DNA from: a virus | Length of the DNA stretch: 34,123 bases | IMG/VR virus record: IMGVR_UViG_3300049445_000261 | Location: 1-34,123 of that record | Direction: 5' to 3' (one strand) | Part shown: positions 1-34,123 of the stretch, one piece after another | How positions within the stretch are numbered: the first letter of the stretch is position 1 | Layout of the letters: the number at the start of each line of letters is the position of its first letter | Translations under genes and position numbers: made by a program | The notes under the pieces: generated by a model | The model's input: only the letters and a program-made list of their open reading frames with translations | Database searches by the model: none | What the model was told of the DNA's origin: nothing

Positions 1-1167
1 GTGCACTACTACGTGACCGACAGCACATTACAAGTAAGGCTCAACTTGCCCGATGGTACGAGCGTGCACTCCGACTGGATGCTTTTGCCCTTAGACAGCA
101 AGGAGGATGTGAGACGGCTGCTGTCGCTCCAGCTCACCGGCGCGTGGGTCAATGAGCTGCGGGAAGTTCCGTTTGATATTATGCGTCATCTACTTGGCAG
201 GTGCGGTCGCTACCCTTCTCGCGCTCTGGGCGGTGCTACGTGGCACGGGGTCGTGGCAGATACCAATCCTTGGGATGTCGACAGCCCTTATCACGATCGA
301 ATGGTACTCAACCCTCACAAATCATGGGCCTTATACCATCAGCCGAGTGGGATCGGTCCCGGCGCGGAAAACGTATCAAATCTACCGGACGGTTATTACG
401 AAGATTTAATGGGCGACAAGGATGTCGACTGGGCGTCGGTACACGTCGAGTCGCAGTGGGGTAGTTCAAACGCGGGTCACGCTGTCTTCAGAAAGACCTT
501 CGACGCTGCCACTCATGTAAAGGACATGACCGTAGTCGTTAACCCAAACCGCCCAATCATGGTCGGGTTGGATTTCGGGCGGACACCATGCGCCGTCATT
601 GGGCAGCACGATAATTTCGGGCGAGCCATCATCATGCGGGAAATAGTAACCGAGGGGATGGGCCTCACCCAGATGATACAGGAGCACATGAAACCTGTTC
701 TCGGCGGTCCACCTTTTGCAGGACGGCGGGTGTTTATCGTCGGCGACCCGGCGGGCCGGCAAAGATCCCAGACACGTGAAGAAACTCCCTTCGACGTTTT
801 ACACGACGAGGGCTTCCTCGCCTACCCGGCCTCGACGAACGTAATCGACATGCGCTTGTTAGCCGTCGAGAAATTTCTCCGCCAGACGGTGATGGGCCAG
901 CCCGCACTCCAGATCAGTCGATCTGGGTGCCCGACACTGATCACCGCGCTTGGTAATAAGTACAGGTATAGAAGGCGGCGCGACGGGGTGCTCGACGACC
1001 TCCCCGAGAAGGACCACCCGTGGAGCGACATCGCCGACGCCCTGCAATACTTCTGCCTGGGGACCCAAAGTAACTACACCGGCCGGGTGATGGCTAGGGA
1101 GAGAAGGTACTTCCAGCCTAACGGATACTCGACCGCCAACGTGCCATCAGCGGCGGGGTGGACGTAA
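1..1167 (+). CDS. terL: Terminase large subunit, C-terminal part (5' end outside window)
   Basis: DNA-packaging motor subunit; the visible part is the end of the ATPase domain plus the nuclease domain. The segment with WVNELREV, then GRCGRYPSR, then a DTNPWDVDS stretch is typical of the late ATPase region of phage terminases. The RNase H-like nuclease follows: GLDFGR (Asp191), GDPAG (Asp249) and the C-terminal HPWSDIADALQY (Asp343, Asp346), numbered from the first base. These acidic residues fit the metal-binding set that cuts concatemeric DNA. Walker A is absent, so the gene begins before the window; the GTG at base 1 is just the edge. It overlaps the next gene by one base (TAATG), implying translational coupling in a late operon. 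Confidence 0.93.
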   Translation: MHYYVTDSTLQVRLNLPDGTSVHSDWMLLPLDSKEDVRRLLSLQLTGAWVNELREVPFDIMRHLLGRCGRYPSRALGGATWHGVVADTNPWDVDSPYHDRMVLNPHKSWALYHQPSGIGPGAENVSNLPDGYYEDLMGDKDVDWASVHVESQWGSSNAGHAVFRKTFDAATHVKDMTVVVNPNRPIMVGLDFGRTPCAVIGQHDNFGRAIIMREIVTEGMGLTQMIQEHMKPVLGGPPFAGRRVFIVGDPAGRQRSQTREETPFDVLHDEGFLAYPASTNVIDMRLLAVEKFLRQTVMGQPALQISRSGCPTLITALGNKYRYRRRRDGVLDDLPEKDHPWSDIADALQYFCLGTQSNYTGRVMARERRYFQPNGYSTANVPSAAGWT

Positions 1168-1400
1168 TGATAAAAGTCGTCAACACCCCGCAAGTGGACG
1201 ATATCGTCGAGCGCCTGGAAGGGCTGCTGGAGAAGGCGCGGCAGGGCGAGTTCTCTTCGATATTTATCGCAGGGTTTTACGCCGGGAAAACCGACTGGTT
1301 CACCGCCGAACTGGGCGTGCGGCTGGATAGGTTAAGGACGATCGGGGTACTCGAGTCGATGAAAGTGGACATGCTTCGTTCGATGGATGTCGAAGAATAA
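1167..1400 (+). CDS. Hypothetical 77-residue protein
   Basis: Not recognised. Start taken as the ATG overlapping the terminase stop codon (TAATG); a GTG 9 bases earlier is possible. Soluble and charged, mostly helical in appearance (VDDIVERLEGLLEKARQGE), with no signal peptide or membrane segment. Its stop overlaps the ATG of the next gene in the same TAATG arrangement, so it is part of the packaging/late operon. Confidence 0.75.
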   Translation: MIKVVNTPQVDDIVERLEGLLEKARQGEFSSIFIAGFYAGKTDWFTAELGVRLDRLRTIGVLESMKVDMLRSMDVEE

Positions 1401-1687
1401 TGGTTGATCACGACCGCCTGCTATGGGCCGCGTTTGTCGCAGTGGCGGTGCTGGTGGTGATGACCGGCCTCTTGGTATTCGGCGCGATCTTCTACGCCCC
1501 CGGCGCTGACGCGACAGTCAACCAGATGATCGAAGCGAGGATAATCCAGCGCGGGATCGTGCTGTTCCTGATCGTGCCGACCATCGCCCTCCTGTGCCTG
1601 CAGGATAAGATCAGCGGCGAAGCCGCGCTGGCGGCGCTGTCGGCGATCGCGGGTTACATCCTGGGCGGCAGCACGCCGAACAACTAG
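1400..1687 (+). CDS. Small membrane protein, holin candidate
   Basis: 95 residues with three hydrophobic segments: about residues 8-32 (AAFVAVAVLVVMTGLLVFGAI), 51-65 (IVLFLIVPTIALLCL) and 73-88 (AALAALSAIAGYILGG). Size and topology fit a class I-like holin or another small phage inner-membrane protein. The position next to the terminase gene and before another tiny membrane protein is a common place for lysis genes, but no endolysin is visible in this window, so the holin call is inference. Confidence 0.75.
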   Translation: MVDHDRLLWAAFVAVAVLVVMTGLLVFGAIFYAPGADATVNQMIEARIIQRGIVLFLIVPTIALLCLQDKISGEAALAALSAIAGYILGGSTPNN

Positions 1688-1731
1688 ATCGGCTTCCACA
1701 CCTGCCAGTAAGTGACAGAGGATATTACACC

Positions 1732-1863
1732 ATGCCTAGATGGCGAAACCCAACGGATTACCGACGCCGCGCCGACGACCTATCACGCGTTCAGATCATG
1801 TCGATCGCGGTGATAGTGTCACTACTGGTAGTGGCGGTGGCGGTGGCTATTACCTACTGGTGA
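1732..1863 (+). CDS. 43-residue single-span membrane protein
   Basis: Begins MPRWRNPTDYRRRADDLSR, a strongly basic cytoplasmic head, followed by one transmembrane helix (IMSIAVIVSLLVVAVAVAITYW) that runs to the C-terminus. An AGAGGAT SD lies 11 bases before the ATG. The middle of the helix (SLLVV) is encoded by a perfect copy of the 14-bp palindrome CACTACTGGTAGTG. The shape would fit a small lysis accessory or a membrane-anchored regulator; function unknown. Confidence 0.65.
   Translation: MPRWRNPTDYRRRADDLSRVQIMSIAVIVSLLVVAVAVAITYW
1820..1833. repeat. 14-bp palindrome site 1 (CACTACTGGTAGTG)
   Basis: Both 6-bp arms perfect. Inside the 43-residue membrane protein gene, read in the frame that gives LLVV. 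Confidence 0.9.
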
Positions 1864-1872
1864 CAAAAGTTT

Positions 1873-1909
1873 GGCGCGCCCCGGGTATCTGTGGGGGGCG
1901 GGGCGCGCC
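1873..1909 (+). terminator. GC-rich hairpin, possible bidirectional terminator
   Basis: Eleven-base perfect arms (GGCGCGCCCCG / CGGGGCGCGCC) around a 15-base loop, starting 10 bases after the last + gene and lying between convergent transcription units. There is no T-run after it, so it is either a U-tract-less terminator or another structured element. Confidence 0.5.
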
Positions 1910-2067
1910 AGTCTATGTCAGAGTGGTATCGACCGATTTGACAATCCGAGCGGGATCGCGAGCGGTGGAGCTAGAGTACCTAGTTAGGCCACTCCATCCC
2001 GGGACGGGGTTGTATCGACACTCGCCGTCTTGCCGGTAACCATGCCGGTTACTCGACCACTCTACCC
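1910..2067. other. Gene-free convergent spacer with orphan SD module
   Basis: No gene seen. At 1966-1980 there is GTGGAGCTAGAGTAC, identical over 15 bases to the sequence just before the ATG of the AAA+ gene at 9315, yet no start codon follows here. It looks like a relic or misplaced copy of the phage's translation-start module. The inverted segment GTAACC-ATGCC-GGTTAC is at 2036-2052. I could not fold a convincing tRNA from this stretch on either strand. Confidence 0.4.
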
Positions 2068-2274
2068 TTAGCTGCCGGATTTTACAAGCGGCGGGTAAAA
2101 ATCGGGGGAGAGGCGCATCCCGCCGGTGTATCCGTCACGGACCCAGACGCAGGCCGAGATGGGTCGCTGGCAATAAGGTTTCTCGACCTCCCGGGCTATC
2201 GACGCCCGCTCCCGGGCCGCTGCGGAGGCCGCTGGTGCGTGCGAGGTGGTTTCAGCTACTCGACCCCTCTCCAT
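2068..2274 (-). CDS. Hypothetical 68-residue protein
   Basis: Not recognised. The start is the ATG at 2274, chosen because a strong purine-rich SD (GAGGGGGG) lies about 8 bases upstream. It overlaps the end of the DUF6378 gene by 23 bases. N-terminal half is Ala/Arg-rich; the C-terminal half has two Cys, several aromatic residues and a Pro-rich end (SPDFYPPLVKSGS). It could be a small overlapping gene or a chance open frame; the SD and a sensible amino-acid mix favour a gene. Confidence 0.5.
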   Translation of the reverse strand: MERGRVAETTSHAPAASAAARERASIAREVEKPYCQRPISACVWVRDGYTGGMRLSPDFYPPLVKSGS

Positions 2275-2602
2275 TGGTTTTACCCCCCTCAGCGGCCCGA
2301 TTTGGGGCCTCAACGTCGATCCTGCCCGTCCAGTTGACGGCCAGCTGCGCGTAACCGGCGATGTCGAGCCAGTGATCCGGCTCGTCAGAGTTGCCTGATA
2401 GTATCCTGGACAACTTGAGGGCGATCATCTCGAGCGCCTCCTGGTGCACCGGTCTAAGGTGCTTCCAGTTTGGCGAGTCGCGGTAGATCTGCTTGATGTC
2501 CTGCGAGATGTTGGCGTTGTCGCGGAACGACCCGTGGACGGGGTTACGCTCCTGGAGGATCTGATCGACCCGGTTTACCGGGTGGTGCGTGCCTGTCGCC
2601 AT
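2252..2602 (-). CDS. DUF6378 family phage protein
   Basis: 116 residues. The core matches the DUF6378 pattern common in phages: an ILQERNPVHGSF segment, then DNANISQDIKQIY, QEALEMIALKLSRIL, and a final HWLDIAGYAQLA. The biochemical role of the family is not established; its helical layout with conserved E/D-rich segments recalls MazG-like proteins, which is inference only. The open frame continues 49 codons upstream, but that extension is unlike protein and interrupted by a palindrome, so the ATG at 2602 (MATGTHHP) is preferred. A possible -35/-10 pair (TTGCCG, 18 bases, TATTAT) ends only five bases before this ATG, which would give a nearly leaderless mRNA. Confidence 0.8.
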   Translation of the reverse strand: MATGTHHPVNRVDQILQERNPVHGSFRDNANISQDIKQIYRDSPNWKHLRPVHQEALEMIALKLSRILSGNSDEPDHWLDIAGYAQLAVNWTGRIDVEAPNRAAEGGKTNGEGSSS

Positions 2603-2621
2603 GGGGGTATATAATACCCCC
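2603..2621. promoter_or_regulatory. Palindrome abutting the DUF6378 start codon
   Basis: GGGGGTAT-ATA-ATACCCCC, 8-bp perfect arms with a 3-base centre, touching the ATG of the minus-strand DUF6378 gene. The centre carries TATTAT on the minus strand, a fair -10 box. Likely an operator overlapping the promoter. From here to 2809 I see no gene. Confidence 0.5.
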
Positions 2622-2809
2622 GCCGGGCTTGTGCCGGCAAGCCGCGCGTAGATGCCCCATGGGATGCCCTCGGGAGCTAGTGCGCGCCGGGGTGGGGCCT
2701 GCCTGTCACCCCACAAAATTCCCAAGCAGGACTGAGCTTGCGAGGCCATGTCCGAGCCTGGGCTACGGCCGGCAGGATATCACCGTGTCACCCGACGCTG
2801 CCGCGTACT

Positions 2810-3508
2810 CTACACCCGTCGTCGGTACTTGTCACTTAAAGCCCGCAGCTCGGCCAATGTTATTTCCTCGCCGCCCTGCCTTGCCCGGCGCGCCGCCAGA
2901 CGACGCGCTAGCGTCTCGTACCGGCAGCCGAGTTCAGCGGCGGCTTCGCCGATCAGCATGTACTCCCCGTCATCACCGCGTATCGCCGTCGCCATCATGC
3001 TCAGCGAGTGCTGGCGGTTGACACCGAGCAATCCCCCTGCCGGGTAGTCACGATAGGGGCGTGCCGCGAGGCCGACACACTGCTCGGGGGTCCAACCGTA
3101 GTTTTTTCGCGCTGCGATGGTCGCCCGTGGGATGCCGGTGACTTTCGACCACGCGTTCAACGACATGGTTTTGTCACCGGCGGTGAACCCAACAGCGTCA
3201 GGCCGCTGTACCGCCAGGATGTTAAGCAGCCGTGACGGAGCCTTGGCGCGCACAAGCTCGACGCCCCGCCGCTCCGCCGCCTCCAGCTGCGCGGGGGTAG
3301 CGCCGGTGCCGTCCCACAGTATCGAGAATTTCCAATCCTCGCGGCTAGCAGTCAGCACCCGGATCTCAGGTGGCAGCTGGTGCTGGTTTGTATTCATCCT
3401 TTGTCGCCGTTCCTTCCACCGCCTGCGAAAATTCATGGATGAACCGACGTAAATCATACCGGTCGCAATGTGGGTTAAAGCGTAGACGCCTCGAGCGGGG
3501 TTTTTCAT
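2810..3508 (-). CDS. GIY-YIG homing endonuclease
   Basis: 232 residues. N-terminal GIY-YIG nuclease: GVYALTHIATGMIYVGSS (residues about 7-24) followed by the conserved Arg region NFRRRWKERR; the catalytic Glu should lie near AQLEAAERRGVELVRA. The C-terminal half carries two NUMOD/helix-turn-helix-like DNA-binding segments, one around SLNAWSKVTGIPRATIAARK and one around LIGEAAAELGCRYETLARRL. These free-standing enzymes cut specific sites in related genomes to spread their own gene. The start MKNPARGVY is chosen because the upstream 61 codons are low-quality. It sits as an insertion between the DUF6378 gene and the divergent control region. Confidence 0.9.
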   Translation of the reverse strand: MKNPARGVYALTHIATGMIYVGSSMNFRRRWKERRQRMNTNQHQLPPEIRVLTASREDWKFSILWDGTGATPAQLEAAERRGVELVRAKAPSRLLNILAVQRPDAVGFTAGDKTMSLNAWSKVTGIPRATIAARKNYGWTPEQCVGLAARPYRDYPAGGLLGVNRQHSLSMMATAIRGDDGEYMLIGEAAAELGCRYETLARRLAARRARQGGEEITLAELRALSDKYRRRV

Positions 3509-3635
3509 AGGTAGCAGTGTAGCACCCCTGGGAGGTAGTAGCAAGTTACTCTCATCTACGTGACTAGGGAGGCGAGGCCGGGGGGTGGCATAGGCCCGTC
3601 CAGGCCGGGCCGGGGTGGCCGGTCCGAGGCCTCGC

Positions 3636-3651
3636 ATGATGCGCGCATCAT
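3636..3651. promoter_or_regulatory. 16-bp perfect palindrome, operator candidate
   Basis: ATGATGCGCGCATCAT, perfectly self-complementary, in the gap between the divergent GIY-YIG gene (-) and the 338-residue gene (+). The position fits an operator controlling one or both directions. Confidence 0.5.
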
Positions 3652-3684
3652 CACGCCCATACCATGCGCGCCGCATGAGATCTT

Positions 3685-3703
3685 TAGTCACCTACGGTGA
3701 CTA
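3685..3703. promoter_or_regulatory. Inverted repeat, operator candidate
   Basis: TAGTCACC-TAC-GGTGACTA, 8-bp perfect arms with a 3-base centre, ending seven bases before palindrome site 2. With the 3636-3651 palindrome it makes three dyads in 90 bp of divergent intergenic DNA. Confidence 0.5.
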
Positions 3704-3710
3704 ACAATCC

Positions 3711-3724
3711 CACTACTGGTAGTG
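3711..3724. repeat. 14-bp palindrome site 2 (CACTACTGGTAGTG)
   Basis: Both arms perfect; intergenic, 86 bases from first base to the ATG at 3797, within the divergent control region. Confidence 0.92.
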
Positions 3725-3796
3725 AAACCGGGCAAAATCCGCTTCGCCATGTATGGGCATCGTGCCCCTCAACCAACCGAAAGCGGACAAACTACC

Positions 3797-4813
3797 ATGG
3801 CAAACCGGACCAACAAGGCAGCGATCGTTCCCGTCACAAGCGCAGCGCCCGTTGCGCTCGACACGGGCTTGCAGGCAATCCCGAGCACGGTCATAGCGGC
3901 GGTGCGCGACAACGTGATGGGCGAGCTTGCGCCAATGATGGGCGCGAAGCTGGCAAAAACACAAGTCAGCGAGGGGTACAAGCGGGACAGCGCCGCCGCC
4001 GACAACGCCGACGTGTCGACGCGTAAGGGCATCTACGTGCGTCTCGCCGGCGTGTCACTCGCCAGCAAGTACACCCAAGCGCACATAGATGCGGGCGTCG
4101 ACGCCGCCGTCACGGCATACGCCGAGAGCCGCAACAGCGAACTGGACAAGGTGCAGCAAAATTCGCTGAAAACCTTTGCCGGCGAGTGCAAGCGTGTCAT
4201 GCATCCCGCAGTCCGCGAGCATGTCGAGCAAGCGTACATCACCTGTGAGGCGCTGTGGGCGGCTGAGGGTGATGCGCTCAAGGCGGCGGCTGAGGGTGAG
4301 ACGGTCGCCACGCCATACCGCGACGCGTTCAAGAAACTCGATTTCATGGTGAAAAACGCGAACGGCTTTTTAGGCGCATACATGCACAAGGATGCGACTG
4401 TGCGTTCGCTCGCCGGTAACCCGGAAGCGTTGGCGCAGCACGTCATCGCAACCGCTCGTGCGAACCCTGTGGCGGCGGCAAAGCGTATCGTCAGTGTTTG
4501 CGAGACGCTCGCCGAAATCTGCGAGCGGTTTCCTGATCAGGGGTTTCATACCCTGATCGCACAGTTGGGTGCCGTCGACGCGGACAAGCTGCGCCAGTTC
4601 GCGAAAGTGCGCGACGCCAAGGCGCTCGCCACGAACACGCTTGTGCCGACGCGCGTCGCACCACGCGCCGCCGCCACGCCGAGCGCCACGCCACCTGCCA
4701 CTGCGGCTGAAGTGCAAGCCGGCGCAGACGATCTGTTGGGCGCGATGGAGCTGAAGAAACAGAACAGCGAGCTGAAGGCCATGCTGGCCGCCATCGTCGC
4801 GAAACTCGCGTAA
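3797..4813 (+). CDS. Hypothetical 338-residue protein
   Basis: Not recognised. Ala-rich and helical throughout. An Ala/Pro/Thr-rich linker sits at about residues 275-305 (APRAAATPSATPPATAA), followed by a short C-terminal coiled-coil-like helix (MELKKQNSELKAMLAAIVAKLA), a layout that suggests oligomerisation through the tail. The start is the ATG at 3797 (MANRTNKAA); the frame stays open back to 3722, but those 25 residues look non-coding and overlap regulatory dyads. The SD is weak. It is transcribed alone: a divergent control region lies upstream and a very strong terminator immediately downstream. Isolation and a private terminator suggest independent, possibly high-level expression. Confidence 0.85.
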   Translation: MANRTNKAAIVPVTSAAPVALDTGLQAIPSTVIAAVRDNVMGELAPMMGAKLAKTQVSEGYKRDSAAADNADVSTRKGIYVRLAGVSLASKYTQAHIDAGVDAAVTAYAESRNSELDKVQQNSLKTFAGECKRVMHPAVREHVEQAYITCEALWAAEGDALKAAAEGETVATPYRDAFKKLDFMVKNANGFLGAYMHKDATVRSLAGNPEALAQHVIATARANPVAAAKRIVSVCETLAEICERFPDQGFHTLIAQLGAVDADKLRQFAKVRDAKALATNTLVPTRVAPRAAATPSATPPATAAEVQAGADDLLGAMELKKQNSELKAMLAAIVAKLA

Positions 4814-4834
4814 CACCTACACACCTACACTCGA

Positions 4835-4868
4835 CGCCCGCAGCGCATATGCGCTGCGGGCGTTTTTT
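4835..4868 (+). terminator. Strong intrinsic terminator 1
   Basis: A 28-bp perfect palindrome (4835-4862, starts CGCCCGCAGCGCAT) followed by six T. It ends transcription of the 338-residue gene. It is flanked on both sides by inverted hexamer-repeat sequence (ACACCTACACACCTACAC before, GTGTAGGTGTAGGTGT after). Confidence 0.93.
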
Positions 4869-4884
4869 GTGCCTGCGCTCGCGC

Positions 4885-4946
4885 GTGTAGGTGTAGGTGT
4901 AACATACACCTACACCTACACCTACACCTACACCTACACCTACACC
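4885..4946. repeat. Hexamer tandem repeat with inverted arm (TACACC x7)
   Basis: GTGTAGGTGTAGGTGTA at 4885-4901, a 3-base centre, then its exact complement, continuing as seven tandem TACACC units at 4905-4946. Can form a 17-bp hairpin. The related 14-mer AGGTGTGTAGGTGT is at 6637-6650 and 6982-6995, and its reverse complement at 4813-4826, always next to a terminator-like hairpin. Confidence 0.92.
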
Positions 4947-4951
4947 TGCAC

Positions 4952-4985
4952 ACCCGCAGAGCCTATAGGCTCTGCGGGTATTTTT
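4952..4985 (+). terminator. Strong intrinsic terminator 2
   Basis: A second 28-bp perfect palindrome (4952-4979, starts ACCCGCAGAGCC), then A and five T. Stem sequence and the following GTGCCT resemble terminator 1, so the two look like a duplication separated by the hexamer repeat. Confidence 0.92.
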
Positions 4986-5321
4986 GTGCCTAACGCACGC
5001 TAGATACTGTTATCTGGGACTATCACTACCAGTAGTGAACCTTGAACGACGCTATGTTTAACTATGGCTGGCGCGGGTATCTCGAGACCTATCCCGTTGA
5101 TAATACGCGAATAGTCCTATCTGTTAAAACTAGTACCGCGTGATTTCGACCAATTTTAGGCAGGACTCGACCATTTAACTTGTTGATTTATCTTGGTTTT
5201 AGGTTTAGCCAGTCCCAAGTTACCTAATGATCCTATAAAAAAATATATATACGTGAGAACCTGACATCGAGTTGACGCCTCGACTGACTCAACCTTTTCT
5301 AAACCATCGTGTCGAAATGAC
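4986..5321. other. AT-richer gene-free region
   Basis: No convincing gene. Markedly richer in A/T than its surroundings, with runs such as TATAAAAAAATATATATA near 5233-5250 and repeated TCGACC/CGACTC words. A 29-codon frame at 5054-5143 (MFNYGWRGYLETYPV...) starts 17 bases after palindrome site 3 but has no SD. Candidate replication origin or regulatory region; nothing here proves either. Confidence 0.45.
5024..5037. repeat. 14-bp palindrome site 3 (CACTACCAGTAGTG)
   Basis: Both arms perfect; intergenic, 39 bases after the T-run of terminator 2. Confidence 0.92.
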
Positions 5322-5389
5322 GGTACTAATAGAACCGCTGGGATATCAATAGTTTAGCACGGTACTGATAGGGTATTAGTACCAGTACC
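5322..5389. promoter_or_regulatory. Operator-like cluster of GGTACT half-sites
   Basis: Four copies of GGTACT or its complement AGTACC within 68 bp: 5322, 5361, 5378 and 5384. The middle two form a dyad GGTACTGATA-GGG-TATTAGTACC with 9 of 10 arm positions matching. About 130 bp upstream of the first RHH gene, so likely a binding array for a regulator. Confidence 0.55.
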
Positions 5390-5464
5390 AACTAGGCTAT
5401 CGAGGCCGCAAGGCCGCGTCGGACCCCAATATGGGCCAAAAACTATGCACTTGACTGACAATCT

Positions 5465-5506
5465 GTGTGTCGCTAGCGTGTCACCGACGACACGTCAGCG
5501 ACACGC
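5465..5506 (+). promoter_or_regulatory. Nested inverted repeat next to the first RHH gene's SD
   Basis: Outer arms GTGTCGCT (5467-5474) / AGCGACAC (5497-5504); inner arms CGTGTC / GACACG around ACCGAC; only a 2-base internal mismatch separates them. It ends directly at the GAGGAG SD of the gene at 5523, so it could be an operator for autoregulation or an mRNA hairpin affecting translation. Confidence 0.6.
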
Positions 5507-5522
5507 AGAGGAGCACGATTTT

Positions 5523-5873
5523 ATGCGCCGTCTCAATCTTTCGATCCCAGATCAGCTCGCTCGCTTCCTCGATCGCGAGCTTGCGCTAACTGGTAGGTTC
5601 GCGCCCGACTTGATCCGCCAGTACATAACCGATCGTCCGGAGTTCAAAGCGTTCGCCAAAAACTCCACTACCCGTAGTGAGACCGGACCGGAGCTGGCCG
5701 AGCAACTGGCCGAGGCTATCGTTCGCCCGTATATCCATAATCTCGAGATCGACGACGAGCGCCGCCCGCAGCTAGGTGAGACTGTACTCACGTATCGAGC
5801 GCGTCTAGCCAAGTCAGGCTTGGTCGAGCCGCGTTTCGACACAGACCCGCCTTGGGTAGATGGTGAGGTATAG
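5523..5873 (+). CDS. Ribbon-helix-helix-like DNA-binding protein 1
   Basis: 116 residues. The N-terminus has RHH (Arc/CopG-type) layout: a short strand RRLNLSI, then helix DQLARFLDRELALTGR, a turn, and helix DLIRQYITDRPEFKAF. RHH dimers read palindromic operators with the strand pair. The start is set by a clear GAGGAG SD nine bases upstream of the ATG; the frame is open 26 codons further up but crosses the nested inverted repeat. Site 4 of the 14-bp palindrome lies in the gene and encodes STTRSE just after the RHH domain. The C-terminal half is acidic and unrecognised. It is followed after four bases by a paralogue. A regulator of the phage's repeated operators is the natural guess; no binding data are implied. 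Confidence 0.75.
   Translation: MRRLNLSIPDQLARFLDRELALTGRFAPDLIRQYITDRPEFKAFAKNSTTRSETGPELAEQLAEAIVRPYIHNLEIDDERRPQLGETVLTYRARLAKSGLVEPRFDTDPPWVDGEV
5666..5679. repeat. 14-bp palindrome site 4 (CACTACCCGTAGTG)
   Basis: Both arms perfect with CC centre; inside RHH gene 1, frame Thr-Thr-Arg-Ser. Confidence 0.9.
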
Positions 5874-5877
5874 ACAC

Positions 5878-6204
5878 ATGGGTATGATATCGGTATCGAG
5901 CGACGTGGAAGACTTTCTGCGGCGCAAGCACGCACGCACACACCTGCCCGTGAACGTGCTCGTACATGAATACGTGTCGAGAGATAGGAATTTTGTCGAG
6001 TTCAGTAAGGCTCGCCGGAACCAGCCTAGCTCTAACCGCCCGGCCAGTGCCGGTAGCATACTAGGCGACAACGATCCCGTAGGGGAGTTCCTACGCGACG
6101 AGCTAATACGTACTGGCAAGTCCTACGTCCAATTGCTGCGTGAGTATGTAATGGATCGGCCCGAGTACAAGGCGCGATATAGGCGCAATAACCCACGTTA
6201 TTAG
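5878..6204 (+). CDS. Tandem ribbon-helix-helix-like protein 2
   Basis: 108 residues, with two RHH-like units. The first is MISVSSDVEDFLRRKHARTH then VNVLVHEYVSRDRNFVEF; the second is VGEFLRDELIRTGKS then YVQLLREYVMDRPEYKAR. The second unit matches RHH protein 1 closely (ELIRTGK/ELALTGR, LLREYVMDRPEYKA/LIRQYITDRPEFKA), so the genes are paralogues, and this one looks internally duplicated. A single chain with two units could act as a pseudo-dimer. Start: ATG at 5878 after GGTGAGGT, four bases after the upstream stop. It is the last gene before the 6260 promoter. Confidence 0.75.
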   Translation: MGMISVSSDVEDFLRRKHARTHLPVNVLVHEYVSRDRNFVEFSKARRNQPSSNRPASAGSILGDNDPVGEFLRDELIRTGKSYVQLLREYVMDRPEYKARYRRNNPRY

Positions 6205-6259
6205 CTAGGCGAATACTTGTGCGCTAACCGTAGTCCATTTCAGCCCCAAAAGATTTTTC

Positions 6260-6287
6260 TTGACATATGCTACGAATACTGTATAAT
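6260..6287 (+). promoter_or_regulatory. Consensus sigma70-type promoter
   Basis: TTGACA (6260-6265), 16-base spacer, TATAAT (6282-6287): both boxes perfect. Drives the small-gene cluster from 6367. Shares TTCTTGACATA with the promoter at 9215. The first palindrome downstream (6340) would be in the 5' leader about 45 bases after the expected start of transcription. Confidence 0.9.
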
Positions 6288-6339
6288 GGGCAAATCAAGA
6301 GCGAGGAACGCCTTGACGTGGCAACGGGATGTCCGGTGT

Positions 6340-6353
6340 CACTACCAGTAGTG
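6340..6353. repeat. 14-bp palindrome site 5 (CACTACCAGTAGTG)
   Basis: Both arms perfect; runs directly into GAGCTAG and the ATG at 6367 (27 bases from first base to ATG). Confidence 0.93.
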
Positions 6354-6366
6354 GAGCTAGTGAGCC

Positions 6367-6585
6367 ATGAAGATAGACGGCATCAACGTGTACCCGAACG
6401 TCACCAGTGAGCGCGTCATGGATTTGGTCGAGTTCGCCATGTGCTCGCTCGAGAACCCGGGCATCTGCATCGCCTGCGGCGCGGACGCCGACGGGTGCGA
6501 GCCTGATGCGCGCCGCTACGAGTGCGAGGAGTGCGGCGAGCGCGCGGTGTACGGCGCGGAGGAGCTGGCGCTGTATATGTTCTAG
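6367..6585 (+). CDS. Small zinc-ribbon protein
   Basis: 72 residues. Two Cys pairs in zinc-ribbon spacing: CIACG and YECEECG, about 20 residues apart, with an additional Cys between. Helical N-terminus (VMDLVEFAMCSLEN). Likely a small metal-binding adaptor; partner unknown. First gene after the 6260 promoter; translation signal is the palindrome plus GAGCTAG. Confidence 0.8.
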   Translation: MKIDGINVYPNVTSERVMDLVEFAMCSLENPGICIACGADADGCEPDARRYECEECGERAVYGAEELALYMF

Positions 6586-6606
6586 TTTTAACTTTCGGTA
6601 AGTAGT

Positions 6607-6633
6607 GCCGCCGACCCTCGCCGGGTCGGCGGC
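6607..6633 (+). terminator. GC-rich hairpin without T-run
   Basis: GCCGCCGACCC / GGGTCGGCGGC, 11-bp perfect arms, 5-base loop, followed by AGGTGTGTAGGTGT instead of a U-tract. Partial terminator, RNA stabiliser or processing boundary. Confidence 0.55.
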
Positions 6634-6636
6634 GCG

Positions 6637-6650
6637 AGGTGTGTAGGTGT
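6637..6650. repeat. Hexamer-family 14-mer AGGTGTGTAGGTGT
   Basis: Identical to 6982-6995 and reverse complement of 4813-4826; sits between the hairpin and palindrome site 6. Confidence 0.85.
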
Positions 6651-6674
6651 AAACGGGTCGAGATTGGCTCGGCC

Positions 6675-6688
6675 CACTGACGGTAGTG
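6675..6688. repeat. 14-bp palindrome site 6 (degenerate, CACTGACGGTAGTG)
   Basis: Two mismatches in the left arm; kept because it sits in the same place as the others, 25 bases before an ATG and followed by GAGTTAG. Confidence 0.7.
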
Positions 6689-6699
6689 GAGTTAGTACC

Positions 6700-6939
6700 A
6701 TGAAGATCAAACATTATCGTTTTGTCGTGAACGGCGTGATGCCGTTCCCGTGCGACATGCTACGCTACGACATGTGTCACCCCTACGACAGCGAGAGCGC
6801 GGCGGCGATCGCCGCGAGTATTCACGGGGGGTCGAGAGAGGGCACTTACCGGGTCGAGTTGGTGGGCAGTCATCCTCCAACGGATGGCCGTTGGAGGTCG
6901 TTCATGTGGACGGTAGTGGACGTGAACGAGATCAGGTAG
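6700..6939 (+). CDS. Hypothetical 79-residue protein
   Basis: Not recognised. Begins MKIKHYRFVVNGVMPFPCDML; mixed strand/helix, with aromatic residues near the end (RWRSFMWTVVDV). The pattern of an N-terminal strand followed by a helix (SESAAAIAASIH) and a second strand (TYRVELVG) recalls the small alpha/beta proteins at 7039 and 10553, but the resemblance is weak. Start set by the GAGTTAG SD after palindrome site 6. Confidence 0.75.
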   Translation: MKIKHYRFVVNGVMPFPCDMLRYDMCHPYDSESAAAIAASIHGGSREGTYRVELVGSHPPTDGRWRSFMWTVVDVNEIR

Positions 6940-6950
6940 CCTGCCTTTAC

Positions 6951-6977
6951 CCGCCGCGCCGGTCACCGGCGCGGCGG
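6951..6977 (+). terminator. GC-rich hairpin without T-run
   Basis: Thirteen-base arms starting CCGCCGCGCCGGT with a 1-base centre (the real loop is a few bases). Begins 11 bases after the upstream stop codon. Followed by AGGTGTGTAGGTGT at 6982, as at 6607-6650. Confidence 0.55.
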
Positions 6978-6981
6978 TTAT

Positions 6982-6995
6982 AGGTGTGTAGGTGT
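6982..6995. repeat. Hexamer-family 14-mer AGGTGTGTAGGTGT
   Basis: Second forward copy, between the 6951 hairpin and palindrome site 7. Confidence 0.85.
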
Positions 6996-7012
6996 CGGAC
7001 AATGGTGTTCGG

Positions 7013-7026
7013 CACTACCAGTAGTG
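7013..7026. repeat. 14-bp palindrome site 7 (CACTACCAGTAGTG)
   Basis: Both arms perfect; followed by GGAGCTAG and the ATG at 7039 (26 bases from first base). Confidence 0.93.
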
Positions 7027-7038
7027 GGAGCTAGTGTT

Positions 7039-7218
7039 ATGAAGTACGAAGTAGTCGTCACTTATCGCGGCATCTGCACATACATCGTCGAGGCGGATAC
7101 GCCGGAAGCGGCGCGGGAGAATGCCAGCGAGGCGTTCAGCACCGGCGAGACCGCGCCGGTACTGGGCAACGAGTGGGAGGAAATCGAGAGTGTGGGCGAC
7201 GCTCACCTCATACCATAA
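7039..7218 (+). CDS. Small alpha/beta protein, DpnD/PcfM-like
   Basis: 59 residues: MKYEVVVTYRGICTYIVEAD then TPEAARENASEAF, and a final strand. The pattern of strand, charged turn, strand ending VEA/VEAD, then an Ala-rich helix recurs in two other genes here (10553 and the C-terminal part of 8658) and resembles the DpnD/PcfM-like small domain. Function unknown. Confidence 0.75.
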   Translation: MKYEVVVTYRGICTYIVEADTPEAARENASEAFSTGETAPVLGNEWEEIESVGDAHLIP

Positions 7219-7233
7219 GGAGCTAGTGACCAA

Positions 7234-7425
7234 ATGGAGCGGGAATATGATGACAGCGACATCCGGGCGGCGACGCGCGGCCTGAACATGTACAGGCTGT
7301 CTATACGGGAGCTGTCGAACCTGCGCGACGAGCACGACAAGCGCGTGTTCGCCTCACGGGTGATCCGTGAGGCGGCTTCGCGCATGATCGTCGTGAAGAC
7401 TGTTAACTTGAGGGAGCTGGTGTGA
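7234..7425 (+). CDS. Hypothetical 63-residue protein
   Basis: Not recognised. Charged and helical (LSIRELSNLRDEHDKRVFASRVIREAAS). SD AGGAGCTAG directly after the upstream stop codon, without a palindrome. Its TGA overlaps the next ATG (TGATG). Confidence 0.7.
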   Translation: MEREYDDSDIRAATRGLNMYRLSIRELSNLRDEHDKRVFASRVIREAASRMIVVKTVNLRELV

Positions 7426-7709
7426 TGGAAAAGCGCATAGAAGCAGGCATCGAGCTACTCGACAGCCTTCACGCCGAGCTTGAAATTTTCACCGGGCAAG
7501 GGGAGGAATTTTACGACGATTTGTTCAATCGCCTTGGGTACATAATCGCCGTGCTAAAAGGAGAAATCGACACCGCCGACGCGCCTGACGACGAGAGCGC
7601 GGCGGAGCCGCGCTTCATGGTGCCCGTCAAGCGCGACGATGGTACGATCGAACCTGTGTACCTGCCGGCTTATTGGGACGAGGACGGCAACCTGCGACAA
7701 CGTAAGTAA
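7425..7709 (+). CDS. Hypothetical 94-residue protein
   Basis: Not recognised. Helical N-terminal half (IEAGIELLDSLHAELEIF...LFNRLGYIIAVLKGEID), then an acidic linker and a strand-rich end (FMVPVKRDDGTIEPVYLPAYW). Translationally coupled to the upstream gene. The stop codon lies in the loop of a 7-bp inverted repeat (GACAACG/CGTTGTC, 7696-7717). Confidence 0.75.
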   Translation: MEKRIEAGIELLDSLHAELEIFTGQGEEFYDDLFNRLGYIIAVLKGEIDTADAPDDESAAEPRFMVPVKRDDGTIEPVYLPAYWDEDGNLRQRK

Positions 7710-7734
7710 GCGTTGTCGATATACACCCAACCAA

Positions 7735-7766
7735 CCCCGCCACGGCAGGCCGTGGCGGGGCTTTTT
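7735..7766 (+). terminator. Intrinsic terminator
   Basis: CCCCGCCACGG / CCGTGGCGGGG, 11-bp arms, 4-base loop, then CTTTTT. Ends the first small-gene cluster. Confidence 0.92.
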
Positions 7767-7772
7767 GGTGTC

Positions 7773-7786
7773 TACTACCAGTAGTG
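7773..7786. repeat. 14-bp palindrome site 8 (TACTACCAGTAGTG)
   Basis: One mismatch in the outermost base; directly after the terminator and 31 bases before the ATG at 7804, with GGGAGCTAG between. Confidence 0.9.
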
Positions 7787-7803
7787 AAGAGGGAGCTAGT
7801 GTA

Positions 7804-8001
7804 ATGTTCGACATAAAAGCGACTGAGTTTTTCCTACTGATCGGGGCCGGGATCGTGATCGTGGGACCGATCGCCGGCGTGGTTGTGCTCGTGCTGACCG
7901 ACCCGTTTGTCGGGATATTTCTCGGTGCTGTGTACGCAGTCATGTGGTGCTGCGCGATGTACGGTAAAACTCATCCAAGGGAGGTCGATAGTGACGAGTA
8001 A
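7804..8001 (+). CDS. 65-residue two-span membrane protein
   Basis: Two hydrophobic segments: FFLLIGAGIVIVGPIAGVVV (about residues 9-28) and VGIFLGAVYAVMWCCAMYG (about 36-54), with short charged ends. Start fixed by GGGAGCTAG. Function unknown; overlaps the next gene by 11 bases. Confidence 0.75.
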   Translation: MFDIKATEFFLLIGAGIVIVGPIAGVVVLVLTDPFVGIFLGAVYAVMWCCAMYGKTHPREVDSDE

Positions 8002-8203
8002 AACCTGGCATAAATGGTCGCCGGACGACATCCTCGTCCTGCAGACCGGGTGGCGCAACAACGTGTCCGCTTATGTGATAGCCGCGCGGCTCAACCGCCC
8101 GTGCGGCGCGGTGCAAACCAAGGCGTCGGAGTTAAAACTCCGCCGCCCGGGTAGGCGCAAATGGTGGCATGTGAGTGAGTTTCTGAAAAGGGGATCGAGA
8201 TGA
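7991..8203 (+). CDS. Small helix-turn-helix protein (GcrA/SANT-like)
   Basis: 70 residues, GTG start chosen because AGGGAGGT lies about 6 bases upstream. WSPDDILVLQTGWRNN, then YVIAARLNRPCGAVQTKASEL, gives the layout of GcrA-like or Myb/SANT-like DNA-binding domains (tryptophan, helix, then IA-x-x-L-x-R...AV). Basic tail RRPGRRKWW. Likely a DNA-binding regulator. A related domain is encoded at 25186. Confidence 0.75.
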   Translation: MTSKTWHKWSPDDILVLQTGWRNNVSAYVIAARLNRPCGAVQTKASELKLRRPGRRKWWHVSEFLKRGSR

Positions 8204-8658
8204 AACAGTGTTACGTGTTCGACCTCGACGGCACGCTGGCAAATATCGAGCACCGGCTGCACTACATCAAGGGCGAGTCTAAGGACTGGCGCGGGTTCTT
8301 CGCCGCGTGTGGTGGGGATACCCTGATCACGCCGGTGTGGCGGCTCTATGACCACCTCGCCGCCTCCGAAGACCGCGCCTGCGGCCGGTACGGGCTTATT
8401 ATCATGAGCGGGCGCTCGGACGAGTGTCGTGACCAGACGGTCGAGTGGCTCGACAGTCACGACATCCACCCCAACGCGCTCTACATGCGAAAGGCGGGCG
8501 ATCACCGGCCGGATCACGTTCTCAAGCGCGAGCTACTAGATATAATGCGAGGCCAGGGGTGGGAACCCATCCTGTTTGTCGACGACCGAAAGCAAGTGGT
8601 CGATATGTGGCGTTCGCTGGGGTACATGGTGCTGCAATGTGCGGAAGGAGATTTTTGA
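8200..8658 (+). CDS. HAD 3'-phosphatase, PNKP/PseT type
   Basis: 152 residues. All HAD motifs are visible: FDLDGTLA with nucleophile Asp8 and acid/base Asp10; MSGR (motif II); the Lys in VLKRELL (motif III); FVDDRKQVV (motif IV). The additional words WLDSHDI..ALYMRKAGDHRPD and VVDMWRSLGY..GDF are those of the phosphatase domain of T4 polynucleotide kinase (PseT) and PNKP. The kinase domain is absent. Expected role: removing 3' phosphates (or 2',3'-cyclic phosphates) from nicked DNA or cleaved RNA, a repair function that in T4 counters host tRNA cleavage. Overlaps both neighbours (ATGA and TGATG), so it is translationally coupled. Confidence 0.9.
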   Translation: MKQCYVFDLDGTLANIEHRLHYIKGESKDWRGFFAACGGDTLITPVWRLYDHLAASEDRACGRYGLIIMSGRSDECRDQTVEWLDSHDIHPNALYMRKAGDHRPDHVLKRELLDIMRGQGWEPILFVDDRKQVVDMWRSLGYMVLQCAEGDF

Positions 8659-9086
8659 TGATCACTACCAGTAGTGCGGAGTTGCTAAAAACCCTCAAGG
8701 CGATCGTCGCGGCCTACGAGCGCGACGGCAATATGCTGTCCGCCAGCGTCAACATCGCAGACATCAAGTCCTATCTGGCAGGCGTCGAGGGCGCGGCGGA
8801 CATGCAGGCCGAGACGGCTGAGGAGCGCGCCGCGTCTCTCGAGGCCCGGCGGCAGGCTTATCCGCCGGCGCTGCGAAAGTATCAAGTCACCATCGGCGCT
8901 GACTTGAGAGCCTACGCGACGGTGACCGTGGAGGCTCCCGACGAGGATGTGGCGTGGAACGAGGCGCGCAAGGTCCTCCACGTTCTACAGGACAGCATGG
9001 GCAAGATGGTCGAGTTCGAGGCGGACTACCAGACGCTCCACGATCTCGAGCTGCTGGAGGATCTGGTCGATATCACCGACCACTAA
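8658..9086 (+). CDS. Hypothetical 142-residue protein with C-terminal DpnD-like domain
   Basis: N-terminal part helical (AELLKTLKAIVAAYERDG...NIADIKSYLAGVEGAAD), then a charged helix, then KYQVTIGADLRAYATVTVEA followed by PDEDVAWNEARKVL, the same strand-strand-helix pattern as the proteins at 7039 and 10553. Codons 2-6 (ITTSS) are a perfect 14-bp palindrome, so the site sits at the ribosome-binding region itself. SD GGAAGGAG. Ends with a strong terminator. Confidence 0.8.
   Translation: MITTSSAELLKTLKAIVAAYERDGNMLSASVNIADIKSYLAGVEGAADMQAETAEERAASLEARRQAYPPALRKYQVTIGADLRAYATVTVEAPDEDVAWNEARKVLHVLQDSMGKMVEFEADYQTLHDLELLEDLVDITDH
8663..8676. repeat. 14-bp palindrome site 9 (CACTACCAGTAGTG)
   Basis: Both arms perfect; codons 2-6 of the gene at 8658, frame Thr-Thr-Ser-Ser. 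Confidence 0.93.
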
Positions 9087-9110
9087 CCACCAGCATCCAC
9101 CTACTACATC

Positions 9111-9153
9111 AGCCCCGCCGCCGGTGAAAATCCAGCGGCGGGGCTATTTTTTT
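9111..9153 (+). terminator. Intrinsic terminator
   Basis: AGCCCCGCCGC / GCGGCGGGGCT, 11-bp arms, 13-base loop, followed by A and seven T. Separates the small-gene cluster from the AAA+ operon. Confidence 0.92.
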
Positions 9154-9214
9154 GTACCAGTTTTATACCAAAATCAGGCGTCGATAACACCTGATCAGGC
9201 CTAAAAAATAGTTC

Positions 9215-9243
9215 TTGACATACGTTCACAATAAGATTATAAT
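9215..9243 (+). promoter_or_regulatory. Perfect sigma70-type promoter
   Basis: TTGACA (9215-9220), 17-base spacer, TATAAT (9238-9243): consensus at every position and at optimal spacing. Expected to drive the AAA+ operon at 9315 and probably the replication block. The palindrome at 9288 falls in the leader, about 38 bases after the expected transcription start. Confidence 0.93.
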
Positions 9244-9287
9244 GCGATTTCAATTGGTTAGCTGGTTTTCAGCAGGGCCGCCGGTCC

Positions 9288-9301
9288 CCCTACCGGTAGT
9301 G
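9288..9301. repeat. 14-bp palindrome site 10 (CCCTACCGGTAGTG)
   Basis: One mismatch; 27 bases before the ATG at 9315, followed by GAGCTAG. Confidence 0.88.
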
Positions 9302-9314
9302 GAGCTAGAGTACG

Positions 9315-10541
9315 ATGAACTTAGAACAGGCTAAGAATATCCTATTCCATACGCATATCTCCTGCCTCGCGGCGGGTGAGCGTGCGCATGGTTACGTGCT
9401 TCAGTCGGGTCCCGGCGTCGGCAAGACCGACAGCCAGTACCAGCTCGCGGAACAACTCTGCAGATATCTCAACCTGCCCGTCGGGCTGCGGTCCCAGATG
9501 CTCGCCGAGATCACCGGCCCGGATGTTAGGGGTTTTATGATCCCGGTCAAGCGGGAGGGGTCGATCATTCCGATGACCGTCTTCTCGACCCCACCGTGGT
9601 ATCCCGACAACACTAACATCTACGTGTTCGAGCCGCTGCCCGACGGCAGCGTGACCATGCACATGCCCGGCGAGTGGCAGGGTCCACTACCAGTAGTGGG
9701 AATACTGTTCCTCGACGAATGGGGACAGGCCGACGAGGACGTGCGCAAACCCGCCGCGTCGCTGATCCACCAGGGCAATGTCGGCACCTGCGAGCTGCCC
9801 ATGGGCTGGCGCGTCGTCGCGGCACAGAACCGGCCGAGTGATCGTTCAGGTGTGCAGCGCGAGCTGATGCACATCGTGAACCGGAGGTGTCTGCTCGACA
9901 TCGACCCCGATCTGGCGACGTGGCTGAATTGGGCCGACGATCAGCCGGACGGTAAGAGACCCCACCACCTGACGCGCACCTTTGCCCGTAAGGAGCCGGG
10001 GATCGTCTTCAGGCCCACCTTACCCGACACCGCCGACCCCTACTGCACTGCGAGATCCCTCTGCGCGATGGATCTCGATATACGGGTGCTTAGGTCCGAG
10101 GAGGACAAGCTGCGGGACAAGCTCCCCATGTCGGAACTCGCAAGGGAACTCTGCGCGGGCTTTATCGGCAAACCGGCGGCGGCGCAGTTTTTCACGCATC
10201 TGCGCTTCGCCGACGAACTCCCGGATCTGCAGGACATCCTCGACACCCCCGCCGAGGCTAAAGTCCCCGACGGCAAGGACGCGCAGATGATCGTCGCCTA
10301 CATGCTCGCCGACGTGGTGACTGAGGACACGGCGTCACCGGTGTTCAAGTACGTCACCCGCCTGTCCCGCGAGATGCAGATCCTCGCGGTGGGCGTGATG
10401 ACGGGCAAGTCCGACGTGGCGGTCGAGGACGCGGCGAAGTCGCTGCGGCAGGTCGAGCGCACCAAGGCGCTGGTTGTGCTGCCCGAGTACACCCAATGGC
10501 TCCTGCGGCACAAGGACGTGCTGCTCGCGTCGCAGATGTAG
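9315..10541 (+). CDS. MoxR/CobS-like AAA+ ATPase
   Basis: 408 residues. Walker A GPGVGKT at residues 32-38; Walker B LFLDEW at 131-136; sensor region VVAAQNRPSDRSGVQREL followed by HIVNRRC with candidate arginine-finger residues. This is the MoxR/CobS group of AAA+ chaperone ATPases, which work with VWA-domain partners to remodel protein complexes or insert metals. The partner is present at 11823, with a DUF3150-like protein between, so the three probably act together. Start fixed by GGAGCTAG upstream of ATG. A perfect 14-bp palindrome lies in the gene just before Walker B and is read as LPVV. Confidence 0.9.
   Translation: MNLEQAKNILFHTHISCLAAGERAHGYVLQSGPGVGKTDSQYQLAEQLCRYLNLPVGLRSQMLAEITGPDVRGFMIPVKREGSIIPMTVFSTPPWYPDNTNIYVFEPLPDGSVTMHMPGEWQGPLPVVGILFLDEWGQADEDVRKPAASLIHQGNVGTCELPMGWRVVAAQNRPSDRSGVQRELMHIVNRRCLLDIDPDLATWLNWADDQPDGKRPHHLTRTFARKEPGIVFRPTLPDTADPYCTARSLCAMDLDIRVLRSEEDKLRDKLPMSELARELCAGFIGKPAAAQFFTHLRFADELPDLQDILDTPAEAKVPDGKDAQMIVAYMLADVVTEDTASPVFKYVTRLSREMQILAVGVMTGKSDVAVEDAAKSLRQVERTKALVVLPEYTQWLLRHKDVLLASQM
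9685..9698. repeat. 14-bp palindrome site 11 (CACTACCAGTAGTG)
   Basis: Both arms perfect; inside the AAA+ gene, in the less common frame (Leu-Pro-Val-Val), within a hydrophobic strand before Walker B. Confidence 0.92.
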
Positions 10542-10552
10542 GAGTGAGGAGC

Positions 10553-10885
10553 ATGGCAAAATTTAGAGTGACAGAGCGTGTCCCATGCTGGGTTACGTGG
10601 ACTTACGAGATCGAGGCCGACGACGCGGACGCGGCTTATGCCGCGTACTGCGACGGCGACTATGGCGCTCCCATTTGCGAGCCTGACATTGGCGAGAGCA
10701 TCGACTACGCCGGTGACTCTCAGATCGACGTGACCCCTATAACTACTGGTAGTGGGTTTTGCCGCGAGTGCGGCGCAGCCATGTTCATCACTGAGACCGG
10801 CGTCGCCCATCACGGCGCGCCGGACGAAATCGATTACGACGCTGACGCCGACCATGTGGCGCTAGAGGAAGGAGAAGCCCAATGA
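10553..10885 (+). CDS. 110-residue protein, DpnD-like domain plus CxxC segment
   Basis: The N-terminus KFRVTERVPCWVTWTYEIEADDADAAYAAY matches the strand-strand-helix pattern of the proteins at 7039 and 8658. The second half has CRECG followed by HH about 15 residues later, a possible half zinc-ribbon, and an acidic end. SD GTGAGGAG. A one-mismatch palindrome inside the gene encodes TTGS in the linker between the two parts. Placed between AAA+ and DUF3150-like genes; its role in that module is unknown. Confidence 0.78.
   Translation: MAKFRVTERVPCWVTWTYEIEADDADAAYAAYCDGDYGAPICEPDIGESIDYAGDSQIDVTPITTGSGFCRECGAAMFITETGVAHHGAPDEIDYDADADHVALEEGEAQ
10741..10754. repeat. 14-bp palindrome site 12 (AACTACTGGTAGTG)
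   Basis: One mismatch in the outermost base; in-frame TTGS linker of the gene at 10553. Confidence 0.85.
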
Positions 10886-11802
10886 ATGATTTAGCACCTG
10901 TCACCGCGAAAGACGTGACGAACGCGATACGCGAAGCGGCTATGCTCGCCTATGTGAGCATCGGCTCGTGGAGTGCAACAGAACGAGATGATGACTTGAT
11001 GGAGGAGGTGAAGAAAAACCACAACGCGTCGGGCGACGTGGGGACCGTCATTAAGTTCCTGATGACCGGCGCGGACAGTAAGTTAAAACAGGTTCGCGCG
11101 TCCTATCAGGCGGTGCGCAACCACCACTACAAGCTCACCCTCCCCTGGGTGGTCGACCCCTCGTCGCCCTCGCAGAAGGGGCCTAGGTTGTTGCCGCATT
11201 TGTTATACAACAAATACGTCACCGAGGTGTCGGCGAAGCGGCGGGAGGCGTTGAGCGTGCTGGATGAGTTTCTGATCGACTACCCGCGTCTCGCCGGCGT
11301 GGCCCAGCAGCAGCTGGGCAGCATGGTCTCGGCCAGTAGTTACCCGTCGGTGGACGACCTGAAGAAACGGTTCCGGCTTCACGTCGACTTCCAGCCCATC
11401 CCCGACAGCTCGGGGTTTAGCGGGCTGGATCAGCACATGCTGGAAAGGTTGTCTAAGAACCTCGCGCGCAAGCAGGCTCTACAGGCGACCGACGCGATGC
11501 AGGTGGTCTGGGTGCGTGCCCGCGAACGCATAACCACCCTGGCCGAGCGGATGAAACTCGAGACCCCCGACGAAAAGAAGAAATTCAAGGAGGCCACGAT
11601 AGAGAACGTGCGCGAGTTGCTCACGCTCCTGCCGGGGTGGAACGTTACGGGGTCGCCATTGGTCACCGAGATCACCAACGACATCGAGCAGATGTTGGAA
11701 GGTATCGACGGCACGGTGGTCAGGTCGAGTCCCGCTGCCCGTAGTGCGACCGCCGACGCGGCAGAGAAAATTCTCCAGAAGCTCCAATCCTGGGGCATCT
11801 AG
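10882..11802 (+). CDS. DUF3150-like protein of the AAA+/VWA module
   Basis: 306 residues, almost entirely helical with long charged segments. The early part (AYVSIGSWSATERDDDLMEEV), the central KLTLPW, and LLPHLLYNKYVTEVSAKRREAL resemble DUF3150 proteins, a family that co-occurs with MoxR-type ATPases in phages and bacteria. The family function is not established; a bridge or substrate adaptor between ATPase and VWA partner is plausible. Overlaps the previous stop (ATGA). The resemblance is by eye, so the family name is moderate confidence; the gene itself is certain. Confidence 0.7.
   Translation: MNDLAPVTAKDVTNAIREAAMLAYVSIGSWSATERDDDLMEEVKKNHNASGDVGTVIKFLMTGADSKLKQVRASYQAVRNHHYKLTLPWVVDPSSPSQKGPRLLPHLLYNKYVTEVSAKRREALSVLDEFLIDYPRLAGVAQQQLGSMVSASSYPSVDDLKKRFRLHVDFQPIPDSSGFSGLDQHMLERLSKNLARKQALQATDAMQVVWVRARERITTLAERMKLETPDEKKKFKEATIENVRELLTLLPGWNVTGSPLVTEITNDIEQMLEGIDGTVVRSSPAARSATADAAEKILQKLQSWGI
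11733..11746. repeat. Palindrome site 13 (degenerate, CGCTGCCCGTAGTG)
   Basis: Two mismatches in the left arm. In the same reading frame as the other in-gene copies. Weak, could be chance. Confidence 0.4.
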
Positions 11803-11822
11803 TAAACTAAAAGGAGCTAGCC

Positions 11823-13175
11823 ATGTTACCTACTAGAGTTAAACTCACCTATCGTCAAGAACAAGTCATGGACGAGGCCTTTGTGTCGTTCATGAATTTC
11901 TGCCCGTTCTTCGCGTATTACTTCTACGACCAGATGGAGGTGTACTACACCGCCGACTTCCAGACCGCCGCGACCGACGGGAAGCGGGTGTTTGTCAACC
12001 CGGCCTACATGGAAACCTTAAAGCCGATGGAACGGTGTTTCGCGCTGGCACATGAAACCTATCATGCGATCTATAAGCACCCGACCCGCATGAAGTTTTA
12101 CCTTAAAGAGGGCACCATCCTCGGGCTGCCTTTCGTCAAGGAACTCTTTAACGTGGCGGCGGACTACGTGATCAATGCGGATCTGGTCGATCAGCAGGTG
12201 GGCACCTGCAATCCCGAGTGGCTGTACGACCCCAAGATCAAGGCCAGTGAGCTGACCGAGGAGGTCTACAAGAAGCTCTGGAGCCAGCTTCCCCCGCCGC
12301 CACCGCCACCGCCACCGGTAGGTCCGCAAGGCCCCGGCCCGTGCACACCACAGGGTCCGGGAGACAAACCCGGCACTACTGGTAGTGGGAACCCTCCGCC
12401 GCAAATGCCGCCGCCGCAGACTAAGGGACCGGCGGGCCGGCCCGGCGGCGATAAGCACGCCAACCAGAGCGGCGGGCGGATGGACGAGATCCTCGAGCCG
12501 CAGACCGATCCGGTGAACGGGAAGGAGGATCTTCCAAGCGAGATGGAGTTCCGCGAGGCCATCACACGGGCCGAGGCGGCGGCGCGGCGGGCGGGGAAGC
12601 TGCCCGGTAATCTGCAGCGGGTGATCGACGAGATCAAGGAGCCTACGGTCTCGTGGAAGGACGAGATCCGTCTCAAGATCACCGGCAAGGTGGGTAACCG
12701 GCGCGAGGACTGGAGTAGACCAAACCGGCGCAGGATCGTGCTCAATCCCATGATCTACCTGCCCGCCAAGCAGGGCAACGGCGCGGAGCTGGTCACCGTG
12801 GTGATCGATACCTCGGGGTCGATCTCGCCCCGGGAATTAGACGCGTTCTTCTCGGAGACCGCCGCGATCCTCAACGAGTGCCGGCCCAAAAAGGTACAGC
12901 TCATATGGTGTGACTGGGTGGTCCAGAAGGTCGACGAAGCTAGATCACTGGATGAGCTTATGGGCCACCGCGTCGGCTCGCCGGGCGGCGGGGGTACGAG
13001 CTTCAAGCCGCCCTTCGAGTATCTGGTGGAACACAAGCTCGTGCCCGACGCGCTGATCTACTTCACCGACCTCTGCGGGGATTTCCCCGACGAACCCGCA
13101 TACCCGGTGATCTGGGCCTCGATCACCCCGGCGAAGGGTCCGTGGGGCGAGACCGTCCACGTCAAGGTGACGTGA
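11823..13175 (+). CDS. Metallopeptidase-like/VWA-like (DUF2201) protein
   Basis: 450 residues. The N-terminal domain has HETYH at 77-81, an HExxH zinc site (putative metallopeptidase domain of DUF2201). A proline/glycine-rich linker follows at about 156-220 (nine prolines in a row). The C-terminal VWA-like domain has DTSGS at 329-333, a MIDAS-type metal site, and later YFTDLCGDF. This is the usual partner of MoxR-type ATPases; the pair remodels or matures protein complexes. SD AGGAGCTAG. The linker contains a perfect 14-bp palindrome read as TTGS. Whether the peptidase site is active is unknown. Confidence 0.88.
   Translation: MLPTRVKLTYRQEQVMDEAFVSFMNFCPFFAYYFYDQMEVYYTADFQTAATDGKRVFVNPAYMETLKPMERCFALAHETYHAIYKHPTRMKFYLKEGTILGLPFVKELFNVAADYVINADLVDQQVGTCNPEWLYDPKIKASELTEEVYKKLWSQLPPPPPPPPPVGPQGPGPCTPQGPGDKPGTTGSGNPPPQMPPPQTKGPAGRPGGDKHANQSGGRMDEILEPQTDPVNGKEDLPSEMEFREAITRAEAAARRAGKLPGNLQRVIDEIKEPTVSWKDEIRLKITGKVGNRREDWSRPNRRRIVLNPMIYLPAKQGNGAELVTVVIDTSGSISPRELDAFFSETAAILNECRPKKVQLIWCDWVVQKVDEARSLDELMGHRVGSPGGGGTSFKPPFEYLVEHKLVPDALIYFTDLCGDFPDEPAYPVIWASITPAKGPWGETVHVKVT
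12374..12387. repeat. 14-bp palindrome site 14 (CACTACTGGTAGTG)
   Basis: Both arms perfect; in the Pro/Gly linker of the VWA-like protein, frame Thr-Thr-Gly-Ser. Confidence 0.92.
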
Positions 13176-13687
13176 TGGAGGTGTGGCGTGAGCACCCACA
13201 GCTGACCGGGCTGTGGGTGTCCGACCAGGGGCGCGTGTGGCGCGAGGCGTACACTACTGTGTGGCCTAACGGTAGGGAGCGACACCTCGAAGCGTGCGAG
13301 CTTGAGCCTCGAGTAGGGTGGAAGGGGTATCGGTATATTTCGTATCGTCGACAGGGTTCCTATCGAGTTCATGTTCTGATGCTCGAGACTTTTGTCGGCC
13401 CGCGCCCGCCCGGTCTTCAAGCATGTCACAACGACGACGATAAAGACCATAACCGCATCGACAACCTGCGTTGGGATACACCTGCCGGCAACAGCGCGGA
13501 TATAGTCGCTCGCGACGGGGTGCCGCACCGGTACGGTGAAGCGCATCCTGTTACCCGATACTCGTCAGTCGTCGTGGCTGCTATAAAAGCATCGACAGGT
13601 ACACACGCATCGATAGCGCGGCGATTTGGCGTGAGTGAAAGACATGTAGGCGGTATACGCAACGGTAAAACGAGGACCAGAGGATGA
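13175..13687 (+). CDS. HNH homing endonuclease with NUMOD4
   Basis: 170 residues. NUMOD4-type N-terminus (EVWREHPQLTGLWVSDQGRVWRE), HNH nuclease core (VHVLMLETFVGP, then ACHNDDDKDHNRIDNLRW), C-terminal helix-turn-helix (HASIARRFGVSERHVGGIRNGK). It spreads by cutting cognate sites in alleles lacking it. Start ATG overlaps the VWA stop (TGATG) and its own TGA overlaps the next ATG, so it is inserted without disrupting operon translation. Probably an intruder rather than part of the AAA+ module. Confidence 0.92.
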   Translation: MEVWREHPQLTGLWVSDQGRVWREAYTTVWPNGRERHLEACELEPRVGWKGYRYISYRRQGSYRVHVLMLETFVGPRPPGLQACHNDDDKDHNRIDNLRWDTPAGNSADIVARDGVPHRYGEAHPVTRYSSVVVAAIKASTGTHASIARRFGVSERHVGGIRNGKTRTRG

Positions 13688-14085
13688 GTAATACTAGCGA
13701 ATGCTCAGAGTGTACTTTGTGCTGTCGCATCCTGAAGGTCGATGAGCTAGAGAAACCTGCGAATATTTGGTGTGTACACGCTATACCCGGCGTGGGGTGC
13801 GGCATCTACCAGATCAGGCCCGCTGCCTGTGAGGAGTGGTCGTGCGTCTGGTTGCAATCACAGTCCCGTTTTGACGGGATGCGGATGGGACCCGAACTGC
13901 GGCCCGACAGGTGTCATGTGATCGTCGACACCATGAAGGACAAATCGGGTTTTATCTTGCGGGTCGATAAGAGCTACCCCGACGCTTATCGTAAGCCCCG
14001 CATCCAGCACATGATCAAGTACTTCCGCGAACGGGGTTTGCGGGTGATCGTGGCGTGCGGCGGTCGCAGAAAGGAGCTGTTATGA
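13684..14085 (+). CDS. YkgJ-type cysteine-cluster protein
   Basis: 133 residues. N-terminal CSECTLCC, then WCVHA, GCGIY, RPAACEEWSCVW: the CxxCxxCC...C...C..RP..C pattern of the YkgJ family, thought to bind zinc or an iron-sulfur cluster. Substrate unknown; phage copies are common. Basic C-terminus (YRKPRIQHMIKYFRERGLRV). Coupled by ATGA overlaps to both neighbours. Confidence 0.85.
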   Translation: MSNTSECSECTLCCRILKVDELEKPANIWCVHAIPGVGCGIYQIRPAACEEWSCVWLQSQSRFDGMRMGPELRPDRCHVIVDTMKDKSGFILRVDKSYPDAYRKPRIQHMIKYFRERGLRVIVACGGRRKELL

Positions 14086-14294
14086 TCCAGTGGGTTATGC
14101 ACGGGTGGTTTGCCTGGGGCCGGACCTACGACCAGATGGTCCTGTGGCCGTCGCTCAAGCGTATAGCGCACGAGCGGGGTGGTGATGTGCGCCACGCGCG
14201 CGCCGCCTTCGCCTTGCACGCGATGCACGACTCGGCTTGGCTGTGCCTTGGGCACGAGGAGATAATCCATCGCATCGAAGAGCTGCCGGTATGA
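14082..14294 (+). CDS. Hypothetical 70-residue protein
   Basis: Not recognised. Rich in Trp, His and Met (MIQWVMHGWFAWGRTYDQMV, ALHAMHDSAWLCLGHEEIIHRI). Start ATG overlaps the upstream stop, with AAGGAG seven bases before it. Confidence 0.78.
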   Translation: MIQWVMHGWFAWGRTYDQMVLWPSLKRIAHERGGDVRHARAAFALHAMHDSAWLCLGHEEIIHRIEELPV

Positions 14295-14590
14295 TCCCGA
14301 CCGGGGTGTTCGAGTGGCAGGACGCGCCGCACTGGATCTTCACCTGCGACGGGATGATAGTCTTCACGGTGAAGCAATGGATGGGCGAGGCCGCTACGTA
14401 CTTCGCGGTACAAATGAGCAAGACAAACGCAGGAGGTGAAACAACAGTCGAAATATTATACATGTCACTCGACGGCATGACCGGGTACTATCAAGTAACA
14501 TTCGAGCACCATCCCTTCCCGTCGCTCTTAGTGGTGCGCCGGGACAACCAGACCAAAGTAACGGAGCTAGATGATCATGAGCAACTATAG
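14291..14590 (+). CDS. Hypothetical 99-residue protein
   Basis: Not recognised. Strand-rich (HWIFTCDGMIVFTVKQW, YYQVTFEHHPFPSLLVV). Coupled to the previous gene by ATGA overlap; its last 20 bases overlap the next gene, whose SD (GGAGCTAG) lies within it. Confidence 0.78.
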   Translation: MIPTGVFEWQDAPHWIFTCDGMIVFTVKQWMGEAATYFAVQMSKTNAGGETTVEILYMSLDGMTGYYQVTFEHHPFPSLLVVRRDNQTKVTELDDHEQL

Positions 14591-15323
14591 ACTGGACTCG
14601 AGCAGTCAAGCTCGTTCTGAGATTTTCAACGCGGCGCAGAACCTATTGCGCAAGAACGTGGCGCTGCACCAGCTGGGCTGCCCGCTTAACCGTAACGATG
14701 TGTTCACCGCCGTCACCACGGAAGAGGACCGCGCGGCGTTTGATCAGATGAGAAAGCGGGGGTACTATCTGCCGACCAACTACTACGCCAACGCCTGGGT
14801 GCGCGGCGAGGGGGTGACCAACGCGTCGAAGGTCAGGTTCCGCGCTGCGGCGATGCCCTACGTGGATAGCGACCGCACCGAGGTTACCTTCAACCTCGAC
14901 AGCCTCGACGACAAAAAGCGCGCGAGTTTTATTAAGTGGCTCAATGCGTTGAACCGCGAGACTAGGTTGTCAAGCGCGGCGGTCAAGCTGGCGCGCGAGT
15001 TTGTCAACAGCCGTTGCGGCGACAGCGTCGCGAGCATGCACAGAAGGTGGCCCGAGTTTATGCTGGTGCTGACATCCATGCACAAACCCTGGCCAGACCG
15101 GGCGCGCAGCCTGGGTAAGGTCCGCATGCAGCAGTACGAGTGGGGCGCGCATTACCAGTGGTATCTCGAGAACATAAAGCGGATCGAGATCGTCGGCGGG
15201 ATGCTCGCCGGCGCGACGATGATCACCGTGCCCGAGAACAAGGGTGAGGTCGGGGCCGAGATTGTCGATTGGGACAAGACGCCCAAGCCTGTGGTACAAC
15301 CTGACGACGGGGGCGAGCCATGA
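14571..15323 (+). CDS. Hypothetical 250-residue protein
   Basis: Not recognised. Mixed helix and strand, with Trp/Tyr-rich C-terminal third (YEWGAHYQWYLENIKRIEIVGG). Two possible starts: ATG at 14571, only 4 bases after GGAG, or ATG at 14577, 10 bases after; the second gives more normal SD spacing. Immediately precedes the DNA polymerase with an ATGA overlap, so a role alongside replication is likely. Confidence 0.8.
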   Translation: MIMSNYRLDSSSQARSEIFNAAQNLLRKNVALHQLGCPLNRNDVFTAVTTEEDRAAFDQMRKRGYYLPTNYYANAWVRGEGVTNASKVRFRAAAMPYVDSDRTEVTFNLDSLDDKKRASFIKWLNALNRETRLSSAAVKLAREFVNSRCGDSVASMHRRWPEFMLVLTSMHKPWPDRARSLGKVRMQQYEWGAHYQWYLENIKRIEIVGGMLAGATMITVPENKGEVGAEIVDWDKTPKPVVQPDDGGEP

Positions 15324-17227
15324 TCGTCACGCTGGATTTTGAAACGCATTACCATCAGCAGGAGTACTCGCTCTCCAAGATGAGCGAGGTCGAGTACCTG
15401 CTCGATCCGCGCTACGAGACCATCATGTGCGCGGTTAAGCTCGGGTCGCGGCCTACCAGGGTATTTGTGGGACACGATAGGATTAAACAAGCACTCGACC
15501 TAATCCCTTGGGATCGTGTAGCTCTCCTAGCTCACAACACCCGCTTCGACGGCGCGATCCTGGCGTGGAAGTACGGGCATATCCCCAAGTTGTACCTCGA
15601 CACGCTCTCCATGGCGCGCGCTACTACCCACTGGTCCCTAGGGAGATCCTCCCTAGGGAAGGTGTCTGAGTATCTCGGCCTGCCCCCCAAGGGCGACGAA
15701 GTGGTGCGCGCAAGCGGTAAACGCTTGCGCGACTTTACCCCCGACGAGCTGGCTGCGTACCAAGCCTACTGCGCCCGCGACAACGATAACTGCTACGCGA
15801 TCTTTGAGATCCTGCGCTCGCGCTTCAACGCGACCGAATTAAGTCTGATCGACATCGTGCTGAGAATGTTCGTGCTCCCCCAGGTCAAGCTGGATACCCA
15901 GACATTACAACGACATCTCGACGAGGTGCAGGCCGAGAAACTGAGGGTACTCGCGGAAGTCGAGGCCAACGTGGACAAGAGTGTATTTTCTTCCAACGTC
16001 AAATTTGCAGATCTTCTGGCATCATATGGTGTCGAGATCCCGATGAAGACCTCTCCCACTACCGGTAGGGAGATCCCCGCTTTGGCAAAAGGCGATTGGC
16101 TTTTCAAGGAGTTGTGTGTCGACGAGAGCCAGCCCATCCAGGTCCAGGCCTTGTTGGCCGCGCGCATGTCGAGTAAGTCCACCCTCGAAGAGACGCGCAC
16201 AAGAAATCTCTTGGCGCTATCCCAGCTCCACTGGCCCGCACAAGGGACGGGCTGGGCGACGGTGCCCTTGAAATACTCCGGCGCGCGGACCCATCGCCTG
16301 TCGGGGGATGGGGGAACCAACTGGCAGAATTTCCGCCGGGGGTCGACTATCCGCCGCGCCATCTATGCACCGCCGGGGTACAGGATTGTGCACCGCGATG
16401 CCAGCCAGATCGAGGCGCGCATGGTCGCGTGGCTGGCTAAGTGCCAGCCGTTGCTTTCTGCATTTTCCGAGGGGCGTGATGTGTATTCGGAGTTTGCCAG
16501 TCAAGTGTACGACAAGCCGGTCACTAGGGCTGACATAAAAGAAAGGTTCGTCGGCAAGACGGCCATCTTGGGGTTGGGTTATGGCTGCGGCGCGGCGAAG
16601 TTCCGGCATATGTTGTTTATTGGTAACGGCGGCGACAGTTATAAGATAGAACTCGAGGAAGCCCAACGTATCGTGCGCTCGTACCGGGTCACATACATCG
16701 AGGTCACCGAGCTGTGGAACTCGATGACGCTGGTGATCGAGCAAATAATCCACACTCAGGACTTGATGGGCATAGTGCACCGCGCGACCTTGGGCGGGCT
16801 GGCCGCGAGCCTGCCCGTCAAGGCCGACAACCAGAGCATCCTCCTGCCCAACGGGATGAAGATGGTCTACCCCAACATCCGTCACTACCGTAGTGGGGAA
16901 AAGATCGAGGTGTGCTACGACGACCCCTACGGTATCACCCAAAAACTCTACGGGGCTAAGTGTTTGGAGAACGTGAGCCAAGCTTTAGCCAGGATCATCG
17001 TCACCGACATCGCGGTGCAGATGAAACATGTCACCGGGTGGGTGCCCTTCTTGAGTACGCATGACTCACTCGACTACTGCGTACCCGAGGGGCTGGCGCG
17101 CGACACGGACTACCATCTCGAGTATCTGTTCGAGCAGACGCCCGACTGGGCTAAGGGATTACCCCTCGCCAGCGAGGGCGGCTGGGGTGTGACCTTGGCC
17201 GACGCCGAGAAAGGTGTGAACCAATAA
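15320..17227 (+). CDS. Family A DNA polymerase with 3'-5' exonuclease
   Basis: 635 residues, the size of phage PolA-type replicases. Exonuclease domain: LDFETH (Asp6, Glu8; Exo I), AHNTRFDG (Exo II), YCARDNDNCYAIF (Exo III), so proofreading residues are intact. Polymerase domain: motif A HRDASQIEAR with Asp360; motif B region FVGKTAILGLGYGCG; motif C THDSLDY with His581-Asp582 (HDS in place of the usual HDE). It is the phage replicase. Two palindrome copies lie inside: 16057 (SPTTGRE) and a 13-bp version at 16883 (HYRSG). Confidence 0.95.
   Translation: MIVTLDFETHYHQQEYSLSKMSEVEYLLDPRYETIMCAVKLGSRPTRVFVGHDRIKQALDLIPWDRVALLAHNTRFDGAILAWKYGHIPKLYLDTLSMARATTHWSLGRSSLGKVSEYLGLPPKGDEVVRASGKRLRDFTPDELAAYQAYCARDNDNCYAIFEILRSRFNATELSLIDIVLRMFVLPQVKLDTQTLQRHLDEVQAEKLRVLAEVEANVDKSVFSSNVKFADLLASYGVEIPMKTSPTTGREIPALAKGDWLFKELCVDESQPIQVQALLAARMSSKSTLEETRTRNLLALSQLHWPAQGTGWATVPLKYSGARTHRLSGDGGTNWQNFRRGSTIRRAIYAPPGYRIVHRDASQIEARMVAWLAKCQPLLSAFSEGRDVYSEFASQVYDKPVTRADIKERFVGKTAILGLGYGCGAAKFRHMLFIGNGGDSYKIELEEAQRIVRSYRVTYIEVTELWNSMTLVIEQIIHTQDLMGIVHRATLGGLAASLPVKADNQSILLPNGMKMVYPNIRHYRSGEKIEVCYDDPYGITQKLYGAKCLENVSQALARIIVTDIAVQMKHVTGWVPFLSTHDSLDYCVPEGLARDTDYHLEYLFEQTPDWAKGLPLASEGGWGVTLADAEKGVNQ
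16057..16070. repeat. 14-bp palindrome site 15 (CACTACCGGTAGGG)
   Basis: One mismatch in the right arm; in the polymerase gene between exonuclease and polymerase domains, frame Thr-Thr-Gly-Arg. Confidence 0.75.
16883..16895. repeat. Palindrome site 16, 13-bp form (CACTACCGTAGTG)
   Basis: Both 6-bp arms intact with a single central base; in the polymerase gene, frame His-Tyr-Arg-Ser. Spacing variant. Confidence 0.7.
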
Positions 17228-17243
17228 GTGAAGGGTGCTTCCA

Positions 17244-17567
17244 ATGATCCTCCCGCTGTTCCCCGGCCCGCACGCGCGGGTCGCCGACCCGGCCACCTCG
17301 CACATGGCGATCCCCGAGAAGCTCACCGCTCAGGCCTTTAAGGTTTTGATGGCGTACCGCACCGGCTTGCTCCTGCTGGACATCGAGGCCTATGCCCGCG
17401 TCGGCATGGTGGGCCACCAACGGTGTACGGACCTGCGCCGCGCCGGGTTTATCGTGCGGGTCGATCGCAAGCAGATGCCGTCGGGCAAGGACGGTTACCG
17501 CTGCCGGATCACCCTGGCGGGGGTGGCGTGGCTAAAGACGATGCTGTCGAAGGATAATCCGCTATGA
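17244..17567 (+). CDS. Hypothetical 107-residue winged-helix-like protein
   Basis: Start ATG at 17244 after AAGGGTG. Layout suggests a winged helix: helix KLTAQAFKVLMAYRTG, helix IEAYARVGMVGHQRCTDLRRAG, then a strand-turn-strand FIVRVDRKQMPSGKDGYRCRIT. Likely nucleic-acid binding; sits between polymerase and nuclease genes. Overlaps the next gene by 4 bases. Confidence 0.72.
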   Translation: MILPLFPGPHARVADPATSHMAIPEKLTAQAFKVLMAYRTGLLLLDIEAYARVGMVGHQRCTDLRRAGFIVRVDRKQMPSGKDGYRCRITLAGVAWLKTMLSKDNPL

Positions 17568-18226
17568 GTTTCGCATGGTCGTACTCGCGACTGAAAAATT
17601 TCGAGACCTGCCCGAAAAGATCCTGGCACTACGACATTGCCAAGGATGTGAAGGAGCCGGAGACTGCCCAGCTGGCGGAGGGCGGCGCGGCGCACAAGGC
17701 GCTCGAGAACCGCATCAGGCATAACACCAAGCTGCCGCTGCCGTACCTGCACTACGAGCCGATGATGGCGCGCCTCGCTGCCCTGCCCGGTCAGATATAC
17801 CCCGAGCAAAGGCTAGCTCTAACCAAAGACTTTAAGCCGACGCCTTTCTTTGGCGGCACAGCGTGGTTCAGAACAGTGATTGACTTCTGTAATATTCGTG
17901 ATAAACTAGCTGCGGTCATCGATTACAAGACCGGGAAGATTACTTCCGACATGACGCAGTTACAGTTGATGTCCGCGACGATACTTCATACCGACCCGGG
18001 TGTAGAGCGGGTGAAGGCTGCGCTGGTCTTCGTGAACAACAACCACGCTGAGCGGGCGGAGTTTGTGCGGGGAGATATCCCCGAGATCTGGGGCGAGATT
18101 TTACCGAGGGTGAACAAGCTGGAGGCGGCGATCGATGCCCAGGAGTTTCCCCCCAAGCCGGGAGGGTTATGTAAACGCTACTGCGCTGTGGTCAGCTGTC
18201 CTTACCATGGACGAGGAACGCACTGA
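17564..18226 (+). CDS. PD-(D/E)XK nuclease, Cas4/RecB-like
   Basis: 220 residues. EGGAAHKALE (Glu39, His44), Asp107 in RTVIDF, and VIDYKTGK with Asp120 and Lys122 form the active site; the QLQLMSA helix is the QxxxY-like motif region. A Cys-rich tail (LCKRYCAVVSCPYHG) together with the early Cys in NFETCPKRSW could hold an iron-sulfur cluster, as in Cas4/AddB-type nucleases. Phage members act in recombination or DNA end processing. Confidence 0.88.
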   Translation: MSFAWSYSRLKNFETCPKRSWHYDIAKDVKEPETAQLAEGGAAHKALENRIRHNTKLPLPYLHYEPMMARLAALPGQIYPEQRLALTKDFKPTPFFGGTAWFRTVIDFCNIRDKLAAVIDYKTGKITSDMTQLQLMSATILHTDPGVERVKAALVFVNNNHAERAEFVRGDIPEIWGEILPRVNKLEAAIDAQEFPPKPGGLCKRYCAVVSCPYHGRGTH

Positions 18227-18641
18227 CAGCGACCTGATCGCGGCGGTCCGCAGGCAGGTCGAGTGCGGCGTCGTGTTCGAGGCGCGCGAGAGCACGATGA
18301 CTTTAGAGCCTGTCCTCGTCGCGTCGTTCAGGGATCACTATTGCTCCACGCTGCTCGAAAACGGGTCTCGCGATGCAAAGGACGAGCGGGAACATATGAC
18401 CGAGATACTGACGATGGCGGTGATCGACCGCATGGTGCGCAAGCAACTACCCGAGGGGGTAAACCGGCGGGTCGACATCGCGGTCACCACCGACCCGCAC
18501 GTACTGAGGACTAGACTTATAGTCCGCGCGGCGGACGGCAGGGTGTGGTCGACCTATCTCGAGCATACCAAGTACGACGGGATATCTTACGCGGCAAAAG
18601 TACCCGATGAATTTGTCGCCCATCTGTGCGTGGCGATCTGA
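18207..18641 (+). CDS. Hypothetical 144-residue protein
   Basis: Not recognised. Starts at the ATG inside the end of the nuclease gene (20-base overlap); no clear SD, so the start is uncertain. Helical N-terminal two-thirds, then strands (RTRLIVRAADGRVWSTYL). The stop overlaps the next ATG (TGATG). Confidence 0.72.
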   Translation: MDEERTDSDLIAAVRRQVECGVVFEARESTMTLEPVLVASFRDHYCSTLLENGSRDAKDEREHMTEILTMAVIDRMVRKQLPEGVNRRVDIAVTTDPHVLRTRLIVRAADGRVWSTYLEHTKYDGISYAAKVPDEFVAHLCVAI

Positions 18642-18958
18642 TGGCAGTCACGCCGGAAGGCAAGGTTAAGATGGCGGTCAACGCGGTGCTGGCTAGGTAC
18701 GGCGATGATGTCTACTGGTACATGCCCGTACCGGGAGGATACGGGCGCTCGGCGCTGGATTACTTAGGATGGGCTACGGGGCTGGCGTTCGCGATCGAGA
18801 CTAAGCGACCCAAGGGAAAGTTAACCCCTAGGCAGGAGGTGACGATCGAACAGATGAAGCGGGCCGGCGCGCGGGTGTTCGTGATCGATGGGCCGGATGG
18901 GGTTTCTGAACTCGAGAGGTGGCTCACTACCGTTAGTGCAGCCAAGGGAGCTAGATAA
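18641..18958 (+). CDS. VRR-NUC nuclease
   Basis: 105 residues. GGYGRSALDYLGW (Asp40), FAIETKRPKG (Glu53, Lys55), LTPRQ (Gln68) and AGARVFVIDG: a complete minimal VRR-NUC domain, a PD-(D/E)XK nuclease often linked to SF2 helicases. It lies directly before the helicase gene (TAATG overlap), so the two probably work together on branched or forked DNA. Near its end a palindrome copy (LTTVSA) and GGGAGCTAG serve as the helicase gene's start region. Confidence 0.92.
   Translation: MAVTPEGKVKMAVNAVLARYGDDVYWYMPVPGGYGRSALDYLGWATGLAFAIETKRPKGKLTPRQEVTIEQMKRAGARVFVIDGPDGVSELERWLTTVSAAKGAR
18925..18938. repeat. 14-bp palindrome site 17 (CACTACCGTTAGTG)
   Basis: One mismatch; in the end of the VRR-NUC gene, frame Thr-Thr-Val-Ser, 33 bases before the helicase ATG and followed by GGGAGCTAG. 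Confidence 0.85.
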
Positions 18959-20517
18959 TGTACGTCACCGCAGACACTAAACACATCGTCGTCGACTGGC
19001 GGGCAGATCTTGCCAACGTCATACCGCACGCTCGCGACATGACTTATGGCGGCAAGCGCATGCTCTTGCTGCCTAACGAGTACCAGTCGGCAAAGGTAGC
19101 GCGCAACCTCGGCGTCCCCGTGCCCGCGCCGATCCTCACGCGGTATAAGTGGGCGGGGTCGAGGGTGCCGTGGCGCACCCAGAAGATCACCTCGGCGCTG
19201 CTGACCGAGAGCGCGCGGGCCTTCGTCTTGAACGAGTTTGGCACCGGCAAGACCGCGAGTGTGATCTGGGCTTGTGATTATCTGCGCGGGGTACACGCTA
19301 TCAGGAGGGTGCTGATCACCGCTCCGCTCTCCACGCTGACCCCGGTGTGGGAGGCTGAGCTGTTCAAGCTGGTGCCGCTCGCCCGTGTCCAGGTTTTACA
19401 TGGCACCCGCGAGGAACGCCTGCGCCGCCTCGCGATCGACGCCGACTACTACATCATCAACCACCACGGGCTGTCCCTTATGAGAGACGCCCTCATCAAG
19501 AAGGGGTTTGACGTTTTCGTTATAGATGAACTGGCGGTGTTCAGGAACAAATCCACTGAGCTGTGGAAAGCCGCGAACTCGATTATCAGGGAGACACCCA
19601 AACTCATCCAGCATGTGTGGGGGTTGACCGGGTCGCCGACGCCCAAGGCACCGACCGACGCCTGGGCGCAGGTCCGCTTGCTCACACCTGACCGCACGAC
19701 TACTTCGCTCACCCGGTTCCGCGACATGACCATGCGGCAGATCTCGGGGTTCAAGTGGTTGCGCCGGCCGCAGGCACAGGAGATCGTCTACGAGGCGATG
19801 CAGCCCAGCGTCAGGTTTGCGTTGACCGACGTGGCCGAGTTACCCCCGACGATCTACCAGAACCTGAGTATTGAACTCGAACCCCAGACCAAGCACGCCT
19901 ACAAGACCCTGTTTGACAAGATGGCGATCCTGACCAACAAGGGCGAGACCGTCACCGCCGTCAACGAGGGCGTACTGCAGTCGAAACTCCTGCAGGTATC
20001 ATTGGGCTACATCTACAATGACAACAAGGGCACGATAACCCTGCCGAACAAGTCGCGTCTCGAAGCGACGAGTGACCTTATCGACCAGACCAACCGCAAG
20101 GTCATTGTGTTTGTGCCGTTTATCCATGCGCTTGAGGGGGTGGCGGCACATCTTCAGAAGGACCACGCCATAGCGGTGGTACATGGGCAAACCCCGATCG
20201 GGTTGCGCAACAAGATCTTTCGCCGGTTCCAGGAGGAAGCCGAGCCGCGCATCATCGTCGCACATCCCGCGTGCATGAGCCACGGGCTAACTTTGACAGC
20301 CGCTAATACTGTGATCTGGTTTGGGCCTGTAAATAATTACGAGACATACGAGCAAGCTAACGCTAGAATAATTAGGCCGGGGCAAGTATCCAAGACAATA
20401 GTCGCCCACATAACTGCGACGCCCGTCGAACGACTTGCCTATAAGCGCCTCCAAGACCGGGGAAATTTCCTCGGTATGTTGCTCGAACTCTTTCATCAGC
20501 AAGAGTTGGAGTTTTAA
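18958..20517 (+). CDS. SNF2-like SF2 helicase
   Basis: 519 residues. Motif I FGTGKT (95-99), motif Ia ITAPLSTL, motif II VIDELAVF (Asp190-Glu191, DELA in place of DEAH), motif III GLTGSPTP, motif V HGLTLTAANTVIWFGP, motif VI QANARIIRPGQ. This is the phage SNF2/DEAD-type helicase that accompanies a VRR-NUC partner, here encoded just upstream. SD GGGAGCTAG. The stop codon is followed immediately by palindrome site 18. Confidence 0.93.
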   Translation: MYVTADTKHIVVDWRADLANVIPHARDMTYGGKRMLLLPNEYQSAKVARNLGVPVPAPILTRYKWAGSRVPWRTQKITSALLTESARAFVLNEFGTGKTASVIWACDYLRGVHAIRRVLITAPLSTLTPVWEAELFKLVPLARVQVLHGTREERLRRLAIDADYYIINHHGLSLMRDALIKKGFDVFVIDELAVFRNKSTELWKAANSIIRETPKLIQHVWGLTGSPTPKAPTDAWAQVRLLTPDRTTTSLTRFRDMTMRQISGFKWLRRPQAQEIVYEAMQPSVRFALTDVAELPPTIYQNLSIELEPQTKHAYKTLFDKMAILTNKGETVTAVNEGVLQSKLLQVSLGYIYNDNKGTITLPNKSRLEATSDLIDQTNRKVIVFVPFIHALEGVAAHLQKDHAIAVVHGQTPIGLRNKIFRRFQEEAEPRIIVAHPACMSHGLTLTAANTVIWFGPVNNYETYEQANARIIRPGQVSKTIVAHITATPVERLAYKRLQDRGNFLGMLLELFHQQELEF

Positions 20518-20531
20518 CACTACTGGTAGTG
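20518..20531. repeat. 14-bp palindrome site 18 (CACTACTGGTAGTG)
   Basis: Both arms perfect; starts at the base after the helicase stop codon and runs into GAGCTAG and the ATG at 20543 (25 bases). Confidence 0.93.
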
Positions 20532-20542
20532 GAGCTAGAAAC

Positions 20543-20923
20543 ATGACACCAGCGCAACTGATCGACAAGTACATCCAGCTACGAAACGCCGTCGCTACCA
20601 TAAAGGCAAAACACGTCACCGAACTCGAACCCTACACCAAGGTGATGCAGCAGATCGAGACCGAGCTGCTCGATCACTTGAATAAGAACCAGCTCGACAG
20701 CATCAACGGCCCCAAGGGGACCGCGTATAAATCCACCGTCACCAGCGTGACGGTCGACAACTGGTCAGCGACACTCGACTACATCCGCACGCATGAGCTG
20801 TGGGATTTACTAGAGGCGCGCGTCGCTAAAAATTCCACGCTGACCACGATGGAAGAAACCAAGAAGGCCGTCCCCGGGGTCAAGGTATCCCAGGCTGCGG
20901 TCTTGCGCGTCCGCGCGTCCTAG
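20543..20923 (+). CDS. Conserved phage protein of unknown function
   Basis: 126 residues. Helical hairpin start (AQLIDKYIQLRNAVATIKAKH...LEPYTKVMQQIETELLDHL), then a conserved-looking GTAYKSTVTSVTVDNW segment and a C-terminal VPGVKVSQAAVLRVRAS. I recognise this layout from many phage replication regions, where it usually precedes an ssDNA-binding or recombination gene, but no function is established. Confidence 0.82.
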   Translation: MTPAQLIDKYIQLRNAVATIKAKHVTELEPYTKVMQQIETELLDHLNKNQLDSINGPKGTAYKSTVTSVTVDNWSATLDYIRTHELWDLLEARVAKNSTLTTMEETKKAVPGVKVSQAAVLRVRAS

Positions 20924-20959
20924 CGTCAAATGCTCACCAGTCCCGAAAGGACCACCCAC

Positions 20960-22060
20960 ATGAAAACGAACTCTCCTGCTACCCTCGACAACCGGGCACT
21001 CCCGGCTGCTTTCGCCGGCCGTCAGCGGTCCGGCATGCTCGACCACGCCCGCGCCGGTGTGCAGTCCTCGTTTGCCGTCGTCGGTTACAAGGGCAAAAAC
21101 TGGCGGCTCAAATACCGTGGCGAGGAGAACCTCGTGCGCGATGGGCAAGGCCGTCCGATGAACGACCTCGAAGTGGTCATCGTCGGCATCGCGCCCAACG
21201 TGGCGAAGACTTTCTACGCCAAGGCCTACGCCGATGGAGACGACAATGCCCCCGACTGTTTTTCGCTGGACGGCGTACAACCGGATGCCAGTGCACCCAA
21301 GAAACAGAACCCAACCTGCGGAAACTGCCCCAACAACCAGTGGGGAAGCCGCATCACCGACAACGGCAAGCGCGCCAAAGCCTGCGCCGACAGCCGGCGC
21401 ATCGCAGTAGTCCCGAGGGGGGACATCGAGAACGAGAGCTACGGCGGCCCTATGCTCCTGCGCATCCCCGCGACCAGCTTGCCCAACCTCGCCGGTTACG
21501 CGGACTTCCTCACCCGCAAGGGCGCGGATGTCCCGTGGGTAGGAACTAAACTCAGCTTCGACTACGACGTGGCTTACCCAAAACTCGTGTTCGAGACCAC
21601 TGGGTTTCTCTCGGACGCCGAGGCGCAAGCTGTGCTGGAGGCGATGGAGAACCCGCTGATCGAGCGCATGCTGCACGACGCCGGCCCTACCGAGTCGGCT
21701 CCCGCAGCAACGGCGGGGGCTGATACGATCCCGGGCCGGCCACCCGCCGCGATGACGGGAGGTGTGGTCACGCCGCTGCGCCGCGCTGCGGGTACGCCGA
21801 CACCGGAACCCGAGCCGGTAGGCGATCCTGAGCCTGAGCCGGAACCCGAGGGTGAGCCTGAACCCACGCCGCCCGTCGCTGCGCAGGGCAGGCCCAACCC
21901 GTTTGCTGCGGCAACGCAGCAGCAGGTGGTGGTCCAGCAGTCCAAGCCTAACGGCGCGGCGAAGCCGGCGCGGCGCACGGCAAGTGCGGTCACCGTGCCG
22001 GAGAAGGCACCGGCCGATCTGGAAAGCGCAATCGATGACCTGCTCTCCGACTTAGCCTAA
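20960..22060 (+). CDS. Candidate ssDNA-binding protein with Cys cluster
   Basis: 366 residues. Core with CGNCPNNQWGSR and KACADSRRIAVVP (putative zinc site), then YGGPMLLRIPATSL and strand-rich segments. The second third is a Pro/Glu repeat region (EPEPVGDPEPEPEPEGEPEP). It ends in an acidic tail (AIDDLLSDLA) like those SSB proteins use to recruit partners. Phage homologues of this layout sit among replication genes; the ssDNA-binding role is inference. Starts at MKTNSPATL, preceded by AGGACCACCCAC, a leader repeated word for word before the primase gene. Confidence 0.68.
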   Translation: MKTNSPATLDNRALPAAFAGRQRSGMLDHARAGVQSSFAVVGYKGKNWRLKYRGEENLVRDGQGRPMNDLEVVIVGIAPNVAKTFYAKAYADGDDNAPDCFSLDGVQPDASAPKKQNPTCGNCPNNQWGSRITDNGKRAKACADSRRIAVVPRGDIENESYGGPMLLRIPATSLPNLAGYADFLTRKGADVPWVGTKLSFDYDVAYPKLVFETTGFLSDAEAQAVLEAMENPLIERMLHDAGPTESAPAATAGADTIPGRPPAAMTGGVVTPLRRAAGTPTPEPEPVGDPEPEPEPEGEPEPTPPVAAQGRPNPFAAATQQQVVVQQSKPNGAAKPARRTASAVTVPEKAPADLESAIDDLLSDLA

Positions 22061-22074
22061 GCCCCCTCAATGCG

Positions 22075-22104
22075 AAGGGGAGCGGGTTGCCGCCCGCTCC
22101 CCTT
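22075..22104 (+). terminator. Hairpin between ssDNA-binding candidate and primase
   Basis: AAGGGGAGCGGG / CCCGCTCCCCTT, 12-bp arms, 6-base loop, no T-run. It lies 14 bases after the stop. Possible partial terminator or transcript-end protector. Confidence 0.6.
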
Positions 22105-22128
22105 CATCGTCTGCCGAGGACCACCCAC

Positions 22129-25026
22129 ATGGACCTAGAGCAGTTCTTGGATCGCATGGTCGCACCGGGAAACTTCCTGGCTCTGTCGACCAAAGGTGAT
22201 CGAGGACTATTTAATTCGTTCTTCCCTCGCGACAACCTCGCCGCCGCAGCCGGACATATACATCATCACTGCGACACACTAGGTCGAGACACATGGTACG
22301 CCGTCGCCAGTTACACTTCCGCAAACCTCGATGGAAATTATTACAAGGGGTTTCGCGGTAAATCAAACACTCAAGCAATCAAATCGTTCTGGTATGACGC
22401 GGACATCTCCCGTGCGGGGGACGGCAAGGACCCATCTAAAACCTACGCCAACGATAAAGAAGTGGCGCAGTGGGTCCGGGGGTTTAGTCAAGCGACTGGT
22501 TTCCCACTGCCAAACGTCTGGATAAAATCCGGCTACGGCATCCATTTATACTGGGTGCTTGTCGACGCGCTGCCTTCGCACGAGTGGGAGCTATACGCTG
22601 AGGCGTTCAAGGCCCTGCTCGTAGCCAACGGCGCGCGCGGCGACATTGGCATAACCACCGACGCCGCTCGAATACTCAGGATACCTGGGACATTTAACTA
22701 CAAGGTGCCGGGCCAGCCCGCACCTTGTTACATCATGCTCGACTACCCCGATCACCCCAACGATGAGGTGTTGTCGAAGCTCGTCACTACCAGTAGTGCG
22801 GCTAGTCTAGGCCAACCAAGCAAGGCCTTTACCCAATCGACATCCATGGCCGCGAACGCCAAGGCGGGGATGTCCGGTCCGCTGCGCGATTTCGAGCAGA
22901 TCTCCCGCAGCTGCGCGCAGGTCGCGACATCCCTCATAGAGAATGGCGCTAACGACGGCAGGAATTTGTGGCGGCACATGCTCACCCTCGCACATTTTTG
23001 TGAGGATGCAAGGCAGTGGTCGCACGAGATAGGCCACACCCATCCGACCTATGACGCGGACAAGACCGACAAGGAGGTCGATCTCGTCGCTCACGAGATC
23101 GACACCAAGGCCGGTCTAGGACCGCCGCTCTGCACCACCTTCAATGCCGAGCGCCCGGGGATATGCCCGACATGTCCGCACTGGGGAAAGGTCAAGTCGC
23201 CTATTGCAGTGGGTCTGCTGCAACAACCGGCTACACCCGACGACCTGCCGTCCGGTTACCGGCGAACCAACGGCCGGCTCGAGTTTCAGGATAAAGAAAC
23301 TAAGGAATGGGAGTGGTTCTTCGAGGGTGATGTCCTCGAAGGGCTTGTCGATAAGGTCGGGGAGCGCACCCGGTTTATGTTCAAGCAGGTGCGTTCCGGC
23401 AAGGTCGATTGGCCTGTGCTGTGGCACGACGAGGTCAACCACAAATCGGGACATGCCGTGCTGTCGCGCGCGGGGGTCGTGTTAAATCACTGGAACGTCA
23501 AACATTTTGTGAGCCTGATCATGGCCTGGATCGACCAGCTTCTAAAAGCAACCCAGCAACTCGACAAGCCGCTACCGAGTTTTGGCTGGGGCTATGAGAA
23601 CGGAGCCTATACCGGGTTCGCCTTGGCTCGTACCTTTTATGGGGCAGACGGGGTCGAGCGTGCCTCGCCCAGTGGTGAGCTGACCTTAGTCAACTACTAC
23701 CGGCCCGAGGGCACACTGCCTGAGTGGCAGGACGCGGCGCGTTTCGTCGCGGCCGACGTACCCGAGATCCACTGTGCTATCGCCGCGTCCTTTGGCGCGC
23801 CCTTGCTCAGGCTTAGCGGCGAGAACGGCGGCTGTGTTTCGTTTGTCGGTCCGTCGGGCGTCGGCAAGTCATCGGCCTTTATCGCCGGTGCGTCTGCTTG
23901 GGGCGACCCGCAGAAGACCATGTTTTCCCTCGACGATACATTTAACTACCAGTCGAAATTTATCGGCGAAACCCAGGCGCTGCCGATCTACTGGGACGAG
24001 GCAAAGATCGTTACTAAGGACCGGCAGGTCGAACTGGTTAACATGCTGCACAAGTTAACCCAGGGGCGTGATAAAGGCCGGCTCACCGCCGACACTAAGA
24101 TGCGGACACCGGGCGAGTGGAGCACCCTCTTCCCGATCTCGACCAACAACTCGATCGCCGACATGGTCGCCGCTCAGGACGGCCACAAGAGCGCGACCCT
24201 GGTCAGGGTGTTGGAGATCGAGATCGACCGGCCGGGGATGAAACCGCTGGCCGAAGCCTCGCAGATCGTCGCGAAACTCAGGATCAACTACGGCCACGCC
24301 GGGCAGATCTACGCCCGCTACATCGCCCAGCACGCCGCCGCCCTGGAAGCGACGGTGACCGAGATGAAGCAACGCTTTATGGACGCGACCTCTCCGCATG
24401 AAAACGAAGAGAGGTTCTACGTATCGAGCGCCGCGTGCATCATGGTCGGCGCGGCCTTAGCCGCTAGGCTAGGGATCATCCAGCTCGACATTCCTGGCAT
24501 AGGTAGGGTCCTCAAGGATGCCATACTACGTGCGCGTAGTATGCGCCATCAGCACGAGCCAAAATCCGACGAGGAAAAGCTGGTCAAGATCCTCGACGAC
24601 TTCTGCAACGACAATATCAATTCAAGGATTGTCACCACCCGCTTCGGTAAGCCGGGTCCGTCTTCGCCCTTATACGCCGGCGAGCCGCGCGAGAAGCTCC
24701 CCCTCAAGCTCGACCTGCCGACACCGGCCTATCACATCGCCGGGACCGACAACGCAATCAGGATAGATCGCGGGCACTTCTCTGACTGGTGCCAGAAGAA
24801 AGGCCACCCGCCCACCCGCTTGGTCGAGCAGATGATCAAGTCATGGAACGGGATCAACTCGCGCGGCTCGCTCGGTTCCGGCACCGCCTATCACAGCGCG
24901 CGGCGGTATTTCTTTCAGCTGTCGTTCGTCAACCCGGCGATCGCCCACATCCTCGACCCCTACGTCGAGTACGTGATCACCCCCAAGACACCCAAAGTGG
25001 TGCCCATCAAAGGAGCTAGACCGTGA
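22129..25026 (+). CDS. Primase-helicase (AEP primase plus P-loop helicase)
   Basis: 965 residues. N-terminal primase of archaeo-eukaryotic type: WYDADIS (Asp90, Asp92), SGYGIHLYW (His139), and AARILRIPGTFNYK. A middle region has a Cys pair (GICPTCPHWG). C-terminal P-loop ATPase: GPSGVGKS (574-581) and YWDEAK (Asp623-Glu624), with SNNSIADM as sensor; similar in layout to DUF927/D5-type helicases. It should lay primers and unwind DNA for the polymerase. Contains palindrome site 19 (TTSS, in the linker after the primase domain) and a separate 9-bp inverted repeat at 24522. Confidence 0.88.
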   Translation: MDLEQFLDRMVAPGNFLALSTKGDRGLFNSFFPRDNLAAAAGHIHHHCDTLGRDTWYAVASYTSANLDGNYYKGFRGKSNTQAIKSFWYDADISRAGDGKDPSKTYANDKEVAQWVRGFSQATGFPLPNVWIKSGYGIHLYWVLVDALPSHEWELYAEAFKALLVANGARGDIGITTDAARILRIPGTFNYKVPGQPAPCYIMLDYPDHPNDEVLSKLVTTSSAASLGQPSKAFTQSTSMAANAKAGMSGPLRDFEQISRSCAQVATSLIENGANDGRNLWRHMLTLAHFCEDARQWSHEIGHTHPTYDADKTDKEVDLVAHEIDTKAGLGPPLCTTFNAERPGICPTCPHWGKVKSPIAVGLLQQPATPDDLPSGYRRTNGRLEFQDKETKEWEWFFEGDVLEGLVDKVGERTRFMFKQVRSGKVDWPVLWHDEVNHKSGHAVLSRAGVVLNHWNVKHFVSLIMAWIDQLLKATQQLDKPLPSFGWGYENGAYTGFALARTFYGADGVERASPSGELTLVNYYRPEGTLPEWQDAARFVAADVPEIHCAIAASFGAPLLRLSGENGGCVSFVGPSGVGKSSAFIAGASAWGDPQKTMFSLDDTFNYQSKFIGETQALPIYWDEAKIVTKDRQVELVNMLHKLTQGRDKGRLTADTKMRTPGEWSTLFPISTNNSIADMVAAQDGHKSATLVRVLEIEIDRPGMKPLAEASQIVAKLRINYGHAGQIYARYIAQHAAALEATVTEMKQRFMDATSPHENEERFYVSSAACIMVGAALAARLGIIQLDIPGIGRVLKDAILRARSMRHQHEPKSDEEKLVKILDDFCNDNINSRIVTTRFGKPGPSSPLYAGEPREKLPLKLDLPTPAYHIAGTDNAIRIDRGHFSDWCQKKGHPPTRLVEQMIKSWNGINSRGSLGSGTAYHSARRYFFQLSFVNPAIAHILDPYVEYVITPKTPKVVPIKGARP
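22785..22798. repeat. 14-bp palindrome site 19 (CACTACCAGTAGTG)
   Basis: Both arms perfect; in the primase-helicase linker, frame Thr-Thr-Ser-Ser. Confidence 0.92.
24522..24543. repeat. 9-bp inverted repeat in primase-helicase gene
   Basis: CATACTACG-TGCG-CGTAGTATG. Shares the ACTAC/GTAGT core with the 14-bp palindrome but with wider spacing; may be a variant site or coincidence. Confidence 0.6.
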
Positions 25027-25202
25027 TCGAACCGTTCAAACCAGAGCGCCAGCTGACCTGCCCGCACGGGCGCTACTGGAAGTCGTGTGATCGATGCCGG
25101 CATAACGGTGATAGGTACAGGAACGCTATCCTGTTTGCCGAGCAGATGGAACGCGAGCTGCGCGTCGAGCGCGCGAAGAAGCTCGATGTCCAGGGCCGGT
25201 GA
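25023..25202 (+). CDS. Small zinc-finger-like protein
   Basis: 59 residues, GTG start overlapping the primase stop (GTGA) after a GGAGCTAG SD. Begins MIEPFKPERQLTCPHGRYWKSC then DRCRHNG, giving C..H....C..C..H, a likely zinc site. The rest is a charged helix (AEQMERELRVERAKKLD). Related in style to the zinc-ribbon protein at 6367. Confidence 0.72.
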   Translation: MIEPFKPERQLTCPHGRYWKSCDRCRHNGDRYRNAILFAEQMERELRVERAKKLDVQGR

Positions 25203-25500
25203 GCCGCGCGGCCCCAAGTGGTCGCCGCGCGAGATCGTGCGGTTGCGGGGCTACGCGGCGCGGGGGTTCTCGGCGCGCGAAGCGGGTATCCTCGTCGGTC
25301 GCTCGACCGCCGCTGTGCAGATGATCTCGGGGCGGGTCGGGATTACATGGCACGGGCCGATGGGCGCGCCTAAGATGAACCGCAACCGCAAGCTCGGCGA
25401 GTGGCGCAAGGAGTTGAGGAGGATCACTACCGGTAGTGAAGGATCGATCGGAGCCAGCGCCGCCACCAGGGAACCCGCTTCAGCAGCAAGGTGGCGTTAG
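25186..25500 (+). CDS. Helix-turn-helix protein (GcrA-like)
   Basis: 104 residues. WSPREIVRLRGYAARG then AREAGILVGRSTAAVQMISGRVGI: tryptophan-led helix followed by an HTH, as in the small protein at 7991 and in GcrA-like regulators. The basic stretch KMNRNRKLGEWRKELRR follows. Start at the ATG at 25186, inside the preceding gene; weak SD. A perfectly symmetric 14-bp palindrome encodes TTGSE near the end. Last + gene before the convergent operon. Confidence 0.72.
   Translation: MSRAGEPRGPKWSPREIVRLRGYAARGFSAREAGILVGRSTAAVQMISGRVGITWHGPMGAPKMNRNRKLGEWRKELRRITTGSEGSIGASAATREPASAARWR
25425..25438. repeat. 14-bp palindrome site 20 (CACTACCGGTAGTG)
   Basis: Fully self-complementary over all 14 bases; in the HTH gene, frame Thr-Thr-Gly-Ser. 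On the minus strand it supplies the stop codon of the 33-residue candidate ORF. Confidence 0.93.
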
Positions 25501-25528
25501 CGCAGTGCGCGGCGAGGTAGGTAATCAT
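25427..25528 (-). CDS. Possible 33-residue basic peptide, antisense to HTH gene end
   Basis: MITYLAAHCANATLLLKRVPWW then RRWLRSILHYR: a hydrophobic start with a Trp/Arg-rich amphipathic end. It starts six bases after the stop of the minus operon, with AGGG close upstream. It overlaps the end of the + HTH gene by 74 bases. It may be only a shadow frame. Confidence 0.22.
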   Translation of the reverse strand: MITYLAAHCANATLLLKRVPWWRRWLRSILHYR

Positions 25529-25533
25529 CTACC

Positions 25534-25710
25534 CTAAAATATAGCGGCGCGGTTGCGCGGTCCACGCCGCGTGCTTAGGCCCCAGGAAGTAATCACGCGC
25601 CGCGCCGCCTCGCGCATCTCGCGTGTGAAATGCCGGGGGTCGAGTTCAAACTCGAGCAGTCGCGCAGCGACCTCGGGGTCGGATCGAGTCTGATCTGCTT
25701 CGTCGCTCAC
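25534..25710 (-). CDS. Hypothetical 58-residue protein
   Basis: Not recognised. MSDEADQTRSDPEVAARLLE, then FELDPRHFTREMREAARRVI and a basic end. Starts with GTG overlapping the previous stop (GTGA). Last clear gene of the minus operon. Confidence 0.6.
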   Translation of the reverse strand: MSDEADQTRSDPEVAARLLEFELDPRHFTREMREAARRVITSWGLSTRRGPRNRAAIF

Positions 25711-25868
25711 CCGCGCAGCCCCGGCAGAAAGATAAACAAAGCCAACAATAACACTGCGGTGAAAGCAAGAAACGATCTACCCGCTGTGTACGGCGCGAGC
25801 GCCGGGTAGGGGATAAGCGTCAGGAACCAGAGGAACAAGACGACGACCTCGAGGATCTCGATGATCAT
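25707..25868 (-). CDS. 53-residue two-span membrane protein
   Basis: Two hydrophobic segments: IIEILEVVVLFLWFLTLIPY and FLAFTAVLLLALFIFLPG, joined by a short loop (PALAPYTAGRS). ATG overlaps the stop of the upstream gene (ATGA). Possible small lysis or membrane-modifying protein. Confidence 0.7.
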   Translation of the reverse strand: MIIEILEVVVLFLWFLTLIPYPALAPYTAGRSFLAFTAVLLLALFIFLPGLRG

Positions 25869-26071
25869 TTCTTTCCTCCCCCGCCACCGCCGCGCTTACC
25901 GTGGTAGTTGGGTCCCCCAGGGGCCGCGCCGGCTTTCCGGGCTAGCTCGCCGATGACGCCGCCGGGCACTCCGGCGTCGCGCAATTGGGCTGACCTTCCG
26001 CCGTAGCCCAGCGCGTTGGATTTTCCTTTGTAGGTCCCCGACGTTTTAATCGGGCCTCGTCCCTTCGCCAT
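25865..26071 (-). CDS. 68-residue basic glycine-rich protein
   Basis: MAKGRGPIKTSGTYKGKSN, then ALGYGGRSAQLRDAG, VIGELARKAG and a lysine/glycine tail (KRGGGGGGKK). The shape resembles small basic virion-associated proteins; the start MAK and Lys-rich tail recall the 48-residue protein at 28187. The ATG lies inside the end of the Gp49-family gene (26-base overlap). Confidence 0.68.
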   Translation of the reverse strand: MAKGRGPIKTSGTYKGKSNALGYGGRSAQLRDAGVPGGVIGELARKAGAAPGGPNYHGKRGGGGGGKK

Positions 26072-26378
26072 CTTTGGCTTCCCCCTCGTAGAGGCTCTGC
26101 CGCAGTCTATACCCTTCGAGCGCCCAGATCTGGTCGCGCGCATGAGCGCGGGCGATCTTACGCCCAAGTTCGGGGTCGAAATTATCCGAGCTGGCCGGGG
26201 CGCTGTGGCCCACCACGATAAAGTCGTTGCGCAGGATCAGCGCGCACACGGTGAGCGAGGTGCCGGGGAAGACATAGTAATCCTCCCCGACAATCGCGTG
26301 GTCGATGTCGGCCGGGGTGAGGCGCGGCGCGTTGAGATGCTTGGCTCGAGCCTCGATCTCGACATCGTTCTCGGTCAT
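26046..26378 (-). CDS. Gp49-family phage protein
   Basis: 110 residues. PRLTPADIDHAIVGEDYYVF, then GTSLTVCALILRNDFIVVGHSA, NFDPELGRKIARAHARDQIW and LEGYRLRQSL follow the pattern of the Gp49/gp66-like phage family (not the T4 endonuclease VII of the same name). Function not established. In other phages it commonly lies next to an Acb2-like gene, as here. SD GGAG seven bases before ATG. Confidence 0.88.
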   Translation of the reverse strand: MTENDVEIEARAKHLNAPRLTPADIDHAIVGEDYYVFPGTSLTVCALILRNDFIVVGHSAPASSDNFDPELGRKIARAHARDQIWALEGYRLRQSLYEGEAKDGEGTRPD

Positions 26379-26382
26379 GACG

Positions 26383-26601
26383 CTACTCCGCTCGCGGCGA
26401 CCCGTCTGGATTGCGGGTGATCGCGATGTTAGCCCACATCCCTACCTCACGCAGCTTACGCATCAGGTAGGTCTTATCGGGTCCGTCCGGCACGATCTCG
26501 TCGAGGAAGTTCGCCAGCTCGGCGAACGAGACGCGGCACTCCTGCATCCTGTCGATCTGCGCTTGAGGCGGTTGCAGGTAGGCGAATGTCGAGTCGTGCA
26601 T
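26383..26601 (-). CDS. Acb2-like cyclic-nucleotide sponge (anti-CBASS candidate)
   Basis: 72 residues. The run PPQAQIDRMQECRVSFAELANF, then VPDGPDKTYLMRKLREVGMWANIAITRN, matches the helical-hairpin layout of Acb2/Vs.4-type proteins (RM..R....A..I...P...K......L.E..MWAN.AI). Known members bind cyclic di- and trinucleotide signals and so blunt CBASS defence. Four bases before the Gp49-family gene, a typical pairing. The recognition is by eye and the family is short, so function is likely but not certain. ATG overlaps the stop of the PEP-CTERM gene upstream (TAATG). Confidence 0.75.
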   Translation of the reverse strand: MHDSTFAYLQPPQAQIDRMQECRVSFAELANFLDEIVPDGPDKTYLMRKLREVGMWANIAITRNPDGSPRAE

Positions 26602-27344
26602 TACGCGGCCTCCATACCCCCGCTGTTGCGCCGGCGGTGCCACCAGCCTAGCACACCCAGCCCGGCCAGCGCCGTGCCGAAGATAGCAAGGGTGCCGGGT
26701 TCGGGCACGGCGGCTGCACTCGGCACCGCGATTATGTAGAAGCTCTCCGCGCCGTCCGACGCCATATCCCAGGCAGCGTGAAAGATCAGGTTGTCGCCGG
26801 GCTGCACCCCGGCGTCGAGCAGGTCGAACCCCGAGATCAGGTAATCACCCTTGCCGTTGCCGTTGTTGATGTCGGGCAACGCCAGATTACCCGTGAAGTC
26901 GAAGATCACCCGCTGCCCCGCCGGGAGCGAGAGATCGATCAGCTGGAACGCTTGCAGGTGCTCCTGGTTCATCGCCGTGTTGATGTCGATCACCACCCCG
27001 AAATCAAACCTGGGGTCGGTACCGCCGGCGTTGAGGAAATTTTCCAGGAGGGTGCCGGGGTAGGCGATCGCGTTGTTCTCGTCGTTGTTCAACAGCGGCC
27101 CGCCGCCGAGGATGTTCGTACTAAAGGTATTGAACGAAGTATCGGAACCTGTGTTCGAGAAATTGTTGTACCCGAAATTACTCGGGTTTTGCGCCGTCGT
27201 GCCGCAGATGACGCACGGGTTGGACTGCGACTGCGGCACGGTCTGACCGGCGGGCAGCGCGCCGATGGTCAGGTTGTTGAGCGCGTCGGCATAAGCCGGC
27301 AGCGCGGCGAGGATGATCCCCGCCGCCATTATAATGTGCTTCAT
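26601..27344 (-). CDS. Secreted PEP-CTERM protein 2
   Basis: 247 residues. Signal peptide MKHIIMAAGIILAALPAYA; long extracellular part rich in Asn, Gly, Ser and Thr, with an early CVICG. C-terminal sorting signal: VPEPGTLAIF (from residue 213), hydrophobic helix GTALAGLGVLGWW and basic HRRR. PEP-CTERM tails are recognised by host exosortase and are found on surface/biofilm proteins of Gram-negative bacteria. Overlaps the upstream PEP-CTERM gene by four bases (ATGA). Phage genes with this signal are unusual. Confidence 0.9.
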   Translation of the reverse strand: MKHIIMAAGIILAALPAYADALNNLTIGALPAGQTVPQSQSNPCVICGTTAQNPSNFGYNNFSNTGSDTSFNTFSTNILGGGPLLNNDENNAIAYPGTLLENFLNAGGTDPRFDFGVVIDINTAMNQEHLQAFQLIDLSLPAGQRVIFDFTGNLALPDINNGNGKGDYLISGFDLLDAGVQPGDNLIFHAAWDMASDGAESFYIIAVPSAAAVPEPGTLAIFGTALAGLGVLGWWHRRRNSGGMEAA

Positions 27345-28027
27345 GCGGCTGCTCCATTGTTGAGGTTGCGACGGCGGCGAGCGATAAGGCCGAGACCCAC
27401 CAGCGCCGTGCCGAAGATGACCAACGAGGTCGGCTCGGGCACGGCCTGCTGCTCAACATCGATCGTCAGGTTCGCGCCGCCCTGGCCGTTGGTGACGATG
27501 GTGTAGGCCTCGGTCAGCGAGAACAAGCCCAGGCCCGTGTTGGCCGCAGTCGTCAACGATTGGGTCTGCAGCTGGGCGAAGAAGGTGTCGGTGTCGAGGA
27601 TGTCACCGGGGAGGATCGGGTTCCCCGGCCCGGGGACCGAGTTGTCGGTCTGGACGCTGGTAACCTCGAGGACGTTGTTCACCGAGCCGGTAAACAGATT
27701 GGTCGTCAGCGCCGAGAGAAAGTTAGCGACGCCCGACGCGGTCAAGCCCGTCTCGGTGACCCATAGGGTGAACGACCCGGCGGCCCCCGAATTGTTGACG
27801 TTGATCGTGTTCGAGAACAGTGAGCCGGGGGGCAGCGGCGGCGTGCCGTCAGCCGTGCCGGAGACCGTCCACGAGCCGATATTGGTCGGCCCGAAATTGG
27901 TCGGGCTGGGCGCGGTGGCGGTCTGAGTGTTGCCGAGATTGTCCTCGCCGGTGATGGTGATCGGCAGCGCGTAGGCCGGGATCGCGGTCGAAGCCAGAAG
28001 AGCTGCAGCGGCGAGAAGGTTTTTCAT
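27341..28027 (-). CDS. Secreted PEP-CTERM protein 1
   Basis: 228 residues. Signal peptide MKNLLAAAALLASTAIPAYA; body of Thr/Asn/Gly-rich strands (SFTLWVTETGLTASGVANF). C-terminal VPEPTSLVIF (from residue 196), helix GTALVGLGLIA and RRRR. Its tail shares IFGTAL.GLG with protein 2, so the pair may be duplicates with diverged bodies. First gene of the minus operon; SD GGAG lies 10 bases before the ATG, just after a 10-bp inverted repeat. Confidence 0.92.
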   Translation of the reverse strand: MKNLLAAAALLASTAIPAYALPITITGEDNLGNTQTATAPSPTNFGPTNIGSWTVSGTADGTPPLPPGSLFSNTINVNNSGAAGSFTLWVTETGLTASGVANFLSALTTNLFTGSVNNVLEVTSVQTDNSVPGPGNPILPGDILDTDTFFAQLQTQSLTTAANTGLGLFSLTEAYTIVTNGQGGANLTIDVEQQAVPEPTSLVIFGTALVGLGLIARRRRNLNNGAAA

Positions 28028-28040
28028 AGGTGGGTTCTCC

Positions 28041-28064
28041 GTGTGCGGTACATATACCGCACAC
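28041..28064 (-). promoter_or_regulatory. Inverted repeat upstream of the PEP-CTERM operon
   Basis: GTGTGCGGTA-CATA-TACCGCACAC, 10-bp perfect arms, adjacent to the SD of PEP-CTERM gene 1. Operator or 5' leader hairpin. No T-run, so a terminator is less likely. The remaining gap to 28186 has one 7-bp inverted repeat (TTCCAGA/TCTGGAA, 28141-28161) and palindrome site 21; I see no gene in it. Confidence 0.6.
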
Positions 28065-28168
28065 GCACACCCCGGGCCAGTTTGCTAGCCTAGGTTTTTC
28101 AGCTGGTTAGTCGAGCGGCCCGTACCAAAACTGTAAAGTATTCCAGATACCCGTTCTGGAAAACTTAT

Positions 28169-28182
28169 CACTACCGGTAGTG
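28169..28182. repeat. 14-bp palindrome site 21 (CACTACCGGTAGTG)
   Basis: Fully self-complementary; intergenic, four bases past the stop of the 48-residue gene and upstream of the PEP-CTERM operon on the minus strand. Confidence 0.93.
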
Positions 28183-28186
28183 GGTG

Positions 28187-28333
28187 TTATTTCCCTTTGC
28201 CCTTCTTCTTCATGTCCTCGCGGCGTTCCTCGCTCGCCGTAGGGATCTTGCCGGCCTTGCGCTCGAGGCGGTCTTCCTTGTCGTCCGCTTTTGTATATTT
28301 GCGGGTGAAGTTTGCCGTCGATGATTTCGCCAT
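28187..28333 (-). CDS. 48-residue lysine-rich protein
   Basis: MAKSSTANFTRKYTKADDKED, then RLERKAGKIPTASEERREDM and KKKGKGK. Excellent SD (AGGAGG) seven bases before the ATG, right after the stop of the giant virion gene. Small basic proteins of this kind are common beside virion genes and may bind DNA or be packaged; function unknown. Confidence 0.75.
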   Translation of the reverse strand: MAKSSTANFTRKYTKADDKEDRLERKAGKIPTASEERREDMKKKGKGK

Positions 28334-28342
28334 TGCACCCTC

Positions 28343-31300
28343 CTAGTAGAACCCGGTTACCGCGCGCACCCCGCGTTGCTCGCGCTGCGGTATCGATAGC
28401 CCGTAAGAGCCGGGCCGCGCCACCGACTCGCGCGCGCGTTTGAGCGCGGTCTGCAGATCCTGCGGCCGGATCAGGATACCCTGGTTGAGCTGCCGGTCGC
28501 GGTTATAGGCCTGCACCGCCGAGCGGTCCTTGCCGCCGCTCGCCACAAACCGCGCCTCGGCGTTGGATTTGGCGCTGCTCATCTCGTGTATCCACTCGTC
28601 ACCGGAAGCACGGTTAGCGCGGAACGCCGAGATTTCTTCCGGGTTAAACCCGAGACCCTGGAAGACCACTGCCGGGGTCGAGATCCGGCTTGCCGGGAGG
28701 ATGGTCTTGCCCTTGCTGTCGGTGATCCCCTGCTCAGCCATCTGGCGCGCCTTGATTATGTCGCCGACGACGCGCGGCGCGAAACCGATGATCGCCTTTT
28801 GAATATTACCGGTCATCGCCTGATGTGCCGCGTCCGCGTATTGCTCGGCCACGTCGCCCGACGCGCCGGTCAGCGCCTGGGCGATCATCCCCGACACCCC
28901 GGCCTTGTCGAAGGTCTTAATCCCCGGCAGATCGGTGGCGTTGGTGATTTTGAGCGAGCGGTGGAGGTCGACCCCGGCCAGCCCGAGCAACCCACGCGAG
29001 AGGAAGGTACTCTTCGTAGGTCCCCAGTTGTCGGTCATCCACTTGCGCATGTCGTTTTCGTAATCGTGCGGCCCGGGCTTACCCTCGAGCCAGTCCCACA
29101 ACCCGGTCATCAGGTTGATCGGCACGCCGAACATATTGGCGGTGGCTCCCACCAGCAGCGCGTGGGTGGCGAAGATCCCGGCGAGAGACTTCAACGCAAC
29201 CGCGCGCTGCTCCGGGTTCTTGATAGCATCGCGTACCAGCACCGCCATGCCCGAGTACATGTTCATCCCGTAGATCTTGTACTGCATCGCCGCTGCCCCT
29301 AGCGGGCCAAGCGGGCCGCGCTCGCTGGCTAGGCGCGGTTTATTCCACGCGCCGTAATTGGGCATCGCCATGTTGGTCATGTTGATCGCGTGGTCGATCG
29401 CGTTTTGGTCGACCTTGCCGTCGTTCAGCTTGCCACCGTTGTCGATCTTCTTCAGCTCGTAGGCCGAGGTGAGGATCGCCATGCGGTTGACCGAGTCGGT
29501 CATGTGCTCGGCGGCGGCGAACAGATCCATCATGTTGCCGGGGACGTGGAGGATACTACCGCCAAACCCAAAGCCGCCTTTTGCCGTCCTTTGGATCTCG
29601 CGTTCCATCGACTGATTGATGAGGCCCCAGTGGTTGGCCTCGGTCATCAGCGCCTTGACCTCACTCGGGTGCATCCCGCTATCGGTGAGACGCTTCTCGT
29701 AGGCCTTGGAGACCATCCAGTCGGCCTGCTTCATCTGACCCCTGACCGCGTTGAGCATGGCCCGGCCGCCGGCGCGCATCCCCGGCGGGGCAAACCGGCC
29801 GATGTTCTTGGTCAGCGCCGCGCCGGCGCGGGCGAACCCGTGCGCGCCGCCGAGATAAGACAGCCCCTGCGACTGCGCGTCCGCCACCTGGACAGCCAGA
29901 TGGGCCGGGCGCATCAGGTGCAGGACAAAACTCGCGCTGGTGAATTTCTTCGCCACGTCACCAAACCGCCGGGCGGTGTCGTCGTGATCGATCGGCAGCC
30001 GCCGGGCCTCGAGTTCCTTCTTAACCTGCTCTGCGGTGATCGCGTCGCCCTCGGGGGGCTTCTTTAACCACTCATGTTGTTGTCTAAGATCCTCGATCTC
30101 GTCCCGGTTGATCGCGAGATCGCCCGCTTTGTAGCGCGTCTCGGCGGCGTCGAGGCGGGTCTGCGAAGCATTGATCTCGTCTTGTGTCCCGGGCCGGCGC
30201 GGCTGCTCGATCTGCCGCACGCGCTTGTCGAGGTTGTTATAGGCGCGGGTCTCCTCGGCTGAGTGCGCCAGATACCCCATGCGCGACGCGTGGCCGGCGA
30301 GGTCGCGCACAAGGTTCATCGAGCCATTTTTCGACGCGCCGTAAATCCCCCGCCGGCGGGCGGCATAGCGTGCCGCCATGGTGTTGATCCCGTGCTGCAG
30401 CACCATTCCACCAAAGGACCGTTGGATTTCCTCGGCCGCGTCGCCCGATATCCCGGCGCGCTCGAGCGCCTTGCCCAACTCGGTCTGCATCCGGGTCGAG
30501 AGAAAGTCCTTACTACCGGTAGTGTCGATCAACCTGATCGGCGAGATATCGACACTGGGATGGGTCTTCTTAAAATCCTCGCGAAACAGCTGCGCTTCGC
30601 CGGGGCGCTCGAAGCGGTGCACCCCGTATTTGTCGCCGGTGAGCTTGTCACCGTGGACAACGAGGTAGTCCCCATGCCGTTGTAAAGAAGTAAAGTTACC
30701 CTGCCGCCAGCCCCGGCTCTGCACCGTCGCCAGAAGTTTCACGATATCGCGCGACGGTGCCCAGTGCTCGCCCATGAGTTTTGCTAGGTCCGAGCCGTCG
30801 GGGTTCTTGGACAGCTCGTCGAGCTTTGTTTTACTGCGGGCAATGTCGGCGATCTCTTTGCGTATCGCGTTGGCGCGCTCCTCGGGGGAGCGTAGTTCAT
30901 TACCTGCGTTGTCGGTGATCTGGCCCAGCTTAGGGTCTCTGCGTACAGCCTCGTCGATCCCGCCGCCCATTGCCCGGTCGACGACGTGCTCCATCCAGGC
31001 CTGCCGCTCGTCGTGGCCGGTGGTGGCGTGATAGTCGACAAGGTTGCTAAATAACTCCTTCTGCCGGTCGGGGAGCTTGTCGTAGCGGCCCTTGAGTTCC
31101 TGCGCGTAGGCGAGGTTCTCCGGCTTGACATGGGTAAAGTCGCCCTTGATGACATCGGCCTCGACCCGCGACACCTCGTTGCGCAAATGCTCGAACCCGT
31201 CGCCGGCGTTTTTGAGGTCCGACACCCAGCCCTTTACCCGGTCGCCGTACCGCGAAAAGGTGTTCGAGCGTGCTTCCTCCTGCATCGACCGGGCGCGGGC

Positions 31301-34123
31301 GATGTCGCGCACCTCGGGGAGGTTCCTGTTCCACTGGGCGATCATCGTCGTCGGGGCCGAGATCAACCCGGCCTCGTTGGCGACGCGCTTTGTACTGATC
31401 GGCGCGCTGGCCTTACGGGTCTTCGCCTCGCGATTGAACCACTGACGCGCGGTCTCGGCGGATCTACTGGCCGCGCCGACAAACCCGTCATTGCCAAAAC
31501 TCTGCAAACGGCTGCCGAGATCGCTGAGTTTCTCTGGTAAATCACCGGGCAACCGGTCGGTGATCTTTCCCCTGACGGTGTCGGGGCTGTAGTAATCCCT
31601 GGCGGTGAGAAGCCCGAACGGATTGTTAGGATCGTGTTCAGCTGCCCTTCTGTCGATTTCCCGGTTACGAAACCGGGTGCCTTCCCGCAGGGTATCAGTC
31701 AGCGGACGCAGTGCGGCGTCGAGCACGCTCACCCGGTCGGGAGTGAGGCCAAAGATCCTGCCAATGATAGTTTTGAAAGTGTCGTAAAGCGACGGCCGCC
31801 GGCCCGGCGCGACCGGCATCATGTCGAGATTTTTGAGTTCACGCAGCAGGACCGGGCTAGCCTCTTCGCGCGCCATCGCCCCTAGTATTTCAGGGTCGGT
31901 CATCAGCATCGTGACCAGTTCCTCATGGTCGCGATACCTGCCGCCTGCGCCTTCCTCGGACGACAGCGCGTAATCCGACGCGCTCTTTAACCTCGAGCCA
32001 TCCTCCATGTTCGCGCGCATCCGCGTCACTTCACGCGCGAGTGCGTCGAGGCTCTGGTAAATCTGACGCTCGCGGGGGGTGACTACCTCACCATTACGCA
32101 GGCGCGTACCGACATCGCGCAGGAAATCCACCGTGCCGGCGTGCACACCCTCGTGTAGGATACCCCGTGTCGTGACCGGCATTTCGGGGTTGATGTGTAT
32201 CCTGTCGGTGGTCGAACTATAGGATGCGCCAGGGTGATCGAAGTCACCCCTGACCTCGATGCCGGGTCTGAGGGCTTGTCGCAGGATACGCGCCAACGAG
32301 ACAAAGTGCGGCGCAATGCGGCGCACGCCGGGGCTGTTGACGATATCGTTGAGGTAGTCGTGCAGATCGTGATCCGTCCCGCCCGATGCCGACTCGTAGG
32401 CGCGGTTGCCAGTCTCGAGATTTACCGCCGGTGAGGCTTCTGCTTTCGTGCGCCGGTCACTACCTACCTCGTCAAACGACCCATAAGTATTGGCGTTCTT
32501 GTCGCCCTGTTTCTCGATCCGGTAGAGATCCTCGTCGCTGTGGATTGTCGATGCTTTGTCAGTACCGGAGCGTGAACTTAATTCCCCGATGATCTGGCTG
32601 CGCAGCCTGCGCAGCGCCGGCAGGGTCTCCTCGGAACCTCGGCGGACGTTCAGGATATGATCGGACGCCGCCTGCCACAGCTGGCCCTCCTGGACCTTGG
32701 TCAGCGGCTTGCCTGACTTACGTGCGTTCTCGATGATCTGACCAACCTGCGCGTTGGCGTCGGCGATCACCGCCTTGTCGGACGGACCCTTCTCGGCCTG
32801 GGTGATCCGGTCGTGCAGGTAGTCGAGAAAAGTCCTGAACCGGCGCGGCATCCCGCCCTTGCGGGTAGGTTCGCCGTATGCGTCGTAGATCTCCCCGGGA
32901 GTGCGCATCCCCGGGTCCTTGAGATAGTCGGTTACCAGGGGTTCGGCTACGTCGCGCACCTTGTCGGTCGAGGTCTTGGCGCGCTGTTCGAGCGCCGACT
33001 CCTTGTTCTCGCCGACGGTCTCGGTGGCTCTTGTCTCGGTCGGCACTTCCTTGGCCTCGGCCTCGGAAACGCTCTCGATGTCCTCGAGACCCCGGCTGAT
33101 TTTACGTGCGCCGGCGCGGGTTGCCCCAGCTTCTTTTAAGTCCTGGGCGATCTGCGCGGATTTTTCCTTATCGGCGGCGCGGGCTTTGGCTTCGGCCTCC
33201 TCGCGTGCCAGACGCTTAATGGTATCCGCATTGTCCTCGACCGCCGCTATCTTGCTGCGCTCGAGGCTGCGCACCAGACTAGCGGCCTTAGTTACCAGCG
33301 CCGCGTCAGTCGACCGGTTGTCGCCCGCCGAGCTGGCCCGTGCCCGGTCGGCGATCGCCTGGGCGCGCTCCTGGGTAGTGTACCCGCCCTTAGGCCCGTA
33401 GGTCGTGCCGTCCGGCCCGGTGACGTTCCACCGCCCAGGCGTAATCTCGCGCACGCCAAAGGTGCGACTCGGCATGACCGGCGCTTCGGCCGGACGCGGC
33501 GTGCCGGCAGGCAAGACCTTAGGCACGGAAGCCTCGGCCGTAGTCTTAAGCTCAGCGGCGATCGGCGGAGGTTCGACCCGGGCTTTGCCTTGGTCGACCG
33601 CCGCCTGGAGCTTGCCACGGCGGGTCACGACGACGGGAGGTTTAGCTTCAGGTGTGGTAACCTCGGGGGCCGCACTACCGGTAGTGGCAGCTGCTTCGGC
33701 CACTGGCGCTGCTGCCTTCGGTTCAGGCGGCGGGGCTGCCTCCGCTGATTTTTCCCCTCCGGCGGGGGCTGTCTCCGCTTCCGCTTTTGCCAGCACGTCA
33801 CCGGTCGTCGCCATGCGCGGCTCGACCACAGGACGACCAGCCTGAGCCACTGCCCGGTCGGCGCGGTCGTGCGCCATCTGCAAGGCTTCCGCCGGCGAGC
33901 TGCCGACGCCCAGCACATCACCGGTGTGCTTGACCACCCATTGACCGGGTGTCGCGTCGTCCGGCTCGACCGTCCATCCGGTGCGGTCCATCAACTTAAA
34001 AGGTAACTGCGGTTGTTCCTCGAGTGGCAAGCCGCGCCCGGTCGGCGGAGCCTCGGCAGGCGGCGTGCCGGGCGGCGGCTGGCGCAGTGGGAGTTCACCT
34101 TGCGCTGACGGCGGCTCGACCTC
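28343..34123 (-). CDS. Giant virion/ejection-type polyvalent protein (5' end outside window)
   Basis: At least 1926 residues; the frame is open to the window edge, so the true start lies beyond. Numbering from the TTG at 34030: two related small units around Trp31 and Trp201 (W.V...G....G.....AEALQMAHDRA and WNVTGPDGTTYGPKGGYTTQERAQAIADRA) separated by Ala/Pro-rich linkers; long coiled-coil regions; an HExxH site, HEGVHAG, at about 626-632 (metallopeptidase-like); helical middle; and a C-terminal third with weakly hydrophobic helices (FVLHLMRPAHLAVQVADAQ, GPLGPLGAAAMQYKIYGMNM) like PLxRFG-type internal proteins. Such proteins are ejected with DNA or line the head. Carries palindrome sites 22 and 23, both read as TTGS. 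Confidence 0.82.
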   Translation of the reverse strand, partial: EVEPPSAQGELPLRQPPPGTPPAEAPPTGRGLPLEEQPQLPFKLMDRTGWTVEPDDATPGQWVVKHTGDVLGVGSSPAEALQMAHDRADRAVAQAGRPVVEPRMATTGDVLAKAEAETAPAGGEKSAEAAPPPEPKAAAPVAEAAATTGSAAPEVTTPEAKPPVVVTRRGKLQAAVDQGKARVEPPPIAAELKTTAEASVPKVLPAGTPRPAEAPVMPSRTFGVREITPGRWNVTGPDGTTYGPKGGYTTQERAQAIADRARASSAGDNRSTDAALVTKAASLVRSLERSKIAAVEDNADTIKRLAREEAEAKARAADKEKSAQIAQDLKEAGATRAGARKISRGLEDIESVSEAEAKEVPTETRATETVGENKESALEQRAKTSTDKVRDVAEPLVTDYLKDPGMRTPGEIYDAYGEPTRKGGMPRRFRTFLDYLHDRITQAEKGPSDKAVIADANAQVGQIIENARKSGKPLTKVQEGQLWQAASDHILNVRRGSEETLPALRRLRSQIIGELSSRSGTDKASTIHSDEDLYRIEKQGDKNANTYGSFDEVGSDRRTKAEASPAVNLETGNRAYESASGGTDHDLHDYLNDIVNSPGVRRIAPHFVSLARILRQALRPGIEVRGDFDHPGASYSSTTDRIHINPEMPVTTRGILHEGVHAGTVDFLRDVGTRLRNGEVVTPRERQIYQSLDALAREVTRMRANMEDGSRLKSASDYALSSEEGAGGRYRDHEELVTMLMTDPEILGAMAREEASPVLLRELKNLDMMPVAPGRRPSLYDTFKTIIGRIFGLTPDRVSVLDAALRPLTDTLREGTRFRNREIDRRAAEHDPNNPFGLLTARDYYSPDTVRGKITDRLPGDLPEKLSDLGSRLQSFGNDGFVGAASRSAETARQWFNREAKTRKASAPISTKRVANEAGLISAPTTMIAQWNRNLPEVRDIARARSMQEEARSNTFSRYGDRVKGWVSDLKNAGDGFEHLRNEVSRVEADVIKGDFTHVKPENLAYAQELKGRYDKLPDRQKELFSNLVDYHATTGHDERQAWMEHVVDRAMGGGIDEAVRRDPKLGQITDNAGNELRSPEERANAIRKEIADIARSKTKLDELSKNPDGSDLAKLMGEHWAPSRDIVKLLATVQSRGWRQGNFTSLQRHGDYLVVHGDKLTGDKYGVHRFERPGEAQLFREDFKKTHPSVDISPIRLIDTTGSKDFLSTRMQTELGKALERAGISGDAAEEIQRSFGGMVLQHGINTMAARYAARRRGIYGASKNGSMNLVRDLAGHASRMGYLAHSAEETRAYNNLDKRVRQIEQPRRPGTQDEINASQTRLDAAETRYKAGDLAINRDEIEDLRQQHEWLKKPPEGDAITAEQVKKELEARRLPIDHDDTARRFGDVAKKFTSASFVLHLMRPAHLAVQVADAQSQGLSYLGGAHGFARAGAALTKNIGRFAPPGMRAGGRAMLNAVRGQMKQADWMVSKAYEKRLTDSGMHPSEVKALMTEANHWGLINQSMEREIQRTAKGGFGFGGSILHVPGNMMDLFAAAEHMTDSVNRMAILTSAYELKKIDNGGKLNDGKVDQNAIDHAINMTNMAMPNYGAWNKPRLASERGPLGPLGAAAMQYKIYGMNMYSGMAVLVRDAIKNPEQRAVALKSLAGIFATHALLVGATANMFGVPINLMTGLWDWLEGKPGPHDYENDMRKWMTDNWGPTKSTFLSRGLLGLAGVDLHRSLKITNATDLPGIKTFDKAGVSGMIAQALTGASGDVAEQYADAAHQAMTGNIQKAIIGFAPRVVGDIIKARQMAEQGITDSKGKTILPASRISTPAVVFQGLGFNPEEISAFRANRASGDEWIHEMSSAKSNAEARFVASGGKDRSAVQAYNRDRQLNQGILIRPQDLQTALKRARESVARPGSYGLSIPQREQRGVRAVTGFY
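30511..30524. repeat. 14-bp palindrome site 22 (TACTACCGGTAGTG)
   Basis: One mismatch in the outermost base; in the giant virion gene, minus-strand frame Thr-Thr-Gly-Ser. Confidence 0.88.
33673..33686. repeat. 14-bp palindrome site 23 (CACTACCGGTAGTG)
   Basis: Fully self-complementary; in an Ala/Pro linker of the giant virion gene, frame Thr-Thr-Gly-Ser on the minus strand. Confidence 0.93.

Follow-up and report, generated by a model that had tools for sequence, protein, structure and literature searches.

Descriptions of exosortase sorting treat it as a bacterial system, in which the role of most cargo is unknown. The bacterial cargo proteins combine a signal peptide, a diverse body and a C-terminal tail in which a PEP motif is followed by a helix and basic residues; tails from one species resemble each other more closely than they resemble those of other species (Haft et al. 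2006, PMC1569441). The two proteins considered here, P1 and P2, share this architecture, and their tails are alike within a phage as the bacterial tails are within an organism, but they are viral, lack an accompanying exosortase gene and are encoded in phage operons that also contain genes for virion and counter-defence proteins. A search of open-access full texts turned up no paper describing PEP-CTERM proteins encoded by phages. A second point of reference is provided by T5 Llp and the Cor-type exclusion lipoproteins, which are likewise phage-made, exported and envelope-anchored, and whose gene also adjoins a virion gene (PMC9586334); there, however, the anchor is a lipid and FhuA is blocked from the periplasm, whereas for P1 and P2 the anchor would be an exosortase-type signal.

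Two adjacent genes with sorting tails in a phage genome

The window, that is the whole stretch of 34,123 bases that was analysed, is an IMG/VR record cut on the left within a terminase and on the right within a giant gene, and encodes a terminase fragment, an ATPase, an HNH endonuclease, a DNA polymerase, an exonuclease, a helicase and a primase. By polymerase and giant gene its closest cultured kin are phages of about 60 kb infecting Rhizobium and Pseudomonas, and it represents about half of such a phage, being collinear with Rhizobium phage RHph_TM27A and with an IMG/VR phage of 58,956 bases (G026, which contains the locus L044). The latter is the closer relative, with identities of 63% for the terminase, 54% each for polymerase and helicase and 26% for the giant protein. 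RHph_TM27A and the Pseudomonas KPP25-like phages of about 60 kb have a DNA polymerase similar to that of the window, but neither P1 nor P2 has a homologue in cultured phages (50,697 records). In RHph_TM27A the position of the window's primase/helicase is occupied by a gene labelled 'putative integrase' (L102 31349-34432, EVB29_077), a label that is possibly a mis-annotation.

Since PEP-CTERM proteins are otherwise known from bacteria, and some IMG/VR records have bacterial flanks, the pair could be imagined to be bacterial DNA that was misassembled or misclassed as viral. This is hardly credible, because phage genes stand on both sides of the pair in the window and at many other loci, the GC and GC3 of P1 and P2 resemble the remainder of the phage, and a genome scan of 84,980 species yielded no full P2 homologue. 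For the window itself a bacterial island or misassembly is ruled out by synteny with related phages which, together with the terminase, polymerase, helicase and primase genes, upholds the phage origin assumed by the first-pass annotation.

Table 1. Features of the sorting-tail locus and its borders (positions in the window).
Feature	Position	Strand	Evidence or remark
Primase/helicase gene, other border of the accessory slot	22087..25026	+	
53-aa single-TM protein	25707..25868	-	by-eye similarity to a G026 ORF
Phage N4 Gp49/Sf6 gene 66 family protein	26046..26378	-	PF13876, 94 bits; phrog_322
Acb2/Tad1-hairpin protein, 72 aa from ATG	26383..26601	-	PF24729, 40.7 bits (cut-off 27); longer GTG ORF to 26643
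TAATG overlap, P1 stop/Acb2 start	26599..26603	-	sequence
P1 secreted PEP-CTERM protein, 247 aa	26601..27344	-	PF07589, TIGR02595, family alignment; large phage family
P1 PEP-CTERM sorting tail	26628..26708	-	TIGR02595, E 2.6e-5
P1 signal peptide, aa 1-19	27288..27344	-	by inspection
ATGA overlap, P2 stop/P1 start	27341..27344	-	sequence; translational coupling likely
P2 secreted PEP-CTERM protein, 228 aa	27341..28027	-	PF07589 and TIGR02595 over cut-offs; homologues at 6 IMG/VR loci
P2 PEP-CTERM sorting tail	27368..27442	-	TIGR02595, E 3.6e-7
P2 signal peptide, aa 1-20, MKNLLAAAALLASTAIPAYA	27968..28027	-	by inspection
Perfect palindrome, 11-bp arms, CGTGTGCGGTA-TATG-TACCGCACACG	28040..28065	.	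just upstream of the P2 ribosome-binding site
48-aa Lys-rich ORF between giant gene and P2	28187..28333	-	
Giant virion-associated protein, 5' end lost at window edge	28343..34123	-	

The first-pass annotation, made from the letters alone, had read two adjacent minus-strand genes as encoding secreted PEP-CTERM proteins and had recommended a profile search. Both open reading frames are present (Table 1), and both tails clear the cut-offs of PF07589 (20.7 bits) and TIGR02595 (16 bits), the C-terminus of P1 with 22.9 and 20.9 bits and P2 with 23.5 and 23.2 bits, respectively; when the record is searched with TIGR02595 at the DNA level, just these two tails are returned. Judged by eye, each N-terminus has the expected organisation of a signal peptide, with Lys, a hydrophobic core and an AYA site, and a hydrophobic start like that of P2 is also present in the homologues of A4. 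The mature bodies are nearly devoid of Lys and Arg, P1 being rich in N, G and A and P2 in T, G, L and N, so that the original description of the bodies as Thr/Asn/Gly-rich is fair for P2 and only roughly so for P1. Conserved motifs of the P1 family include PC[VI]ICG, FG, DxN, GxGxxDY and DGxxSF. With curated cut-offs cleared, the architecture kept in homologues and dN/dS far below 1, the two tails are beyond chance.

The reading of the pair as part of a phage operon between virion and anti-defence genes likewise stands, with the giant virion gene upstream and a PF24729 gene downstream. The ATGA and TAATG overlaps make a single polycistronic, translationally coupled unit P2-P1-Acb2-gp49 likely. 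The Acb2/Tad1-hairpin product is, from its profile match, a probable anti-CBASS cyclic-nucleotide sponge and hence a CBASS counter-defence protein, and the placement of its start codon within the P1 stop ties a counter-defence gene to the surface-protein genes. A scan for promoters and terminators gave no signal exceeding shuffled sequences, and PADLOC matched neither P1 and P2 nor their neighbours. The palindrome ahead of P2 occurs once in the window, with none expected, and was not found upstream of relatives; it is a possible operator or RNA hairpin. The C-terminal part of the giant protein resembles proteins of Rhizobium-group and Pseudomonas phages annotated as 'DarB-like antirestriction'.

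Accessory position, spread and exchange of parts

The slot between the giant gene and the primase differs among the collinear phages. It holds P2, P1, Acb2, gp49 and small open reading frames within about 2.6 kb in the window, one 84-aa frame and a short membrane frame within about 670 bases in G026, and six different small genes in RHph_TM27A, in which TerL, the replication genes and the giant gene are ordered as in the window. A short single-TM protein ending in FIF.PGLR, encoded at 25707-25868 in the window and after 51187 in G026, is apparently conserved at the slot. The P1 homologue of G026 (38% identical) is found elsewhere, between the portal and major capsid genes. This displacement, and the variable slot content, indicate that the gene is accessory and was independently acquired or moved in related phages; both characteristics of moron genes, namely presence or absence between conserved genes and movement independent of the backbone, are seen here, the former in the slot and the latter in P1 proteins that are near-identical on unrelated backbones (see below).

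The advice to look for homologues in other phages proved well founded, since an alignment query returned 135 IMG/VR stretches encoding P1, of which 80 were retrieved, and six loci encoding P2; P1 was not found in plasmids. A tail-only tblastn search of phages and plasmids gave no match, probably because of low-complexity filtering. In many of the IMG/VR records, which are mostly fragments, P1 lies between terminase and capsid genes, and in several groups it directly follows the terminase, ahead of HNH, portal or protease-capsid genes; the terminase of L065 is an HK97-like TerL. Elsewhere P1 adjoins portal, HNH, integrase or endolysin genes, the last in L014 and its relatives.

A broader view is given by a strict PEP-CTERM DNA pattern, which matched at least 120 IMG/VR stretches. 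Because some of these may be bacterial flanks, they are a lead and not a census. Among the matches listed, all 123 motif copies are in frame near a C-terminus, 104 of them after a signal-peptide-like start, and the bodies fall into 28 clusters. Three consecutive PEP-CTERM-tailed frames occur in L203 (2880-5026, minus strand), and tandem pairs in L143, L161, L164 (a 228 kb contig), L175, L186 and L201.

The position of P1 between terL and the portal or capsid genes (L018, L021, L069, L082 and relatives), or between portal and major capsid gene in G026, might suggest that P1 and P2 are minor structural proteins of the virion. We consider this very improbable, given that both proteins have a signal peptide and a sorting tail, that the position of the gene differs even among collinear phages, and that P1 and P2 replace each other despite unrelated bodies. 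This last point rests on L010 and L006, in which TerL (78% identical) and capsid (90% identical) enclose P1 in the one and P2 in the other, and the two therefore appear interchangeable. Conversely, L069 and L082 have P1 proteins that are 96% identical and unrelated TerL proteins.

Exchange extends to parts of genes. L004 and L008 are mostly 93-100% identical at the DNA level over the flank, the P2 signal peptide, the P2 tail and P1, but between these near-identical ends the P2 body falls to about 50-60% identity. Similarly, the P1 neighbours in L016 (9300-9998) and L017 (9258-10004) have conserved signal peptides and tails and unrelated bodies; here the body was swapped and the sorting modules on either side stayed conserved. 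Pairwise dN/dS values for P1 of 0.06 to 0.41, mostly 0.1-0.25, imply purifying selection on a working protein.

As to origin, a search of relatives of a Desulfuromusa genome returned for the most part tail matches, plus a few remote body relatives. The remote bacterial PEP-CTERM proteins L097, L098 and L092 carry the spaced motifs of P1 along the body, which suggests an old capture from bacteria. These bacterial relatives would also suit lysogenic or pseudolysogenic conversion, in which the sorted proteins would alter the biofilm or exopolysaccharide matrix of the host, to the benefit of both host and phage, and without any block of adsorption. In the same direction point the integrase genes that adjoin P1 in L013 and L075, and hence mark some carriers as temperate, and the requirement of the bacterial PEP-CTERM protein PepA for floc formation (PMC9850573). 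The window, however, contains no integrase gene, and many phages have P1 within a late head operon, which suggests lytic expression. Nor does the comparison with PepA extend beyond the tail: whole P2 scores 36.5 bits against the PepA flocculation model NF033554, chiefly through its tail and far below the cut-off of 80, and tail-less P2 has no match, so that membership of P2 in this family was rejected. Conversion is accordingly an unlikely, if still serious, account of the pair.

Sorting-tail classes on a constant body

Fifty-five P1-family proteins were aligned and a tree was built from the body alone, on which tail classes were assigned by hand from motifs. The family as a whole has tails of PEP, VPLPA-type, PEPxxWA and GPIVGAG classes, and the NCBIfam models match 26 of the 55 as VPLPA-CTERM (TIGR03370), 18 as PEP-CTERM, 2 as PEPxxWA-CTERM (NF035944) and 3, not individually named, as EppA, the exopolysaccharide-associated small membrane protein (NF046088). 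Tails of other classes thus stand on the same body in other members of the family, whereas P1 and P2 of the window both bear the PEP-CTERM class. The tail class changes ten times on the body-only tree, with a minimum of three changes. Tails of the form VPGP[IV]VGAG[IL]PGL occur in the P1 members L040, L060, L075, L076, L079 and L084, and these, with the EppA-type tails, hint at what may be a further sorting class.

A second tail-bearing gene, with a body unrelated to that of P1, often adjoins P1. This neighbour is P2 in the window, L004 and L008, and belongs to another family in L017, L029, L031 and L051. The neighbours in L041 and L059 are relatives of the FxDxF proteins, their bodies matching the FxDxF family PEP-CTERM model NF038126 below its curated cut-off. 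Other phages thus combine P1 with a protein akin to a known bacterial PEP-CTERM family, a type absent from the window. Homology between P1 and P2 themselves is unsupported, as an hhalign comparison of their profiles aligns the tail alone. Within one phage, the tails of such neighbours are more alike than in shuffled pairs (16 curated pairs, p = 2e-5), and this concordance also holds in the 13 PEP-class pairs alone. The similarity could come in part from gene conversion between neighbours. Taken together, concordance and class switching imply that the tail type is largely a property of the phage, and presumably of its host, rather than of the protein.

No exosortase gene was detected in any of 46 related phage records, and the host would therefore have to supply the enzyme. 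A tail class that goes with the phage, whatever the protein body, fits the prediction that host sorting machinery is used. This proposal of the first-pass annotation has thus gained partial support, from the occurrence of the genes in many independent phages and from a tail class that tracks the phage.

Structure models and a possible role at the host surface

The AlphaFold (AF2) model of P1 has a beta-rich body and a single C-terminal helix (residues 216-240) at a moderate pLDDT of 70.9. It has no significant structural match, its BFVD matches, mostly plant-virus proteins with E above 0.001, having been discarded, and the conserved residues of P1 gave no pointer to a known glycan site. P2 is modelled as a beta-sandwich with a C-terminal helix (199-222; pLDDT 73.3). 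Foldseek likens it to CBM61, CBM22, CBM27, a hyaluronan-binding module and phage tailspikes, and the best PDB matches include glycan-acting enzymes; E-values are 1e-5 to 1e-3 and the probability is about 1, but TM-scores are low (0.3-0.46).

One C-terminal helix per protein is also what plain membrane anchoring would need, with P1 and P2 held on the periplasmic side of the inner membrane and blocking DNA entry or a tail lysin without any exosortase. Precedents exist in T5 Llp (PMC9586334) and T4 Spackle (PMC7677548), known exclusion proteins that act in the periplasm or membrane. Simple anchoring, however, would have no need for recognised sorting motifs, for class switching on a fixed body or for matched tails in unrelated neighbours, and we regard it as improbable.

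A phage-made, host-sorted surface protein is the most economical account of these sequence data. On this account P2 and P1 are accessory, or moron, genes, probably expressed as a unit with the Acb2 counter-defence gene, whose products would leave the cytoplasm by way of their signal peptides. A host exosortase would then recognise the C-terminal PEP-helix-Arg tail, and the proteins would come to lie either at the outer surface or within the exopolysaccharide layer, where the displayed beta-rich bodies would most likely bind surface glycans. We infer this processing, location and binding. With P1 and P2 bound to glycans, infected cells and debris could adsorb fewer rival phages and fewer progeny of the phage itself. 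Limitation of adsorption is put forward as the likeliest benefit on the model of T5 Llp and similar exclusion proteins, and such receptor shielding or superinfection exclusion is the least certain element of the account; in a shield for variable receptors, one would sooner expect a varying body than the conserved one of P1. As a whole, surface proteins sorted by a host exosortase, probably glycan-binding and limiting re-adsorption, are in our judgement the best explanation and a reasonably probable one. Many unrelated phages seem to use the same strategy, in which the body is kept and the tail is exchanged for one that presumably matches the host.

Judged on sequence, exosortase-type cargo would thus seem to be also viral, modular and widespread, in a sorting system not previously linked to phages. 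The more general proposition, that of a widespread, undescribed class of viral cargo in which a conserved glycan-binding or shielding body is joined to an exchangeable, host-suited tail, with exosortase as a host factor for surface takeover, is one on which we are evenly divided. Tail-class switching on a constant body amounts to a domain-swap experiment done by nature, which bears on the question of which tail is read by each exosortase, and a function in surface takeover becomes directly testable in exosortase-positive laboratory bacteria. The tail class is also a possible signal for host prediction in uncultured phages and, if the proposal is true, would be a readable fingerprint of the host.
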